Source of the DNA: Phenylobacterium sp.
Lineage (GTDB): Bacteria; Pseudomonadota; Alphaproteobacteria; Caulobacterales; Caulobacteraceae
Assembly (NCBI GenBank): GCA_018001015.1
Contig: JAGNIV010000008.1
Span: 81,232 to 145,231, forward strand
Direction: 5' to 3'
Length of the DNA: 64,000 nucleotides
The notes beneath the pieces are model-generated. The model ran no database searches and had not been told where the DNA came from. It saw nothing but the letters and a program-made list of their open reading frames with translations. Made by a program: the position numbers and the translations under genes. The stretch's first letter is position 1. Each line of letters starts with the position of its first letter. This document shows, piece after piece, positions 1 to 64,000 of the stretch.

Positions 1-118
1 CATAGAGGGCGGCCAGGCGCGGGTCGGCGGGCTTGAGGCTGGCATAGTCAGCGGGCGGCCCGGCCGGCTTGGCGCAGGCGGCGAGGCCCAGCAGTGCGAT
101 CAGAACAAGGTGTCTCAA
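1..118 (-). CDS. Probable lipoprotein, N-terminal part only (cut by window edge)
   Basis: Reading leftward from a TTG codon at 116-118, the translation begins LRHLVLIALLGLAAC (first residue Met in practice), a hydrophobic leader ending in a lipobox LAAC, so the mature protein would be lipid-anchored at about Cys15. A purine-rich stretch (GGGGGAAGA) just upstream fits a ribosome-binding site. Only about 39 codons lie inside the window, with a mature start rich in Ala and Pro, so no family can be assigned. The TTG start is inferred because no in-frame ATG with a better site is seen nearby. Confidence 0.5.
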   Translation of the reverse strand, partial: MRHLVLIALLGLAACAKPAGPPADYASLKPADPRLAALY

Positions 119-158
119 ACGTCTTCCCCCCGGGGCGCGGCCCTCTTCACGTCGTGTC

Positions 159-262
159 ATCCCGGTTTTCGCGCGAGCGAAAGACCGGGACCCATAGACA
201 CCGATTTATCCGGCACGCCCCGCGTGTCTGGGTCCCGGACAAGTGCTACGCACTTTCCAGGG
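159..262. repeat. Palindromic intergenic repeat (REP-like), three hairpins
   Basis: Three successive inverted repeats fill this gap: CCCGGT near 161-166 with ACCGGG at 184-189 (the arms extend inward with TTTCGC/GCGAAA); GGGACCCATAGACAC at 187-201 with GTGTCTGGGTCCC at 224-236 (two-base bulge); and AAGTG-ctacg-CACTT at 241-255. There is no coding signal. The compact multi-hairpin structure is what dispersed palindromic repeats look like; that it is dispersed is inferred, since only one copy of this type is in the window. Confidence 0.6.
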
Positions 263-277
263 CGACAGCGAGGAGAG

Positions 278-1054
278 CTACCCCAGCCGACCTATCGCCT
301 CGACCACCTGGGCGGTCTTTTCGACGGTGACCATGTGGCCGGCCTCGGGGATGGAAACCAGCTCGGCGCCCGCGATCCCCTTCTTGAAGCCGTGGGCGTA
401 GAAGGGCGGGACCATGCGGTCGGAGTCCCCCCAGACCACCACCGTCCTGGCCTTGATCCGGTACAGGCGCTGCGACAGCCCCCGCTCTGGGATGGGGAAC
501 AGGATGCGGCCGGCCATGCCCAGCTGGCGGGCGTTGGTCACCAGATAGGTCTGCAGGAAGTTGGGGTCCTCGACATTGCGCCCGGCCGTCAGGATCGCCG
601 CGCCGGCCGCCGCGTCATGGAACAGGTACTGCGGCATCTCGTAGGGCATCAGCGAGAACATGTCGGCCACCGGGTGGTCGTCGTCCCACAGGCCGGTCGG
701 GCAGATCAGGGCCAGGCGGGTCAGGTCGTTGGGCTGGGCCGCGGCCATCTCGGCGGCGATCATGCCGCCCATGGAGTGGCCCACGAGGATGGGGTCCTTG
801 AGGCCCAGCGCCTCGACGACGTCCCAACTGTGCTGGGTGAAATCCAGCATGTCGCGGATCTCGCCGCACTCTTCGCTGTCGCCGTAGCCGGGGATCAGCG
901 GGGCGTAGACGTGGTGCGCCTCGGCCAGCGCCAGGAGGAACGGGTCATCGGCGGTGACGCCGCCGGCGCCGTGCAGGAAGACGAGGTCAGGGCCGGAGCC
1001 GCCCTCGAGATAGCGGACCGGGACGTGGCGGGTTTCGACGGTCTTCAGTTCCAT
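278..1054 (-). CDS. Alpha/beta-fold hydrolase
   Basis: A 258-residue alpha/beta hydrolase of the single-domain type. The oxyanion loop is FLHGAGG near residue 26, the nucleophile elbow GHSMGG puts Ser94 in the active site, the acid lies in WGDSDRMVP and the histidine in EAGHM near the C-terminus. It has no signal peptide, so it is cytoplasmic. The ATG at 1052-1054 is chosen because AGGAGGGA sits 6-8 bases upstream; longer readings would run into the preceding gene. It follows the flavin monooxygenase by 11 bases on the same strand, so the two are co-transcribed, and it may hydrolyse the ester or lactone product of that oxygenase (inference). Substrate unknown. Confidence 0.85.
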   Translation of the reverse strand: MELKTVETRHVPVRYLEGGSGPDLVFLHGAGGVTADDPFLLALAEAHHVYAPLIPGYGDSEECGEIRDMLDFTQHSWDVVEALGLKDPILVGHSMGGMIAAEMAAAQPNDLTRLALICPTGLWDDDHPVADMFSLMPYEMPQYLFHDAAAGAAILTAGRNVEDPNFLQTYLVTNARQLGMAGRILFPIPERGLSQRLYRIKARTVVVWGDSDRMVPPFYAHGFKKGIAGAELVSIPEAGHMVTVEKTAQVVEAIGRLG

Positions 1055-1065
1055 GATCGTCCCTC

Positions 1066-2337
1066 CTACGCGTAGGTCTTGGCGAGTTCGGCGCTGGTGG
1101 GCGCCTCCTTGCGCAGGGCGCCGGAGGTGACCCGGCTGGCCAGGGGGCTGGTCCAGAAGCGGTTGTCGTGGTCCCAGTCGGGGAACATGTTCCGAAGCTT
1201 GGGCATCACCTTCTCGGCGAACAGCTTGGTGGAATACATGCACTTGTCGGCAGGCATGTTCCCCACGTGCATCAGGCAGAAGATGTTGCCGACGTTGAGG
1301 CCCTTGATCAGCTCCTCCATCCGCTGGCGCACGGTCTCCGGCGAGCCGGCGATCACGTGACCCTGCTCGGTCAGCTCCTTCCAGGTCAGCTGGGTGTAGC
1401 CGCCGCGCGGCGGGGCGTATTGGCTGAGCGCCCCGGTCTGGATGGTCTTGATGGTCCGGTAGCCGGGCGCGTCGGCGAAGCCCGGATAGACGTGCAGGCA
1501 GCGATTGTAGAAGTAGCTGACGTGCTCGGAATAGAGCCGCTCGGCCTCCTCGTCGGTCTCCGCCACCAGGATGGTCTGGGCGAAGCCCGCCCGGTAGGGG
1601 CTCTTGTCCACGCCGCGCTCGTCCACCCGGCGCCAGTAGCCGTCCATCAGGGCCTGGGCCCGCAGATAGCCGGAGAAGCTGAGGTAGGAATAGGAATAGG
1701 TGTTGTCGATGCAGAAGTCGTAGGTCTCCACCGAGCCGCCGCCGGGGATGTGGACCGGCGGGTGGGGGGCGTCCTGGATCGGGCGCGGCCAGATGTTGAC
1801 GTGCCGCAGCTTGTTGTAGCGGCCGTTCCAGGCGAAGGGCTCCCGCGTGGTCCAGGCCTTGATGATCAGGTCATGGGCTTCCTGGTACTTCTCCCGCGTG
1901 AGCGATGGGATCTGGCCGTAGCAGTAGTTGGTGTCCATCGAGGTCCCCACCGGGAACCCCGCCACCAGGCGCCCGCCGGAGATGCAGTCCAGCATGGCGA
2001 ATTCCTCGGCCACGCGGATCGGCGGATTGTACAGCGCGATGGAGTTGCCCAGGACGACGATGGCCGCGTCCTTGGTGCGGCGCGCCAGCCCCGCGGCGAT
2101 GATGTTGGGGGACGGCATGATGCCGTAGCCGTTCTGGTGGTGCTCGTTCACCCCGACGCCGTCGAACCCGAGGGTATCGGCGTATTCCAGCAGGTCCATA
2201 TAGGTGTTGTAGACCTCATGGCTCTTGGCCGGATCGAACAGCTTCTGGTCGATATCGACCCAGACCGACCGGTTCTTCTCCCGGAAATCGTCCGGCAGAT
2301 AGGGCCACGGCATCAGGTTGAACCAGGTGAACTTCAT
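1066..2337 (-). CDS. LLM-class flavin-dependent monooxygenase (bacterial luciferase-like)
   Basis: A 423-residue TIM-barrel flavin oxidoreductase of the luciferase-like family. The motifs GFDGVGVNEHHQNGYGIMPSP near residue 57 and CISGGRLVAGFPVG near residue 118 are the usual conserved strands. Such enzymes use reduced FMN and O2 to oxidise organic substrates, often in terpenoid, alkane or aromatic breakdown. A GGAGGAA site precedes the ATG. It is the first gene of a two-gene operon with an alpha/beta hydrolase. The C-terminal 50 residues after the barrel (NMFPDWDHDN onward) look like a family-specific tail. The substrate cannot be read from the sequence. Confidence 0.88.
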   Translation of the reverse strand: MKFTWFNLMPWPYLPDDFREKNRSVWVDIDQKLFDPAKSHEVYNTYMDLLEYADTLGFDGVGVNEHHQNGYGIMPSPNIIAAGLARRTKDAAIVVLGNSIALYNPPIRVAEEFAMLDCISGGRLVAGFPVGTSMDTNYCYGQIPSLTREKYQEAHDLIIKAWTTREPFAWNGRYNKLRHVNIWPRPIQDAPHPPVHIPGGGSVETYDFCIDNTYSYSYLSFSGYLRAQALMDGYWRRVDERGVDKSPYRAGFAQTILVAETDEEAERLYSEHVSYFYNRCLHVYPGFADAPGYRTIKTIQTGALSQYAPPRGGYTQLTWKELTEQGHVIAGSPETVRQRMEELIKGLNVGNIFCLMHVGNMPADKCMYSTKLFAEKVMPKLRNMFPDWDHDNRFWTSPLASRVTSGALRKEAPTSAELAKTYA

Positions 2338-2431
2338 GGGCTCGTTCCTCCACCCCGCCTCTGTCGGGCGGTCATGTGAACGACGATAATCCGATGAGGC
2401 CCGGCGCCAAGGGGGTTGCTGGGCGTTACCC

Positions 2432-3118
2432 CTAGCAGGCGGCGCCGGTCCTGGCCTCGTGCTCCAAGACGGGGCGCACGACCTGCGTCCAAAGTTCGTA
2501 GCCGGCCGGCGTCATGTGCAGGCCGTCGGCGACGAAGATGTCCTTCGGCTGGCCGTTCTCCAGCATGGTGGGGACGACGTCGACCACCGTGAGGTCCGGG
2601 CGTTTGGCGGCCATGGCGCGAACCGCGTCATTGACCTGCGCCTGCTCGGCCAGCTGGGTGAAGCGCAGCTTCGAGGGCTTGAGCGTGATGAAATAGACCG
2701 TGACGGGGCCAAGGCGCATGTCCTTGAGGTCCATAAAGGCCTGGAAGTCGGCGGTGACCTCACCCGGGGTCTTCTTGGCCGCCCACAGGTCGTTCTCGCC
2801 GGCATAGAAGAAGATCGCGCGGGGGTGATAGGGCGTGACCACCTGGTCGAAATAGAGCGTCACGTCGGCGATCTGCGAGCCGCCGAAGCCGCGGTTGATC
2901 ACGGGATAGGGGGCCATGTCCTGGTCCAGCGTCTTCCAGAAACGGATGCTGGAGGAACCGGTGAACAGGAAACCGCAGGGCTTGGGCGGGGTCGCCTGGT
3001 CCAGCTCGGCGAAGCGGGCCAACTCGGGCGCGAACCGGTTCTCCGGCGGCGCGGCGGCGGCGGTGAGCGACAGCAGCGCGAGCGCCATGAGCGCGCGGCG
3101 CGTGAACGACCTGGGCAT
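2432..3118 (-). CDS. Exported SGNH/GDSL-family hydrolase
   Basis: A 228-residue esterase-like protein with an N-terminal signal peptide (MPRSFTRRALMALALLSLTA, cleavage probably near AAAAP). SGNH blocks are visible in order: FTGSSSIRFW (nucleophile about Ser56), GGSQI (79-83), GEND (107-110) and DGLHMTPAGY near the C-terminus with the Asp-x-x-His pair. These are secreted or periplasmic esterases and acyl hydrolases. It is the last gene of an operon after an exported alpha/beta hydrolase (27-base gap) and an outer-membrane barrel protein, suggesting that all three act at the cell surface or in the periplasm. Substrate not assignable. Confidence 0.85.
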   Translation of the reverse strand: MPRSFTRRALMALALLSLTAAAAPPENRFAPELARFAELDQATPPKPCGFLFTGSSSIRFWKTLDQDMAPYPVINRGFGGSQIADVTLYFDQVVTPYHPRAIFFYAGENDLWAAKKTPGEVTADFQAFMDLKDMRLGPVTVYFITLKPSKLRFTQLAEQAQVNDAVRAMAAKRPDLTVVDVVPTMLENGQPKDIFVADGLHMTPAGYELWTQVVRPVLEHEARTGAAC

Positions 3119-3145
3119 CGGCGAACTCCCTACTTTCGGGAGAGA

Positions 3146-3937
3146 CTACTGAGCGGGCTGGGACAGCGCCAGCAGGCGGTCGGTGCGTTTGGCCCAGCAA
3201 CAGGTGTGCTTCTCCGACCAGACAAGAACCTTCCCGCCCAGACGACGCGCGGACGCTTCGCTAAGCGCCGGGGGCACGACCTGATCGAAGCGGCCCAGGA
3301 CATGAAGCTGGACGACGCCCGGCGGCAGGGTGACATCGGCGGGATCAAGGGAGCCGGTGAGAGGGCTCGCGCCATGCCACTGCGCCCAGGCGGCGAGGTC
3401 CAGCGGCGCGGCGAGGGTGACGAGGACGGCGACATCGGTGCGCCGGGCGGCCACCAGGGCGGCCATGGTCCCGCCGCCGGACCAGCCCACCAGCCGCAGG
3501 CGCGCAGCGCCCGAGCGGCGCTTCAGGTCATCGATGGCGAGGCTGGAGGCGGCGACCGCAGCCTCTGAATAGCGGCCGGTCGTCCAGTCGGACGGGGTGC
3601 AGGCCGCGTCCTTCACATACTGGCAGGGACGCCCCAGCCAGGCCACCGGTCCCTGCGGCCAGGCCTGGGCGATGCGGAAGCCCAGGGGGTCCGCGGGCGT
3701 CGGGTCGGCGGACGGCCGGCCCTTGCGGTCGTGAGCGTTTCCGTCGCCCTCGATCACTACGGTGAGCAGGTCGCCCGTGGGTGACGAATCCTTCGAGGCG
3801 GCGGCGAGGATGCGGGAGCCCGCAACCACCTCGAAGGACGTCCAACCCCTGCCGGCGGGGCTGGCGCCGGCAGGGGCCGTCAGCAGGGAGACCAGCGCCA
3901 GGCCGAGGGCCGGAACAGACGCCAGTCGCCGCCGCAT
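3146..3937 (-). CDS. Exported alpha/beta hydrolase
   Basis: A 263-residue protein with a signal peptide (MRRRLASVPALGLALVSLLT, then APAGA). The nucleophile elbow GWSGGG places the catalytic serine at about residue 153, and a histidine follows in SEKHTCCW near the end. Several cysteines (CQYVKDAAC, HTCC) would suit disulfides in the periplasm. The layout resembles short polyester or peptide esterases, but the specificity is unknown. It starts 11 bases after the stop of the barrel gene and precedes the SGNH hydrolase by 27 bases, so the three make one transcription unit. Confidence 0.8.
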   Translation of the reverse strand: MRRRLASVPALGLALVSLLTAPAGASPAGRGWTSFEVVAGSRILAAASKDSSPTGDLLTVVIEGDGNAHDRKGRPSADPTPADPLGFRIAQAWPQGPVAWLGRPCQYVKDAACTPSDWTTGRYSEAAVAASSLAIDDLKRRSGAARLRLVGWSGGGTMAALVAARRTDVAVLVTLAAPLDLAAWAQWHGASPLTGSLDPADVTLPPGVVQLHVLGRFDQVVPPALSEASARRLGGKVLVWSEKHTCCWAKRTDRLLALSQPAQ

Positions 3938-3948
3938 CAGCTCTCTCC

Positions 3949-5376
3949 TCAGAAAGCCCGACGAAGGGTGAAGCCGAAGCTGGTCTCACCCTCGTTCTTC
4001 TTGCCGACCAGGGTCTGGATGTTGAAGGCCAGGGCCAGGTCGTCCGACAGCGGGGCGGCGAAGCCCGCGCCGATGTAGCCGTATTCCTTGTCGACGCCGG
4101 CCGGACCGTCGGTCTGGCTGTTGAAGCTGGCGCTGACATAGGGGAGCCAGTTGGAGCCGGTGAAGATCAGCGCCGTGCCGGCCTGGGCGATGGTCAGGTC
4201 GGTGGAATTGCCGGCGATCGGACGGCCGGCGTTGTCCCGGTAGGCGTCGGTGTCGGAGGTCGAGGCGATGACGCCCAGGCTGGGGGTCAGGACCCAGTCG
4301 GCGCCGAGATCGACGGTGGTCCCGATGCTCACCGAACCGAACAGCTGGTTGCGGTCGGTCTCGCCGAAGGAGCGCAGGAGCCCGGCGGTGCGGCCGTACT
4401 CGACCTCGTCATTGGAATAGCCCACCGTGCCGGTGATCTGGAAGGCGGGGCTCGCCGACCAGCTGGCATAGGCGCCGACCGTCCAGCCCTTGGTCTGATA
4501 GTCCACCGCCGCGCCGTCGAGCTGCATGGAGCCGTAGCCGACATAGGCGCCGAGCACGGTGCTGTCGAAGATCACGTCGCCGCCGATGGCGGCCGAGCCG
4601 CCCCAACCGTCCTGGGCCGAGCCCGGGCGGCTGTCATCGACATAGGAACCCGAGGCGTTGACCCACAGGCCGGTCTGCGGCTCGAAGGCGCCGGCGTTCA
4701 GGCCCTTGTAGACCCGGCCGTTGCGGGTCTGAGGACCAAGGCCCGAGGTCAGGCCAGCCAGGGACAGGCCCTGCAGGCGCTGGGCGACGAAGTTCTGCAT
4801 GCTGGTGGCGTTCACCCGCGTGCCGACCAGGGCCAGGAAGAGCTGGTCAGCCTCGGCCTGGGTGATGAGGGCCTGCTCGGGGACGGTCATGGTGATCACC
4901 GCGCCGGTGGAGGTGGTGACCGTGGTGGTGGTTCCGGCCGGCGTGGTCGTTGTCGTAATGGTCGCAGGCGTGGTGGGCGTCGTCGGCGGGGTGGGCGTGG
5001 TCGGGGTCGTCGGGGTAGTGGAGCCGCTGGACTGGCCGAAGGCCACCGCGCAGGCGCCCGAGCCGGTGACCGCCTGGGTCACGGTGTTGACCACGCAGTT
5101 GAAGGCCTCGGTGGTCCCGCCGGCGGCGATGGTGCCGGTGTAGGAGATGCTGGTGGCGCTGGGCACGATGCTGGTGAACTTCACCGTGGCGGGGTTGGCC
5201 GCATAGGGACCGCCCGAGATGTTGATGGTGATATTGTTCAGGCCCCCGACGGTGGTCACGATGGTCGTGCCGTCGGGCAGGGTGACCGTGCTGTTGGCCC
5301 CCTGGGCGTAGGCCGAGCCGGCCCCAAGGCCGAGGCTCAGCAGGAAGGCCGCGAAGGCGGCCGCAAGAAAGCGCAT
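3949..5376 (-). CDS. Outer-membrane beta-barrel (autotransporter-like) protein with Thr/Pro linker
   Basis: A 475-residue exported protein. Order: signal peptide (residues 1-24, ending SAYAQ); a roughly 90-residue beta-rich N-terminal domain with Cys94 and Cys109; a low-complexity Thr/Pro tract (about 117-160); a short helical stretch (about 165-205); then an antiparallel barrel to the end, finishing FTLRRAF with the C-terminal phenylalanine typical of proteins inserted by the BAM complex. The ATG at 5374-5376 starts the signal peptide directly; the 12 upstream codons do not resemble one. The passenger is very small for an autotransporter, so it may be a surface display or adhesion module. 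It heads the operon with two exported hydrolases. Confidence 0.8.
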   Translation of the reverse strand: MRFLAAAFAAFLLSLGLGAGSAYAQGANSTVTLPDGTTIVTTVGGLNNITINISGGPYAANPATVKFTSIVPSATSISYTGTIAAGGTTEAFNCVVNTVTQAVTGSGACAVAFGQSSGSTTPTTPTTPTPPTTPTTPATITTTTTPAGTTTTVTTSTGAVITMTVPEQALITQAEADQLFLALVGTRVNATSMQNFVAQRLQGLSLAGLTSGLGPQTRNGRVYKGLNAGAFEPQTGLWVNASGSYVDDSRPGSAQDGWGGSAAIGGDVIFDSTVLGAYVGYGSMQLDGAAVDYQTKGWTVGAYASWSASPAFQITGTVGYSNDEVEYGRTAGLLRSFGETDRNQLFGSVSIGTTVDLGADWVLTPSLGVIASTSDTDAYRDNAGRPIAGNSTDLTIAQAGTALIFTGSNWLPYVSASFNSQTDGPAGVDKEYGYIGAGFAAPLSDDLALAFNIQTLVGKKNEGETSFGFTLRRAF

Positions 5377-5811
5377 GTCGAGTATCCCCAAACTGGTGTG
5401 ACTTACCGTCACGCCTGCTCGACCACGGGGAGGCGGCGCCCCGCATGATCCATCCGGACTATGCGAGGCGGGAAACCGTAGATTGTGATGTCAGCGCACC
5501 CTGGCGCGGGTCTTCCCAGCCCCACGCAACCGAACGCCCCACAAATTGTTTGTCATGCTTACAAAATATGGGTCGGCGAAACGTGGCGCCTTGGGTGCGA
5601 TGCCTGACCTACAATCCGTTCGGCTGATCATGCCGGTTGCGGCGCAATAGCGTGGCGGCAACCCATGTCTTGGAAGATCTCGTGAGCGCCTGGGCGGGGC
5701 CGGGCAACGCCTAGTTCACGATGCGCTTAGACGGAATCGTCTGAGCGTTGAATGCTGATCTGATTTCAAAGTCATAGAGCCGGATTCAGGCTTCGAGAGA
5801 CGCCATCCGGC
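5377..5811. other. Intergenic region upstream of the barrel operon
   Basis: This 435-base gap has no convincing gene. It contains an AT-rich stretch around 5540-5575 that stands out in this GC-rich sequence and could carry the promoter of the leftward barrel operon, and a palindromic repeat at its right end (listed separately). A 60-codon reading frame on the plus strand (5445-5627) has no ribosome-binding site and no recognisable product and is not called. Confidence 0.5.
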
Positions 5812-5812
5812 T
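5721..5812. repeat. Palindromic intergenic repeat, two hairpins
   Basis: The first hairpin is CGCTTAGACG-GAAT-CGTCTGAGCG (5723-5746, one mismatch). The second is formed by AGCCGGAT near 5779 and ATCCGGCTT near 5805-5813. The spacing and the AT-rich link between the hairpins resemble the element at 9461-9555, so both may belong to one dispersed family; this is inferred from two copies only. It lies just 3' of the LuxR-hydrolase gene stop and may also act as its terminator. Confidence 0.6.
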
Positions 5813-7512
5813 TAGACCCGCGCCAGCCAGGCCATGGCCTCAGGCCAGTGCTTATGGGCCAGGAAGCGTCCGATGCCCGGGTAGACACGGGTGGATTCCA
5901 CGTGGTCGCCCAGCCAGGCCTGGACCTCTTCGACCCCGTTCATCGGATCCTGGTCGCCGTGCCAGAGGGTGACGGGGCAGGCGAGGTCCGAGAGGTCGGG
6001 CGCTGCGGATTTGGCGGCGCAGCGGATGGCGTCGGCCGCGCCGCGGGCGCTGACCGCCACCGACTCGCGTGTATAGTCGATGATGAAGTCCAGCAGTTCT
6101 GGGTGGGCCTTCAGATAGGCCGCGTCGCCGGGGGCCGAGGCTGCGGCGCGGGCATAGCGCTCGAACTGGGCCCGGCTGAGGCTCAGCCGCATCATCTCGA
6201 AGATCATGTCCGACAGCCACGGGTTGCGATAGATGCGCCGCCAGAACAGGGTCAGCTTATGGCCCTGGTCACGCTCCCGCTCCGCCTGAAGGCCCGGCGG
6301 ACGTCCCGAGGCCAGCAGGATGCGGGTGACCGAATCCCCCAGTTGCACGGCGGCCTCCATGGCGTAGGCCGCCCCGTCGGTGTTGGTGGTGATCTGCAGG
6401 CCGTCGATCCCCAGATGCCGGATCAGGGCCACGGAGTCGGCGGCGACATTCGCGTAGGTGAAGTCCGGGTGCGGATCGGATCGCCCCGCCCCCGCCCGCT
6501 CGGTGGCGATCATCCGCAGGCCCAGATCGCGGGCCAGGGCGTTGGTCCCCCGCGGCAATAGACTGGACGAAAGGTCCTGGGTGATCACCAGCACCGGCCG
6601 TCCGGCGGGATCGCCATAGTCTCGCCAGGCCAGGCGGCGGCCGTCGGCGAGCTTGAACAGCTGGACCGGCGGCGCGGTCTCGGCCGCCGCCCGCTCGGTG
6701 GCGACGATGGCGCCGCCGAGCGGGCGGTGTCCGCCGGCTGGGTCCTCGAAGGCCTGGGCCAGGGCGCCGAGCTGGGTCAGGGCCCTCACCAGCTCGCTCT
6801 GCCGGTTTAGGCCCATCTTGTCGAAGACGGCGCGCAGCTGGTTGCGCACCGTGTTCAAACTGACATCCAGGTCGTCGGCGGCCTCCTTCAGGCTGAGGCC
6901 ATCCTTCAGTCGCGCCGCCAGCCGGGTCTCGGCCGGGGTCAGGCCGAAGCTCTCGCGGACGCTGGCCCACAGGCGGTCGGTGGTTTCGACCGCCGGAAAC
7001 ACGATGGCGATGTCGCCCTCCCCGCGCGGCGACGGCTGCGGCAGGGTGGCGGCCAGGCCGGGCGGCAGGGCCGCGGCGGGCGTCACATAGGCGAAGTGCG
7101 GGCCTTCGTCCTCCTCGTCGAGGAACTTGACGATCACCTGCCGGCCGCGGGTTTCGCGCAGGCGCTTGCGCGCCTGGGTCAGGGCCTCGTGGTTGGAGGG
7201 GTTGAGGAAGGACAGGCCTCGGGCCTCGATGTGGCCCAGCCGATGCTTGAACAGGCGCTCACCGGCGGGGTTGCAGGCCGCCGCCCCACCCGATCCGGCG
7301 ACCACGATGACGCCCACAGCGGCCCGCTCGCCACCGCCCGCCGCCGCGCGGGCCAGGTTGGTCATGCCCTCGGTCCGCAGGGGCGCCTCGCCGTCCTGGG
7401 CCGGCACGTCCAGGGCTTCGATCACCTCTTCCCAGCGCTCGGGATCGGCGGCGACGGCGTACATCGTCTCGATCACCAGAGAGACATTGGCCTTGGACTG
7501 GGCGGCGGACAT
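5812..7512 (-). CDS. LuxR-family regulator fused to a degenerate alpha/beta-hydrolase domain
   Basis: A 566-residue two-part protein. Residues 1-180 resemble the PAS-like sensory front of LuxR-type regulators. Residues about 188-248 are a clear LuxR helix-turn-helix (FGLTPAETRLAARLKDG, then SLNTVRNQLRAVFDKMG). Residues about 285-566 have an alpha/beta-hydrolase layout, but the catalytic positions look lost: the nucleophile elbow reads T376-N-T-D-G380 with Thr378 where Ser belongs, the oxyanion HG is replaced (ITQDLSSS), and the GxGH histidine position reads GIGRF. An acid motif remains (WHGDQDP). The hydrolase half is therefore probably a ligand sensor rather than an enzyme (inference). It is a single gene with no partner on the same strand. 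Confidence 0.8.
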   Translation of the reverse strand: MSAAQSKANVSLVIETMYAVAADPERWEEVIEALDVPAQDGEAPLRTEGMTNLARAAAGGGERAAVGVIVVAGSGGAAACNPAGERLFKHRLGHIEARGLSFLNPSNHEALTQARKRLRETRGRQVIVKFLDEEDEGPHFAYVTPAAALPPGLAATLPQPSPRGEGDIAIVFPAVETTDRLWASVRESFGLTPAETRLAARLKDGLSLKEAADDLDVSLNTVRNQLRAVFDKMGLNRQSELVRALTQLGALAQAFEDPAGGHRPLGGAIVATERAAAETAPPVQLFKLADGRRLAWRDYGDPAGRPVLVITQDLSSSLLPRGTNALARDLGLRMIATERAGAGRSDPHPDFTYANVAADSVALIRHLGIDGLQITTNTDGAAYAMEAAVQLGDSVTRILLASGRPPGLQAERERDQGHKLTLFWRRIYRNPWLSDMIFEMMRLSLSRAQFERYARAAASAPGDAAYLKAHPELLDFIIDYTRESVAVSARGAADAIRCAAKSAAPDLSDLACPVTLWHGDQDPMNGVEEVQAWLGDHVESTRVYPGIGRFLAHKHWPEAMAWLARV

Positions 7513-7577
7513 GCGGACCTTTGGGGGCTGGACCGGGGAGGATCAGCTTACACGGCGCGGGCCGAACGCAAGCCTCC

Positions 7578-8054
7578 CTATTCGGACGTGATCAGGGCCG
7601 CCCTGGCCCCGAGCGCCGTGACGAGGTCGGCGGGGGCCAGGTGCGCCTGCAGGCCGCGCTGGCCGGCGTTGACGAAGACCTGATCGTGGGCGAGCGCGGC
7701 CTCGTCCACCACGGTGGGGACGAGGCGCTTCTGGCCGAACGGGCTGACCCCACCAACCCGGTAGCCGGTAAGCCGCTCGGCGTCGGCGGGTTTCATCATC
7801 GCCGCGGCCTTGCCGCCGAACACCGCCGCCAGCCTCTTCATCGAGACCTCCTGGTCCGACGCCAGCACCGCGCAAACCGGTTTGCCGTCCACCTGGGCCA
7901 TCAGGGTCTTCAGCACCCGGGCCGGATCGGCGCCCAGGCTCTCGGCGGCCTGCAGCCCCACCCGGCCCGCGTCGGGGTCGTAGTCGTAGGTGTGCAGGGT
8001 GAAGGCGACGCCGGCCTTGCGCAGCGCCAGGGTCGCGGGAGTGGTCTTGGCCAT
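7578..8054 (-). CDS. ybaK: YbaK/EbsC-type Cys-tRNA(Pro) deacylase
   Basis: A 158-residue single-domain protein of the YbaK/ProX editing family, which hydrolyses Cys-tRNA(Pro) made in error by prolyl-tRNA synthetase. Typical signatures are the N-terminal TTPATLALRKAGVAFTLH, the lysine-bearing ARVLKTL, GYRVGGVSPFGQK and VFVNAGQRGLQ near the C-terminus. The length fits the family (about 155-160). The ATG at 8054 gives the standard MxKTTPA start; an alternative start lies three codons upstream. It is a single gene between the LuxR-hydrolase gene and a divergent exported unknown. Confidence 0.88.
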   Translation of the reverse strand: MAKTTPATLALRKAGVAFTLHTYDYDPDAGRVGLQAAESLGADPARVLKTLMAQVDGKPVCAVLASDQEVSMKRLAAVFGGKAAAMMKPADAERLTGYRVGGVSPFGQKRLVPTVVDEAALAHDQVFVNAGQRGLQAHLAPADLVTALGARAALITSE

Positions 8055-8105
8055 GGCGCGCAAGCTAGCTGGACGGCGCGGGCTTGAGAATGCGAGACGA
8101 GGGTC

Positions 8106-8714
8106 ATGCGCCTGCTTCTCTTGCTCTCCGCCCTCGCCTTCGCCGCTCCCGCCGCGGCCCAGGAGGTTCCCATCACTTACGGCGTCTTCATGCGCAAATT
8201 GATGGAAGTTCAGGCCCTCGACGCCGAACTCCTAAGCCGTGACAGTGCGACGGCCACGCTTCAGCGTTGGTGCGATGCGCACGGCCCCGGCGGCGAGACC
8301 AAGATCGTGGCGCGGCGAATCCTTGGTGCGAACAAGGAGCCAGGCAAGGTCGAGCGCCGTTCTCTTGGGGTCTTCGCCCGCACCCCCGTGGCCTATCGGC
8401 GTGTCCAACTGCTCTGCGGAGACAAGGTGCTTTCGGAGGCCGACAATTGGTACGTGCCCGCCCGCCTGACGCCGGCCATGAACAGCACCCTTGCGCAGAC
8501 ACAGACGCCGTTCGGAGTGGCGGTGAGGCGGTTGAACTTTAGACGCCGGACATTGTCGTCCGACGTTCTGCTTCTCAAGAATCTGAACCTTGAGCGGCCG
8601 GGTGTTCCCCACGAGGTGCTGCGCCACCGCGCCGTCCTCTCCACCCCCAATGGCCGGCCGTTCAGCCTGGTCGTCGAGACCTATACCGACCAGCTCCTGG
8701 TCACCCCGCCCTGA
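8106..8714 (+). CDS. Exported protein of unknown function
   Basis: A 202-residue protein with a clear signal peptide (MRLLLLLSALAFAAPAAAQ). The mature part begins EVPITYGVFMRKLMEVQALDAE and contains two cysteines spaced for a disulfide (RWCDAHG and LLCGDK). The second half is beta-rich (PFGVAVRRLNFRRRTL, PFSLVVETYTDQLLV). I recognise no family. A GAGACGAGG stretch precedes the ATG. It is followed after 59 bases by another exported unknown on the same strand, but the two show no clear sequence similarity. Confidence 0.7.
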   Translation: MRLLLLLSALAFAAPAAAQEVPITYGVFMRKLMEVQALDAELLSRDSATATLQRWCDAHGPGGETKIVARRILGANKEPGKVERRSLGVFARTPVAYRRVQLLCGDKVLSEADNWYVPARLTPAMNSTLAQTQTPFGVAVRRLNFRRRTLSSDVLLLKNLNLERPGVPHEVLRHRAVLSTPNGRPFSLVVETYTDQLLVTPP

Positions 8715-8773
8715 GCCTTCCAAGGCCAAGCTCGTTGTCCTAGGGTGGCGCTCCACAACGGGGAGTGGCGACC

Positions 8774-9463
8774 ATGAAGACCGTGGTTTCGAGCGTTCTG
8801 GCGGCGGCGATCCTGGCGGGGGCGGCCCCCGCCCTGGCCCAGGACATGGCCAATACCGAGAAACTGAGCCTGCAGCCCAAGCGGGTGAAGGGCCTGCTGC
8901 TGGGCTACGGCTACGACCTTGGCGAGTATTCCGGCCAGGTCAAGGCGATGACCAAGCAGACCCGCGCGCTGGGCATGTTCTCCAGCGACTACGCCAAGGC
9001 CAACTTCACGGTGTCCTCGCCGCACCTGAAGGCGCCGATGACCGTGGCCTGCGAGGGCGGCCAGAACCGGTTCGGATTCAGCTGGATCGACTTCAAGCGC
9101 AACGACCTGGCCTATGTCTGCAACTTCGCGGGCGGGCCACCGGACGCCTCCTTCGCCCTGGTGCTGAGCGACGGGAAGTTCCTGGACAAGCTCTATCAGC
9201 CGCAGCGGGCCGCGGAGATCCGCTATGGCGGCGTCACCCTGCGCGCCAGGACCAAGAAGCTTCCCGGCTCAATGCCGTTGGGGGGCGGGAGCACGATGTC
9301 CTACGTGATCCTGAAGGGCGACCAGGAGGTGGGCGGCATGGTCCGCACGCCGTTGAAGGGGACGGTCTATCTGCCGGTCCAGGGCTCTCCCGATCGTGAC
9401 GCCGCCGCGGCCATGACCCTGGCCCTGTTCTTCTTCACCGATCCCGGCCAGCAGACGCGCTAG
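8774..9463 (+). CDS. Exported protein of unknown function
   Basis: A 229-residue protein with a signal peptide (MKTVVSSVLAAAILAGAAPALAQ). The mature region includes a glycine- and tyrosine-bearing stretch (LLLGYGYDLGEYSGQVKAM), two cysteines (VACEGG and YVCNFAG) that could pair, and a hydrophobic C-terminal segment (AAAMTLALFFFTDPG). A GTG nine bases upstream is a possible longer start; the ATG is preferred because GGGGAG sits just upstream. The stop codon TAG is also the first three bases of a palindromic repeat, so that element ends the gene and may terminate its mRNA. Function unknown. Confidence 0.7.
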   Translation: MKTVVSSVLAAAILAGAAPALAQDMANTEKLSLQPKRVKGLLLGYGYDLGEYSGQVKAMTKQTRALGMFSSDYAKANFTVSSPHLKAPMTVACEGGQNRFGFSWIDFKRNDLAYVCNFAGGPPDASFALVLSDGKFLDKLYQPQRAAEIRYGGVTLRARTKKLPGSMPLGGGSTMSYVILKGDQEVGGMVRTPLKGTVYLPVQGSPDRDAAAAMTLALFFFTDPGQQTR

Positions 9464-9555
9464 AGCGGGATGCGAAAAAGTGGATCCGGTTTTTCGCGTC
9501 AATCCCGCTCTAAATACTTAGAATCGATCACGTTTTATGATTTTAGATTGATCTA
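9461..9555. repeat. Nested palindromic repeat element of an alphaproteobacterial type
   Basis: The outer stem TAGAGCGGGAT (9461-9471) pairs perfectly with ATCCCGCTCTA (9502-9512). Inside it GCGAAAAA pairs with TTTTTCGC. An AT-rich tail ending GATTGATCTA follows. This palindrome with its AT-rich tail is, from memory, widespread between genes in alphaproteobacteria. It supplies the stop codon of the preceding gene and could work as a transcription terminator for it. Confidence 0.8.
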
Positions 9556-9576
9556 GGGGGCTCTCGGCGGGCGGGC

Positions 9577-10080
9577 TCAGGCAGCCGGGAATTTCGCCAT
9601 GTTGGGCTTGGGGATCGCCCAGGTGAAGGCGCCGGCGGCCTTGCACTTCTCGCGGGCGAAATCCGACCAGGCGGCGACGAATCCCTCGGGATGCCGGTCC
9701 GACGGCGTCGAGCTGACCCTGACGAAGGTGACGGGGCGGACCAGGGTCACGGCGGCGATCTGTTCCCAGAGGTCGCGCTCGGCCACCGGGTCGCCCTTGG
9801 CGTCGAGCCAGCCGCCCGTCCGCCAGGCGCCGATCTGGCCGGCCCCACCCATCAGCACCGCGCTGTCGGAGTGCAGGGTGATCGGCGTCGCCACCGGGAT
9901 GTCGGAGAGGTCTGAGAGGGCGCGGAGCACGGGGGTCAGCTCCATGCGCGGCGTCGTCGCCTGGCGCTCGCCGCCGGCCACGCCCCGCGCCTCGCCGTTC
10001 CAGAGCCGGACATAGGCCCAGCCGCCGAAGCCCCGGCTGTCGGTGCAGAGGCCGTCGGTCCAGATACGCAAGGAGGTCAT
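9577..10080 (-). CDS. RNase H-like protein
   Basis: A 167-residue RNase HI-fold protein. The four acidic positions can be traced: Asp9 (IWTDG), Glu47 (PRMEL), Asp72 (HSDSA) and Asp140 (AWSDFA), with the flexible histidine loop represented by PSDRHPEG. The middle region (GAWRTGGWLDAKGDPVAERDLW) matches the RNase HI substrate-handling segment. The loops differ from classical RnhA and the C-terminal extension (TWAIPKPNMAKF) is unusual, so this is a divergent paralog rather than the main RNase HI. The ATG at 10080 follows a GAGAGG-like site. It would cut RNA in RNA-DNA hybrids if active. Confidence 0.75.
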   Translation of the reverse strand: MTSLRIWTDGLCTDSRGFGGWAYVRLWNGEARGVAGGERQATTPRMELTPVLRALSDLSDIPVATPITLHSDSAVLMGGAGQIGAWRTGGWLDAKGDPVAERDLWEQIAAVTLVRPVTFVRVSSTPSDRHPEGFVAAWSDFAREKCKAAGAFTWAIPKPNMAKFPAA

Positions 10081-10161
10081 GGCGAGCCTCTTCGGCGAGA
10101 GCGCGGCTCCAGGCAAGCCCTAAGCCTTGCAGGCGCCGCGCAAAGGGCTCATCTCCCTGGC

Positions 10162-10524
10162 ATGTTGCAAGAAGAAATCGGCGACCGCGCCAGTGAGATC
10201 ATCTGGCGCGGCCGCCAGTGGATCGTCACCAATTTCGGCCTCGAGACCCTGGGCGACCCCTTCCCCTACGAGGTGGCCGCGACCCGGCTGACCGAGGGCT
10301 GGCAGGGCGCCGACGAGAGCCTTCTGGCCTGGCCCATGGAGCTGGCCGCCAAGACCTGGATCGACTACCGCGACTTCGTCACCGCCTATCTGGTGGCGCT
10401 GGGCGTGCACCAGGAGGCCTATTCCCCGGTGGACGTCGCCACCATCAAGGCCTCCCTCAACGAGGGCCGCGCCATGTGGGAGGCCACCAAGGCCGAGATG
10501 CTGGGCGAATTCGACGACGACTAG
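10162..10524 (+). CDS. Conserved-looking small protein, unknown function
   Basis: A 120-residue acidic, mostly helical protein with aromatic-rich segments (IIWRGRQWIVTNFGLETLG, TWIDYRDFVTAYLVALG) and a C-terminal acidic tail ending in four acidic residues. No signal peptide or membrane segment. The codon pattern is typical of neighbouring real genes. It is divergent from the RNase H-like gene and convergent with the LysR gene. No family is recognised. Confidence 0.6.
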   Translation: MLQEEIGDRASEIIWRGRQWIVTNFGLETLGDPFPYEVAATRLTEGWQGADESLLAWPMELAAKTWIDYRDFVTAYLVALGVHQEAYSPVDVATIKASLNEGRAMWEATKAEMLGEFDDD

Positions 10525-10563
10525 GCTTGATCGGCCATCGAACGGCCGCCGTGGACCCAGGGT

Positions 10564-11484
10564 CTACCGCGCGGCCTTCCGGTGGGCGTAGCAGGCGTCC
10601 CAGTAGGGCTCACCGCCGAACCGCTCCACCAGCAGGTCGGTGAGGGCGCGCACCTTGCCCGCCACATGGCTGGCCGGGGGCGGGCGAACGACATAGAGCC
10701 CGGCCTCCGGCATCGGATAGTCCCGCATCACCGGCACGATGGTTCCGCGCTCCAGGGCCGGCCCGGCGATGAAGGTGGGCAGCATGGCCAGGCCCAGCCC
10801 CGCCTCCACAGCCGACAGCAGGGCCTGGCCGTTATCGGCCCGGAACCGGGCTTGCGGCTGGAAGGTCACCACCCGGCGGCCGTCGCGGAACGGCCAGGTC
10901 TCGGCGCCCTGGGTGATGGTCTCGTGGCCCGCGAGGTCGGCGATCGTCAGCGGCTCGCCCCGCCGGGCCAGATAGTCGGGGCTGGCCACCAGAGCCCCGT
11001 GGATGGGAGCGATCTTGCGGGCGATGAGGCTGGAGTCGGTGAGGTTCCCGAGGCGGACAGCCACGTCGAACCGCTCGCCGATCAGATCAACGAAGCGGTC
11101 GGAATAGGACGCATCGACCTGTAGCCTGGGATGGCGCACCGCCAGCTCGGCCAGGACCGGCGCCAGGTGGGTCATGCCAAAGGAAAGCGGGGCCGCGATC
11201 CGCAGCGATCCGACGATCTCGCCGCCCTGCTGGGCGACGGCGTCGCGGGCCGCCTCCAGGTCATGGAGAATCTGGTCGGCGCGGGCCTTGAACTCCAGGC
11301 CGGCTTCCGTGACCGCCACCCCGCGCGTGGTGCGGCTGAGCAGCTGCGCGCCCAGCTCGGCCTCCAGCCGCGCCACCCGGCGACTGACCATGGACTTCGA
11401 CAGGCCCAGCCCCTGACCCGCGCGGCCGAAACCTCCGGCGTCGGCGACGGCCACGAAGGCGGCGATATCCTCAAGATCGAACAT
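10564..11484 (-). CDS. LysR-family transcriptional regulator
   Basis: A 306-residue LysR regulator. The N-terminal winged helix-turn-helix starts MFDLEDIAAFVAVADAGGF and includes KSMVSRRVARLEAELG; an effector-binding domain covers about residues 90-300 (GSLRIAAPLSFG, YSDRFVDLIGERFDVAVRLG, GLGLAMLPTFIAG). The ATG at 11484 starts the HTH directly. It is transcribed away from an azoreductase gene with 103 bases between the two starts, the classic arrangement for a LysR protein that controls its neighbour. An inverted repeat in that gap is its likely binding site. The inducer, perhaps a quinone or electrophile, is inferred from the target. Confidence 0.9.
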   Translation of the reverse strand: MFDLEDIAAFVAVADAGGFGRAGQGLGLSKSMVSRRVARLEAELGAQLLSRTTRGVAVTEAGLEFKARADQILHDLEAARDAVAQQGGEIVGSLRIAAPLSFGMTHLAPVLAELAVRHPRLQVDASYSDRFVDLIGERFDVAVRLGNLTDSSLIARKIAPIHGALVASPDYLARRGEPLTIADLAGHETITQGAETWPFRDGRRVVTFQPQARFRADNGQALLSAVEAGLGLAMLPTFIAGPALERGTIVPVMRDYPMPEAGLYVVRPPPASHVAGKVRALTDLLVERFGGEPYWDACYAHRKAAR

Positions 11485-11494
11485 GTTCCCATTT

Positions 11495-11534
11495 TCGCAA
11501 CAGTCTGGGTCGAACGGCCCCACTATTGTTGCGA
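11495..11534. promoter_or_regulatory. Putative LysR operator between regulator and azoreductase
   Basis: TCGCAACA at 11495-11502 is repeated in perfect inverted orientation as TGTTGCGA at 11527-11534. The half-site centres are 32 bases apart, about three helical turns, so a LysR dimer of dimers could hold both on one DNA face. It sits in the divergent promoter gap, 10 bases upstream of the LysR start. Confidence 0.6.
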
Positions 11535-11587
11535 GTTTGGAACCACCAGCTTGGACACGTCAATCACTCAGCGCCCCGGAGGGCGAC

Positions 11588-12214
11588 ATGTCCCAAGTTC
11601 TCGTTCTCAATTCCAGCCTCAGCGGCGAGGCCTCGGTCTCGCGTCTCCTGGTGGCCGAAGCCCTCGCCCAGATCGTCGCCCGCGAACCGACCGCCAAGGT
11701 GGTGGTCCGCGACCTGGCCCAGGCCGAAATCCCACACCTGAACCCGCTGACCGTGGCCGGGGTCCGCGCCAAGGCCACCACCGTGGCCGAGACCAAGGCC
11801 CGCGATCTCTCCGACCAGCTGATCGCCGAACTGCGGGCCGCTGACACCATCGTCATCGGCGCGCCGATGTACAATTTCTCGATTCCCTCGACCCTGCGCA
11901 CCTGGTTCGACCATGTCCTGCGGGCCGGCGAGACCTTCAGCTACTCCGAGGCCGGTCCCAAGGGTCTGCTGGAGGGCAAGCGGGTGATCGTGGTGGAGAG
12001 CCGCGGCGGCCTCTACAGCGAAGGGCCGGCCCAGGCCATCGATTTCCAGGAGCCCTATCTGCGCCAGCTGCTGGGCTTCATTGGCCTGACCGACGTGACC
12101 TTCGTTCGGGCCGAGAAGATCGGCTACGGCCCCGACGCCCGCGAGGCCGCCATCGACGCAGCCAAGACGCGACTGGCCGAAATCATCGCGCGACCCGTAT
12201 CTCAGGCCGCCTGA
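11588..12214 (+). CDS. azoR: FMN-dependent NADH-azoreductase
   Basis: A 208-residue flavodoxin-fold oxidoreductase of the AzoR/AcpD family, which uses NAD(P)H and FMN to reduce quinones and azo compounds by two electrons. Diagnostic pieces: VLVLNSSLSGEASVSR (phosphate loop), IGAPMYNFSIPSTLRTWFD (FMN binding and dimer contact), VVESRGGLY and LLGFIGLTDVTFVRAE. Length is typical (about 200). CGGAGGGC lies just ahead of the ATG. The divergent LysR gene and the intervening inverted repeat suggest inducible expression under quinone or thiol stress. Confidence 0.92.
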   Translation: MSQVLVLNSSLSGEASVSRLLVAEALAQIVAREPTAKVVVRDLAQAEIPHLNPLTVAGVRAKATTVAETKARDLSDQLIAELRAADTIVIGAPMYNFSIPSTLRTWFDHVLRAGETFSYSEAGPKGLLEGKRVIVVESRGGLYSEGPAQAIDFQEPYLRQLLGFIGLTDVTFVRAEKIGYGPDAREAAIDAAKTRLAEIIARPVSQAA

Positions 12215-12240
12215 TCCCTGCCGCCTCCCCCGGCGGCGCG

Positions 12241-12267
12241 CCGGGCGCCCAATCGGCGGGCGCCCGG
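12241..12267 (+). terminator. GC-rich hairpin, possible terminator of azoR
   Basis: CCGGGCGCCC (12241-12250) and GGGCGCCCGG (12258-12267) form a perfect 10-bp stem with a 7-base loop, 27 bases after the azoR stop. There is no run of T after it, so termination would have to rely on the stem alone or on Rho. Confidence 0.45.
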
Positions 12268-12360
12268 GTCGGCCGGCCGCTCTGATAACGAAGGTTTACA
12301 TTCGACGGCGCCGGAACCTGTTATCCCGCTCCCGGCAAGGCGCGGGGGCGGGCCGGAACC

Positions 12361-13023
12361 ATGAAGACGATCGCGGTGCTGTCCCACAAGGGTGGGGCGG
12401 GAAAGACGACGGTGGCGGTGAACCTGGCCATCGCCTGGCGGGCGCTGGGCGCACGCACCATCCTGGCCGACGCCGATCCTGTCCGCAGCGCGTCCGACAG
12501 CCTGCGCAAGCGAGCCGACCACAGCGCCCTGGTGGTGGAAACCTCGGCGGCCAAGCTCGACGCCCTGGCCTATGTCAGCGGCAAGGGCGGCTGCGACGTG
12601 CTGATCATCGACACCCCCGGCGGCCCCGACAACGGCATGATCGAGGCCATGAAGGTGGCCGACCTCTGTATCGCGGTCTCCCGCCCCACCTATCTGGACG
12701 TCGCCGCCACCCTGCGGACCGTCGATGTCGTGCGCCGGCTGGGACGCCAGGGGGTGGTGCTGTTCAATCAGTGCCCGCCCCGCCGCAATGGCCTGGAATC
12801 GGCCGTGGTCAGCGGAACCATGGACGTTCTCCGGCGGGGTGGACTTGAAGTCTGCCCCCTGGCCCTGCAGGCGCGGGCCGCCTACCAACGGTCCATCGCC
12901 CAGGGCCAGGGGGTCGGCGAATACGAGCCGGGCGGCAAGGCCGACGCGGAGATCGCCGGCCTGCTGGCCTACATCCAGGACAAGACCATCGGCGCGAACC
13001 GCGACCGGGCCGCCAACGACTGA
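12361..13023 (+). CDS. ParA-family ATPase without a ParB neighbour
   Basis: A 220-residue P-loop ATPase with the deviant Walker A KGGAGKTT (residues 10-17), an ILADADP segment and the Walker B-like DVLIIDTPGG. ParA/MinD-family proteins move or position cargo (DNA, protein clusters) by ATP-driven binding to DNA or membrane. There is no parB, plasmid origin or capsid gene nearby, and no N-terminal HTH, so this is a small orphan ParA. It could position a protein complex, or partner a factor elsewhere. The next gene downstream (13102) encodes a small basic protein on the same strand. Role unknown. Confidence 0.85.
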   Translation: MKTIAVLSHKGGAGKTTVAVNLAIAWRALGARTILADADPVRSASDSLRKRADHSALVVETSAAKLDALAYVSGKGGCDVLIIDTPGGPDNGMIEAMKVADLCIAVSRPTYLDVAATLRTVDVVRRLGRQGVVLFNQCPPRRNGLESAVVSGTMDVLRRGGLEVCPLALQARAAYQRSIAQGQGVGEYEPGGKADAEIAGLLAYIQDKTIGANRDRAAND

Positions 13024-13101
13024 GCCCTTGGAACAGGTCGTGACGCCGATTTCCGCCCCATGAACGCCGCATCGGGTTAGGATCTTGATCTCCGGAGGAC
13101 G

Positions 13102-13275
13102 ATGACCATGGCCGACGAAGACCCGCCCGCCGAAACCCCGATCCAGCGCGCCCTGCGCCTGAAGAAGGAGGCGCTTGACGCCAAGCCGAAGGACCCGCGC
13201 GGCGGGCGCTTCCAGCGGGAACGCGCCGCGGCCGCCAAGTCGTCGTCGAAATCCAAGCCCTGGATGGCGCGCTAG
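13102..13275 (+). CDS. Small basic protein of unknown function (57 aa)
   Basis: A 57-codon gene with a strong ribosome-binding site (CCGGAGGA, 3-4 bases before ATGACCATG). The protein starts MTMADEDPPAETPIQRALRLKKEA and ends KSSSKSKPWMAR: an acidic N-terminus, a helical basic middle (KPKDPRGGRFQRERAAAAK) and a Ser/Lys tail, with no membrane segment. It might bind nucleic acid or partner the ParA-like ATPase 78 bases upstream (speculative). Its stop TAG overlaps the stop of the convergent gene. Confidence 0.65.
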   Translation: MTMADEDPPAETPIQRALRLKKEALDAKPKDPRGGRFQRERAAAAKSSSKSKPWMAR

Positions 13276-13466
13276 GCGTCGTCGCCGGCTTCCACGACGC
13301 CGCGCAGATGGGCGAGGAATTCGTCCCGCTCGGTCTGGGTGAAGGCCTGGCCCAGTTCCTGGGTGGCCTCGGCCAGACTGTACTTTCCGTCGCTGAAGCG
13401 CAGCAGCACGCTTTCGATATAGCGGTCGAGGAGGACGCGGTCGGGGCCGGCGAGATCGTGGGTCAT
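13272..13466 (-). CDS. Small helical protein of unknown function (64 aa)
   Basis: A 64-residue protein, MTHDLAGPDRVLLDRYIESV to EAGDDA, predicted helical and acidic, with no signal peptide. AAGGTGG lies 5 bases before the ATG. It follows the desulfurase gene by 62 bases on the same strand and could be the third gene of the selD operon, although nothing in its sequence ties it to selenium. Convergent stop codons with the 57-residue gene share CTAG. Confidence 0.55.
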   Translation of the reverse strand: MTHDLAGPDRVLLDRYIESVLLRFSDGKYSLAEATQELGQAFTQTERDEFLAHLRGVVEAGDDA

Positions 13467-13528
13467 GACGCCACCTTGCGCCCGCTCCCGATCAGGCGCC
13501 ATGCGCTGGATCAATTGGCCGGCACGCT

Positions 13529-14641
13529 CTAGCCCAGGACGTCCGCCAAGCGGCGGACGACGGTGTCGATCTCCCCGGCCGTCGTGCCGCGGCCGAGGCT
13601 GAAGCGGATCGCCCCCATTCCGACCTCGGGCGGCACGCCCATGGCCCGCAGCGTCGGGGACAGCTCCACGAGGCCCGCGTGGCAGGCCGAGCCGGTGGAC
13701 GCGGCGACCTCCGGCAGCAGCGCGAGGATCTCGGCGCCGACCCGGCCCACGAAGCTGACATTGAGGGTGTTGGGCAGCCGATGCTCGGGGTGTCCGTTCA
13801 GCGCCACGCGGTTCCCGAACTGGGTCTGCAAACCCGCCCACAGCGTGTCCCGCAGGTCCTGGACGCGGCGCATCGGCGCGAGGTCAGCCGCCAGGGCGCA
13901 GGCCTCGCCCAGCCCCGCCGTCAGCAAGGCGCTCTCCGTCCCCGCCCGGCGCCCGGCTTCATGTCCGGCGCCGTGGATCAGCGGCTCCAGCGCGACGCCA
14001 CGACGGACATAGAGGGCGCCGACCCCCTTGGGGGCGTAGAGCTTGTGGCCGGCGATGGACAGCAGGTCGACGCCGAGCTGGTCCGTCGCCACCTTGCCGA
14101 CCGACTGGGCCGCGTCGGTGTGGAAGAGCACCCCGCGGTCGCGCGCGACCTGGGCGCAGGCGGCGATGGGCTGGAGGGTCCCGGTCTCATTGTTGGCGTG
14201 CATGAGGGTGACCAGGATGGTGCGCGGCGTGATCGCCCGCGCCAGGGCCTCGGGATCGACGAGGCCCTGGCGATCCACCGGAAGGTAGGTGACCTGGCCG
14301 CCCAGGCGTTCGAGGAAGGCGCAGACCTCAAGGACGGCGGGATGCTCCGCGGCGCTGGTGACGATGTGGTCGCCCCGGTCGCGGTGGGCGAAGAACACCC
14401 CCTTGATGGCCAGGTTGTTGGCCTCGCTACCGCCGCTGGTGAAGACGATCTCGTCCGGCTCGGCGCCCAGCAGGTTCGCCACCTTGGCGCGGGCCAGCTC
14501 GACGGCCTCGCGCGCCGGGACCCCGGCCCAGTGGCCGCTGGACGGGTTGCCGTGGGCGGTCTCCAGCAGCGGCGCCATGACGGCGGCGACCCGTGGATCG
14601 ACCGGGGTGCTGGCGTTGAAGTCGAGATAGATGCGGTCCAT
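13529..14641 (-). CDS. Cysteine desulfurase / selenocysteine lyase-like (NifS family)
   Basis: A 370-residue PLP-dependent aminotransferase-fold enzyme. Lys200 in SIAGHK binds PLP, His100 (SAAEHPAV) stacks on it, and Cys320 in STGSACHAG is the persulfide-forming residue on a mobile loop. It releases sulfur from cysteine or selenium from selenocysteine. It starts at ATG 14641, 11 bases after the selD stop, in the same operon, and opposite selU. The context argues that it delivers selenium to SelD rather than serving general Fe-S assembly. The host's main IscS would be elsewhere. Confidence 0.88.
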   Translation of the reverse strand: MDRIYLDFNASTPVDPRVAAVMAPLLETAHGNPSSGHWAGVPAREAVELARAKVANLLGAEPDEIVFTSGGSEANNLAIKGVFFAHRDRGDHIVTSAAEHPAVLEVCAFLERLGGQVTYLPVDRQGLVDPEALARAITPRTILVTLMHANNETGTLQPIAACAQVARDRGVLFHTDAAQSVGKVATDQLGVDLLSIAGHKLYAPKGVGALYVRRGVALEPLIHGAGHEAGRRAGTESALLTAGLGEACALAADLAPMRRVQDLRDTLWAGLQTQFGNRVALNGHPEHRLPNTLNVSFVGRVGAEILALLPEVAASTGSACHAGLVELSPTLRAMGVPPEVGMGAIRFSLGRGTTAGEIDTVVRRLADVLG

Positions 14642-14652
14642 GCCGTGGGACT

Positions 14653-15708
14653 TCACGCGGAACCGCTGACGACGCGGATCTCCGGGGGGCCCCGCAAGAG
14701 CCGGCCCACCACGCGCGATGCCGGGAAGCCTTGGGCCGACAGCTGGGCCAACAAGCCCGGCGCCTCGGAGGCCGACACGGCGATGAGCAGGCCGCCGCTG
14801 GTCTGCGGATCGCACAGCAGGTCCTTGCGCCAGGACTCCAGCCCCGGCGGCAGGGCGACCGAGGCCCCGTAGCTGGCCCAGTTCCGCACCGCCGCGCCCG
14901 TGCGGACATCGGCCATCGCCAGGGCTTCCACGCCCTCCAGCACCGCCGGCGCATCGGCGAAGAGCTCGGCGGTCAGGTCCGCGCCCCGGCACAGTTCAAG
15001 GGTATGGCCGAGCAGGCCGAAGCCGGTGACGTCGGTCACCGCGTGGACGCCGGGATGGTCGGCCAGGGTCGCGCCCACGGTGTTGAGCTGGGTGGTCGTG
15101 GCGATGAGGGCGGCGTAGCCCTGCGGCGTCAGCCGCTCCTGCTTGAAGGCGGCGCTGAGCACGCCCACGCCAAGCGCCTTGGTGAGGATCAGGACGTCGC
15201 CGTCGCGCGCGGTCCGGTTGGTGAGGACCCGATCGGGATGCACCAGGCCCAGGGCCACCAGCCCGTAGATCGGCTCGACGCTGTCGATGGAGTGGCCGCC
15301 GGCCACGGGCACGCCGGCCGAGGCGCAGACCGAGGCGCCGCCGGCCAGGATCGATCCGATGGTGGCCGGCGACAGCTTGTCGATGGGCATGCCGACAATC
15401 GCCAGCGCGAAAATCGGGGTCGCTCCCATGGCGTAGACGTCCGAGAGCGCGTTGGTGGCCGCGATGCGGCCGAAGTCGAAGGGGTCATCGACCACCGGCA
15501 TGAAGAAATCGGTGGTGGCCACCAGGGCCTGACTGTCATTCAGCCTCCAGACGGCGGCGTCGTCAGAGGTCTCGGTTCCGACCATCAGGTTGGGAAACGC
15601 CTGGGCGGCGGGCATCTGGGCGAGAATCTCGCGGAGCACGGCCGGCGCGATCTTGCAGCCGCAGCCGCCGCCATGCGCGAGCGAGGTCAATCGAACGGGG
15701 TCTGGCAT
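14653..15708 (-). CDS. selD: Selenide, water dikinase (selenophosphate synthetase)
   Basis: A 351-residue enzyme that makes selenophosphate from selenide and ATP. The active-site segment HGGGCGCK places Cys16 and Lys19 where E. coli SelD has Cys17 and Lys20; this is the cysteine rather than selenocysteine form. Glycine-rich and metal-binding segments follow (TTDFFMPVVDDPFDFGRIAA, VAGGHSIDS, DVTGFGLLGH). Length is standard. It heads a leftward operon with a desulfurase, and selU runs divergently from the same 101-base gap, so the locus supports selenium-modified tRNA. No selA, selB or tRNA-Sec is in the window. Confidence 0.95.
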   Translation of the reverse strand: MPDPVRLTSLAHGGGCGCKIAPAVLREILAQMPAAQAFPNLMVGTETSDDAAVWRLNDSQALVATTDFFMPVVDDPFDFGRIAATNALSDVYAMGATPIFALAIVGMPIDKLSPATIGSILAGGASVCASAGVPVAGGHSIDSVEPIYGLVALGLVHPDRVLTNRTARDGDVLILTKALGVGVLSAAFKQERLTPQGYAALIATTTQLNTVGATLADHPGVHAVTDVTGFGLLGHTLELCRGADLTAELFADAPAVLEGVEALAMADVRTGAAVRNWASYGASVALPPGLESWRKDLLCDPQTSGGLLIAVSASEAPGLLAQLSAQGFPASRVVGRLLRGPPEIRVVSGSA

Positions 15709-15809
15709 CTGGTCTCCGCACGCGCCATCAAGGGAACAAGCGGGTACTTAGCATCGTCTCCGCGGCCAACCCCATGACGATCAGACAGATGACGAAGGCT
15801 ATCGCCTAG

Positions 15810-16871
15810 ATGCAGCCGATCCAGGTGCTTGAAACCGCCGACGCGGACACCACCGCCGCCTTCGACGTGATCGTTGACGTGCGCAGCCCCGGCGAGTTCG
15901 CCGAGGATCACATGCCGGGCGCGCGAAACCTGCCGGTGCTGGACGACGCGCAGCGGGCCGAGGTGGGCACGATCTATGTCCAGGAGTCGCGGTTCCGCGC
16001 CAACCGCCTCGGCGCGGCCTATGTCGCCGAGAACATCGCCCATCACCTGCGCACGGCGATGGACGACTGGGCGCCGACCACGCGCCCCTTGATCTACTGC
16101 TGGCGCGGCGGCAACCGCTCCAACGCCATGGCGACGATCCTGCAGCGGGTGGGCTGGCCCACCGCGGTGCTGCACGGCGGCTATCGCACCTACCGGCGGC
16201 AGGTGCAGGACGAGCTCTATGAGCAGGCCTGCCCCGTGCGGTTCGTGCTTCTCGACGGGGACACCGGCTCGGCCAAGACCGAAATCCTCGCCCGGCTCGC
16301 CGAGCGCGGCCTTCAGGTTCTCGACCTGGAGGACCTGGCCGGGCATCGCGGCTCGCTGTTCGGGGGGCTGGCGGGCCGCCAGCAGCCCAGCCAGAAGATG
16401 TTCGAATCCCGGCTGCTCACCGCGCTGAAAGCCTTCGATCCATCGCGTCCCGTCGTCGTGGAGGCCGAGTCCAGCAAGATCGGCGATCGCATGACCCCGC
16501 CGGCTGTCTGGCGCGCCATGCAGACGGCCCCACGAATCGAGATCGTGGCGCCCCGCGCGGCGCGGGCCAGATACCTGGTCAGCGCCTATGCCGACATCAT
16601 CGCCGACACCGACCGCCTGGAGGCCGCCTTCGCGCGTCTGCCCATCCCGCCGTCACCGGCCCGGCTGGAAGCCTGGCGCGGCCTGATCGGCGCGGGCGAT
16701 TTTGAAACCCTGGCCTCGGCCCTGATGGAGCTTCACTACGATCCCGCCTATGCGCGCGGGCGCCGCAAGGACGGCCGCCAGGCGATCGCCCAGATCGCGG
16801 TGGACGCCCTGGACCAAGCCACCCAGTCCGCCGTCGCCGACCAGGTGGCGGGCCTGGTCTCAGGCCTGTGA
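15810..16871 (+). CDS. selU: tRNA 2-selenouridine synthase
   Basis: A 353-residue two-domain enzyme (SelU/YbbB/MnmH). The N-terminal rhodanese domain has the active Cys97 in YCWRGGNRS, at the same number as in the E. coli enzyme. A P-loop domain follows, with GDTGSAKT at 150-157. It replaces sulfur with selenium at the wobble uridine of tRNAs for Lys, Glu and Gln through a geranylated intermediate, using selenophosphate from SelD. It is divergent from selD with a short shared promoter gap, which fits joint control. It ends 30 bases from the convergent chrA. Confidence 0.94.
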   Translation: MQPIQVLETADADTTAAFDVIVDVRSPGEFAEDHMPGARNLPVLDDAQRAEVGTIYVQESRFRANRLGAAYVAENIAHHLRTAMDDWAPTTRPLIYCWRGGNRSNAMATILQRVGWPTAVLHGGYRTYRRQVQDELYEQACPVRFVLLDGDTGSAKTEILARLAERGLQVLDLEDLAGHRGSLFGGLAGRQQPSQKMFESRLLTALKAFDPSRPVVVEAESSKIGDRMTPPAVWRAMQTAPRIEIVAPRAARARYLVSAYADIIADTDRLEAAFARLPIPPSPARLEAWRGLIGAGDFETLASALMELHYDPAYARGRRKDGRQAIAQIAVDALDQATQSAVADQVAGLVSGL

Positions 16872-16900
16872 CGACGCCGGCCTGACAAACCGCAAGCCCA

Positions 16901-18121
16901 TCAGGTGATGGCCGTGACCGCCAGATTGGCGGCGACCACTCCAATGACCACGGCCAGCGGCGGCGCCTTCAGGGCGGTCAGGGCGACGAACCCGGCGGCG
17001 GCGATCACCGCGTCGAGGGGGCGGATGATGGCGCTGGTCCAGACCGGGTCGTAGAGCGCCGCGGCGAGGATGCCGACCACGGCGGCGTTCGTGCCGCGCA
17101 GCGCCGCCTGGGCCGCCGGCGTATGGCGCAGCGAGGCCCAGAAGGGCAGCACCCCCAGCAGGATCAGCAGTCCCGGCAGGAACACCGCCACCAGGGCGAT
17201 GGCGGCGCCCGGCAGGCCGTTTGGCTGCGGGCCCAGCGAGGCTCCCAGATAGGCGGCGAAGGTGAACAGCGGGCCCGGGATCGCCTGGGCTGCGCCATAG
17301 CCGGCCAGGAAGACGTCGCGGGTCGTCCAGCCGGTGTCGACGGTTTCGACCTGCAGCAGCGGCAGCACCACATGGCCGCCGCCGAACACCAGGGCGCCGG
17401 ACCGGTAGAAGCCGTCAAAGACCGCCAGGGCTTGCGACCCTGTCGCGTGGGCGACCAGGGGGCCGCCGAGCAGGAGCAGGACATAGGCCGCCAGGCAGGC
17501 GAAGGCCACGCGATGGGGGATGCGGAAGCCGAGGTCGCCGCCCCGGGGCAGCGCCGCGCCACGGCAGAACGCCAGCCCCGCGACCGCGCCCATCAGGATC
17601 GCGCCGATCTGCGCCAGGCCGCCGCCGATCAAGGTCACGACCGCCACCGCCGCGACCGCTATGGCCGCCCGGCGGAAGTCAGGGGTCAGGGCGCGCGCCA
17701 TGCCCAGCACGGCGTGGGCGACGATGGCGACGGCCATCAGCTTCAGGCCATGGATCACGGCCAGGCCCCACGGTCCGCTGAGCGCGGCGACACCGTAGGC
17801 GAAGGCGAACATCAGGGCCGCCGACGGCAGGGTGAAACCCGTCCAGGCCGCCAAGCCGCCCAGGGGCCCGGCGCGATGCAGACCCAGGGCGAACCCGACC
17901 TTGCTGGAGGCCGGCCCCGGCAGGAACTGGCACAGGGCCACCAGGTCGGCGTACTGCGCCTCGTCCACCCAGCCCCGCCGCTCGACAAGCTCGTGGCGGA
18001 AATAGCCGAGATGGGCGACCGGCCCGCCAAAGGATGTGAGGCCAAGCTTGAGGAAGGCCCACAGGACCTCGACGGCGCCCCCCGAGGGCGTGGTCTTGGC
18101 TTGAGCCAAGGGTGACTCCAT
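16901..18121 (-). CDS. chrA: Chromate transporter, long-chain CHR family
   Basis: A 406-residue membrane protein with two homologous halves, each starting with the CHR signature: FGGPVAHLGYFRHE and QFLPGPASSKVGF in the first half, FGGGHVVLPLL and AAQAIPGPLFTFAAYLG in the second. About ten membrane segments are visible. ChrA proteins export chromate by proton antiport and often confer chromate resistance. No chrB or chrR regulator lies nearby; it is a single gene, convergent with selU. Confidence 0.9.
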   Translation of the reverse strand: MESPLAQAKTTPSGGAVEVLWAFLKLGLTSFGGPVAHLGYFRHELVERRGWVDEAQYADLVALCQFLPGPASSKVGFALGLHRAGPLGGLAAWTGFTLPSAALMFAFAYGVAALSGPWGLAVIHGLKLMAVAIVAHAVLGMARALTPDFRRAAIAVAAVAVVTLIGGGLAQIGAILMGAVAGLAFCRGAALPRGGDLGFRIPHRVAFACLAAYVLLLLGGPLVAHATGSQALAVFDGFYRSGALVFGGGHVVLPLLQVETVDTGWTTRDVFLAGYGAAQAIPGPLFTFAAYLGASLGPQPNGLPGAAIALVAVFLPGLLILLGVLPFWASLRHTPAAQAALRGTNAAVVGILAAALYDPVWTSAIIRPLDAVIAAAGFVALTALKAPPLAVVIGVVAANLAVTAIT

Positions 18122-18232
18122 GGCCGGCCCTTCCTGGTGATTTGGGCCACCCTACCTGTAAGGGCCTATCCCGAGAATGGCCGGGCGCGCTCTAGCCAGA
18201 CTCGGCGCCGCGTTCCCGTTGGGCCTTCCGAG

Positions 18233-18619
18233 TCAGCCCCACGCCGCCGGCTGGAACAGCTCGACGAGGTTGCCCGAGGGATCTTCCGCCAGGATCTGTG
18301 AGCCGCCGGGGCCCGTGAGAATCTCATTGCGGAACGTCACGCCCTGCCCGCGCAGGCGTTCGACCTCGGCCGCCAGGTCATCAAACAGAAACTGGATGCG
18401 GTTCCACCCGCCGGGCACAGGCTGGCGACCGTCGGGCATCGGCCGCGCGGCGGAGCTGGCCGCGCCGCTCAGCAGCAGCTTGAGGGGGCCACGCTCCACC
18501 GCCGCGAAGGCCGGCGAGGCGTTGGGAAGACGACTGAAGCCGAAGTGGTTGACGTACCAGTCGGTGGATTTCTGAACGTCATCGACGATGTAGCGCACGA
18601 TCACTGTGGTGTCGGTCAT
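18233..18619 (-). CDS. VOC (glyoxalase/bleomycin-resistance) family protein
   Basis: A 128-residue protein of one vicinal-oxygen-chelate domain. The start (VIVRYIVDDVQKSTDWYVNHFGF) and end (ILAEDPSGNLVELFQP) are the usual paired beta-alpha-beta motifs, the latter with the conserved metal-ligand glutamate. Family members act on lactoylglutathione, catechols or antibiotics, and the sequence does not choose between these. It lies 17 bases downstream of the TetR gene in the same operon, so it is probably what that repressor controls. Confidence 0.85.
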   Translation of the reverse strand: MTDTTVIVRYIVDDVQKSTDWYVNHFGFSRLPNASPAFAAVERGPLKLLLSGAASSAARPMPDGRQPVPGGWNRIQFLFDDLAAEVERLRGQGVTFRNEILTGPGGSQILAEDPSGNLVELFQPAAWG

Positions 18620-18636
18620 GGTGTTCCTCCTGGGAT

Positions 18637-19212
18637 CTAATGGGCGAGGGTGCGTCGAAGCAGGCTCTGCAGCGCCCCCTGCATGGCGATCCGATCCACG
18701 CCGGCGGCGACGGCGTCGGCCGCCTCGTGGATGGCGGCGTACAACAGACGGGCGGTGGGCTCGGCATCGACCGGCCCGAAGGCCTCGGCCTCCTGGCCTG
18801 CGCGGATCACTGCCGTCAGCCGGTGGATGGCGTGGTCGGCCAGGGGCCGGCGTTCGGCGAAGTCGGAGTGGAACACCGCCTCGCCGACGCCGCGGCGCGA
18901 GAGGGTGAACTCAATGAAGGCCAGGGCCTGGGACTCCACCAGCATCGGCCAGTCCACCGGGCCCTCGACCTCGGTGGGCAGCGGATTGGCCATGTCGAAC
19001 TCAGACACGATCCGTGTACGGATCGTCTCCAGCAGATCGTCCAAGGTGGGGAAATAGAGGAAGAAGGTGCCCTTCGCGACGCCGGCCTCGCGGACCACGT
19101 CCTCCACCCGCACCCGCGCGCCACCGCCCGCCTGCAACAGACGCTCGGCGGCCTCGACGATTTCAAGTTTCCGCGCCTCGGGCTTGAGGCGGCGACGCAA
19201 AGGCTTACCCAT
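18637..19212 (-). CDS. TetR-family transcriptional regulator
   Basis: A 191-residue TetR repressor. The N-terminal HTH runs about residues 15-60 (EIVEAAERLLQAGG, VREAGVAKGTFFLYFPT), followed by an all-helical ligand-binding domain. The ATG at 19212 is preceded by AGGCGGG; a TTG directly before it is an alternative start. Two 17-bp palindromes lie within 50 bases upstream, so it very likely represses its own operon with the VOC gene. The ligand is unknown. Confidence 0.9.
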   Translation of the reverse strand: MGKPLRRRLKPEARKLEIVEAAERLLQAGGGARVRVEDVVREAGVAKGTFFLYFPTLDDLLETIRTRIVSEFDMANPLPTEVEGPVDWPMLVESQALAFIEFTLSRRGVGEAVFHSDFAERRPLADHAIHRLTAVIRAGQEAEAFGPVDAEPTARLLYAAIHEAADAVAAGVDRIAMQGALQSLLRRTLAH

Positions 19213-19223
19213 CAATCCCGCCT

Positions 19224-19240
19224 AGTGACCATAGGTCATT
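19224..19240. promoter_or_regulatory. Putative TetR operator, proximal
   Basis: AGTGACCATAGGTCATT is a near-perfect palindrome (AGTGACC / GGTCATT) with a 3-base centre, 12 bases upstream of the TetR start. It shares the TGACC core with the distal site. Confidence 0.6.
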
Positions 19241-19244
19241 AGTT

Positions 19245-19261
19245 ACTGACCGCCGGTCAGT
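19245..19261. promoter_or_regulatory. Putative TetR operator, distal
   Basis: ACTGACCGCCGGTCAGT is a perfect 8+1+8 palindrome. Its centre is 21 bases, two helical turns, from that of the proximal site, so two repressor dimers could bind on the same face of the DNA. Confidence 0.7.
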
Positions 19262-19489
19262 GTCAAGTGGCGTTGTGCGGCCAGCCTCCCACGCCGCGAC
19301 AGGGAGGCGGCGGGAGCGGTGACTAGCCGTGAGCGGCGATGAGGCCAATTCGCCGGGATGATCACGCCTCGCCAGCGCCCGATGGGCGCGGATGAGGGCC
19401 ACCGAGCCCTTGGCAAGGTTGACGCACAAGCCGCGCGATGCGCGGACGCGCAACTTGCCGCATGAGAACAAACAGCGTACGCAATTTGT

Positions 19490-19990
19490 ATGATGGACGT
19501 AGATCCTTTCAATGCGGCTTCGGATCCGAGCTTCTTCGACGGCCGGCTGATGATCGATATCCTGGCTTGGAATTGGAACCTGCGGGTTGCGACCAACCAG
19601 ACGCTGGCGCGGTCGAAGGCGCGATCCCCAGGCCTGGACTATGGTCGCGACTTCACCATCCACGGCCGCGTCCGCGCGCCCCGCGAGCTTCGCGGCAAGG
19701 AGATGAAGGTGACGCTGTCGCCGTTTGGCCCGACGGTACGCTTTGGACAGAGAGGCCTGCAGCAGGTGGGCGCCCTGGCAGAGCTTCCCTCAGGCTCCGA
19801 CTTCGACTTTGAGGCGATGCTGATGTTGCCCGAAGACGCGATCACCTCCACCGCGACCTCTTTGGCGTTGGCATGGAAGTATCTCCAGATCCGAGTCGGC
19901 GACGGCGGTCTCGGCAGCACGAGCATCGTCGCCTACGGCTTCCACGGCCGCATTCACCCAAATCTTGAAGCCTGGGCGAATGCTGACTGA
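19490..19990 (+). CDS. Unknown protein A of a tandem paralog pair
   Basis: A 166-residue protein, probably cytoplasmic, with no recognised family. The core (about residues 50-150) contains DFTIHGRVRAPRELRGKEMKVTL, AELPSGSDFDFEAMLMLPEDA and ALAWKYLQIRVGDG. The same pattern appears in the next gene: GRV-AP-x-L-x-G-x-x-M, then ELP-G, then [LI]P-[EK]-DA, then a W-x-x-L segment. The two genes are therefore diverged tandem copies. No strong ribosome-binding site precedes the ATG (a second ATG follows at 19493). The composition is less GC-biased than the neighbours, which hints at acquisition. Confidence 0.6.
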   Translation: MMDVDPFNAASDPSFFDGRLMIDILAWNWNLRVATNQTLARSKARSPGLDYGRDFTIHGRVRAPRELRGKEMKVTLSPFGPTVRFGQRGLQQVGALAELPSGSDFDFEAMLMLPEDAITSTATSLALAWKYLQIRVGDGGLGSTSIVAYGFHGRIHPNLEAWANAD

Positions 19991-20429
19991 AGCCCGACAA
20001 GACTTTCTCATCGAGCTGCGTGGCTACGACGGCGGACTTGGTCTCATGCCTTGCCCGCCCTCAGTCCCGAAGGCGCATCGTTTTCAAGGCGGTCTGATCT
20101 ACTCCCGAATGATCGAAATCGAGGGTCGTGTGGTTGCTCCTGAAGGCTTGGCCGGCCGCCGAATGCGCATCTGGCTAGACCAACTGGAGAGCTGGCACTT
20201 CAGTCAAGGTGAGCCGCCCCACATCGGCGACATCTGCGATCGCGCGGGGGAACTTCCCGGCGGCGGCCTGGAGACCACGCTCCACATTCCAAAAGATGCG
20301 TGGCCCACGGCTGTCAGTTGCCTGGGTACAGTCTGGCGGCGCCTCAACTTGACCGGAGCCGATGGCGACGGTCGAAGCATGAGGCTCATCGATTTCTCAT
20401 TCTCGTCGGACGGTGCGCAGCTTCCTTGA
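19980..20429 (+). CDS. Unknown protein B of a tandem paralog pair
   Basis: A 149-residue protein whose ATG overlaps the end of gene A by 11 bases, so the two are translated together. The core IEIEGRVVAPEGLAGRRMRIWL, AGELPGG, LHIPKDAWPTAV and GTVWRRLNL aligns with gene A along its length, with low identity but matching landmarks. No signal peptide, membrane segment or known motif. An upstream TTG (19965) would give a longer form; the ATG is preferred. Function unknown; the arrangement would suit a pair of subunits or an effector and partner. Confidence 0.6.
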   Translation: MLTEARQDFLIELRGYDGGLGLMPCPPSVPKAHRFQGGLIYSRMIEIEGRVVAPEGLAGRRMRIWLDQLESWHFSQGEPPHIGDICDRAGELPGGGLETTLHIPKDAWPTAVSCLGTVWRRLNLTGADGDGRSMRLIDFSFSSDGAQLP

Positions 20430-20654
20430 TGGCTCGGCTAGCCGGTTTTGTGGGCCTCGCCGGTAGCCAAGCAAGATACTAAGAGCTCTCTGGTGCGCGG
20501 CTTCCGAGAGAAGCGCATTGGCCCAAAATGCGGCAGAGAACGGCTCCGTGTAGCCCTCTCTATTCGGCCGAAATGCGCGGCAGGATCGCGCCTTGAGTGG
20601 CAGTGTCGCGCCGGCTAAGGCGCGGAACTTTCAAAACAACTGAATTCAGGTGAT

Positions 20655-20773
<119 letters not shown>

Positions 20774-20808
20774 GGAGACGTCTGGAGGCTCCCTGAAGGG
20801 GGCCCGCC

Positions 20809-20899
20809 GAGCGAGGGCGGAACCTACTCATACGGCCCCGGCCACGCAAGCCCATGTCGCCGCGACTTTTCAGTCCTCGGCGGGGAGCACCACGACGCC
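20809..20899. repeat. Left direct repeat, containing a fragment of the rraA 3' end
   Basis: Two blocks are shared with 24851-24928: 21 bases at 20809-20829 and 30 bases at 20870-20899. On the minus strand the second block encodes GVVVLPAED followed by stop, the exact C-terminus of the intact rraA-like gene at 24899-25396. The reading frame upstream of the fragment is unrelated. This is therefore a broken copy of the gene end left beside tRNA-Ser. Confidence 0.8.
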
Positions 20900-20953
20900 C
20901 GAAACAAGAAAACCCTTGCCGCCTAGGGTCGGGTTTCGTTCATTAGCGAGGCT

Positions 20954-21607
20954 ATGGATGGGGGCGGAATGGAACTCTTCTCGCGCCTGCGACATGCCGC
21001 AGGCCCGGCTCTTTCGATTGTACTGGCGCTGGCCGTCGCCGCCGGTCCGGCCGCCGCCCAAGGCGACACCGATCAGACCGCAGTTGGGGGCGTGCTTGGA
21101 GGCTTTTTGGCGGGTCGCCTGGCCCCGAAGGCGAAACCCGCCGCCGGAGCTACGGTCGCCCAGCCGGCGGCAGACGAACGCCGCGCCGCCTACACCCAGC
21201 TCTGCGCAGCCGGTCGCGAGAAGCTTAGCCTCGCCACCTGCGCCTCCATGAGACGCGACCTCGACCGGGCGGCGACCGACGAGATTTCCACCGCCTATCG
21301 GCAGTTCTGCACGCCGGGGGCGGAGACGCTTAGCAAGGCCACCTGCGCCGCCATGCGCGTGGATGCGGGCCTGGGACCAGCTCCGCCGGGCAGTGCGAGC
21401 GCCAGGACCGCGGCTCGGGCTAGCGCCGCGCCCTCCGCGCCCCAGACGCCGGCGCGCCCTACCCGCGCCACGGAACTGAGCGACGCCTATGCCGAACTAT
21501 GCGCGGGGCCCGCGCCGCAGGTCAGCACCGAGACCTGCGCGGCCCTGAAGGCCGACGCCGCCAGCACACCGAAACCCAAGCCCAAGGCCGAGCGGAAGGT
21601 ATTCTAG
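20954..21607 (+). CDS. Exported protein with three copies of a two-cysteine micro-domain
   Basis: A 217-residue protein with an N-terminal signal peptide (hydrophobic stretch to about residue 36, ending AAAQ) and a small glycine-rich segment GGVLGGFLAG at 45-54. Three copies of one motif follow, at residues 80-102, 115-137 and 179-201: Y-x-x-[LF]-C, 11 residues, C-x-x-[ML]-[RK]-x-D. Each copy has two cysteines 12 apart, suited to a disulfide. The same motif opens both downstream proteins. Ala/Pro linkers separate copies 2 and 3. A second ATG at 20969 is an alternative start. The next gene begins 3 bases after the stop. I recognise no family for the motif. Confidence 0.7.
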   Translation: MDGGGMELFSRLRHAAGPALSIVLALAVAAGPAAAQGDTDQTAVGGVLGGFLAGRLAPKAKPAAGATVAQPAADERRAAYTQLCAAGREKLSLATCASMRRDLDRAATDEISTAYRQFCTPGAETLSKATCAAMRVDAGLGPAPPGSASARTAARASAAPSAPQTPARPTRATELSDAYAELCAGPAPQVSTETCAALKADAASTPKPKPKAERKVF

Positions 21608-21609
21608 GC

Positions 21610-23190
21610 ATGAGACCTCTCTTGCTCGTCTTGGCCCTGCTCGCTCTGGTGGCCGCCCCGGCATCGGCACAGATGGCCTCGCCCGCCAAGCTGCAGGGCG
21701 TCTATGAACGCCTCTGCACCGGCTCCGGTGCCGCCAGCGACGCGACCTGCACGGCGATGCGGCGGGACATGGACGCCGCTTCTAAGGGCCGACTCGAGAC
21801 TGGGCCCGGATGGTCCGGGATTGTCATAGAGGACATTCACTATGCGATTCCTGCCGTCGTTCCAGGCGGGCCTGCCGACCGCGCAGGCGTCCGCGGTGGG
21901 GACACGGTTATCGCGGTTAACGGCCAACCCGTCACCGACACCACCGCCTTCAACAGGATGGTCGCTGATACCGCGCCAGGTCGCCGGATCAATCTGCGAC
22001 TGCGGCGGGGTGGAGCCCTTCTAGACCTGCCGGTGACGCTTGCGTCAGAGCCGACGCCGAACCCCAAGCTCAACAGCCAACGCACTGAGCCCCGCGTGCG
22101 CCCGCTGTGGAGGAGCTACCCCATCACCTTTGACAGCATACGAGTCGGCGAGGCCTTCGATGGGATCATCGAGACGACCGATGCAGGCGAGGGCGGGGCT
22201 CGGGGAGATTGCATCGAAGTTGTTGGTGCGGGAGCCGCCAGGAATTTGAAGGCAGTGCTCATTCCGAATGCTCCGGACCAAGCGAGGTATGGACAGCAGA
22301 TGAGACTGTACGCGATGCAGGATCGATGCGGCTTGGAGGGCAGCTCTACGGGCGCAGCAAGCGACCCAGACGCAAAGACACCGTTTTCACTCTTTTTCGC
22401 GACCCAACCGGTCGGCAAAACCTTCCTGATGGTCATGGGCCGGCCCAGCTCCAAGCCCTACCAGCTGATCGTCCGGGAGCAGACGTCCCAGGACATGGAG
22501 GCGTGGGCAGCGCAGAAGCGCGAACGAGAGCTTGCGCAGCGCCACGCCGATGAGGCGCGAAACCGGGCCGCTCAGGACCGCGCCGAGATGTTTGGCCTGC
22601 TGATGCAGGGCGCCGTTGCGGTCGGGCAGGGCTATGCGGCGGGGATGCAGGAGGCCAACGAGGCCAACGCCCGGTCCCAGGCCATCATCGACCAGGCCGC
22701 CGCCGCCGATCGGCGGTACTTTGAGGCCCAAAGGGCGGCCGAGCTGGCCCAGCGCGCCGGCTCCCAGCCCACCCCACAGGTTCGGCAGGCTCAGGCGCCA
22801 GAGGCGCCACCGACGCCGCGCATGCCCGCCCCCGGCGATGGCCTAGGCGCTACAAGACCGCGGGCCCCGGCTACGTCGCAGGCCAGCCTGATCTCCCGCA
22901 CCACCCGCGCCTACTTCACCACCGGGATCGCCCCGACCGCGAAGAACACCCGCAATCCGCTCTGCTACAGCACCCCCTTCAGCATCACCTTCCAGCACAA
23001 GCCGCAAGAGGGATACGGCGAGATCGCGCAGGCGGCGGCGGCCGCCCACGTCCAGACCTTCCTGGCCAAGTGCGCGCAGTTCGGACGGCTCGACCCCGGC
23101 CCTCCCCCCAGGGCCAACATCGAAGGCTTCACCAGCGGCTGGCCCTATCCCAGCCTTCACGCCGAAGACAGACAGGTCAGGGTGCCTTAG
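21610..23190 (+). CDS. Exported PDZ protein with micro-domain and PPC-like domain, paralog 1
   Basis: A 526-residue protein: signal peptide 1-20 (ending ASA), one two-cysteine micro-domain (Y32, C36, C47, M50, R51, D53), a PDZ domain at about 67-145 (AVVPGGPADRAGVRGGDTVIAVNGQPV), and a beta-rich domain at about 165-305 resembling pre-peptidase C-terminal (PPC) modules (SIRVGEAFDGIIE to PYQLIVREQ). After that come a charged helical stretch and an Ala-rich segment (QEANEANARSQAIIDQAAAADRR), a Pro/Gln linker, and a unique C-terminal domain with two cysteines (RNPLCYSTPF, FLAKCAQFG). No protease catalytic residues are evident. The second paralog follows directly. Probable periplasmic scaffold or chaperone (inference). 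Confidence 0.7.
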   Translation: MRPLLLVLALLALVAAPASAQMASPAKLQGVYERLCTGSGAASDATCTAMRRDMDAASKGRLETGPGWSGIVIEDIHYAIPAVVPGGPADRAGVRGGDTVIAVNGQPVTDTTAFNRMVADTAPGRRINLRLRRGGALLDLPVTLASEPTPNPKLNSQRTEPRVRPLWRSYPITFDSIRVGEAFDGIIETTDAGEGGARGDCIEVVGAGAARNLKAVLIPNAPDQARYGQQMRLYAMQDRCGLEGSSTGAASDPDAKTPFSLFFATQPVGKTFLMVMGRPSSKPYQLIVREQTSQDMEAWAAQKRERELAQRHADEARNRAAQDRAEMFGLLMQGAVAVGQGYAAGMQEANEANARSQAIIDQAAAADRRYFEAQRAAELAQRAGSQPTPQVRQAQAPEAPPTPRMPAPGDGLGATRPRAPATSQASLISRTTRAYFTTGIAPTAKNTRNPLCYSTPFSITFQHKPQEGYGEIAQAAAAAHVQTFLAKCAQFGRLDPGPPPRANIEGFTSGWPYPSLHAEDRQVRVP

Positions 23191-24729
23191 ATGAGACCTG
23201 CTGTGCTCGTACTGGCCCTGATCGCTCTGGTGGCCGCCCCGGCATCGGCACAGATGGCCTCGCCCGCCAAGCTGCAGGGCGTCTATGAACGCCTCTGCAC
23301 CGGCTCCGGCCCCGCCAGCCCCGCCACCTGCGCGGCGATGCGGCGGGACATGGACGCCGCAGGCCCTTCGGTGTCCCAGGGCTGGCTTGGGTTCACGCCG
23401 GGCAAGGTCAGTGACGGGCTCGCCGGCGCCTATGTCTACAGCGTGTGGCCTGGCGGACCCGCCGAAGCCGCGGGGATCCGACCCGGAGATCGCGTGATCG
23501 CGGTGAACGGAAGGACGGTTAGCGACGGCACCACGGTGAAAGCGGCTCTCGAGGGCGCGGAGGCTGGACGGCGCGTCACTCTTAAGCTGATGCGCGGCAC
23601 CATAACCCGTGACGTCCCTGTCACCTTGGGCGTCACCCCTGTCCTGGGCCCGACCCTGAATGCGTCCCGAAAGGACAGGAAGCCTGGCTCATTCTGGCGT
23701 CAAACGGCCCCAACTCTCGACACGATTCGCCTGGGTGAGGTGATGCAGGGTCTTCTCGAAAGCAGCGACGGCGAGACGGTCCATGGCTGGGGTTGGCGCG
23801 CGGACTGCCTGGAAATTTCCACGCCTGCGGAAACACAAAACCTGCGTGTGCGGGTCACGGGAACGGGCTCGCCGATGTGGGTGATGATCCAATACGACAG
23901 CTGTGGCGAAGGCCCCTCCTACTCACCGGGCACGCATCTTGATATCTCCGGAGTCTCTGAGTTTGAACTTGCCGCCGTCGCAGGTCGCCGTACGTTTCTC
24001 TATATCCCAGGCAAACCATCACCCCAGCCGTACTACATCTATGTACGAGAACAGACGCCGCTGGAGACGGTCGCCTTCCGCGAAAGGTTGCGACAGGCCG
24101 CGGTAATCGAGCAGCAGCGTCGGGCGAATGAGGCCCGGGCGGCTGAGGACCGCGCCGAGATGTTCGATCTTCTGATGCAGGGCACCGTCGCCGTCGGGCA
24201 GGGCTATGCGGCCGGGATGCAGGAGGCCAACGAGGCCAACGCCCGGTCCCAGGCCATCATCGACCAGGCCGCCGCCGCCGATCGGCGATACCTTGAGACT
24301 CAACGAGCGGCCGAGCTGGCGCGGCAGGCGGCGTCCCGCCCCCAGGCCGGGACGCCTGTTCAGCAAGGCCAAGCGCCGGTGCGTCGAGCGCCGCCGACAG
24401 CGGCCGCGGCGCCCCCGGCGCCCGCCCAGAGACAAGCCGCATCTAGCGTTTCAAAGCCGACGTCCGCGACACCAGCCGGTGCGGGCGCCGCGCGTGACTG
24501 CAAGAAGGTTAGCCAGGTCCGCTACATCGACTATGACTCCAACCAAAGCATGGCCCATGCTCGGGAGACCACCGAAGGGCGGTACGCCGCCATGTGCAGC
24601 CGGGCAGGCTGGTCTTGCGGCGCGATCTCCTGCAAGCAGGAGAAATGGGGATCTCGCTGGCTCTATAGCTGTTCTGCCCCCGCCCGCGAGGAAGTCACCT
24701 TCTGCGACTCGAAGGTTTCATCGGAGTGA
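23191..24729 (+). CDS. Exported PDZ protein with micro-domain and PPC-like domain, paralog 2
   Basis: A 512-residue paralog whose ATG follows the previous stop with no gap. The architecture is the same: signal peptide 1-20, micro-domain (Y32 to D53), PDZ about 64-147 (SVWPGGPAEAAGIRPGDRVIAVNG), PPC-like domain (TIRLGEVMQGLLE to PYYIYVREQ), helical Ala-rich stretch, and Pro/Ala linker. The C-terminal domain is different: seven cysteines (DCKKVSQVRY, MCSRAGWSCGAISCKQ, YSCSA, TFCDSK), probably a disulfide-rich fold. DNA of the signal and micro-domain segment is identical to paralog 1 over 88 bases, while the PDZ and PPC regions have diverged strongly. This suggests fast change or exchange in the middle and end. 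Confidence 0.7.
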   Translation: MRPAVLVLALIALVAAPASAQMASPAKLQGVYERLCTGSGPASPATCAAMRRDMDAAGPSVSQGWLGFTPGKVSDGLAGAYVYSVWPGGPAEAAGIRPGDRVIAVNGRTVSDGTTVKAALEGAEAGRRVTLKLMRGTITRDVPVTLGVTPVLGPTLNASRKDRKPGSFWRQTAPTLDTIRLGEVMQGLLESSDGETVHGWGWRADCLEISTPAETQNLRVRVTGTGSPMWVMIQYDSCGEGPSYSPGTHLDISGVSEFELAAVAGRRTFLYIPGKPSPQPYYIYVREQTPLETVAFRERLRQAAVIEQQRRANEARAAEDRAEMFDLLMQGTVAVGQGYAAGMQEANEANARSQAIIDQAAAADRRYLETQRAAELARQAASRPQAGTPVQQGQAPVRRAPPTAAAAPPAPAQRQAASSVSKPTSATPAGAGAARDCKKVSQVRYIDYDSNQSMAHARETTEGRYAAMCSRAGWSCGAISCKQEKWGSRWLYSCSAPAREEVTFCDSKVSSE

Positions 24730-24827
24730 GGATCTAAGAGCCGCGCGAACCCAGACCAGCGGCGGATCGACTGAACCACCCTTAAAGACAGGGATGAGTT
24801 GTTGTCGCAGTGGGCCAGCCGTCTGAG

Positions 24828-24845
24828 GCCCCCTTGAGAGGGGGC
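24828..24845 (-). terminator. Hairpin downstream of rraA
   Basis: GCCCCCT (24828-24834) and AGGGGGC (24839-24845) form a 7-bp stem with a TGAG loop, 53 bases beyond the rraA stop on its own strand. No T-run follows. A weaker version of this hairpin (CCCTGAAGGGG) stands at the matching place in the left repeat. Confidence 0.4.
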
Positions 24846-24850
24846 TCACA

Positions 24851-24928
24851 GAGCGAGGGCGGAACCTACTCCTCGCGCCTTGCGGCCTGGGCCAGGCCTC
24901 AGTCCTCGGCGGGGAGCACCACGACGCC
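24851..24928. repeat. Right direct repeat, including the true rraA 3' end
   Basis: This is the partner of 20809-20899: 21 identical bases at 24851-24871 and 30 at 24899-24928, separated here by 27 rather than 40 bases. The 30-base block is the genuine last nine codons and stop of rraA. The two copies bracket the three-gene cassette, 4,029 bases apart. Confidence 0.8.
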
Positions 24929-25396
24929 GTCCGGATCGGCGTGCAGGACGTCGCCGGGGACGAAGACCACGCCGCCGAAGGCCACCGGGGTGTCCACCAC
25001 GCCCTCGCCGCGCTTGACGCTGCGGATCGGGACCGAACCCAGGGCCTTCACGCCGATATCCAGCGTCTCCAGGATCGGGGTGTCGCGGACGGCGCCGTAG
25101 ACCACGACACCCGCCCAGCCGTTCTTCACCCCGTCGGCGGCGAGCACGTCGCCCACCAGGGCCTTGGCCAGGGAGCCGCCGCCGTCCACCACCAGGACGC
25201 AGCCCTCGCCGGGTTCGGCCAGGGTGGCCTTCACCAGGGAATTGTCCTCCCGGCAACGGACGGTGCGGATCGGGCCGGAGAAGGCCTTGCGGCCGCCGTA
25301 GTCGCGGAACTGGACGAGGCAGACCTCGACCTCGTCCTCGTGGTCGTCGCAGAGGTCGGCGACGCTGCGGGCGGGCTTCTGGGCGGGATTGTTCAT
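24899..25396 (-). CDS. RraA-like protein (oxaloacetate decarboxylase/HMG aldolase or RNase E inhibitor family)
   Basis: A 165-residue RraA-fold protein: SVADLCDDHEDEVEVC start, AFSGPIRTVRC, EDNSLVKATL, VLVVDGGGSLAKALVGD (the glycine-rich binding loop), GAVRDTPIL and a VVVLPAED end. Members either inhibit RNase E or act as metal-dependent aldolases or decarboxylases on oxaloacetate and 4-hydroxy-4-methyl-2-oxoglutarate. The Arg-Asp pair in GAVRD is the usual catalytic feature. Its ATG overlaps the stop of the acyl-CoA synthetase gene (ATGA), tying it to acyl-CoA metabolism and favouring an enzymatic role. The 3' end is duplicated at 20870-20899. Confidence 0.85.
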   Translation of the reverse strand: MNNPAQKPARSVADLCDDHEDEVEVCLVQFRDYGGRKAFSGPIRTVRCREDNSLVKATLAEPGEGCVLVVDGGGSLAKALVGDVLAADGVKNGWAGVVVYGAVRDTPILETLDIGVKALGSVPIRSVKRGEGVVDTPVAFGGVVFVPGDVLHADPDGVVVLPAED

Positions 25397-26943
25397 GCGG
25401 TGAGCGCCACACCCTTGTAGTCGTCCCGAAGCTCGCGCTTCAGCACCTTGCCGATATGGCTGCGGGGCAGGCTGTCCACCAGCAGCAGGTCGGCCAGGCG
25501 CTGGGTCTTGCCCAGCCGGCCGTTGACCCAGGCCTTCAGCTCGTCGGCGGTGATCTTGGCGCCGGGCTTCAGCGCGATGAAGCCCACCGGGGTCTCGCCC
25601 CACTTGTTGGAATTGACCCCCACCACGGCGGCCTCCAGCACCTCGGGGTGCTGGATGATCTCGGCCTCCAGGTCGGAGGGATAGATGTTGAAGCCGCCGG
25701 AGATGATCATGTCCTTCTTGCGGTCCATGAGCGTCAGGAAGCCGTCGGCGTCGAACACGCCGACATCGCCGGTACGGATGTAGCGGAGGCCCTCGGGGCT
25801 GTACCACTCGGCCTCGGAGGTCTTGCCCGGCTGGTTATGGTAGCCGACCATCATGGCGCCCGAGCGGCCGACGACCTCGCCGATCTTGCCCTGGGGCACC
25901 TCCTTGAGGTCTTCGTCGATCAGCCGGATGTCGTGGCCCGGCAGGGGGCGGCCGACGGTGTGCAGCTTGTCGGGGAATTCGTGGGCCGCCAGGCCGCAGG
26001 AGCCGCCGCCCTCGGTCATGCCGTAATACTCGATCAGGCCGCCGGGCCAGCGCTTCAGCACGTCGGCCTTCAGGGCCGCGGCGAAGGGGGCGCTGGTGGA
26101 GAACTTCATCACGTAGCTGGAGAGGTCGTAGCTGTCGAAGTCCGGCCGCTCCATCAGGCGGCGGTACTGCACCGGCACCAGCATGGCGTGGGTGGCGCGG
26201 TGTTGCTGCGACAGCTTCAGGAACTGCTCGGCGTCGAACTTGGGCATCAGCACCGCCGTGCCGCCGTTGGAGAGGGTCGGCAGGAAGGAGACGAGCGTGG
26301 TGTTGGAATAGAGCGGAGTGGAGATCATGGTCACCGCGTCCTCGCGGTAGACGCCGCGCCGGATCTGGCCCCAGCGCATCTGGTGCGGCTGGACGATGCC
26401 CTTGGGCGTGCCGGTGGTGCCCGACGAATAGATGATGTTGAAGGCCTGGTCCGGGGTGACGGTCACCGGCTTGGGCTTGGAACCTTCCGGGGCCAGCCAC
26501 TCGAGCAGGGGAATGCCGGCGTCGGAGCCGTCCAGGGCGACCCGTTGGGCGGTGATCTGATCGGCGACACCGGCGAGCGCGTCGGACACGCCCTTGTCCA
26601 GGAAGAAGACCTTGGCCCCGCAGTCCTTGAGCATGACCACCAGGCTTTCGGGGGTGGACGAGGGCGCCAGGGGCGCGACGGCCGCGCCGGCCCGCAGGAT
26701 GCCGAAGAAGGTGGCGCCATATTCCACCGAGCTGGTGGCGCAGACCGCGGCGACGCCCTGGTTCTCAACGCCCTCGCGCTGCAGCGCCGTGGCCATGCGG
26801 TCCATGAAGGCGTCGAGCTGGCCGTAGGTCATGGTGGACCTGGCGTCCACCAGGGCGGGCTTGCCGGCGCGTTCCTTGGCCTGTTCGCCGATCACCTCGG
26901 CCAGCGTCCCGAAGTCCTGGCTCAGCATCTGTTCGACGGACAT
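25393..26943 (-). CDS. AMP-forming acyl-CoA synthetase/ligase
   Basis: A 516-residue adenylate-forming enzyme. The P-loop-like YSSGTTGTPKG stands near residue 167, IEYYGMTEGGG and the A8 hinge ISGGFNIYPSDLEAEI follow, and the catalytic lysine lies in PRSHIGKVLKRELR near the C-terminus. It activates a carboxylic acid as acyl-AMP and passes it to CoA. The ATG at 26943 has GGGGAG upstream. It is first in a leftward operon with rraA-like and divergent from a second synthetase across a 206-base shared promoter region. Substrate class (fatty, aromatic or terpenoid acid) cannot be fixed. Confidence 0.88.
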   Translation of the reverse strand: MSVEQMLSQDFGTLAEVIGEQAKERAGKPALVDARSTMTYGQLDAFMDRMATALQREGVENQGVAAVCATSSVEYGATFFGILRAGAAVAPLAPSSTPESLVVMLKDCGAKVFFLDKGVSDALAGVADQITAQRVALDGSDAGIPLLEWLAPEGSKPKPVTVTPDQAFNIIYSSGTTGTPKGIVQPHQMRWGQIRRGVYREDAVTMISTPLYSNTTLVSFLPTLSNGGTAVLMPKFDAEQFLKLSQQHRATHAMLVPVQYRRLMERPDFDSYDLSSYVMKFSTSAPFAAALKADVLKRWPGGLIEYYGMTEGGGSCGLAAHEFPDKLHTVGRPLPGHDIRLIDEDLKEVPQGKIGEVVGRSGAMMVGYHNQPGKTSEAEWYSPEGLRYIRTGDVGVFDADGFLTLMDRKKDMIISGGFNIYPSDLEAEIIQHPEVLEAAVVGVNSNKWGETPVGFIALKPGAKITADELKAWVNGRLGKTQRLADLLLVDSLPRSHIGKVLKRELRDDYKGVALTA

Positions 26944-27149
26944 CGACCGCTCCCCTACCAAATGTTCAAATTTTATCGGCTCGTCTTAGCCGCAAGGGCG
27001 CGGCGGCGACAATCCGAATATGGCGCTTGCCGAAACGATCTTCCGCGAGGGAAACTGATGGCGACCCCGCAGCATAGGCAGGGCCCATACCTCTTCATGC
27101 GGCGCCCGAAATTCAATCGGGCCAAATTCATTTGGGACGACACATAATT

Positions 27150-28631
27150 ATGGCCGACGAGATGATTTCCCTCGGCGCGAAGCTCAAGGCCTTCGCCCAA
27201 TCCCAGCCCGACGCGCCAGCGGTGACCTGCGGCGATGTCACCCTCTCCTACTCCCAGTTCCACAAGCTGACCAACCGCGCCGCCCGCGGGCTGCTGGCCT
27301 ATGGGGTCAAGCACGGGGACCTGGTGACCCTGGGCCTGCCCAACTCCACCGACTTCGCCGTCGCCTGCTGGGCCATGTGGAAGATCGGCGCGACGCCGCA
27401 GCCTGTGGCCTTCCGCCTGCCCCAGGCCGAGCTGGAGGCGATCATGGAGCTGGCCAAGACCCCGGTGGTGATCGCGCAGTTCGAGGCCAAGATCGACCGG
27501 CCGCTGCTGAAGATCGCCGACCTGCTGGCCAGGAGCGACGACGACAGCGACCTGCCCGACGCCACGTCCCCGGTTTCGAAAGCGCCGACGTCGGGAGGCT
27601 CCACGGGCCGGCCGAAGCTGATCCTGTCGGGCCAGCCCGGCGTGACGATGAAGGAGACACCGGCGGTCGGCGGCTGGCAGCTCACCTCGCAATCCATCGC
27701 GGTCCTGCCCGCGCCGCTCTACCACAACGCCGGCTTCGGCATGATGATGAGCGTGCTGAACCTGGGCGCGCACCTGATCGTCCTGCCGCGCTTCGATCCC
27801 GAAGGCACGCTGGCCGAGATCGAGAGACGCCGCGCCACCTGGATCTACATGGTGCCGACCATGATGAACCGCATCTGGCATCTGCCGGAGGAGGTCCGCA
27901 CCAAGTACGACCTGAGCTCGCTGAAGACCCTCTGGCACCTGGCGGCGCCCTGCCCGCCCTGGCTGAAGGAGGCCTTCATCCTCTGGCTGGGCGGCGAGGT
28001 GATCCAGGAGCTCTACGCCGGCACCGAGGCCCAGGCCTCCACGGTGATCTCGGGCACAGAGTGGATGGAACACCGCGGCTCGGTGGGCAAGGTGCGGATG
28101 GGCGAGATGGTGGCCTTCGACGACGACGGCAATCAACTGCCGCCCCGCGAGATCGGCGAGATCTACATGCGCCGGCCCGAGGGCATGGCCCCCAGCTACA
28201 AGTACCTGGGCGCGACAGCCAAGGTGCTGCCCGGCGGCTGGGAGAGCCTCGGCGACATCGGCTGGTTCGACGAGGACGGCTATCTCTACCTGGCCGACCG
28301 GCGCACCGACATGATCCTGGTGGGGGGCTCCAACGTCTATCCCGCCGAGATCGAGGCCGCCCTGGAGGAGCATGACAGCGTGCAGTCCGTCGCTGTCATC
28401 GGCATTCCCGACGACGACCTGGGCGCCAAGATCCACGCCATCGTCCAGACCCGCGGCGTCGGCGACGAGGCGGCTTTGCGCGAGTATCTGAAGACCAAGC
28501 TCGTCACCTACAAGCAGCCGCGCACCTATGAGTTCGTGGACGAGCCCCTGCGCGACGACGCCGGCAAGGTGCGCCGCACCGCCCTGCGCGACGCCCGGAT
28601 CGCCAAGCTGAAGGAAGGCCAGCCGGCCTGA
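27150..28631 (+). CDS. AMP-forming acyl-CoA synthetase, second copy
   Basis: A 493-residue adenylate-forming enzyme only distantly similar to its divergent neighbour. The ATP loop is altered (PTSGGSTGRPK rather than SSGTTGTPKG); the other motifs are intact: ELYAGTEAQ, DIGWFDEDGYLYLADRRTDMI, GGSNVYPAEIEAAL and the lysine loop DDAGKVRRTAL. The ATG at 27150 is used; the upstream TTG (27132) lacks a ribosome-binding site. It leads into a thiolase-like gene 114 bases downstream, which suggests that it supplies the acyl-CoA used by that pathway. Confidence 0.86.
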   Translation: MADEMISLGAKLKAFAQSQPDAPAVTCGDVTLSYSQFHKLTNRAARGLLAYGVKHGDLVTLGLPNSTDFAVACWAMWKIGATPQPVAFRLPQAELEAIMELAKTPVVIAQFEAKIDRPLLKIADLLARSDDDSDLPDATSPVSKAPTSGGSTGRPKLILSGQPGVTMKETPAVGGWQLTSQSIAVLPAPLYHNAGFGMMMSVLNLGAHLIVLPRFDPEGTLAEIERRRATWIYMVPTMMNRIWHLPEEVRTKYDLSSLKTLWHLAAPCPPWLKEAFILWLGGEVIQELYAGTEAQASTVISGTEWMEHRGSVGKVRMGEMVAFDDDGNQLPPREIGEIYMRRPEGMAPSYKYLGATAKVLPGGWESLGDIGWFDEDGYLYLADRRTDMILVGGSNVYPAEIEAALEEHDSVQSVAVIGIPDDDLGAKIHAIVQTRGVGDEAALREYLKTKLVTYKQPRTYEFVDEPLRDDAGKVRRTALRDARIAKLKEGQPA

Positions 28632-28642
28632 CGTTCACCCCA

Positions 28643-28660
28643 CTCCTGCTTCGCAGGGAG
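28643..28660. repeat. Small hairpin between synthetase and thiolase-like genes
   Basis: CTCCTGC (28643-28649) pairs with GCAGGGAG (28653-28660) apart from one extra base. It may be a terminator or a short dispersed repeat; the following bases are not T-rich. Confidence 0.35.
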
Positions 28661-28745
28661 AGGCCGAGACCGCACTTCCGCTCCCCGGCGCGCCGGGCTA
28701 AGCCAACCGCCATTCATTAGAAGACGAATTTGAGGAAGGGGATCG

Positions 28746-29933
28746 ATGAGTATTAAGGGCAAGGCCTACATCATGGGGGCCTATGAGCACCCCACCCGGG
28801 ATGCTCCCGACAAGTCGACGCCGCAGCTGCACGCCGAATGCGCCAAGGGCGCCCTGGCCGACGCGGGCCTGACCAAGGACGATATCGACGGCTACTTCTG
28901 CGCCGGCGACGCGCCGGGATTCGGCGGCATGTCCATGGTCGACTACATGGGCCTCAAGAACGTCCGCCACATGGATTCCACCGAGACCGGCGGCTCGTCC
29001 TACCTGCTGCACGTCGGCCACGCGGCCCAGGCGATCGCGGCGGGAAAGTGCACCGTGGCGCTCATCACGCTCGCCGGGCGTCCCCGGCAGAACAAGTTCT
29101 TCCCCGGCGGCGGCGGCGGTCGTCCCGGTCAGCTCACCGACGGCGCGCCGGAAGCCGGCTTCGAGAACATCTACGGCGGCTCGACCCACAACACCTACGG
29201 CATGTGCGCCATGCGCCACATGTACGAATACGGCACCACCAGCGAGCAACTGGCCTGGATCAAGGTCGCCGCCAGCCACCATGCCCAGTACAATGAGCAC
29301 GCCTTCCTGAAGGACGTGGTCACCGTCGAGCAGGTGGTGAACTCGCGCATGATCTCCGACCCGCTGCACCTGCTGGACTGCTGCGTCGTCACCGACGGCG
29401 GCGGCGCCCTGATCGTCACCAGCCCGGAAGTCGCCAAGAGCCTGAAACGGCCCCTGGTGAAGGTGATCGGCGCCGGCGAGGCCCCCAAGGGGCCGCGCGG
29501 CGGCAAGGACTTGGACCTCACCCACTCCGGCGCCCTGTGGTCTGGCCCCATCGCCTTCGAGGAGGCCGGCGTCACCCCGCAGGACATGAAGTACGCCTCG
29601 ATCTACGACAGCTTCACCATCACGGTGCTGATGCAGCTCGAGGACCTGGGCTTCTGCAAGAAGGGCGAGGGCGGCAAGTTCGTCTCCGACGGCAACCTGA
29701 TCTCCGGCGTCGGCAAGCTGCCCTTCAACACCGACGGCGGCGGGCTGTGCAACAACCACCCCACCAACCGCGGCGGCATCACCAAGGTGATCGAGGCGGT
29801 GCGCCAGCTGCGCGGCGAAGCTCACCCCAAGGTCCAGGTTCCCAATTGCGACCTGGCCCTGGCCCACGGCACGGGCGGATCGCTCGGCACCCGCCACGGC
29901 GCGGGCACCGTCATCATGGAACGGGAGGCTTAG
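28746..29933 (+). CDS. Thiolase-fold protein lacking the nucleophilic cysteine (Ltp/SCP-x-like)
   Basis: A 395-residue thiolase-superfamily protein. Where thiolases carry C-x-S-G before the long helix, this one has STETGGSSYLLHVGHAAQAI (Gly/Ser at about 82-85), so the classic acyl-enzyme cysteine is absent. The NNHPTNRGG and AHGTGGSLGTRHGAG segments keep the C-terminal thiolase loops. Cysteine-less members that pair with a DUF35 protein include the Ltp2-type aldolases, which split beta-hydroxyacyl-CoAs in sterol side-chain breakdown. The next gene, one base away, is such a DUF35 protein. A retro-aldolase role is inferred; a lipid-transfer or non-condensing role is also possible. Confidence 0.85.
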   Translation: MSIKGKAYIMGAYEHPTRDAPDKSTPQLHAECAKGALADAGLTKDDIDGYFCAGDAPGFGGMSMVDYMGLKNVRHMDSTETGGSSYLLHVGHAAQAIAAGKCTVALITLAGRPRQNKFFPGGGGGRPGQLTDGAPEAGFENIYGGSTHNTYGMCAMRHMYEYGTTSEQLAWIKVAASHHAQYNEHAFLKDVVTVEQVVNSRMISDPLHLLDCCVVTDGGGALIVTSPEVAKSLKRPLVKVIGAGEAPKGPRGGKDLDLTHSGALWSGPIAFEEAGVTPQDMKYASIYDSFTITVLMQLEDLGFCKKGEGGKFVSDGNLISGVGKLPFNTDGGGLCNNHPTNRGGITKVIEAVRQLRGEAHPKVQVPNCDLALAHGTGGSLGTRHGAGTVIMEREA

Positions 29934-29934
29934 G

Positions 29935-30348
29935 ATGAGCGACGTTCAAGACAAGCCGGCCGAGGGCCGCAAGATCCCGGCCCCGGCCGTGACCATCGAG
30001 AGCAAGCCCTTCTGGGACGCCGCCGCAGAGGGCAAGTTCCTGATCAAGCGCTGCAACGCCTGTGGTGAACCCCACTGGTATCCGCGCGCGCTTTGCCCCT
30101 TCTGCTTCTCCGACGACACCGTCTGGGAAGAGAGCCCCGGCGAAGGGGTGATCTACACCTACTCCACCATGCACCGCTCGCCGACCGGCCCCTACGCCAT
30201 CGGCTATGTCACCCTCAATGAGGGGCCGGCGGTGTTGACCAACTTCGTGGACTGCGACCTCTCCACGCTGGCTATCGGCCAGAAGGTGAAGGTGAAGTTC
30301 CAGGCGACCGAAGGCGGCCCGCCCGTCCCGGTGTTCTCGCCGGTCTAA
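29935..30348 (+). CDS. DUF35 OB-fold Zn-ribbon protein, partner of the thiolase-like enzyme
   Basis: A 137-residue protein with an N-terminal helix (IESKPFWDAAAEGKF), a zinc ribbon with Cys40-x2-Cys43 and Cys54-x2-Cys57, and an OB-fold to the end (GVIYTYSTMHRSPTGPYAIGYVTL). DUF35 proteins bind acyl-CoA and activate thiolase-like partners. It starts one base after the upstream stop, so the two subunits are made together. Its stop overlaps that of the convergent kinase-like gene (CTAA). Confidence 0.92.
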   Translation: MSDVQDKPAEGRKIPAPAVTIESKPFWDAAAEGKFLIKRCNACGEPHWYPRALCPFCFSDDTVWEESPGEGVIYTYSTMHRSPTGPYAIGYVTLNEGPAVLTNFVDCDLSTLAIGQKVKVKFQATEGGPPVPVFSPV

Positions 30349-30896
30349 CCGGGGACAGCCTCGCGACCGAGCCGCTGGACCAGCGGCTCGGCTTCGCGGG
30401 GGTGGCGCAGGCGCATCACGGCCAGGTGCGCCAGGCGCGGATTGGCGAAGGCTTCCTCGTAGCGCGCCCGGCGGCGATGGAATGTGCGCCAGGCCCAAAG
30501 CACGGGATGGTCCGGATCGCGCCACTGAGCGAAGGTCTCGCGGTTACCGCTGCCCGCCCAGATTTCCTCTCTCGTCCAGGCCCGCCGGAACGAGCGGGTG
30601 ATCACCCGCCACATGATGATCGGCCGCTCATAATCCAGCCAGACGACGTGGGTGGCGCGCGCCAGGATGGCCGGCAGCACCGCGCTGTAATTGCCGTCGG
30701 TGACCCAAGCCTCGACGGCGATGGCGGCGGTCACCTCGTTCTTGAAGGCCTGGGGATCGTCGGTGCTCAGCGCCTTCCAGCCCGGCCGCCAGTTGATGGC
30801 GTCCAGTTCAATGGCCGGCAGGTTCAAGGTGACGCCCAGGCGTTTGGCCAGGGTCGACTTGCCCGATCCCGAACTGCCGATCACCGCGATCCGCAT
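30345..30896 (-). CDS. P-loop kinase-like protein (FlaR / adenylate kinase-like family)
   Basis: A 183-residue small P-loop protein with Walker A GSSGSGKST at residues 7-15 and a lid-like arginine-rich segment (VITRSFRRAWTREEIW). It resembles proteins annotated as DNA topology modulation protein FlaR, which belong to the adenylate kinase-like group; the true substrate is unknown. Its ATG shares one base with the CaiB stop (TGATG), so it is coupled to the CoA transferase gene, although a link to acyl-CoA metabolism is not evident. Confidence 0.8.
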   Translation of the reverse strand: MRIAVIGSSGSGKSTLAKRLGVTLNLPAIELDAINWRPGWKALSTDDPQAFKNEVTAAIAVEAWVTDGNYSAVLPAILARATHVVWLDYERPIIMWRVITRSFRRAWTREEIWAGSGNRETFAQWRDPDHPVLWAWRTFHRRRARYEEAFANPRLAHLAVMRLRHPREAEPLVQRLGREAVPG

Positions 30897-32113
30897 CAGT
30901 CGGCCTTAAGTCCCATCTCCGCCGTCACCTCGGCGGTGTCCTCCCCCAGGCGCGGGGCGTGGCGACGGATGTTGGACGGCGATCCGGTGAACCTCACCGG
31001 CGGCTTCATGGCGTTGTAGGGGCCGGCGTGCGGGTGGTCGTAGCGCTCGAAGAAGCCGACGGCCTTGAGGTGCGGGTCCTCGGGCAGGTCGTCCAGCCGG
31101 GCGGTCTTGACGATGGGGATCGACAGCGGCTTCAGCAGGTCCAGCCACTCCTGGGTGGTCTTGGTCTGGGTGACCTCGCCCACCAGGCCGTAGAGCTCGC
31201 CGATGTGCTTGGCACGGGTCGCGTAGTCGGAGAAGCGCTCGTCCTTTCCGAACGTCTCGGCCATGCCGGCGGCGGCGAAGAACTGGTCCCACTGCTTGTC
31301 GGTATAGGGCAGCAGGCCGATGTAGCCGTCCTTGGTCTGGTAGGGCTTGCGGTTGGGATTGGCCACCCGCTGATAGGCCCACTGGCCGGTGGGCGGCTCG
31401 AAGGTGTGGTCGTAGAGATGCTCCACCAGGGTGAAGCTGGTGACGCATTCCAGCATCGGCACCTCAATGAACTGGCCCTGGCCGGTGCGCTCCTTGTGCA
31501 GCAGCCCCGCGGTGATGGCCTGACACATGAACAGGCCCGAGACCTTGTCGGCCACCAGGGTCGGCAGGATGCGCGGGGTGGGATTGCCGTCGGTGCGGGG
31601 CAGCAGGTCGGCCAGGCCCGAGGCCGACTGGATCAAGTCGTCATAAGCGGGTTCCCCGGCATAGGGACCGTCCGAGCCATAGCCCGCGGCGTGGACATAC
31701 ACCACGTCAGGCCGCAGGGCCTTCACATCCTCATAGGCCAGACCCAGGCGCTTGAGCCCCTCATAGCGCACCGAGACCGCGAAGACGTCGCAGCTCTTGA
31801 TCAGGGCCTCCAGCAGGGGGCGCGAGGCCGGATCGCGCATGTCCATCAGCACCGAGCGCTTGTTGCGGTTGATGGTCAGGAAGATGGGGCCGAGATCGCG
31901 CGGGGTCCCCTCCGGAACGTGGCCAGCCCAGCGCATGATGTCACCGCCGTCGCCGCGGCCGGAGCCCGGGTCCTCCAGCTTGATGACCTCCGCGCCCTGG
32001 TCGCCCAGCATCTGGGTGGCGTAGGCGCCGAACACCACGCTGGTGAGGTCGAGGATACGGACGCCCGCCAGGGGGCCGGTGGCCTTATCGGCCAATTGCT
32101 TGGTGTCGGTCAC
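30896..32113 (-). CDS. CaiB/BaiF-family CoA transferase
   Basis: A 405-residue class III CoA transferase, which moves CoA between carboxylic acids through an aspartyl-CoA intermediate; the catalytic Asp lies in the PAYDDLIQSASGL segment. The opening PLAGVRILDLTSVVFGAYATQMLGD and VIKLEDPGSGRGD are typical. The start is taken as GTG 32113 because GGGGAGC lies 6 bases ahead; an ATG at 32152 would add 13 residues without a good site. It is divergent from the acyl-CoA dehydrogenase operon and probably activates or recycles an acid from the same pathway. Confidence 0.88.
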   Translation of the reverse strand: MTDTKQLADKATGPLAGVRILDLTSVVFGAYATQMLGDQGAEVIKLEDPGSGRGDGGDIMRWAGHVPEGTPRDLGPIFLTINRNKRSVLMDMRDPASRPLLEALIKSCDVFAVSVRYEGLKRLGLAYEDVKALRPDVVYVHAAGYGSDGPYAGEPAYDDLIQSASGLADLLPRTDGNPTPRILPTLVADKVSGLFMCQAITAGLLHKERTGQGQFIEVPMLECVTSFTLVEHLYDHTFEPPTGQWAYQRVANPNRKPYQTKDGYIGLLPYTDKQWDQFFAAAGMAETFGKDERFSDYATRAKHIGELYGLVGEVTQTKTTQEWLDLLKPLSIPIVKTARLDDLPEDPHLKAVGFFERYDHPHAGPYNAMKPPVRFTGSPSNIRRHAPRLGEDTAEVTAEMGLKAD

Positions 32114-32284
32114 GTCGAAGCTCCCCGTCGTTTCTTGGTTCTGGAAGATCATTGAAGCCGGGGCGGACGCAAGGGGTCACACCGGGGCGCCGGGTCACGG
32201 AATTTTCAGAGCGCCCTTGCCGTCCGGCGCGGCAACCCGGCTAAATCGCGGCAAGGCCGGATGAACAGGCGTCGAGGGCGAACC

Positions 32285-33451
32285 ATGGACTTCGAACTTT
32301 CCGAAGAGCACCGGATGCTCAAGGACCTGGCGCAGAAGTTCGTCCGGGACGAGCTGATGCCGCTGGAGTCCCGCGTTCTGGAGCGCGAAGCCCAGGGCAA
32401 GGGCGTGGGCCTGACCCAGGAGGAGCGCGAGAAGATCGACGTGGTCTCCAAGCGCCTGGGCCTGTGGGGCCTGGATGCGCCGGAGGACGTCGGCGGATCG
32501 GACCTGCCCCAGGTGGCCCTGGTGGCGGTCAACGAGGCCCTGGGCTCGACGGTGACGCCCTACACCCTGCCGCCGGACTCTCCGAACCTGCGGATGCTGA
32601 TGGCCACGGTGACCGAGCGCCAGCGCGAGGCCTATCTCGCCCCCTATGTGCGCGGCGAGACCATCAGCGCCATCGGTATCTCCGAGCCCGGCGCCGGGGC
32701 CGATCCGGCCGGGATGATCACGCGCGCCGTCCGCGACGGCGACGACTGGGTGATCGACGGCCGAAAAATCTGGACCAGCCGGGCCGCCGAGGCCGACTTC
32801 ACCATCGTCATGGCGGTGACCGACAAGGAAAAGGGCGCGCGGGGCGGGATGAGCGCCTTCCTGGTGGACGGCGACAATCCGGGCTTCAAGGTGCTGCGCA
32901 AGATCCCGATGATCGGCGGGGCCATGACCTATGAGGTCGCCCTGGAGAACTGCCGGGTGCCGGGCTGGAAGCTCCTGGGGACCGAGGGCCAGGGATTTGC
33001 GCCCATGCAGGTGCGGCTGGGGACCCGGCGGATGGAGATGGCCGCCTGGTGCATCGGCCTGGCGCAGCGGGCCCTGGACATGATGTGCGAGTACGCGCCG
33101 CAGCGGGTGACCTTCGGCCAGGCGCTGTCAGACCGCCAGGCGGTGCAGTGGTGGGCGGCGGACGCGGCCATCAAGATCCACGCCGCCCGGCTGATGACCT
33201 ATGACTGCGCCGCCAAGCTCGACCAGGGCCGCGACGTGCGCAACGAGATCTCCATGGTCAAGGTGTTCGCCACCGAGATGGCCTGGGAGGTCATCGACAA
33301 CGCCATGCAGTGCTTCGGCGCCATGGGCATGACCAAGGAAATGCCCTTGCAGCTGATGGCCTCACTGGTACGCAACATGCGGATCTATGACGGCCCCTCC
33401 GAAGTCCACCGGATGGTGGTGGCCCGCAACCTGATGGGAACGAGACGATGA
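32285..33451 (+). CDS. Acyl-CoA dehydrogenase
   Basis: A 388-residue FAD-dependent acyl-CoA dehydrogenase. The N-terminal helical domain starts MDFELSEEHRMLKDLAQKF, the middle beta domain includes ISEPGAGADPAGM and KIWTSRAAEADF, and the C-terminal helical domain ends with the catalytic glutamate in YDGPSEVHRMVVARN. It introduces the alpha-beta double bond of an acyl-CoA. GAGGGCGAACC precedes the ATG. Its last codon overlaps the start of the crotonase gene (ATGA), making a two-enzyme beta-oxidation unit. Confidence 0.92.
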   Translation: MDFELSEEHRMLKDLAQKFVRDELMPLESRVLEREAQGKGVGLTQEEREKIDVVSKRLGLWGLDAPEDVGGSDLPQVALVAVNEALGSTVTPYTLPPDSPNLRMLMATVTERQREAYLAPYVRGETISAIGISEPGAGADPAGMITRAVRDGDDWVIDGRKIWTSRAAEADFTIVMAVTDKEKGARGGMSAFLVDGDNPGFKVLRKIPMIGGAMTYEVALENCRVPGWKLLGTEGQGFAPMQVRLGTRRMEMAAWCIGLAQRALDMMCEYAPQRVTFGQALSDRQAVQWWAADAAIKIHAARLMTYDCAAKLDQGRDVRNEISMVKVFATEMAWEVIDNAMQCFGAMGMTKEMPLQLMASLVRNMRIYDGPSEVHRMVVARNLMGTRR

Positions 33452-34224
33452 GCAGCTATGACCACCTGAAGGTCACCCATGACGGCCACGTGGCGACCGT
33501 GGAGATCGACCGGCCGCCCTTCAACCACGTCTCCGTGGAGCTGATGAAGGACCTGGCCGACGCCTTGGAAACCCTCGACGGCGACGGCAAGACCCGCGCG
33601 GTGGTGCTGTGCTCGGCGGGCAAGGCCTTCTGCGCCGGCGCCGACCTGGTGGCCAGCGACGGCATCGCCGGTTCGGGCATGGGCGGTATCAGCAGCCTCT
33701 ATGATCAGGCCGTGCGGCTCTATTCCATCGAGACCCCGATCATCGTGGCCGTGCAGGGCGCGGCGGTGGGCGCGGGGCTGGGCCTGGCGCTGGTGGGCGA
33801 CTTCCGGGTCGCGGCGCCCGAGGCGCGGTTCACCGCCAACTTCGTCAAGCTGGGCTTCCATCCGGGCTTTGGCCTGACCCACACCCTGCCCCGGCTGATC
33901 GGCCAGCATCGCGCCAACCTGATGTTCCTGACCGGACGCCGGGTGAAGGCCGAGGATGGCCTGGCCTGGGGGCTGGTGGACGAGATCGCGCCGCTGGCCG
34001 ACCTGCGCGCCGCCGCTGGCCGGCTGGCCCAGGAGATCGCCGAGAACGCGCCCCTGGCCGTGGTGGCCACCCGCAAGACCCTGCGCGCCGACTTGGCCGC
34101 ATCCGTCCGCGCCCAGACCTTCCACGAGCACGAGCAGCAGACCCTGCTGCGGGCCACCGAGGACTATGCCGAGGGCGTGCGGGCGGTGTCCGAACGCCGG
34201 GTCGGAAACTTCAAGGGCCGCTAG
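33448..34224 (+). CDS. Crotonase-superfamily protein lacking both hydratase glutamates
   Basis: A 258-residue enoyl-CoA hydratase/isomerase-fold protein. The CoA-binding and oxyanion segments are present (FCAGADLVASDGIAGSG, QGAAVGAGLGLALVGDFRVA). However, the two hydratase glutamates are replaced by Gly112 and Phe132, and the aspartate used by PaaG-type isomerases is Gly140 (GFHPGFGLTHTLPRLIG). It may therefore not hydrate an enoyl-CoA; hydrolase, isomerase or decarboxylase activity is possible in this superfamily. It is translated together with the acyl-CoA dehydrogenase. Confidence 0.85.
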   Translation: MSSYDHLKVTHDGHVATVEIDRPPFNHVSVELMKDLADALETLDGDGKTRAVVLCSAGKAFCAGADLVASDGIAGSGMGGISSLYDQAVRLYSIETPIIVAVQGAAVGAGLGLALVGDFRVAAPEARFTANFVKLGFHPGFGLTHTLPRLIGQHRANLMFLTGRRVKAEDGLAWGLVDEIAPLADLRAAAGRLAQEIAENAPLAVVATRKTLRADLAASVRAQTFHEHEQQTLLRATEDYAEGVRAVSERRVGNFKGR

Positions 34225-34229
34225 GGGGA

Positions 34230-34907
34230 ATGGACCACCCGCTGGATCGGCCGGTCTGGAGCACGCTGAGCACCCGTCAGCGGGACCTGGCCCTGGGCGA
34301 CGCCCGCGCCCTGCGGTTCGCCCCCCGCTACAACGTGTTCGGCGCGGCGGCGGACGGGTCGGCGGAGAACCTCGCGGCGCTCGCCGATCTGATCGCGGCG
34401 GACGGAAACCTGTGGGTGGTGGAGTCGCAACCCTTCACCCCTCCGCCGGGGGTCGCGGTGCTGAAGACGGCGGTCTGCGCCCAGATGGTGGCGGAAACGC
34501 CCAAGCCGGGCGATCCGGACTTCGCCTTCGAGGACCTTACCGACGCAGACGCCCCTCAGATGCTGGCGCTCGCCACCCTCACCGAGCCAGGTCCCTTCTT
34601 CGAGGCCACCCACCGGCTAGGCGCCTTCGTGGGGATCAAGCGGGACGGACGGCTGGTGGCCATGGCGGGCGAGCGGATGCGGCCGCAGGGCTATACCGAG
34701 GTCAGCGGCGTCTGCACTCATCCCGACCATCGCGGGCGCGGCCTGGCCGGCAAGCTGATGCGGGTGGTGGCGGGAAGGATCAAGGCGCGCGGCGAGACGC
34801 CCTTCCTGCACGCCTATGCCAGCAACACCGGGACCATCGCACTCTATGAGAGCCTGGGCTTCAAAACCCGCCGCGAGGTGGTTGCGACGGTGATCGGGCG
34901 GGCCTAG
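34230..34907 (+). CDS. GNAT-family N-acetyltransferase
   Basis: A 225-residue protein with the GNAT domain in the second half: the acetyl-CoA pyrophosphate loop lies in VCTHPDHRGRGLAGKLM and motif B in YASNTGTIALYESLGFKTRR. The N-terminal third is a separate, less typical segment, as in FR47-like members. It starts 5 bases after the crotonase stop, so it is probably the last gene of that operon. The acceptor is unknown. Its stop overlaps that of the convergent eda (CTAG). Confidence 0.85.
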   Translation: MDHPLDRPVWSTLSTRQRDLALGDARALRFAPRYNVFGAAADGSAENLAALADLIAADGNLWVVESQPFTPPPGVAVLKTAVCAQMVAETPKPGDPDFAFEDLTDADAPQMLALATLTEPGPFFEATHRLGAFVGIKRDGRLVAMAGERMRPQGYTEVSGVCTHPDHRGRGLAGKLMRVVAGRIKARGETPFLHAYASNTGTIALYESLGFKTRREVVATVIGRA

Positions 34908-35524
34908 GCGGCCTTACCGAGCTTCGACGCGGCGCGGGCCAATTCGGTGATCCTGCCCCAGTCGCCGTCGCGCACAGCCTGGGCGGGCGCGACCCAGGAG
35001 CCGCCCACGCAGATGACGTTGGGCTGGGCCAGGTAGTCGTTGGCGTTGTCCAGGCTGACGCCGCCGGTGGGGCAGAAGGTGGCCTGGGGGAAGGGGCTGG
35101 CGAAGGCCTTCAGCGCCCCGACCCCGCCGACGATATTGGCCGGGAAGAGCTTGAAGTGGCTGTAGCCGGCGCGCAGGCCCCACATCAGTTCCGTCGCCGT
35201 GGCGATCCCGGGCAGCAGGGGCACCGGGCCGTCGACGCCCTCCCCCTCGATCAGGCCCGGGCTGACCCCGAACCTGGCGCCCGCGTCGGCCACCGACTGC
35301 CGGGCCGCCGCGCTGGTGATGGTGCCGGCGCCGACCACCGCGCCCTCGACCTCGCCGGCGATGCGGCGGATGGCTTCCAGGGCGACCGGGGTGCGCAGGG
35401 TGACTTCCAGGGCGTAGAGGCCGCCGGCCACCAGGGCCTTGGCCAGGGGCACGGCGTGGGCTTCTTCCTCGATGATCAGGACGGGAACGACCGGGGCCAG
35501 CTTGAGGATGTCCTGAAGGGTCAA
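34904..35524 (-). CDS. eda: KDPG/KHG aldolase
   Basis: A 206-residue class I aldolase that splits 2-keto-3-deoxy-6-phosphogluconate into pyruvate and glyceraldehyde 3-phosphate. The catalytic lysine is in HFKLFPA, the base glutamate in LEVTLRT, and the phosphate loop in CPTGGVS. The start is TTG at 35522-35524, which overlaps the glk stop as TTGA and is preceded by GGAAGGAAG; no in-frame ATG is possible there. It is the last gene of the pgl-edd-glk-eda operon and completes the Entner-Doudoroff pathway. Confidence 0.93.
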   Translation of the reverse strand: MTLQDILKLAPVVPVLIIEEEAHAVPLAKALVAGGLYALEVTLRTPVALEAIRRIAGEVEGAVVGAGTITSAAARQSVADAGARFGVSPGLIEGEGVDGPVPLLPGIATATELMWGLRAGYSHFKLFPANIVGGVGALKAFASPFPQATFCPTGGVSLDNANDYLAQPNVICVGGSWVAPAQAVRDGDWGRITELARAASKLGKAA

Positions 35525-36495
35525 AGCCTGCTTCCTTCCAACTGTTTCAGCGCCCGGGCGGAGCCCACCAGCGCCGCATAGGGATGGACGATCAGCGAGG
35601 TGGGGATGTCGCGCGTATAGTCGGAAAGCCGGCCCTTGTCTTCGAAGCGCCGACGGAATTCGCCGCTGTTGAGCCGGTCGACCATGCGTGGCGCGATGCC
35701 GCCTGAGACATAGACACCGGCGCGGGCTCCGAAGGTCAGCGCCAGGTCGCCGGCCACCGAGCCGAGGATACCGCAGAAACGGTCGAGGGTTTCGGAGCAC
35801 AGCGGGTCACCCGCCTGGCCCGCGGCGAACACCGCCTTTTCGTCCACCAGGCCGGTATCGACGCCCCGAATGTCCCCAAGCGCCTTGTAGAGCTCGAACA
35901 TTCCGCGCCCCGACAGCACCCGCTCGATGGAGACCCGATCATGGATCTTTCGCAGGCGGCTCAGCACCTGGGCCTCGACCTCGTCATAGGGCGCGAAGGC
36001 GGCGTGGCCCCCCTCGGTGGCGATGGGCACGTCGCCCCGCTCGGACCGGGCGAGACCCGCCACACCGAAGCCGGTGCCGGCGCCTAGCACGACGATCGGC
36101 GCGCCATCGGCGCCCTTCATCATCGGCCCCAGCGGCTTGAGGTCGTCGGTGTCCAGGACAGGCGCGGCCATGGCCTGGGCGGCGAAGTCATTGATGAGCC
36201 GGGCGGCCTCGAAGGCGAAGGTGCCCACCAGTTCACCCTCGGAAATCCGCCAGGCGAGGTTTGTGAACTCGATCTCGCCGTCCACCACCGGACCGGCCAC
36301 AGCCAGCACGGCGCGTGGCGGACAACGGCGGCCCACGGTTGTCTCGAGGTACTGGCCGATCACCTCGCCGAGCGCGCCGAAGTCGGCGGCGGAATAGGTC
36401 TTCGGATGGCGAATGTGGCCGCCCTCGTCCACCAGGGCCAGGCGCGCATTGGTGCCACCGACGTCGCCGACGAGGCCCGTATAGTTGGTCTTCAC
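35521..36495 (-). CDS. glk: Glucokinase
   Basis: A 324-residue ATP-dependent glucokinase of the bacterial Glk family: phosphate-1 loop [12 protein letters not shown] near the N-terminus, [13 protein letters not shown], and the adenosine-side glycine motif [12 protein letters not shown]. It phosphorylates intracellular glucose to glucose 6-phosphate, feeding zwf and the Entner-Doudoroff route. Its ATG overlaps the edd stop (ATGA) and its stop overlaps the eda start, so the middle of this operon is fully coupled. Confidence 0.94.
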
Positions 36496-38306
36496 GCGAC
36501 GTCCCCGAACAGGGTGCAGGCGCCGGCCTCGGCGGGTCCGGCGGCGCGGCGCATCGCGCCAAAGAGTTCACGGCCATAACCGAAGCCGGCGGCGGGCTTG
36601 GGCGCTCTGGACCGGGCGGCCAGGTCGGCCGGTTCCACCAGCACCTCCAGGACGCCGGCATGGGCGTCGAGGCGCACAATGTCGCCCGTCTGCACATAGG
36701 CGAGCGGGCCGCCGAGGCCGGCCTCCGGCGAGACGTGGATAGCGGCCGGCACCTTGCCCGAGGCGCCGGACATGCGGCCGTCGGTGACCAGGGCCACCTT
36801 GAAGCCCTTGTCCTGCAGGACCCCGAGCACCGGGGTCAGGCTGTGCAATTCGGGCATGCCGTTGGCCTGGGGTCCCTGGAACCGGACCACCGCGACGAAG
36901 TCGCGGTTGAGCTCGCCGGTCTTGTAGGCCTCCAGCAGCTCGTCCTGGTCCTCGAAGACGATGGCCGGGGCCTCGATGATCAGGTGCGCGTCCTTCACGG
37001 CCGAGGTCTTGATGACCGCGCGCCCGAGACCGCCCGACAGCAGGCGTATGCCGCCCTCGGGCAGGAAGGGATCGTTGGCGGGCCGCAGGATGTCGGGGTT
37101 GAGGGACTCCGTCGGCCCTTCGCGCCAGACCAGCTTGCCGTCCTCCAGGAAAGGCTCTTGCTGGTAGCGGCGCAGGCCCTCGCCCGCCACCGTGACCACG
37201 TCCTCGTGGGCCAGCCCGGCGTCCAGCAGCTCGCGAATCACATAGGCCATGCCGCCGGCGGCGTGGAAGGCGTTCACATCCTCGCTGCCGTTCGGATAGA
37301 CCCGCGCCATCAGCGGGGTGATCCGCGACAGTTCGTCGAAGTCGGTCCAGTCGACGATGACCCCGGCCGCCCGCGCCATCGCGACGATGTGCAGGGTGTG
37401 GTTCGTCGAGCCGCCGGTGGCCAGCAGGCCGACGATGGCGTTGACGATGGATTTCTCGTCCACCACCGACGACATCGGCGCATAGGCGTTGGTCCCGTCG
37501 GCGATCTCGACGGCGCGGATCGGGGCCTGGGCCGTGAGCGCGTCGCGCAGAGGCGTGTTGGGGGTGACGAAGGCCGCGCCCGGCAGGTGCAGGCCCATCA
37601 TCTCCATCATCATCTGGTTGGAGTTGGCTGTGCCGTAGAAGGTGCAGGTCCCCGGCCCGTGATAGGACTTCATCTCCATGTCCAGCAGCTCGTCGCGAGT
37701 GGCCTTGCCCTCGGCGTAGAGACCGCGGACCCGGGCCTTCTCGGCGTTTGACGCGCCGGAGGTCATGGGGCCGCCAGGGACGAAGATCACCGGCAGGTGG
37801 CCGAAGGCCAGCGCCCCGATGGTCAGGCCGGGCACGATCTTGTCGCAGACGCCCAGCATCAGGGCCGCGTCGAAGGCGTCGTGTGTCAGGGCCACGGCGG
37901 TGGACATGGCGATCACGTCGCGGCTGAACAGCGACAGCTCCATGCCCGGCCGGCCCTGGGTCACGCCATCGCACATGGCCGGGACTCCGCCGGCGAACTG
38001 GGCCGTGGCGCCGACGGTTTCGGCCGCCGCCTTGATGATCTCGGGGAAACGCTCCAGCGGCTGGTGGGCCGAGAGCATGTCGTTATAGGCCGAGACGATG
38101 GCGACGTTGGGGGCGCTCGGATTGCGCATCCGCTGCTTGTCGCCGTCGGGGGAGGCGGCGAAGGCGTGGGCCCAATTGGCGCAACTGAGCTTGGCGCGGC
38201 CGGGGCCGGCGTGGCGTGCGGCTTCCATCCGCGCCAGATAATCGGCGCGGGCTTCGCGGCTGCGCTCGACAATGCGCGCGGTGACGGCGGCGGTGACCGG
38301 ATGCAT
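36492..38306 (-). CDS. edd: 6-phosphogluconate dehydratase
   Basis: A 604-residue dehydratase of the IlvD/Edd family, converting 6-phosphogluconate to KDPG. Fe-S ligand cysteines are in [16 protein letters not shown] and GTCTFYG; other family segments are [11 protein letters not shown] and [16 protein letters not shown]. The ATG at 38306 follows AAGGAG; a TTG upstream (38324) is less likely. It follows pgl by 19 bases. Confidence 0.95.
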
Positions 38307-38325
38307 GGGGGACTGCTCCTTCAAC

Positions 38326-39000
38326 TCACGGCGCCCAGAGGACGCGCAGGGGCGCTTTAGCCTGTTTGATCAGCGCGTGCACCGGCAGTCCGGAGCCGTT
38401 CTCGACGATCTCGCGTTTCACCTCGCCGCGGATCAGCACCAGGGTGGCGCGGGCCTGCAAGAGCGCCGGCAGGGTCAGGCTGATGCGGGCCACGGGCGGC
38501 GAGCCGACGCCGGCCGGGATGCCGATGACGAAGCCATCGCCCGCCGGGTCGAGCCCCGCCTCCATCACCGGACTGCCCGGGATCAGGGAGGCGATGTGGC
38601 CGTCCTCTCCCATGCCCAGGAACAGCATGTCGAAGGGGGCCAGCGCGCGGACAAGGGGCTCGGCGATCTCAGCCGCAGCCTCGGGGGTGGGGACGTTGGC
38701 GTAGAGCGGCAGGAAGGTCGCCGCCGACGCCCGGCCCTGCAGAAGACGTTCCCGCACCAGGCGTTCGTTGGAGTCCGGCGAGGTCACGGGCAGGAATCGA
38801 TCATCCGAAAGACTGACGGTGACCCGGCCCCAGTCGAGATTGGCGTCCCGGAGCGCGTCATAGACCGGGGCCGGCGACCGGCCGCCGGTGCCGATCAGAC
38901 TGGCGTGACCACGGGCGGCCAAACCCGCCTGGAGGGCATCCACGGTCGCGGCGGCTGCGATGGCCGCCAGGGCCGCCTCGTCTGAAAGGAATTCGATCAT
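38326..39000 (-). CDS. pgl: 6-phosphogluconolactonase
   Basis: A 224-residue DevB/Pgl-type lactonase of the NagB-like fold: [35 protein letters not shown] and the catalytic [14 protein letters not shown]. It hydrolyses 6-phosphogluconolactone from Zwf to 6-phosphogluconate. It is first gene of the leftward operon with edd, glk and eda. In related bacteria zwf stands directly ahead of pgl; here zwf lies about 7 kb away with sugar genes in between. The promoter must be in the 145-base gap shared with the divergent glycosyltransferase gene. Confidence 0.93.
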
Positions 39001-39145
39001 CTCCCGCCCATAACGCGGCGCGGGCTGAACGGATCGGAAAAAGCGCGGTCAGCCTCGGAACTTTCGCGCCAACTCGGGAGCTATGGATGTGCGAACGCGT
39101 CGACGACGCCGCGCGATGAGACTCGCCTCCCGTAAGGATTGCGCC

Positions 39146-40210
39146 ATGAGGGTCGCCCAGGTTCCGCCTCTTTATGAAGCCGTGCCCCCCCGGTTCTACG
39201 GCGGCACTGAACGTGTGGTCTCCCACCTTACCGACGCCCTCGTGGAGCTGGGCCACGACGTGACCCTGTTCGCCAGCGCCGAGGCCCGCACCAAGGCCAC
39301 GCTCGTGACGGTGCGTGACCAAGCGATCCGCCTGGACCCTGCGCCGCTGAAGTCCGACCTGGCCGCCCACATGTCGATGCTGTCCGAAGTGCGCCGCCGC
39401 GCCGATGAGTTCGACGTGATCCACTTTCACACAGACATGATCCACTTCCCCTTCTTCGAGGACATGGCCGGCAAGACCATCACCACCCTGCACGGCCGCC
39501 TCGACCTGAAGGACCTGCGGGGCGTCTACGACCGCTGGCCGCAGTATCCCCTGGTCTCCATCAGCGACGATCAGCGCCGGCCCCTGGCCTCCGCCAGCTG
39601 GGCGGGCACCGTTCATCACGGCATGGCCACCGAGATCTACGAGTTCCACGCCCAGTCGAAGGGCTACCTCGCCTTCCTGGGCCGGATCTCACCGGAGAAA
39701 CGACCAGATCGCGCCATCGCCATCGCCAAGCGCCTGGGCAGAAAACTGAAGATCGCCGCCAAGGTGGACCCCGCCGACCAGCGCTACTTCCAGGACAAGA
39801 TCGAGCCCATGATCCTGGGAGACCCGCTCATCGAGTTCATCGGCGAGATCGGCGATCACCAGAAATCGGAATTCCTCGGCGGGGCCGACGCCCTGCTCTT
39901 CCCCATCGACTGGCCCGAGCCCTTCGGCCTGGTGATGATCGAGGCCATGGCCTGCGGCACGCCGGTTGTGGCCTATGCCTGTGGCTCGGCGCCCGAGGTG
40001 ATCGAGGACGGCGTGACCGGCTTCATCGTGCGCAATGACGAGGAGGCGGTCGAGGCCGCCGGCCGCGCGGGGATGCTGGACCGCCGTCAGGTCCGCCGGC
40101 AGTTCGAGCTGAGATACTCCGCAACCACCATGGCGCGGCGTTATCTTGGTCTGTACGCCCGGCTGGGCGCACCGCTCGGCCAGGGCTGCGCTTTCTCCGC
40201 TAACGCCTGA
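39146..40210 (+). CDS. Glycosyltransferase family 4
   Basis: A 354-residue GT-B retaining glycosyltransferase. The N-terminal glycine loop is PPRFYGGTERVVSHLTDAL, the linker YLAFLGRISPEKRPDRAI starts the nucleotide-sugar domain, and the E-x7-E motif lies in EPFGLVMIEAMACGTPVVA. The ATG at 39146 follows AAGGA; upstream codons are arginine-rich and unlike a protein start. It lies 11 bases ahead of a glycogen-debranching-type gene, so the sugar acceptor may be a glucan or glucoside, but this is inference. Confidence 0.88.
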   Translation: MRVAQVPPLYEAVPPRFYGGTERVVSHLTDALVELGHDVTLFASAEARTKATLVTVRDQAIRLDPAPLKSDLAAHMSMLSEVRRRADEFDVIHFHTDMIHFPFFEDMAGKTITTLHGRLDLKDLRGVYDRWPQYPLVSISDDQRRPLASASWAGTVHHGMATEIYEFHAQSKGYLAFLGRISPEKRPDRAIAIAKRLGRKLKIAAKVDPADQRYFQDKIEPMILGDPLIEFIGEIGDHQKSEFLGGADALLFPIDWPEPFGLVMIEAMACGTPVVAYACGSAPEVIEDGVTGFIVRNDEEAVEAAGRAGMLDRRQVRRQFELRYSATTMARRYLGLYARLGAPLGQGCAFSANA

Positions 40211-40221
40211 GGCTGGAACAG

Positions 40222-42387
40222 ATGGACGATCTGGCGCCGGCGCCTGAGGCCCTGCTCGAACTCGGCGAGTCGGTCGAACCGCGCACTCCGCACCGACTGC
40301 ACGCCCTGAAGGACAAGGACACCTTCGTGGTGGCCGATTCCTATGGCGACATCGTGGGCGCGGGCGATGGCCTGTTCCACAACGACACCCGCATCCTGTC
40401 GAAGTTCCGCGTGCTGCTGGGCGAGCGGCCACCCTCACTGCTCTCGGCGGCGATCGCGCAGGACAATGTGTTCTTCACCTTTAACGGCGCGAACCAGGAA
40501 CTGCCCTATCCCGGCGGGCCGGTGGGGCCGCCGGGCGTCCTGAACCTGGAGCGCAAGCGGTTCCTGTGGGAGGAGCGGCTCTACGAGCGGATCACCTGCA
40601 CCAACTACAGTCGCGATGTGGTGCTGCTGCCTCTGGCGATCGAGTTCAGCGCGGATTTCCACGACATGTTCGAGGTGCGCGGCATGAAGCGCGCGCGGCG
40701 GGGCCACATGCCGCCCCCGGTGATCGACGGGCGCCGGGTGCGGTTCACCTATATCGGCCTCGATCAGGTGGAGCGGAACAGCGTCATCGCCTTCTCCGAC
40801 CCGCCGGGGCGGCTAGGCGCGGGCCGGGCGGAGTTCATGTATTCCCTGGCGCCCGAGGGCGCCCTGGAGCTCTACGTCGAGATCGGAGCCACTGAGGCCC
40901 ACACCCCCAGCCGCGAAAGGTTCCGGGACGGTGCGGCGCGCGCGCGCTGGGACATGCGCGCCAGGCGCCGGCACGGCGCGCGGCTGCGCTCCTCAGGCCG
41001 GTTGTTCAATGAGTGGCTGGAGAAGTCGAAGGCCGACCTCGCCCTGCTCACCACCCGCATGGAGACCGGCCCCTACCCCTATGCCGGCATTCCCTGGTTC
41101 TCCACGGCCTTCGGCCGCGACGCCATCATCACCGCCTGGCAGATCCTGTGGTTCGAGCCATCCCTGGCCAAGGGGGTGTTGACCTATCTGGCGGCCCACC
41201 AGGCCGAGGAGGTCTCGGCGTTCCGCGACAGCGCGCCGGGCAAGATCATGCATGAGACCCGCAAGGGCGAGATGCCGGCCTTGGGGGAGGTGCCTTTCGG
41301 TCGCTACTATGGCGGGGTCGACACCACGCCCCTGTTCGTGGCCCTGGCCGGCGCCTATGCCGAGCGGACCGGCGATATGGGCCTGATCGACGACCTGTGG
41401 CCAGCGCTCAAGGCGGCCAGCGCCTGGATGGAGCATTTCGGCGACACCAACGGCGATGGACTGATTGACTATGCTCGCGGCCAGGAAAGCGGCCTGGCCA
41501 ACCAGGGCTGGAAGGACAGCCAGGACAGCGTCTTCCATGCGGATGGCCGCTTCCCGGACGGGCCGATCGCCCTGGTGGAGGTGCAGGGCTATGCCTTCGC
41601 CGCCTACAAGGCCATGGCCCACTTCGCCCACCTGCGCGAGGATGAGGCGAACCACAAGCGTTGGAAAGAACGGGCCGAACACATCCGCGAGACCGTGGAG
41701 AACCGGTTCTGGATGGAAGACCAACAGTTCTACGGCATCGCCATCGATGGCGACGGCGAACTGTGCCGGACGCGGACCTCTAATCCCGGCCACCTGCTGT
41801 TCTGCGGCCTGCCATCGCCCGAGCGGGCCCGACGGGTCACCGAGCAACTGCTGTCGGCGCGGTTCGACTCCGGCTGGGGCGTGCGGACCCTGGCGGTCGG
41901 CGAGGCGCGCTACAATCCGATGAGCTATCACAATGGCTCAGTCTGGCCCCACGACACGGCGGTCTGCGCCATGGGCCTGTCACGCTATGGCGAGCGGGAC
42001 GGGGTGGTGAACCTGACCTCAGGCCTGTTCGAGACCGCCGCCAGCTTCGAGATGCGGCTGCCGGAACTGTTCTGTGGCTTCATGCGCAATGCGGGCGAGC
42101 CGCCGGTGAACTATCCGGTGGCTTGCCTGCCCCAAGCCTGGGCGGCGGGGTCTGTGTTCATGATGCTGCAGGCCTGCCTCGGCATCTGCGTGGACGGCTC
42201 GGGGGGCGGCGTCGAGATCGTCGATCCGCGCCTGCCCATCGGCATCGACATCCTGGCCGTCGACGGCCTGCGGGTCGGCGAAGAGAAGGTCGATCTGCTG
42301 TTCGAGCGGGTCGGCGGGAAGGTCGTGGTCCAGGCCCGCGGCCACAGCTCGATCCCGGTCAGGATCCGCCAAGGGTCGGTCGTTTAA
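40222..42387 (+). CDS. Amylo-alpha-1,6-glucosidase-type glycoside hydrolase
   Basis: A 721-residue protein with two parts. The N-terminal glycogen-debranching-type beta domain (residues about 25-235) has FVVADSYGDIVGAGDGLFHNDTRILS. A C-terminal (alpha/alpha)6 barrel follows, with IPWFSTAFGRDAIITAWQILW and YYGGVDTTPLFVALAGAY, and later YNPMSYHNGSVWPHDTA. Such proteins hydrolyse alpha-1,6 branches or glucosides. Without a signal peptide it acts in the cytoplasm. Position between a glycosyltransferase and pyk, near glk and trehalose genes, suits a role in alpha-glucan or glucoside turnover. Exact linkage unproven. Confidence 0.85.
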   Translation: MDDLAPAPEALLELGESVEPRTPHRLHALKDKDTFVVADSYGDIVGAGDGLFHNDTRILSKFRVLLGERPPSLLSAAIAQDNVFFTFNGANQELPYPGGPVGPPGVLNLERKRFLWEERLYERITCTNYSRDVVLLPLAIEFSADFHDMFEVRGMKRARRGHMPPPVIDGRRVRFTYIGLDQVERNSVIAFSDPPGRLGAGRAEFMYSLAPEGALELYVEIGATEAHTPSRERFRDGAARARWDMRARRRHGARLRSSGRLFNEWLEKSKADLALLTTRMETGPYPYAGIPWFSTAFGRDAIITAWQILWFEPSLAKGVLTYLAAHQAEEVSAFRDSAPGKIMHETRKGEMPALGEVPFGRYYGGVDTTPLFVALAGAYAERTGDMGLIDDLWPALKAASAWMEHFGDTNGDGLIDYARGQESGLANQGWKDSQDSVFHADGRFPDGPIALVEVQGYAFAAYKAMAHFAHLREDEANHKRWKERAEHIRETVENRFWMEDQQFYGIAIDGDGELCRTRTSNPGHLLFCGLPSPERARRVTEQLLSARFDSGWGVRTLAVGEARYNPMSYHNGSVWPHDTAVCAMGLSRYGERDGVVNLTSGLFETAASFEMRLPELFCGFMRNAGEPPVNYPVACLPQAWAAGSVFMMLQACLGICVDGSGGGVEIVDPRLPIGIDILAVDGLRVGEEKVDLLFERVGGKVVVQARGHSSIPVRIRQGSVV

Positions 42388-42402
42388 CCTTAAACGAACT
42401 TC

Positions 42403-43824
42403 CTACCGCTTCATCGGCGTGTGGGCCAACCGCAGGATATTGGCGGCGCCCGGCGAGCCCATGGGCAGGCCGGCCAGGATCAGGACGCGGTGGCCGGGCG
42501 GGGCCAAACCCATCTCGGTGGCCACGGAAACCGCGACCCGGGCCAGGTCTTCGGGATCGGAGATTTCCTCGACGACGCGGGACTCAACCCCCCAGGCCAG
42601 GGCCAGACGCCGCGCGGTGGTCAGGCGGGTCGTCAGCGCCAGGGTCGGCTGCAACGGGCGCTCCCGCGACAGGCGCAGGGCCGTCTGACCGGTGGTGGTG
42701 AACGCCACCAAGCAGGCGGTGGAAGCAGCCTCGGCGGCGCGCCGGGCCGCGGCCACCAGGGCGTCAGCGTCGGCGTCCTCGACGGGATACTCCGCGCGCA
42801 TCAGTTCCGGCCAGCGTGGGTCGTGCTCCACCCGGGTCAGGATTCGATCCATGATGGTCACCGCCTCAACCGGATATTGTCCAGCCGCGGTCTCCGCCGA
42901 CAGCATGACGGCGTCAGCCCCCTCATAGACAGCGCCGGCCACGTCGGAGGCCTCGGCGCGGGTGGGGGTCGGCGCGGTGATCATGCTTTCCAGCATCTGG
43001 GTGGCGACGATCACCGGAATGCCACGGGTGCGCGCCGCACGGACCAGCGCCTTCTGGACCACCGGCACATCCTCGGGGTTCAACTCCACGCCAAGATCGC
43101 CGCGCGCCACCATCACCGCCTCGCAGAGGTCCAGGATTTCATCCAGCGCCTCCAGGGCGGCCGGCTTCTCGATCTTGGCCAAGACCCCGGCGCGGCCCTG
43201 CACGATCTGCCGGAGCTCGGCCATGTCAGAGGCCCGCTGCACGAAGGAGAGCGCCACCCAGTCGACCCCTTCGGCCAGGGCGAAGTTGAGGTCTTCCAGG
43301 TCCTTGGCGGTCAAGGCCGGGATCGGGATGGCCAGGCCCGGCAGGTTCAGGCCCTTGTGGTTGGAGAGCGCCTCGCCCGCCACCACGACCGTGTCGGCGA
43401 AGTCCGGGCCGCACTTGCCGACCTTCAGCCGCACCTTGCCGTCATCCAGCAGGATATCGGCGCCGGGCTTCAGAGCCGCGAAGATCTCCGCGTGGGGAAC
43501 GCAGACGCGACTGGCGTCCCCATCGAGGGGCTGGCGGTCGAGACGGAAGTCCTGCCCCACCTTCAGCCGAACCCGGCCGTCGGCGAATTCACCCAACCGC
43601 AGCTTTGGCCCCTGCAGGTCGGCCAGCACCGCCAGGGGACACCCCACCAGGGCCTCCACGGCCCGCACATTGGCGATGGTGCGGGCGTGATCCTTGTGGC
43701 CGCCGTGGCTGAAATTCACCCGGAACACGTCGGCTCCGGCTTCAGCGAGGGCACGGATCTGCGCCACCTCACGGCTGGCGGGACCCAGGGTCGCCACAAT
43801 GCGGGCGCGTCGAGCGCGGATCAT
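42403..43824 (-). CDS. pyk: Pyruvate kinase
   Basis: A 473-residue pyruvate kinase: RRARIVATLGPAS start, VFRVNFSHG substrate loop, the signature LAKIEKPAALEALDEIL with its catalytic lysine, VMVARGDLGVEL (metal-binding Asp) and the active-site helix TQMLESMITAPTPTRAE. It makes pyruvate and ATP from PEP at the end of the lower Entner-Doudoroff route. The C-terminal allosteric domain is present. It is a single gene, convergent with the debranching-type gene (15 bases apart) and divergent from the GH15 gene. Confidence 0.96.
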   Translation of the reverse strand: MIRARRARIVATLGPASREVAQIRALAEAGADVFRVNFSHGGHKDHARTIANVRAVEALVGCPLAVLADLQGPKLRLGEFADGRVRLKVGQDFRLDRQPLDGDASRVCVPHAEIFAALKPGADILLDDGKVRLKVGKCGPDFADTVVVAGEALSNHKGLNLPGLAIPIPALTAKDLEDLNFALAEGVDWVALSFVQRASDMAELRQIVQGRAGVLAKIEKPAALEALDEILDLCEAVMVARGDLGVELNPEDVPVVQKALVRAARTRGIPVIVATQMLESMITAPTPTRAEASDVAGAVYEGADAVMLSAETAAGQYPVEAVTIMDRILTRVEHDPRWPELMRAEYPVEDADADALVAAARRAAEAASTACLVAFTTTGQTALRLSRERPLQPTLALTTRLTTARRLALAWGVESRVVEEISDPEDLARVAVSVATEMGLAPPGHRVLILAGLPMGSPGAANILRLAHTPMKR

Positions 43825-43951
43825 CTGGTCTCCCTGCCAAATCGCGTTGCGTCGAACAGATCGATGCTTATCAAAAGACCACCCTGCGGTCAGGGCTCAA
43901 CGAATACGGGTCCGTCGTGAACCGAACACATCGATCGAGGGTTCGGACCCT

Positions 43952-45739
43952 ATGACCCAGACTCTCGACCTGTTTCCCATCGGCAACTGCGCCGCCAGCG
44001 CCCTTATCGACCGTTCCGGGCGATTCGTCTGGGCCTGCACGCCTCGCGTCGATGGCGACCCGGCTTTCTGCGCCCTGCTGTCGGGAGACAAGGCTGAGGA
44101 TCAGGGCTTCTGGTCGGTCGATGTCGAGGACATGGCCAGCGTCCGTCAGCACTATGTGCGCAACACCCCGATCCTGGTGACCGAGATCACCGACAAGTCC
44201 GGCGCAGTCGTGGAGATCACCGACTTCGCCCCACGCTACCTGCAGTTCGGGCGGGTCTATCGGCCCATGGCCTTCGTGCGGAAAGTGCGCCCCTTGAGCG
44301 GCACGCCGCGCATCCGTGTCCGCATGCGGCCCATGGTGAATTGGGGCGAGGCGCCGGCCGCCATCACCACTGGTTCCAACCACCTGCGCTATGTGGGCGG
44401 CGAGATGACCCTCCGCCTGACCACCGAGGCGCCGGTCTCCCACATCCGCGACGAGCGGCTGTTCCGGCTGGAGGAGCCCTTCTCGATGTTCCTCGGCCCC
44501 GATGAGGGGTTCGACGCCGACGTCGCCGCCACCACCGAGCGAATGCTGTCGGAGACGACGCAGTACTGGCGCGGCTGGGTGCGAACGCTGTCGGTGCCCC
44601 TGGAGTGGCAGGAGGCGGTGATCCGCGCCGCTATCACCCTGAAGCTCTGCGCCCACGAGGAAACCGGGGCCATCGTGGCGGCCCTGACCACCTCGATCCC
44701 CGAGCATGAGGGCAGCCAGCGCAACTGGGACTACCGTTATTGCTGGCTGCGGGACGCCTATTACGTGGTCCAGGCTCTGAACCGCCTGGGCGCCGCGGAC
44801 CTGCTGGAAAACTACCTGGTCTATCTTCGCAACATCATAGACTCGGCCAAGGGCGGCCACGTCCAACCGCTGTACGGCGTAGGACTGGAGCCCTCCCTGA
44901 CGGAACGGTTCGCCGAACATCTGCCCGGCTATCGTGGCATGGGCCCCGTGCGCGTGGGCAACCAGGCGCACGAACACCTGCAGCACGACGTCTATGGCCA
45001 GATCGTGCTCTCCACCGTGCAGGCCTTCTTTGACCAGCGGCTGTTCCGGCCGGCCACGGTGGAGGACTTCCGCGCCCTGGAGCCTGTGGGGGAACGGGCC
45101 TTCGAACTGCACGATCAGCCTGACGCCTCGCTCTGGGAATTCCGGGGCCGGGAGAACGTTCATACCTACTCGGCCGTGATGTGCTGGGCGGCCTGCGATC
45201 GGCTGGGCAACGCAGCCCAGCAACTTGGTCTGATGGAGCGGGCCGACCACTGGAACAGCCGGGCGGCCACGGTGCGGCAGACCATCGAGACGGGCGCCCT
45301 CAATGAAAAGCTCGGCCGCTTCGCCGCCACCTTCGGCGGGGAAGAACTGGACGCTTCGCTGCTGCAGCTGGTGGATGTGCGGTTCGTAGCGCCCGACGAT
45401 CCGCGCATGGCGGCCACCATCAAGGCGGTGGAGGCGGGTCTGCGGCGTGGTCCCTACATGCTGCGCTACTCCGTCCCCGACGACTTCGGCGAACCCAAGA
45501 CCGCCTTCAACATCTGCACCTTCTGGCTGATCGAAGTGCTGCACATGTCGGGCCGCGGCGACGAAGCCCGAGAGCTCTTCGAGGAGATGCTGGGCCGGCG
45601 AACCGCGGCCGGCCTGCTGTCGGAAGACATCACCCTGGACGGCGCCGAGCTATGGGGGAACTACCCGCAAACCTATTCCCTGGTCGGCCTGATCAATTGC
45701 GCCAACATGCTGAGCCGCCCCTGGACCAGCGTCCGGTGA
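43952..45739 (+). CDS. Glycoside hydrolase family 15 protein (glucoamylase/trehalase-like)
   Basis: A 595-residue GH15 enzyme with an N-terminal beta domain (LDLFPIGNCAASALIDRSGRF) and an (alpha/alpha)6 catalytic domain holding the family hallmark NWDYRYCWLRDAYYVV. Bacterial GH15 proteins release glucose from alpha-glucans or split trehalose; proximity to otsBA makes trehalase worth considering. No signal peptide, so intracellular. The ATG at 43952 begins the conserved N-terminus. No neighbours are on its strand except the small broken gene 48 bases downstream. Confidence 0.88.
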   Translation: MTQTLDLFPIGNCAASALIDRSGRFVWACTPRVDGDPAFCALLSGDKAEDQGFWSVDVEDMASVRQHYVRNTPILVTEITDKSGAVVEITDFAPRYLQFGRVYRPMAFVRKVRPLSGTPRIRVRMRPMVNWGEAPAAITTGSNHLRYVGGEMTLRLTTEAPVSHIRDERLFRLEEPFSMFLGPDEGFDADVAATTERMLSETTQYWRGWVRTLSVPLEWQEAVIRAAITLKLCAHEETGAIVAALTTSIPEHEGSQRNWDYRYCWLRDAYYVVQALNRLGAADLLENYLVYLRNIIDSAKGGHVQPLYGVGLEPSLTERFAEHLPGYRGMGPVRVGNQAHEHLQHDVYGQIVLSTVQAFFDQRLFRPATVEDFRALEPVGERAFELHDQPDASLWEFRGRENVHTYSAVMCWAACDRLGNAAQQLGLMERADHWNSRAATVRQTIETGALNEKLGRFAATFGGEELDASLLQLVDVRFVAPDDPRMAATIKAVEAGLRRGPYMLRYSVPDDFGEPKTAFNICTFWLIEVLHMSGRGDEARELFEEMLGRRTAAGLLSEDITLDGAELWGNYPQTYSLVGLINCANMLSRPWTSVR

Positions 45740-45786
45740 ATCCTTTTTCCGGCCGTGGCGTTAGGCCACCGCAGGAGGCCCCCACC

Positions 45787-46013
45787 ATGCACGATCGCCA
45801 CTTCTCCGCCCGCGCCGCCACCGAGGGCCAGCAAAGGTCGTTCGACGTCATGAGGCCGGACTTCGAGACCGCCGCCTTCGCGTTCGTCGAGCGCTGGCGT
45901 CCCGAGCCCGACGAGGACGGCGAGTTGGAGGTGACCGTCACCGACACCGAGACCGCGAGCGCCACTGCTTCCGCATCGACCTGGGCTCAGGCGAGGCCGA
46001 GGCCTGCGGTTAG
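45787..46013 (+). pseudogene. Small gene with a one-base frameshift near its 3' end
   Basis: From ATG 45787 the frame reads MHDRHFSARAATEGQQRSFD to ELEVTVTDTET. It then shifts near 45954-45957: the continuing frame becomes Ser/Arg-rich nonsense that runs antisense into zwf, while the next frame gives ERHCFRIDLGSGEAEACG and stops at 46011-46013. Restoring one base (ACC-GGC-GAG) yields a clean 75-residue acidic protein. The restored stop overlaps the zwf stop exactly, as seen for three other convergent pairs here, which supports that frame. It may be a real mutation or a base-call error. Function unknown. Confidence 0.65.
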
Positions 46014-47473
46014 TCGTACCAGGCCCGCTCGGACCGCTCGATCAGCGCGAAGGCGCCGGCCGGCCCCCAGCTGCCAGCGGCATAGGGCTTCGGGGCCATG
46101 CCGCTGTCGGCCCAGGCCGCCTCGATGCCGTCGATCCAGGTCCAGGCTTGCTCCACCTCGTCGCGGCGGACGAACAGCGTTCCGTTGCCGTGCATGACGT
46201 CCAGCAGCAAACGCTCATAGGCGATGCGACGGCGTGCATTGGGACCGGAATAGGCGCGCCGCAGCGACAACGACAGCGGCAGGGACTGCAGCCGCATGCC
46301 GCTCTGGGTCAGTCCTGGCGCCTGGTTCATCAGGGTCAGTTCGATGTCTTCGTCGGGCTGCAGGTCGATCACCAGCCGGTTGGCCACCAGGTCGGCCTTG
46401 GCGTGGTCGCCGAAGATCGAGTGGGGCACCGGCTTGAACTGGATGGCGATCTGGGTGCGCCGTTCGGGCAGGCGTTTGCCGGTGCGCAGGAAGAAGGGCA
46501 CGCCGGCCCAGCGCCAGTTGTCGATATCGGCGCGCAGGGCGACGAAGGTCTCGGTATTGCTGGCCTGGCCGCGCTCGGTTTCGTAGCCTGCCGCGGAGCT
46601 GCCGCCGACGACGCCCGGCGTATACTGGCCGCGCACGCTGATCGACTGGACGTCGGCGCGGGTGACCGGGCGCAGAGACCGCAGGACCTTGACCTTCTCG
46701 TTGCGCAGGGACTCCGGCGCCATGTCCGAGGGTGGCTCCATGGCCACCAGGCACAACAGTTGCAGCATGTGGTTCTGCACCATGTCGCGCAGCGCGCCGT
46801 ACTCATCGTAATAGGGCCAGCGGTCGCCCACCCCCTCGGTTTCCGCCACCGTGATCTGCACGTGGTCGATGGTGAGGTTGTTCCACAGCGGTTCGAACAG
46901 GGTGTTGGCGAACCGCAGGGCGATCAGATTCTGCACCGTCTCCTTGCCCAGGTAGTGGTCGATGCGGAAGATACTCTGCTCGGGGAAGACCTCGCCCACG
47001 GCGTCGTTGATGACCTGGGAGCTCTCGAGATTCCGGCCGATGGGCTTTTCCAGCACGATCCGCGAGGTGGGACCTCCCAGGCCAGCCTCTCCGAGCGCCG
47101 CGCAGACAGGGGCGAAGAGGCTGGGCGACAAGGCCAGGAAGAAGATCGGGGTCTTGGCGGCCCCCAGGGCCTTCTTCAGGGCGGCCACGCCGGCCGGCTT
47201 GGTGGCGTCCCCGCCCACATAGTCCATGCGGGCGGAGAACCGCTTCCAGACCTTGGCGTCCACGGCCCCGGCCCGGACCTTGATGGACTCGTGCACCTGG
47301 TCCGCGAAGGCGGCTGGCGTCATCTCGGCCCGTGCCGTGGCGATGACGCGGAAGTCGTCGGCCAGGAACCCGTCGGCGTCGAGGAAGTACAGGGACGAGA
47401 ACAGCATCCTCTGGGCAAGGTCGCCCGTGCCGCCGAACAGGACGATCACGTCAGCCGTGGGAGATTGCGCCAT
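46010..47473 (-). CDS. zwf: Glucose-6-phosphate 1-dehydrogenase
   Basis: A 487-residue NAD(P)-dependent enzyme: nucleotide loop VIVLFGGTGDLAQRMLFSS, the active-site signature FRIDHYLGKETVQNL with catalytic His and Lys, and the LFEPLWNN segment. It oxidises glucose 6-phosphate to 6-phosphogluconolactone, the substrate of Pgl. The ATG at 47473 gives the standard length and has AAAGG upstream; longer readings are not family-like. It stands alone, separated from pgl-edd-glk-eda by glucan and pyruvate kinase genes. Confidence 0.95.
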   Translation of the reverse strand: MAQSPTADVIVLFGGTGDLAQRMLFSSLYFLDADGFLADDFRVIATARAEMTPAAFADQVHESIKVRAGAVDAKVWKRFSARMDYVGGDATKPAGVAALKKALGAAKTPIFFLALSPSLFAPVCAALGEAGLGGPTSRIVLEKPIGRNLESSQVINDAVGEVFPEQSIFRIDHYLGKETVQNLIALRFANTLFEPLWNNLTIDHVQITVAETEGVGDRWPYYDEYGALRDMVQNHMLQLLCLVAMEPPSDMAPESLRNEKVKVLRSLRPVTRADVQSISVRGQYTPGVVGGSSAAGYETERGQASNTETFVALRADIDNWRWAGVPFFLRTGKRLPERRTQIAIQFKPVPHSIFGDHAKADLVANRLVIDLQPDEDIELTLMNQAPGLTQSGMRLQSLPLSLSLRRAYSGPNARRRIAYERLLLDVMHGNGTLFVRRDEVEQAWTWIDGIEAAWADSGMAPKPYAAGSWGPAGAFALIERSERAWYD

Positions 47474-47629
47474 CGCGTGACCTTTCAAGAGCCTGAGGTG
47501 CAAACCGCGCATAGCGGCGTTCGCCCCCGCAACGTCAAGCCCGCTCATTCGTTCACCCGGCGACAAAGGTGATTGGATCGAACCATGGCCGGGGGCGTTC
47601 AGGGTCGCATCCCGGTGCGACATATTTTC

Positions 47630-48378
47630 ATGAGCTTTACCGAACTCCACTTCCGATCCGACGCTCCGCCCGCGCCCCTGGCCCTGGCGAGGACGGCCCT
47701 GTTCCTGGATCTCGACGGCACCTTGGCGCCGATCGCCGCACGGCCTCAGGACGTCGTGCCCGATCCACGCCGCACCGGAATTCTCGAAAAACTAGGCGGC
47801 CGCCTCGATGGCCGGTTGGCCGTGGTCAGTGGCCGCACCCTCTGCGACATCGACCGAATTCTTGAGGGCCGCGTGCCTGCCGTGGCCGCGGTGCATGGCC
47901 TGGTGCGTCGCGACGCCAGCGGCGCGGTGACCCAGACCCCGCCGCACCCCGCGCAGCCGGAAGCCGTGGCGGCGCTCCGCCTGTTCGCCGCGCGCCACCC
48001 GGGCATGCTGGTGGAGGACAAGGTTTTCTCAGCCACCCTGCACTATCGCGGCGCGGCGGAGCAGGCCGAGGCGGCGGGTCACGAGGCCGTGCGCATCGCC
48101 GCCCGCACGGGTCTGGCCCTGCAACTCGGCGACATGGTGGTGGAATTGCGTACGCCCGGCCCGACGAAGGGCGACAGCGTCGAGGCGTTTCTGGCCCACG
48201 CCCCCTTCATGGGCGCGATCCCGATCTTCCTGGGGGACGACTTGACCGACGAGGACGGCTTTGCGGCCGCCGAGCGGCTAGGGGGATACGGCGTGTTGGT
48301 GGGCCCCAAGCGCGACACCGCCGCGCGCCTGCGCCTAGACAATGTGGACGCGGCGCTCGCCTGGCTGGAGGCTGGTCG

Positions 48379-48382
<4 letters not shown>
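47630..48382 (+). CDS. otsB: Trehalose-6-phosphate phosphatase
   Basis: A 250-residue HAD phosphatase: motif I FLDLDGTLAPI (Asp nucleophile near residue 26), motif II VVSGR, the lysine in PGPTKGDS, and motif IV GDDLTDEDGF. It removes phosphate from trehalose 6-phosphate. The ATG at 47630 sets motif I at the usual distance from the start; an ATG at 47585 is an alternative. It is followed by otsA with an ATGA overlap, giving the trehalose operon otsBA. Trehalose protects against osmotic and drying stress. Confidence 0.93.
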
Positions 48383-49776
<1,394 letters not shown>

Positions 49777-49777
49777 C

Positions 49778-51058
49778 TCAGTCGGGATGGTCGGCGGCGC
49801 TGGCCGGCGCGACGTGGGGTGGGAAGGCCGCGCCTATCGGACCGTACTTGGCGCGGGCGGCCTCGACCCGAGCGGTCATCTCGGCCAGGGCGTCCGGATG
49901 CAGGGCCGCGAGACTGTAGTTCTCCCCGGGATCGACGGTCATGTCGAAGAGCAGGGGGTAGCGGTCCAGGGGGATGTCCATGGTCCGGTAGTAGGATCGC
50001 ACCACATATTTCCAGCGCGCTGTGCGCACCGCCGCCACATGGGTGTTGTCGAACAGCACGATCTGCTCGTTCGGCGAGGCGGCGCCCTTGGTCATGACCG
50101 CGCTGAGGTCGGCCCCGTCCAGCTCACGGTCGGCCGGCGGCGCGATCCCGGCCATGGCCAGCAGCGTCGGCAGGAGATCGAGGTTGCTGGAAAGCGCGTC
50201 GGTCACGACGCCGGCCGGCAGGGTTCCCGGCTGGCGGGCGATGAAGGGCACGCGGAAGCCGCCGTCCCAGGCAGACCCGCCCTTGCGGTCGCGGAACGGA
50301 CCTGACGAGCCCTCGAACCAGGGGCCGTTGTCGGAGGTGAAGATCACCAGGGTGTCTTGGTCCAGACCGAGCTCTTTGAGCCGGGCCAGCAGTCGACCGA
50401 TATTGACGTCGATCTCTTCAACCACCTCGCCATAGGCGCCGCCAGGTGAGCCGGTGAGGTCGTCGGGGTTGGGCTTCAGGGGGATGTGCGGCGCCGTCAG
50501 GGTCACCAGGGCGAAGAAGGGCCGGTCGCGGTTCTGCTCGGCGAAGGCCAGGGTTTGTTCGAAGAAGTACTGGGTGAGGCGGGCGAGGTCGGGCCTTTCC
50601 TCAACCACCTCCACGCTAGCGCCCTCGCCGGCATAGAGCGACAGCGGGCGCATGTCGTGGCTGTAGGGCAGGCCGTAGAAGCGGTCGAAGCCGTGGGCGG
50701 TCGGCGGCCAGTGAGGCGCCACGTGTCCCAGGTGCCACTTGCCGATCAAGGCGGTGGCGTAGGCGTCCCCCAGGGCCTTGGGGATGGTGACCTCGCTGAG
50801 CGGCAGGCCGGTGGTGTCGGCGGGCTGGATCACCTCGTGGGCCAGCCCCGAACGGATGGCGTAACGGCCGGTCAGCAGGCCGGCCCGCGACGGGGTGCAG
50901 ACATTGGCCGAGGCGTAGAAGTCGGTGAACCGCACGCCCTCGGCGGCCATCTGGTCCAGGTTCGGGGTGCGGATGAGGGTCCCGCCGTCACAGCCGATAT
51001 CGCCATAGCCGAGATCGTCGGCGACGATGACGATGAAGTTCGGTTGACGCTTGCTCAC
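49778..51058 (-). CDS. Type I sulfatase (formylglycine-dependent)
   Basis: A 426-residue sulfatase. Metal ligands Asp14-Asp15 (IVADDLGYGD) and the signature C-T-P-S-R starting at Cys54 are present; this cysteine would be converted to formylglycine. LIGKWHLGH follows. The start is a GTG (51056-51058) that overlaps the esterase stop as GTGA. There is no signal peptide, although the co-transcribed esterase has one; many arylsulfatases are exported, so this one is either cytoplasmic or uses another start. No formylglycine-generating enzyme gene is in the window. Confidence 0.88.
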   Translation of the reverse strand: MSKRQPNFIVIVADDLGYGDIGCDGGTLIRTPNLDQMAAEGVRFTDFYASANVCTPSRAGLLTGRYAIRSGLAHEVIQPADTTGLPLSEVTIPKALGDAYATALIGKWHLGHVAPHWPPTAHGFDRFYGLPYSHDMRPLSLYAGEGASVEVVEERPDLARLTQYFFEQTLAFAEQNRDRPFFALVTLTAPHIPLKPNPDDLTGSPGGAYGEVVEEIDVNIGRLLARLKELGLDQDTLVIFTSDNGPWFEGSSGPFRDRKGGSAWDGGFRVPFIARQPGTLPAGVVTDALSSNLDLLPTLLAMAGIAPPADRELDGADLSAVMTKGAASPNEQIVLFDNTHVAAVRTARWKYVVRSYYRTMDIPLDRYPLLFDMTVDPGENYSLAALHPDALAEMTARVEAARAKYGPIGAAFPPHVAPASAADHPD

Positions 51059-52551
51059 TTTGACAGCTCCAGGGTGGGCAGGGCGAACGCCTCCTGGGCG
51101 TCGAGCCGGGATTTGCGGAAATGAGTCCGCACGCCGCTCTGCGCGCCGAACTCCATCAGTTGATCTGACCTTGGGTCATAGGCCGGCCAACCGGCGCAAT
51201 CGGGTTTGCCCGTCTTGGCGAAGGCCACCCAGCAGCCATGCATCAGGTCGGCCATGGCCTTGTCGTCGGGCTTGATCATGCTGAGCGGCGTGCGGCGTCC
51301 CCAGTACTCGAAGACATACTGAATCTCCGCGGCGTGGAAGGCCCGCGTCACCATCGGACGGAAGCGCGAGCCGACATAGGAGAAGTGGTACAGCCAGGCC
51401 GGCTTGCCCTTGGCGGCCTGGGCGGCGGTCCAGCGGGCGGGGGCGCCGAACGCCCGGTCAGTGAAGACCGCGCGGCCCAGCACCTCGTCGCTCTGGGCCG
51501 CCTCCTCGGCATAGATGGCGCGTACGGCAGGCGGCAGGGCCTTGCCGACAGCCGCCGGGCCCAAGCCGAACTCGCTCATCAGCGAATCCTCGCCGGAATT
51601 GGAGCCGATGATGAGAGGCACGTCATTGGCGCGGCCCGCGGCGAAGGCCTGGGCCGGGGTCTGCTTCATCAGCCGGCCATCGACGAAGGGCCCAAAGTCG
51701 CCCTGCACCTTGGCGATGAGATCGGCGGCCGGAAGGGCGCGGAGCTGTTCGGCGGTGGGGTCGGTTAGGCCGAGCGCGGCGGCGGCCTTCACCCCTTCGG
51801 CCTCCTTGTCGGAGAGCTTGATCGGACCGCCCCAGCCGCCGCCAGACTGCACCACGGCCTTCTGGTAAAGGCCCTTGGAGCTGCGTGTGGCCATCAGGGC
51901 GAGCGTGCTGGCGCCCCCGGCGCTCTCCCCGAAGACCGTGACGTTGCCGGGGTCGCCGCCGAAGGTCTTGATGTTGCGCTTCACCCATTCCAGCGCCGCG
52001 ATCTGGTCCATCAGCCCGTAGTTTCCAAGCGCCTCGCCGGGCTTGGCGGCCTTGGTCAGGGCCGGGTGAGTGAAAGAGCCGAGCGGGCCCAGGCGGTAGT
52101 TGATGGCCACCAGCACCACCCCGTCGCGGGCGAAGTTAGCGCCGTCATAGATCCAGCCGGCGCCATAGCGGTGCGAGCCGCCGTGCAGCCAGACCATCAC
52201 CGGCGCCTTTCTGGCCCCCTTGGGCGCGAAGACGTTGAGCTGCAGGCAGTCCTCGCTCATCGGCCCGTTGGCGCTGCCGAGGTTGGGGGCGCCATCGGCG
52301 CGCATGGTCTGCATGCAGGAGACCCCGGCCTTGGTCCCGTCCCGTTCGCCGGTCCAAGGCGTGAGTTTGGCGGGAGGCGCCCAGCGCAGGGGCCCGACCG
52401 GCGGGGCGGCATAGGGGATGTTGCGATAGATCTGCGCGGTCGGGGTTTCGGTCCCGACGATCACGCCGCCCTCCACCTTGAGCTTGACCGGATCGGCCAG
52501 GGCCGGCGTGGCGGCGAGCGCAAGGATCGCGGAGAGCACGGCGAGCTTCAT
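51055..52551 (-). CDS. Exported type-B carboxylesterase
   Basis: A 498-residue carboxylesterase/para-nitrobenzyl esterase-type enzyme with a signal peptide (MKLAVLSAILALAATPALA). The oxyanion segment VMVWLHGGSHRYG, the nucleophile elbow FGESAGG and the acid in NSGEDSLMSEF are visible; the histidine is probably in TRAFHAAEIQYVFE. The ATG at 52551 follows GGGGACG. It is first in a two-gene operon with the sulfatase, so the pair may remove acyl and sulfate groups from one substrate (inference). Confidence 0.9.
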   Translation of the reverse strand: MKLAVLSAILALAATPALADPVKLKVEGGVIVGTETPTAQIYRNIPYAAPPVGPLRWAPPAKLTPWTGERDGTKAGVSCMQTMRADGAPNLGSANGPMSEDCLQLNVFAPKGARKAPVMVWLHGGSHRYGAGWIYDGANFARDGVVLVAINYRLGPLGSFTHPALTKAAKPGEALGNYGLMDQIAALEWVKRNIKTFGGDPGNVTVFGESAGGASTLALMATRSSKGLYQKAVVQSGGGWGGPIKLSDKEAEGVKAAAALGLTDPTAEQLRALPAADLIAKVQGDFGPFVDGRLMKQTPAQAFAAGRANDVPLIIGSNSGEDSLMSEFGLGPAAVGKALPPAVRAIYAEEAAQSDEVLGRAVFTDRAFGAPARWTAAQAAKGKPAWLYHFSYVGSRFRPMVTRAFHAAEIQYVFEYWGRRTPLSMIKPDDKAMADLMHGCWVAFAKTGKPDCAGWPAYDPRSDQLMEFGAQSGVRTHFRKSRLDAQEAFALPTLELSK

Positions 52552-52642
52552 GGGTTCGTCCCCGGGCGGCCTGAAATGCGGTCGGCCATCTTGAAATGTC
52601 GGTCGAACCATTCGCCGGGCCGCGCGCGCGGTCAACCGGCCG

Positions 52643-55600
52643 TCAGTGGAAATCCCGGCTGTGGATCAGGCCCCCGGCCTTGCGTCCGGAGTCGGCGGCC
52701 GGCCCCTCGTCGCGCAGGCGGGCGGTGAGGTGGGAGAGGTCGGTGAAGCTCTTGGCCACCAGGTGGACCACGTCGCTCTCGATCTGCAGCTGGCCGTGGA
52801 CCTGCAGCAGGGTGGCGGTCATCACCAGCCGGCGGTTGGCCTCGAAGGCGTCCTTCCAGATGACGATATTGGCGATACCCGTCTCGTCCTCCAGGGTCAT
52901 GAACACCACCCCCTTGGCTGTGCCCGGCCGCTGGCGCACCAGGACGATCCCCCCCACCGAGGTCCAGCGCCGGTCGCGCATATGCTTCAGCGCCGCCGCC
53001 GGGACCGCCCCGGCCTGGGCCAGCTCGCCGCGGAAGAACTCGCAAGGATGGGCCTTCAGCGACAGGCGCGTGGTGCGGTAGTCCTCGGTGACGTTCATCG
53101 GCAGGCTCATCAGGGGCAGCTCGACCTGGACCTCCGGGCGGTCCATCGCGGCCAGCAGCGGGGCGTCGGTCTCGACCTTGGTTTCCCCCACCAGACCCTT
53201 CACCGCCCACAGGGCCTGGCGGCGGCTCAGGCCCATCCCGGCGAAGGCGTCGGCCTCGGCCAGCAGCTCCATGGCCCGGCGCGACAGGCCGCGCGCGAAG
53301 GCCTCAAGCGTGCGGACGCCGGCGGCGCGCATCTTCATCAAGGTCTTCCCGTCGTCTTCCTTGAAGCCTTTGATCTGCCGCAGGCCCAGGCGCATGGCCC
53401 GCAGGCGCTCGCCCTCCAGCGGCTCCAGGGTGCAGTCCCAGTCGCTGGCCAGGACGTCGGGGGGCCGCACCTCCACCCCATGCTCGCGGGCGTCGCGGAC
53501 CAGCTGGGCCGGCTGGTAAAAACCCATGGGCTGGCTGTTCAGCAGGGACGCGCAGAAGGCGTCGGGCCATCGCCACTTCACCCAGGCCGAGGCGTAGACC
53601 AGCAGGGCGAAGCTGATGGCGTGGCTTTCGGGGAAGCCGTAGGAGCCGAAACCCTCGATCTGTCCGAAACAGTTGTTGGTGAACTCCTCGTCGTAGCCCT
53701 TGGCTAGCATGCCCGAGATGAACTTCTCGCCGTATTCTCCGACATTGCCGTGGTGCCGGAAGGTGGCCATGGCCCGGCGCAGGCCGTCGGCGTCGTTCTC
53801 ACTGAAATTGGCCCCCTCGATGGCGATGCGCATGGCCTGTTCCTGAAAGAGCGGCACGCCCAGGGTCTTCTTGAGGATCCGCTCCATCTCGCCCTGGTCG
53901 AACCCCTTCGACGGGCGCGGATAGCTGACCTGGCTGGGGTCGGCCCGCCGCTTCAGATAGGGATGGACCATGTTGCCCTGGATGGGTCCGGGCCGCACGA
54001 TCGCCACCTCGATCACCAGGTCGTAGAACTTCCGGGGCCGCAGCCGGGGAAGCATCGACATCTGAGCTCGGCTTTCCACCTGGAAAACCCCCACGGAATC
54101 GGCCTTGCAGAGCATGTCGTAGACCTCGGGAACCTCCTGGGGGATGTGGGCGATGTCGCTGATGACGGTCCCGTCCTCCAGGGGCGGCAGCATGTCGAAG
54201 CTGCGCTTCAGGGCGGTGAGCATGCCCAGCGCCAGGACATCGACCTTCATCAGGCCGATGGCGTCGATGTCGTCCTTGTCCCATTCGATGAAGGTGCGAT
54301 CCTTCATGGCGGCGTTGCCGATCGGCACGGTCTCGTCCAGCCGACGCTTGGTGAGCACATAGCCGCCGACGTGCTGAGACAGGTGGCGCGGAAACTTCAG
54401 CAGTTCCTGGCCGAGCGCCGTGGCTCGGCGGATTTCGGGATTGTCGGGATCCAGCCCCGTCTGGCGGATGTGCTCATCGGCGGTCATGTCGCCCCAACTG
54501 CCCCAGACGGTGCCGGACAGGGCGGAGGTGACGTCTTCGGTAAGACCCAGCGCCTTGCCCACTTGGCGGATGGCCATGCGGGGGCGGTAGTGGATGACCG
54601 TGGCGACAATGGCGGCCCGCTCGCGGGTGTAGCGGCGATAGACATACTGCATCACCTCCTCCCGGCGCTCATGTTCGAAGTCGACATCAATGTCGGGCGG
54701 CTCGCCGCGCTTCTCCGAAATGAAGCGGGAGAACAGCAGGTCCTGATCGTCCTTGGTGGGATCCACCGCCGTGATCCCCAGGCAGAAACAGACGCAGGAA
54801 TTGGCCGCCGAGCCCCGCCCCTGGCAGAGGATGTCCTGGCCGCGGGCCCAGGCGACGATGTCGTGGACGGTGAGGAAGTAGTTGGCGAAGCCCAGCTTCT
54901 CGATCAGGTCGAGCTCGTGCTGGATGGTCGCGCGCTCCTTTTCGCCCATGCCGCCGGCGAACCGCCACTCCGCCCCCGCCCAGGCCAGGTCGCGCAGATG
55001 CTGAATGGCGGTCTTGCCCGACGGCACGGGTTCGTCGGGGTACTCGTACCTGAGCTGGCCCAGATCGAACTTGATGCGCGCCGCGATCTCGACACTGCGC
55101 GCCACCGCTCCGGGGAACTTGGCGAACAGACGGGCCATCTCCTCGGGGCTCTTCAGGTGCCGCTCGGCGTTGGCCTCCAGGCGCAGGCCGGCGTCGTGGA
55201 TGGTGCAGGTCTCGCGGATACAGGTGACCACGTCCTGCAGGGCCCGGCGTTCGGGGCCGTGGTAGAGCACGTCGTTGGTGGCCACCATCGGCGCGCCGCT
55301 GACCTGGGCCAGGGCCGCCAGCTTGGAGAGCCGGTGGACATCGCGGGCGCCATAGGGCCGCGACGCCGCCAGCCACACCGAACCCCGCAAGGCCTTGGCG
55401 ATCATGATCAGATCGGCCTCGAAGGCCGCATCCAGGCGATCAGGCGGGACCACCAGGGTGAGCTGGCCCTCCGAATGCTGGAGGTAGTCTTCCCAGTGCA
55501 ATTCGCACTCGCCCTTGAGGCAGCGGCGCTGGCCAGCGGTGAGCAGGCGGGTCAGGCGGCCATAGGCCTCGCGATCGGAGGGGTAGCAGAGCAGGGAAGG

Positions 55601-55834
55601 CGTGCCGTCGGCGAAGTCCAGGCGACAGCCGGTGAAGGCGCGGAACGTCGTATGCGCGCCCAGATCCTTCACCGCCGACCAGGCGCGCACCACGCCGGCC
55701 AGACTGTTGCGGTCAACGATGCCTATGGCGTCGAGGCCGAGCGCGGCGGCGGTCTCCACCAGCTCATGCGGGTGCGAGGCGCCCCGCAGGAAGGAGAAGT
55801 TGGTGGCCGCCTGGAGCTCGACGTAGCGGGTCAT
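52643..55834 (-). CDS. dnaE2: Error-prone DNA polymerase III alpha subunit
   Basis: A 1063-residue C-family polymerase. The N-terminal PHP domain starts [20 protein letters not shown]; polymerase catalytic aspartates lie in PPDIDVDF (383 and 385); helix-hairpin-helix and OB-fold regions follow ([18 protein letters not shown]). DnaE2 copies damaged DNA within the ImuA-ImuB-DnaE2 mutasome. Its ATG overlaps the imuB stop (ATGA). It is last gene of an SOS-controlled operon. Confidence 0.95.
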
Positions 55835-57351
55835 GCGAACAGGCCGTGCAGCCACCACTTGGCTTGCGTCCCCGGCGTGTAGGTCCCGGCCCGGAACAGC
55901 CAGAACCGCGCGCCGGCCTCATCCTCAACCCGATAGTAGTCGCGTATGTGGTCGGTGCGGACATCCTCGATGGCGCCGCGCCACCATTCCTGGCCTATGC
56001 GTTCAGGCCCCTCGGCGCGGCGCACGCGGTGTAGCTGGCCGCGCCAGCGGAACTGGCGGGGCGGGTCGTCGGGCATCAGGGCGGTGACCGCCTCCAGGGG
56101 CTCGGGACGGCGGAACAGGCGGAACGGGCGCGGGCGCTCCGGGTCCCAGCCGGCGACGGACGGACCCAGCGCCGCGCCGGGGACGACGGACTGTTCCGGG
56201 ACGTGGCTTTCCACAGGCCGGGCTTTCCAGACCCGATCCTCGCCCAGGCGATTGGTCAGTCGGTCGATCAGCGGGGCGAGCCCCTCGGCGCTGCCCGCCT
56301 CCAGCAGGCTGTCCAGCCGCGCCTGCCGTCCGGAGAGCGCCTCCACCTCGCCGGCTTCCAGGGTCACCACCTCCACCCCGAAGCCGGGATCGATGGTCTC
56401 GATCTTGGGAGCAAACAGCTTGGCGATCCGGGTGGGGTCGCGGGCGGCGAGCGCCAGCCCGACCTGGAGCGGGGCGACCTGGCCATCGACCCGGTGGAAG
56501 CAGAGCTCGAACCGGCGCGCCCCCTGCCCCTCCTTCTCCAGCCGCGCGCAGAGCGCGGCGCCGACGTCGAAGGCGACGCGGGCCATGTCCTCCGGCGCGC
56601 TGATCGGCTCGGCGAAGGCCAGACGCGCGAACCAGGGGGTCGGCGCGCGATGGAAGATCAGCGCCTCCTTGGAACGGCCCAGCGCCTGGTCGAGACGGGT
56701 CAGGGTCTCGATCCCGAACCGGCGGGCCAGCGGCGCGCGGGGAATGTCGAAGAGCTGGGCCAGAACCTTCAGCCCCAGGCGGTCGATCTGGGCGGCGGTC
56801 TCGGGCTCCAGCCTCAGGGCCGCCGGCGGCAGGGGCGCCAGCAGGCCGATCTGCTGCCCGGGCCGGGCGATGGCGCCGTCCTGGCCGTAGTGGGCGAGCG
56901 CCCAGGCCGCGCCAGGCGTATCGGCGATGGCGATGCGGAACGCCAAGCCATTGGCCGACAGCCTGCTCTGGAAGTCGGCCAGCAACTCGGCCTCCCCGCC
57001 CCACAGGTGGGCGACGCCGCTGATGTCCATGAACAGGCCATCGGGCCCATCGGCGGCCACGGCCGGCGAGAAGCGCACGCACCAGTCCACCAGGGCCGAG
57101 AGCGCCCGGGCATCCGCCTCGGGCTCGGCCTCCGCGGTGACGAGCTCGGGGGCGATGGCGGCCGCATCCGTGGCCTTCTGGCCCACATAGAGACCCAGTC
57201 TGCGGCCCGCCCGGTCCACGGCCGACAGGCGTCGCGTCCCCTTGGCGGATTCGACCAGCGCGAAGGGGCTAGGCTGTGCGTCGGAGGGGTTGCGACGGCG
57301 CCAGTTGCTGACCGCCCAGAGGGGCGACCAGGCGCAGAGGATGCGTGCCAT
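55831..57351 (-). CDS. imuB: ImuB, Y-family polymerase-like mutasome hub
   Basis: A 506-residue Y-family polymerase homolog whose catalytic acidic residues are lost, as in ImuB generally: the palm motif that normally reads DMDAFF is [15 protein letters not shown], and the second reads [15 protein letters not shown]-terminal extension beyond the little finger bears the interaction region ([21 protein letters not shown]). ImuB links DnaE2, ImuA and the beta clamp. It overlaps the 3' end of imuA by about 80 bases; the ATG at 57351 is preferred over the one at 57363. Confidence 0.92.
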
Positions 57352-58054
57352 CAGAGGCCTCATAGGTGAAGGCGTCGGCCGCCTCGAACAGCCAGCTGCC
57401 GGTGCGGCCGCCCCGGCAGCGCTCCAGTTCCACCGCCCAGCGCGGCGGACCCAGTCCGAACTCCCCCGGTCCCGGCTCGCTGGCGGCGGGGGTGACCCGC
57501 CAGCGGCTGGCCGCGGCCGAGCCCCCGGCCGCCTTGGCCTTGCCTCCGTAAGGCCGGCGGCGGATCACGAAGCCGGTAGCGCCGCGCTTCTCGCAGGCCA
57601 ATTGCAGCCGGCGGCCGGCGGTCAGGCTGACGGTCTCCACCTCGGCGAAGACGGCGGCGACGCCGGGGGTGGCGAGCGCATCCTCGGCGACAGCCAGGGC
57701 CTCATCCTCGTCACGGGCGCAGACCTGGATCAGCCGTTCGGCGGGAAAGCCCAGACCCACCAGACCCGGGACGAAGAGATCGTCGCGTCGCAGGATCCAC
57801 ACCGCCTCGCCTCGCCTGGCCAAGGGCGCCGCCACCAGGGCGGCGAAGGCGGCGGGACAGGCGGCGGTCTCGGCCTCCATCCCCTCGCCTCCGAATTCAT
57901 GCCAGCAGCCCAACGGCAGACCGCCGTCCAGGAAGCAGCTGTCGATGTGAGAATCGCCGAAGGGTAGGGATTCAGAGTCCGCCCGTCCGCCCGCCTCGAG
58001 GGTGGCGATCTTCGCCTTGAGAGCGGCGAGCCGCTCATCGCGAAAACCGGACAT
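57269..58054 (-). CDS. imuA: ImuA, RecA-like mutasome protein
   Basis: A 261-residue protein of the ImuA/SulA-like group, with a RecA-type fold: LPFGDSHIDSCFLDGGLPLGCWHEFGGEG near residue 45 and a C-terminal tail rich in Trp, Arg and Gly (RWAVELERCRGGRTGSW). It works with ImuB and DnaE2 in damage-induced mutagenesis. It is first in the operon. Its ATG lies 16 bases from a canonical SOS box, so LexA control is expected. Confidence 0.9.
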   Translation of the reverse strand: MSGFRDERLAALKAKIATLEAGGRADSESLPFGDSHIDSCFLDGGLPLGCWHEFGGEGMEAETAACPAAFAALVAAPLARRGEAVWILRRDDLFVPGLVGLGFPAERLIQVCARDEDEALAVAEDALATPGVAAVFAEVETVSLTAGRRLQLACEKRGATGFVIRRRPYGGKAKAAGGSAAASRWRVTPAASEPGPGEFGLGPPRWAVELERCRGGRTGSWLFEAADAFTYEASDGTHPLRLVAPLGGQQLAPSQPLRRTA

Positions 58055-58070
58055 GGCTTCCTGTTCCTTT

Positions 58071-58085
58071 GTTCCTATTTTGTTC
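58071..58085. promoter_or_regulatory. LexA SOS box upstream of imuA
   Basis: GTTCCTATTTTGTTC matches the alphaproteobacterial LexA direct repeat GTTC-N7-GTTC exactly (GAAC-N7-GAAC on the imuA strand). A third GTTC at 58063-58066 precedes it. It sits between 17 and 31 bases upstream of the imuA start, where it would cover the promoter or leader. Confidence 0.9.
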
Positions 58086-58142
58086 TAGCTTCGGATCAAG
58101 AAGAGTCAATCACCCCATGGTGGAGTCCGTTTCCGCGTGTCG

Positions 58143-58499
58143 TTACGCGGGGCGAATTTCTTCGGGTTCGGGATCGACCACGAACCGCACGGCGTCGACC
58201 ATCGACCGCCTCTCGATCCAGGCGCGTGCGATGCGATGGCCGCCGTCCATCAGATGGCCATCAGCAGAGAAAATGATGGGATAGGAAAGGTCGGCGGCCA
58301 TGATCCGTTCGGCATGCCCGGCGACGTCCCTCAAGCTAGGCGCCTGGCCTCGAAACCAGCAGTCCTGGTCGAACTCGGGAATCTCGGCGATGGAGATTTG
58401 GAACACCGGCAAACCGGACGACGCCGCCCACAGCTTCTCCGTCAGCCAATAGGCTCGGCCACCGGGAACCGTGTGGGAATGACGTTCGGGAGAGGGCAT
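58143..58499 (-). CDS. ParB/sulfiredoxin-like small protein
   Basis: A 118-residue protein with a ParB/sulfiredoxin-type nuclease-like core: PVFQISIAEIPEFDQDCWF, then YPIIFSADGHLMDGGHRIARAWIERR, where the G-x-x-x-D-G-G-H-R segment is the conserved nucleotide-binding loop. It lacks the HTH of true ParB. The ATG at 58499 abuts a strong hairpin. It lies 39 bases downstream of serA on the same strand but shows no link to serine metabolism. Role unknown. Confidence 0.7.
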   Translation of the reverse strand: MPSPERHSHTVPGGRAYWLTEKLWAASSGLPVFQISIAEIPEFDQDCWFRGQAPSLRDVAGHAERIMAADLSYPIIFSADGHLMDGGHRIARAWIERRSMVDAVRFVVDPEPEEIRPA

Positions 58500-58530
58500 G
58501 GACGGCGGCTTCGCAGGAAGACCGCCGTCC
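58500..58530 (-). terminator. Hairpin between serA and the ParB-like gene
   Basis: GGACGGCGG (58500-58508) and CCGCCGTCC (58522-58530) form a perfect 9-bp stem with a 13-base loop, 8 bases beyond the serA stop. There is no T-run, and the stem touches the next start codon, so it could terminate serA or limit translation of the next gene. Confidence 0.5.
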
Positions 58531-58538
58531 ATCAAGTC

Positions 58539-60113
58539 CTAGAAGCGAAGCGTACGGGCTTCCTTCACGTGCGGCAGGGCGCGGATCTTGGTGATCAGGG
58601 CGTCCGACGGGTCCTGGTCGATCCCCACCAGGGCGATGGCGTCCTCGCCAGCGGAGACCCGGCCCAGGTTGAAGGTGGCGATGTTGACATTGGCGTCGGC
58701 CAGGATGGCGCCGAGGTTGCCGATGAAGCCCGGCTTATCGAGGTTGTTCACATAGAGCATGACCCCGCCGAACGGCGCGTCCAGGTCCATGCCCTTGACC
58801 TCGATGATACGCGGCGTGCCCGCCATCACCGAACCGGCGAAGGAGCGCTTGCCCATGGCCGTGGTCACGGTGATCCGCACCAGGCTTTCGTAGATGGGCG
58901 AGTCGTCCTGCTTGCTCTCCGACACGGTGATGCCGCGCTCGCGGGCCACGGCCGGGGCCGAGACCATGTTGATCTCCGCCAGCATGGGACGCATCACGCC
59001 GGCCAGGGCGGCGGCGGTCAGGGGACGGGTGTTGAGGTTGGCGACCTCGCCCTCATAGGCGATGTCGATGGCCTTGACCTCGACGTCGACCATCTGGCCG
59101 GCGAAGGCGCCGAGGCGTTCGGCCAGGGCCACGAAGGGCTTCAGCTTCGGGGCTTCGTCGGCGGTGACCGAGGGGCTGTTCAGGGCGTTGGAGACCGCGC
59201 CGGTGAGCAGGTAGTCGCTCATCTGCTCGGCGACCTGCAGGGCCACGTTCTCCTGGGCTTCCATGGTGGAGGCGCCCAGGTGGGGGGTGGCGATGAAATT
59301 CTCGGCGCCGAACAGCACGTTTTCCTTGGCCGGCTCCTCGACGAAGACGTCGAAGCCCGCGCCGCCGATGTGGCCGCTGTCGAGGCCGGCGCGGAGGGCG
59401 GCTTCATCCACCAGGCCGCCGCGGGCGCAGTTGATGATCAGCACGCCCTTCTTGGTCTTGGCCAGGTTCTCGGCCGACAGGATGTTGCGGGTCTTGTCGG
59501 TGAGCGGGGTGTGCAGGGTGATGACGTCGGCGCGGGCCAGCAGGTCGTCGAGCTCGACCTTCTCCACCCCCAGTTCCACGGCGCGTTCAGCCGACAGGAA
59601 GGGGTCGTAGGCGACGACCTTCATCTTCAGGCCGTTGGCGCGATCGGCGACGATGCCGCCGATATTGCCGGCGCCGATCAGGCCGAGCGTCTTAGCGTAG
59701 AGCTCCACGCCCATGAAGCGGTTCTTCTCCCACTTGCCGGCCTGGGTGGAGACGTCGGCGGCGGGCAGCTGACGCGCCAGGGCGAACATCATGGCGATGG
59801 CGTGCTCAGCGGTGGTGATCGAGTTGCCGAAGGGGGTGTTCATCACCACGATCCCCTTGGAGGTCGCGGCGGGGATGTCGACATTGTCGACGCCGATGCC
59901 GGCGCGGCCGATGACCTTCAGGTTGGCGGCCGCCGCGATCACATCCTTGTCGGCCTTGGTGGCCGAGCGGACGGCCAGGCCATCATACTGGTCGATGATC
60001 TTGAGCAGCTCTTCCTTCGACAGGCCGGTCTTCACATCGGCGTCGACGCCGCGTTGCTTGAAGATCTCGATGGCGGCGGGGCTCAGCTTGTCGGCGATGA
60101 GGACGCGGGGCAT
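58539..60113 (-). CDS. serA: D-3-phosphoglycerate dehydrogenase
   Basis: A 524-residue long-form SerA. The substrate domain starts MPRVLIADKLSPAA; the NAD-binding Rossmann loop GLIGAGNIGG lies near residue 146; catalytic residues are in NCARGGLVDEAAL and ATPHLGAST; an intervening domain and a C-terminal ACT domain follow (NLDKPGFIGNLGAILADANVNIATF). The ACT domain is the usual site of serine control. It follows serC by 82 bases in the serine operon. Confidence 0.96.
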   Translation of the reverse strand: MPRVLIADKLSPAAIEIFKQRGVDADVKTGLSKEELLKIIDQYDGLAVRSATKADKDVIAAAANLKVIGRAGIGVDNVDIPAATSKGIVVMNTPFGNSITTAEHAIAMMFALARQLPAADVSTQAGKWEKNRFMGVELYAKTLGLIGAGNIGGIVADRANGLKMKVVAYDPFLSAERAVELGVEKVELDDLLARADVITLHTPLTDKTRNILSAENLAKTKKGVLIINCARGGLVDEAALRAGLDSGHIGGAGFDVFVEEPAKENVLFGAENFIATPHLGASTMEAQENVALQVAEQMSDYLLTGAVSNALNSPSVTADEAPKLKPFVALAERLGAFAGQMVDVEVKAIDIAYEGEVANLNTRPLTAAALAGVMRPMLAEINMVSAPAVARERGITVSESKQDDSPIYESLVRITVTTAMGKRSFAGSVMAGTPRIIEVKGMDLDAPFGGVMLYVNNLDKPGFIGNLGAILADANVNIATFNLGRVSAGEDAIALVGIDQDPSDALITKIRALPHVKEARTLRF

Positions 60114-60140
60114 GGGGCGGTATCCTTGAGGTGTGGAGGT

Positions 60141-60186
60141 GCGCTCCCGGCGCCGGCGCGTGCGGCGGTCCGGGCGGCGGGAGCGC
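60141..60186 (-). other. Inverted repeat in the serC-serA gap
   Basis: GCGCTCCCG (60141-60149) is matched by CGGGAGCGC (60178-60186), a perfect 9-bp stem with a 28-base GC-rich loop. It may tune the ratio of SerC to SerA through processing or partial termination; this is inference from structure only. Confidence 0.4.
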
Positions 60187-60195
60187 TAAGGGGTT

Positions 60196-61365
60196 TTAGG
60201 CGGCTTGCAGGTCGGCGGCGATGGACGCGAAGGCCCAGTCGAGCCAGGGCGTCAGGGCCTCCAGGTCGGAGGTCTCCACCGTGGCGCCGCACCAGATCCG
60301 CAGACCCGCCGGGGCGTCGCGATAGCCGCCGATATCCAGGGCCACGCCTTCCTTCTCGAGGATGGCGGCCAGCTTCTTGGCGAAGTCGGCCTGGGCGTCG
60401 TCGGACAGGGCGGTGACCGCGGGATCGACCACCTTGAGGCACACCGAAGTGTTGGACCGGGTGGCCGGATCGGCGGCCAGGAACTCCACCCAGGGGGTCT
60501 TGGCGACCCACTCGGCCAGAGCACCCAGATTGGCGTCGGCGCGGCGCTGCATCTCGGTCAGGCCGCCGATGCCCTCGCCCCACTTCAGGGCGTCGATGGC
60601 GTCTTCCACACAGAGCATGGACGGCGTGTTGATGGTGGCGCCCTCAAAGATGTCGAGGCTGACCTTGCCGCCCTTGGTCATGCGGAACAGCTTGGGCATG
60701 GGCCAGGCGGGCGTGTAGCTTTCCAGGCGCGCCACGGCGCGGGGACCGAGGATCAGGACGCCATGGGCGCCCTCGCCCCCGAGCGCCTTCTGCCAGGAGA
60801 AGGTGACCACATCGAGCTTGGCCCAGTCGAGATCTTGCGCGAAGGCGGCGCTGGTGGCGTCGCAGATGGTGATGCCTTCACGGTCGGCGGCGATGAAGTC
60901 GGCGTTGGGAACCCGGACGCCGGAGGTGGTGCCATTCCAGGTGAAGACCAGGTCGGCGTCCTTGCGGACCTTGGTCAGGTCCGGCAGCTCGCCATAGGGG
61001 GCGTCAAGCACCTCGGCCGGCAGCTTCAGCTGCTTGACCACGTCGGTGACCCAGTCCTTGCCGAAGCTTTCGAAGGCCAGCAGCTGGACCGTCTTGGGAC
61101 CGAGCATGGACCAGAGGGCCATTTCCACGGCGCCGGTGTCCGACCCGGCGACGATGCCGATCAGATAGTCATCCGGCACCTGCAGCACCTGGCGGGTGCG
61201 GTCGATGGCTTCCTTCAGACGCGCCTTGCCCAGCTTGGAGCGGTGCGAGCGCCCGAGGACGGCGTTCTGGAGATTTTGGGGATTCCATCCGGGGCGCTTG
61301 GCGCACGGGCCGGAAGAGAATTCGGGGCGGGCCGGGCGCATGGCCGGCTTGGCGAGGGTATTCAT
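60196..61365 (-). CDS. serC: Phosphoserine aminotransferase
   Basis: A 389-residue PLP enzyme of the alphaproteobacterial SerC type ([19 protein letters not shown] start). The PLP lysine is in [14 protein letters not shown], and RIWCGATVE lies near the end. It converts 3-phosphohydroxypyruvate and glutamate to phosphoserine. The ATG at 61365 follows GGGAGAC. It is first gene of the serC-serA operon, with a structured leader upstream. Confidence 0.95.
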
Positions 61366-61440
61366 AGCGATGTCTCCCATCCTTACAGATGAGCAGCGCC
61401 CCGTTGGGGGGGCGTGGCCCGCCGCGCAAAAACTCCGGTT
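61366..61440 (-). promoter_or_regulatory. Candidate serC RNA motif in the serC leader
   Basis: On the serC strand the leader shows a GC-rich hairpin, CGCCCC/GGGGCG (61397-61414), and a short CATC/GATG hairpin (61378-61391) just before the ribosome-binding site. The serC motif is a conserved RNA known from alphaproteobacteria at exactly this place, ahead of serC-serA operons. Assignment here rests on location and the two visible stems. Confidence 0.5.
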
Positions 61441-61571
61441 TGTCGGGCAGGGCAAGCGTAATTTTTCGAAAGACAGATTGAGCGGCCCTGACGACACGCC
61501 GGCTTGGCCTTGGCGCTCAGTCGTGATTCCTGGTCCCGCGGCGAGGCCCGCAGGAGCCTGCCCGAACCTCG

Positions 61572-62465
61572 ATGACCCGTCCCAAACCCATAGATTGGCT
61601 GGTGTTGACCGCCCTGGTCGTCACCTGGGGGTCGGCCTTCGCGGCGCTGAAAATCGCCGTCGCCCACATCCCGCCGTTCTGGAACACCGCCCTGCGGCTA
61701 TGGATCGCGGTGGCGACGCTCGGCGTGGTGCTGGCGATCCAGCGCCAAGCGCTTCCCGGCTGGCGTGACCGCGCCTGGCGGTTCTACGCCTTCAACGGTC
61801 TGGTGGGGATGGCTGCGCCCTTCGCGCTCTTCGCCCTGGCCGCCGAGCGCCTGCCCTCGGCGATCAACGCCATCTGTAACGGCGCCTCGCCGATCTTCAC
61901 CGCCCTGCTGGCTCACCTCCTTGTTTCCGGCGAGCAGCTGAACGGGCGCAAGGCGGGCGGGGTGGGGCTGGGCTTCATAGGCCTGATGGTTCTGGTGGGA
62001 CCGCGCCTGACGAGCGGCATGACCCTGGAGGCCCTGGCCCTGATCGGGGCGCTGACAGGCGCCGCGCTCTACGCCGTCTCCAATATCGTCACCAAGCGCG
62101 CGCCGCCCGTGCCCTCCACCGTGGGGGCCCTGATGATGTGCGCCTGGGGTGCGGTGTTCGCCACGGCGGCCGCGCTGTTCAGCGGGCCCCTGCCGGCTTG
62201 GCCACCGATGACATCGGCTTTGGCGGTGCTGGCCCAGGGCGTATTCCCCACGGCCCTGGCCACCATCGGCTACGTCTATCTGATCCAGCGCCGAGGCCCG
62301 CTGTTCCTGTCCATGGCCATCTACATGGCGCCGCTGTGGGCGACGGCCGTGGGGGTGATCTTCCTCGCCGAGCGGCCCAGTTGGACGGCCTTCGTCGCCC
62401 TGGCGCTGATCCTTGGGGGTGTGGCGCTGGCGACCCTGGAGCCACGTGAGAAGCGCGCAGCCTAG
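61572..62465 (+). CDS. EamA-family (DMT) transporter
   Basis: A 297-residue membrane protein with ten hydrophobic segments in two EamA halves: [21 protein letters not shown] at the start and [21 protein letters not shown] in the second. These transporters export metabolites such as amino acids. It is divergent from serC with about 200 bases between starts, which makes an amino-acid link tempting but unproven. Confidence 0.88.
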
Positions 62466-62479
62466 GTCATAGGGGTGAT

Positions 62480-62929
62480 TTAGATGGCCGGTGTGATCGG
62501 CTTTCCGGCCGAGGCGGCGCTGGCATGGCGGCGATAAGCCAGCGTGCCCAGCACGATCCCCAGCAGGGTGCCCCAGGTGACCAGGTTGTTGACGATCGCG
62601 TAGGTCACGCCGGGGGTCAGCTTGGTGACGAAGAAGTAGGCGTGGAGACTGAACTGCACGCCCTGCAGCAGCATGACGGCGCCGATCCACAGGCTGGCAT
62701 AGCGCACGGCCAGGGCCAGGAAGACCAGGGCCAGCAGCCCGTCGAGCACGAGATGCGGCACGGGCCGGCCGGTCTCGGCCACGAGCTCGTTGACGATGAC
62801 GAAGGCGATGGAGATCAGCAGGGTCGCGCCCGCGCCGATCCGCTCAGCAGGGCCGCCCTTGAGGAGGCCGAACAGGCCGGCCGCGATGATGGCGACCCAT
62901 AGAATTTGTGCGGCGTGTGTTGTCGGCAT
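62480..62929 (-). CDS. Small integral membrane protein, unknown function
   Basis: A 149-residue protein with four or five hydrophobic segments (ILWVAIIAAGLFGLL, GAGATLLISIAFVIV, LVLDGLLALVFLALAV, IGAVMLLQGVQF, LVTWGTLLGIVLGTLAY) and short loops. No family is recognised. The ATG is preceded by CAGGAA, which emerges directly from a strong hairpin. Convergent with the EamA gene. Confidence 0.7.
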   Translation of the reverse strand: MPTTHAAQILWVAIIAAGLFGLLKGGPAERIGAGATLLISIAFVIVNELVAETGRPVPHLVLDGLLALVFLALAVRYASLWIGAVMLLQGVQFSLHAYFFVTKLTPGVTYAIVNNLVTWGTLLGIVLGTLAYRRHASAASAGKPITPAI

Positions 62930-62932
62930 TTC

Positions 62933-62962
62933 CTGCGCCCCTAACAGCCATTAGGGGCGCAG
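62933..62962 (-). terminator. Perfect 12-bp hairpin next to a start codon
   Basis: CTGCGCCCCTAA (62933-62944) and TTAGGGGCGCAG (62951-62962) pair without mismatch around a 6-base loop. It lies between the stop of the gene at 62994 and the ATG at 62929. It may terminate the upstream gene or hold the next ribosome-binding site; there is no T-run. Confidence 0.5.
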
Positions 62963-62993
62963 GACTAGTTAAACTATTGCAACCAAACCGGCC

Positions 62994-63332
62994 TCAGCCG
63001 ACCTCGCGCATCGTCGTCTTGTCAGCCTTGCGCATGAAGTTCGGCTTGTTTTCCGCGCCGCCGAGGCTGGTGCGGATGCCGAGGCGCAGCTTGGCCTCGG
63101 TCAGTTCGTTGTGCACCCCGACCATGGCGGTGCGGGCTTCGCCCAGGGCCTTGATGGCTTCCACCATCTTCACCTGAACGTCGTCGGCGAACACCAGCGA
63201 GGTGCCCACGTCGGTGCGGGCCTTCAGCATGTCGGCCATCAGTTCGGTAGCTTCGATCATCGCTGCGTCAACCGCAGCTTCCGTCGTGAACAACTTGGTC
63301 GCGACGCGTTGCGCAACAAAGGCCTTTTCCAT
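62994..63332 (-). CDS. Small helical protein of unknown function
   Basis: A 112-residue protein with no signal peptide, predicted almost wholly helical (MEKAFVAQRVATKLFTTEAA, VEAIKALGEARTAMVGVHNEL) and ending in a basic tail (NFMRKADKTTMREVG). No family is recognised. The ATG at 63332 is chosen because GAGAGGGGCTCCCC precedes it; an earlier in-frame start six codons upstream is possible. Divergent from the sensor gene at the right edge. Confidence 0.65.
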   Translation of the reverse strand: MEKAFVAQRVATKLFTTEAAVDAAMIEATELMADMLKARTDVGTSLVFADDVQVKMVEAIKALGEARTAMVGVHNELTEAKLRLGIRTSLGGAENKPNFMRKADKTTMREVG

Positions 63333-63553
63333 GGGGGAGCCCCTCTCCAAGAGAATTAACTCAACGGTAGTAGAGGTAAACCAGAGGTTAAGCTCCGTCC
63401 ATGGGATTCAGACTCTGTTAACTGCGACAACTACGCGCACAAGTTGAGACTGTGTCGGCTAGGACACGGATTCTCCCAACAAGCGAGTCCTTGGAAGCGA
63501 AGCGTTAGGAGAATTGCCCTATTCCCGAATGCCGGACGGGACTGCAGAAGCTC

Positions 63554-64000
63554 ATGACCCAAAATCTTCGCGCGACGGGCCCGGCTCATAACGCGACCTT
63601 CCATGCCCGCGTGGCGGGTATCGCGCTGATCACCACGATGGTCGTGCTGATCGCCGCCTGTCTGACCTTCATGCTCCAGCAATGGGCTGTCGCCCGCGAG
63701 CAGAGTCACATCAATCACGTGGCCCTCTCTGAGATCGCCGCGAGCGCCGCGGGTCCCGCCCTGTCGCAGCGGGACGTACCGGCCGCCCGCGCGGCCATCA
63801 CCGCCCTCTCTCAAGCGCAGTCGGTGACCAGCGCCCGCCTGCTGGACTCGTCTGGTCAGGTCGTCGCCAGCTATCAGCGCGCCAAGGGCGCCGCCAGTGG
63901 GACCGATGTCATTCGCGCGCCGGTGAAGATACAAGGCCTGCGTGTGGGTGAGCTGGTGGTGGATGTGACGCCACCGGCCCTCGACGCCCTGCTGCCCCAG
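63554..64000 (+). CDS. Membrane sensor protein, N-terminal part (runs off the right edge)
   Basis: From ATG 63554 the frame stays open to the window end (149 codons). A cytoplasmic start is followed by one membrane helix (about residues 22-42, IALITTMVVLIAACLTFML), then a periplasmic alpha/beta sensor region (HINHVALSEIAASAAGPAL, SARLLDSSGQVVASY, GLRVGELVVDVTPPAL). This resembles CHASE8-type domains, which usually precede HAMP and histidine kinase, GGDEF or EAL domains. The output domain is outside the window. Confidence 0.65.
   Translation, partial: MTQNLRATGPAHNATFHARVAGIALITTMVVLIAACLTFMLQQWAVAREQSHINHVALSEIAASAAGPALSQRDVPAARAAITALSQAQSVTSARLLDSSGQVVASYQRAKGAASGTDVIRAPVKIQGLRVGELVVDVTPPALDALLPQ

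Follow-up and report, generated by a model that had tools for sequence, protein, structure and literature searches.

A three-gene cassette of apparently exported proteins, most likely a recent gain, between an RraA-like gene and tRNA-Ser(CGA) in Phenylobacterium

Genomic islands and integrative elements that sit at the 3' ends of genes or tRNAs duplicate the 3' end of the gene, and the gene itself stays intact. Several species commonly harbor small variable segments that have direct repeats at their base; 66–94% of those repeats are shorter than 30 bp (PMC2884548). Duplications at foreign junctions have also been created in other bacteria by transformation with partly homologous fragments (PMC3784515). 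The insertion that we report here is of a known type, and such events have already been described. At this locus a segment is present or absent at a conserved junction and is accompanied by short direct repeats, with a 30-bp exact core and longer arms.

In the window, the whole stretch of 64,000 nucleotides that was analysed, three genes lie between a tRNA-Ser(CGA) and an RraA-like gene (Table 1). The sequence-only reading had described this block as standing beside tRNA-Ser and framed by two direct repeats made from the 3' end of its other neighbor, and comparison of the flanks bore this out. The 30-base core of the repeat is identical in both copies (30/30) and comprises the nine terminal codons and the stop of the RraA-like gene (PF03737), which is intact on the right side only. 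When up to 3 mismatches were allowed, 100 shuffles gave 0 matches. The repeats placed at 20809 and 24851 were likewise recovered, with exact copies of GAGCGAGGGCGGAACCTACTC starting at both positions, and the arms proved longer than had been noted. Each arm consists of the RraA-like tail and a leader of tRNA-Ser(CGA), spanning 20774–20899 on the left and ~24817–24928 on the right. The right leader aligned to the left leader with a score of 80, against a resampled null with a mean of 26.9 (sd 4.9) in which 0 of 1000 reached that value. The stretch from the stop codon to GAGTAGG, which is 41 nt long in the left arm and 27 nt in the right, is hardly alignable, and the remainder of the leader is ~86% identical over 55 nt. 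An alignment for a tRNA remnant behind the right leader scored no better than shuffles (1131 of 2000 reached the same score), and a terminator-like match on the minus strand at 20930–20911 was not above shuffles either (3 found, shuffle mean 3.0). When the 181-bp left region was searched against the own genome, just two strong places were returned (E 2.7e-90 and 3.0e-11), the next-best match being 41 bp at 80% (E 0.001); the repeat is therefore not dispersed, and that reading was ruled out.

Table 1. Features of the inserted segment and its flanks (window positions).
Feature	Position	Strand	Basis
tRNA-Ser(CGA), one flank of the insertion site	20684..20773	-	ARAGORN
Native tRNA-Ser leader, left arm	20774..20869	-	blastn to L040 and alignment
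Orphan left copy of the RraA-like tail	20870..20899	-	30-base exact match
Start of inserted segment, upstream of P1; L040 without counterpart	20900..20953	+	comparison with L040
P1, 217 aa	20954..21607	+	
P2, 526 aa	21610..23190	+	
P3, 512 aa; P2 paralog, C-terminus differs	23191..24729	+	
End of inserted segment; no L040 counterpart, no tRNA remnant detected	24730..24816	+	
Right arm: diverged tRNA-Ser leader copy, no tRNA after it	24817..24898	-	
Right 30-base copy, genuine 3' end of the RraA-like gene	24899..24928	-	
RraA-like gene, other flank of the insertion site	24899..25396	-	PF03737, E 2.2e-42

The insert contains P1–P3, short spacers and no further gene. That no integrase lies inside, as had been stated, agrees with this content, and a crude motif scan of the window for tyrosine recombinases returned none. 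The three open reading frames are intact and nearly abutting. P1 has an apparent signal peptide and three Cys-pair motifs, and it matched no Pfam family. P2 has an apparent signal peptide, a single Cys-pair motif, a PDZ domain (E 2.4e-13), a central region, a helix block and a C-terminus of its own; P3 has a single Cys-pair motif and a PDZ domain (E 6.1e-15). Signal peptides were called by eye. The C-termini of P2 and P3 differ from each other, and neither matched a Pfam family. Judged from these sequences, P1–P3 apparently form a tight operon of modular, exported proteins.

Searches of Pfam and NCBIfam (E up to 1) found no protease family in P2 or P3 beyond PDZ-region matches, and the NCBIfam Deg matches covered the PDZ part only, far under the cut-off. 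The predicted structure of P3 was poor (mean pLDDT 53.4, pTM 0.32); its elements are a helical hairpin bearing the Cys pair, the PDZ domain, a beta sandwich, a helix 90 residues long and a small domain at the C-terminus. When this model was searched with Foldseek, PDZ proteins ranked first; at rank 32 was 5sv5, a pre-peptidase C-terminal (PPC) domain (E 1.2e-4, TM-score 0.73 by target length), which weakly suggests that the beta sandwich of the model is PPC-like. PHROGs gave a match to the PDZ part only, and no paper combining Phenylobacterium and PDZ domain was found in the literature. As far as the libraries and literature were searched, the cargo family is undescribed. As the proteins appear exported and disulfide-pinned, with PDZ and PPC-like domains and no protease domain, they may be a periplasmic peptide-binding scaffold or adaptor whose specificity varies between paralogs. 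In such a scaffold, disulfide-pinned hairpins and long helices would keep P1–P3 together, exported proteins would be bound by their peptide tails through the PDZ domains, and differences in specificity would come from the PPC-like and C-terminal domains.

Searching with full-length P3 was dominated by PDZ domains, found in 122 of 199 family genomes, and the PDZ domain was therefore omitted from later searches. The genomes of L039, L040 and L041 gave just weak PDZ-region matches when searched with P3. The central region of P3 was found in 2 of 101 genus genomes (best candidates scored, up to 25 per genome) and in 3 of 390 family genomes (best candidates scored, up to 6 per genome), the own genome included in each count; the other two family genomes carry it at different loci. 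A profile of this region, A2, matched 1 of 385 genomes sampled from the class, the window's own. A related module is present at a different locus in G011, and it consists of a P1-like three-hairpin protein (48% identical to P1 over the aligned part), a second Cys-pair protein and a P3-like protein, with no flanking direct repeat of at least 20 nt. One related gene is present in G157. With the Cys-pair profile, hits at E 0.001 were obtained in 8 of 388 family genomes, and several of these hits were weak. A phage or plasmid origin was also considered and rejected, since no matches for the cassette parts were found in the phages, plasmids and viral contigs searched: the C-terminal 368 aa of P3 matched no plasmid, P2 matched no phage, and the viral contigs gave 53 pattern stretches for the central region of P3, with 0 confirmed.

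When the 101 genus genomes were queried with the left arm and tRNA, L039, L040, L041 and G225 were the best after the own genome, and the closest named relatives at the locus are Phenylobacterium records. None of these four carries the cassette: the RraA-like stop and tRNA-Ser are separated by 100 nt in L039, 99 nt in L040 and 89 nt in L041, and the gap between the RraA-like gene and tRNA-Ser in G225 is ~101. The flanks of L040 are syntenic with the window at ~90–94% over most of the region (93.6% by blastn over 20680–20899, the left leader with its flanks), and a counterpart is absent for 20900–24816. A single stretch of 124 bp in L040 (10469–10592) is matched by both flanks of the insert. 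Compared by eye, L040, L039 and L041 depart from the 30-base core at 2 to 4 positions.

The locus was inspected in 46 of the 96 genomes that matched the left arm and tRNA, namely the 30 best, G035 and other chosen ones. The sequence-only reading had suggested looking for relatives in which the RraA-like gene adjoins tRNA-Ser, and for other cargo at the same junction; both were found. The RraA-like gene lies up to 220 bp from tRNA-Ser in 14 of the 46 genomes. In 12 others a PaaI-like thioesterase gene occupies the junction and the RraA-like gene is 552–581 bp from tRNA-Ser, and in G035 this distance is 1720 bp, with a 1.6-kb insert and two further tRNA-Ser copies with genes in between. In the remaining 18, the upstream bases examined did not reveal an RraA-like gene. 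The cassette was at the junction in the window's own genome only. Because its contents differ among the 46 genomes inspected, we regard the junction as variable. Neither of the outcomes that had been named as speaking against the earlier proposal, a cassette shared by all relatives and a dispersed repeat, was encountered.

Other features of this neighborhood were noted in passing. The PaaI-like thioesterase gene, named by eye, is at the RraA-like/tRNA-Ser junction in L042–L045 and L049–L052, which belong to another subclade. In L132 (the locus of G035), at positions 2889–8384, the RraA-like gene has three copies of tRNA-Ser(CGA) downstream. A GFA-like gene and a small open reading frame precede the first copy, a PLP decarboxylase lies between copies 1 and 2, and a two-part membrane-like open reading frame lies between copies 2 and 3. 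Related genomes (G110, G126, G141, G007 and G281) have a single tRNA-Ser, ~102–119 bp from the RraA-like gene. L047, from another Phenylobacterium, encodes a tyrosine recombinase at 12496–13596 (PF00589, E 3.3e-10), ~1.8 kb from the same tRNA-Ser on its 3' side, and no repeat of the tRNA 3' end was seen in the stretch examined. In the window, two small paralogous open reading frames lie by tRNA-Ser at 19490–20429; they are 31% identical to each other (E 6e-12), are present in L135/L040 at 68% and 86%, and matched no Pfam family.

The cassette genes differ from their surroundings in composition, with GC3 of 0.79 for P1, 0.79 for P2 and 0.75 for P3 compared with 0.88–0.95 in seven neighboring genes. 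Low GC3 alone is not proof of a foreign origin, because the two small open reading frames across tRNA-Ser from the cassette, both present in L040, are also low (0.77 and 0.66). Together, the empty sites, the block missing from L040, the low GC3 and the rarity of the P3 central region indicate that a recent gain of the cassette at a variable locus is most likely.

The two arms bear on how the segment might have entered. At fourfold sites, six flanking genes diverge from L040 by 0.15–0.26 for both lineages together, and the right leader looks too diverged for a duplicate made after the gain. It probably came in already diverged, to judge from this comparison. If the copy had been made after the split from L040, so much divergence would not be expected in the leader, nor an unchanged orphan left tail, which has no evident function. 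With a leader that looks too diverged and an orphan tail still identical, the right leader would have been diverged on arrival and the crossover would have been in or beside the tail. A donor of the right leader was not found: other genomes offered at best 79–86% over ~50–65 nt, in tRNA-Ser leaders, and the right leader scored highest against the leader of L041 (106), with 93 against the own left leader, a small difference.

The explanation that we favor, at somewhat better than even confidence, is the recent gain of a 3.9-kb operon segment (20900–24816), with exported-scaffold cargo, which entered with or by means of a diverged leader. We hypothesize that the three-gene segment came in between the RraA-like gene and tRNA-Ser(CGA), and that a diverged copy of the tRNA-Ser leader accompanied it or served for joining. 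The joining crossover would have occurred within the final 30 bases of the RraA-like gene or immediately beside them, in our preferred reading with the help of homology: possible routes are RecA acting on a short homology, a circular intermediate that enters by one crossover, and homology-facilitated illegitimate recombination. The direct repeats would then be the scar of the joining event, and a precise loss could follow through the same repeats. Both gain rather than loss and the route of entry are inferred; a precise deletion through the repeats would produce an identical empty site, and this would count against a gain.

Among the possible routes, a site-specific recombinase is less likely, because the insert contains none, the core is variable in relatives and the G011 module is free of repeats. 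The proposal would be of a small element without an integrase, trans-mobilised or decayed, whose attP mimics the RraA-like end and leader, so that the 30 bases are the core and the arms attL and attR; we consider it unlikely. It would be in keeping with the exact core, with the RraA-like gene being intact on one side only and with the abrupt switch to diverged sequence directly after the core. The tyrosine recombinase (PF00589) of L047, within 2 kb of the same tRNA-Ser, indicates that this neighborhood is used by integrases; however, it is on the opposite side of the tRNA. In the window, the motif scan gave no recombinase-like open reading frame, and the mismatches in the core of L040, L039 and L041 also speak against an att site. 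On the cassette side, moreover, the repeat runs on as a diverged tRNA leader. Among the 101 genus genomes the P3 central region is otherwise in G011 only, at another locus without flanking repeats of at least 20 nt, and the insert of G035 has no significant leader copy beside its RraA-like gene (252 and 155 of 1000 resampled reached the two scores). Thus, of the earlier proposal of an element that integrates at the 3' end of a gene by way of att sites, the insertion and the variable content of the site stood, and att-type integration found no support as it had been stated. Given the lack of a recombinase in the motif scan, the variable core, the continuation into the leader, the repeat-free G011 module and the lack of a significant leader copy in G035, a simple decayed integrative element is no more than possible.

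It is also conceivable, and in our view quite improbable, that tail and leader were duplicated in place through a staggered break or slippage, that the cassette was captured between the copies, and that the right leader, driving no tRNA, then decayed. Such a history would be in keeping with arms that span the same segment and with the lack of a tRNA after the right copy, yet the orphan left tail should have decayed like the right leader and is 30/30 identical, and fourfold divergence from L040 is just 0.15–0.26. Very improbable is an ancestral cassette that recombination across the repeats removed from the relatives: a deletion from one 30-base copy to the other would recreate their arrangement exactly, and losses of this kind through short repeats are reported (PMC2884548), but many independent losses would be needed for a P3 central region found in 2 of 101 genus genomes, the second of them elsewhere. 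Assembly might have joined different strains into a chimera at the 30-base repeat, given that the nearest genomes were assembled from metagenomes and that 77 contigs make up the own genome, but this too is very improbable, since both flanks match L040 in order and two separate wrong joins would be required.

P2 and P3 are a mosaic, in which near-identical N-terminal and helix blocks enclose saturated PDZ and PPC regions. The fourfold sites at which the two differ are 4 of 35 for residues 1–57, 23 of 30 for the PDZ part, 19 of 24 for the central part and 7 of 31 for the helix block (319–382); their C-termini share 18%. The helix block is also kept in G157, and homology between the C-termini of P2 and the G157 protein was not found. 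The pattern resembles that of recombination or conversion acting in conserved blocks that flank diversifying modules, such that the tandem paralogs would swap parts at those blocks.

The favored recent gain could be extended to a broader proposal, speculative and given little credence here, in which the RraA-like/tRNA-Ser(CGA) junction is a capture site where compact cargo is gained together with leader copies by a leader-based route. That route would use the tRNA leader and not the usual tRNA 3' end, and the window and G035 would be two of its products. The cargo family would diversify by exchanging PDZ and PPC domains and C-termini between its conserved blocks.

The window and L040 provide a clear before-and-after pair for the recent gain of a segment that carries no mobility genes, and a scar with identical and diverged parts limits the possible routes of entry. 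The cassette encodes a modular, apparently exported family that is rare, being seen in 3 of 390 family genomes, and two blocks stay nearly constant between its tandem copies. Because constant blocks surround binding domains that are saturated with changes, the diversification of envelope proteins is testable here.

Compared with known systems, P2 and P3 resemble HtrA/Deg proteins in having a PDZ domain of the HtrA type, and differ from them in that no trypsin-like protease domain was found and the other domains differ. The cassette is also unlike the anti-phage defence systems in PADLOC, with 0 families matched by P1–P3 at E up to 0.1. With regard to polymorphic toxins, which pair a toxin domain with an immunity gene, the C-termini of P2 and P3 differ and gave no Pfam hit, and beyond P1–P3 the insert holds no gene. 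Integrative elements at the 3' ends of genes share with this locus a duplicated 3' end, an intact gene beside the insert and an empty site in relatives. Here, in contrast, no integrase was seen in the insert, which lies 5' of the tRNA, a further, diverged leader is present, related cargo elsewhere is repeat-free, and the same or related elements were not found at the same site (2 of 101 genus genomes have the P3 central region, with G011 carrying it elsewhere). Merodiploid formation and homology-facilitated illegitimate recombination (PMC3784515) can similarly give a duplicated segment at the junction of foreign DNA from a partly homologous donor, although they concern laboratory strains of other bacteria and large duplications and the process here is inferred from a scar alone. 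The small variable segments covered in PMC2884548 differ in that the repeats here are a gene tail and a tRNA leader, part identical and part diverged. With those segments this locus shares a short presence/absence segment at a conserved junction with no mobility gene, direct repeats at its base and a site that is empty in other genomes.
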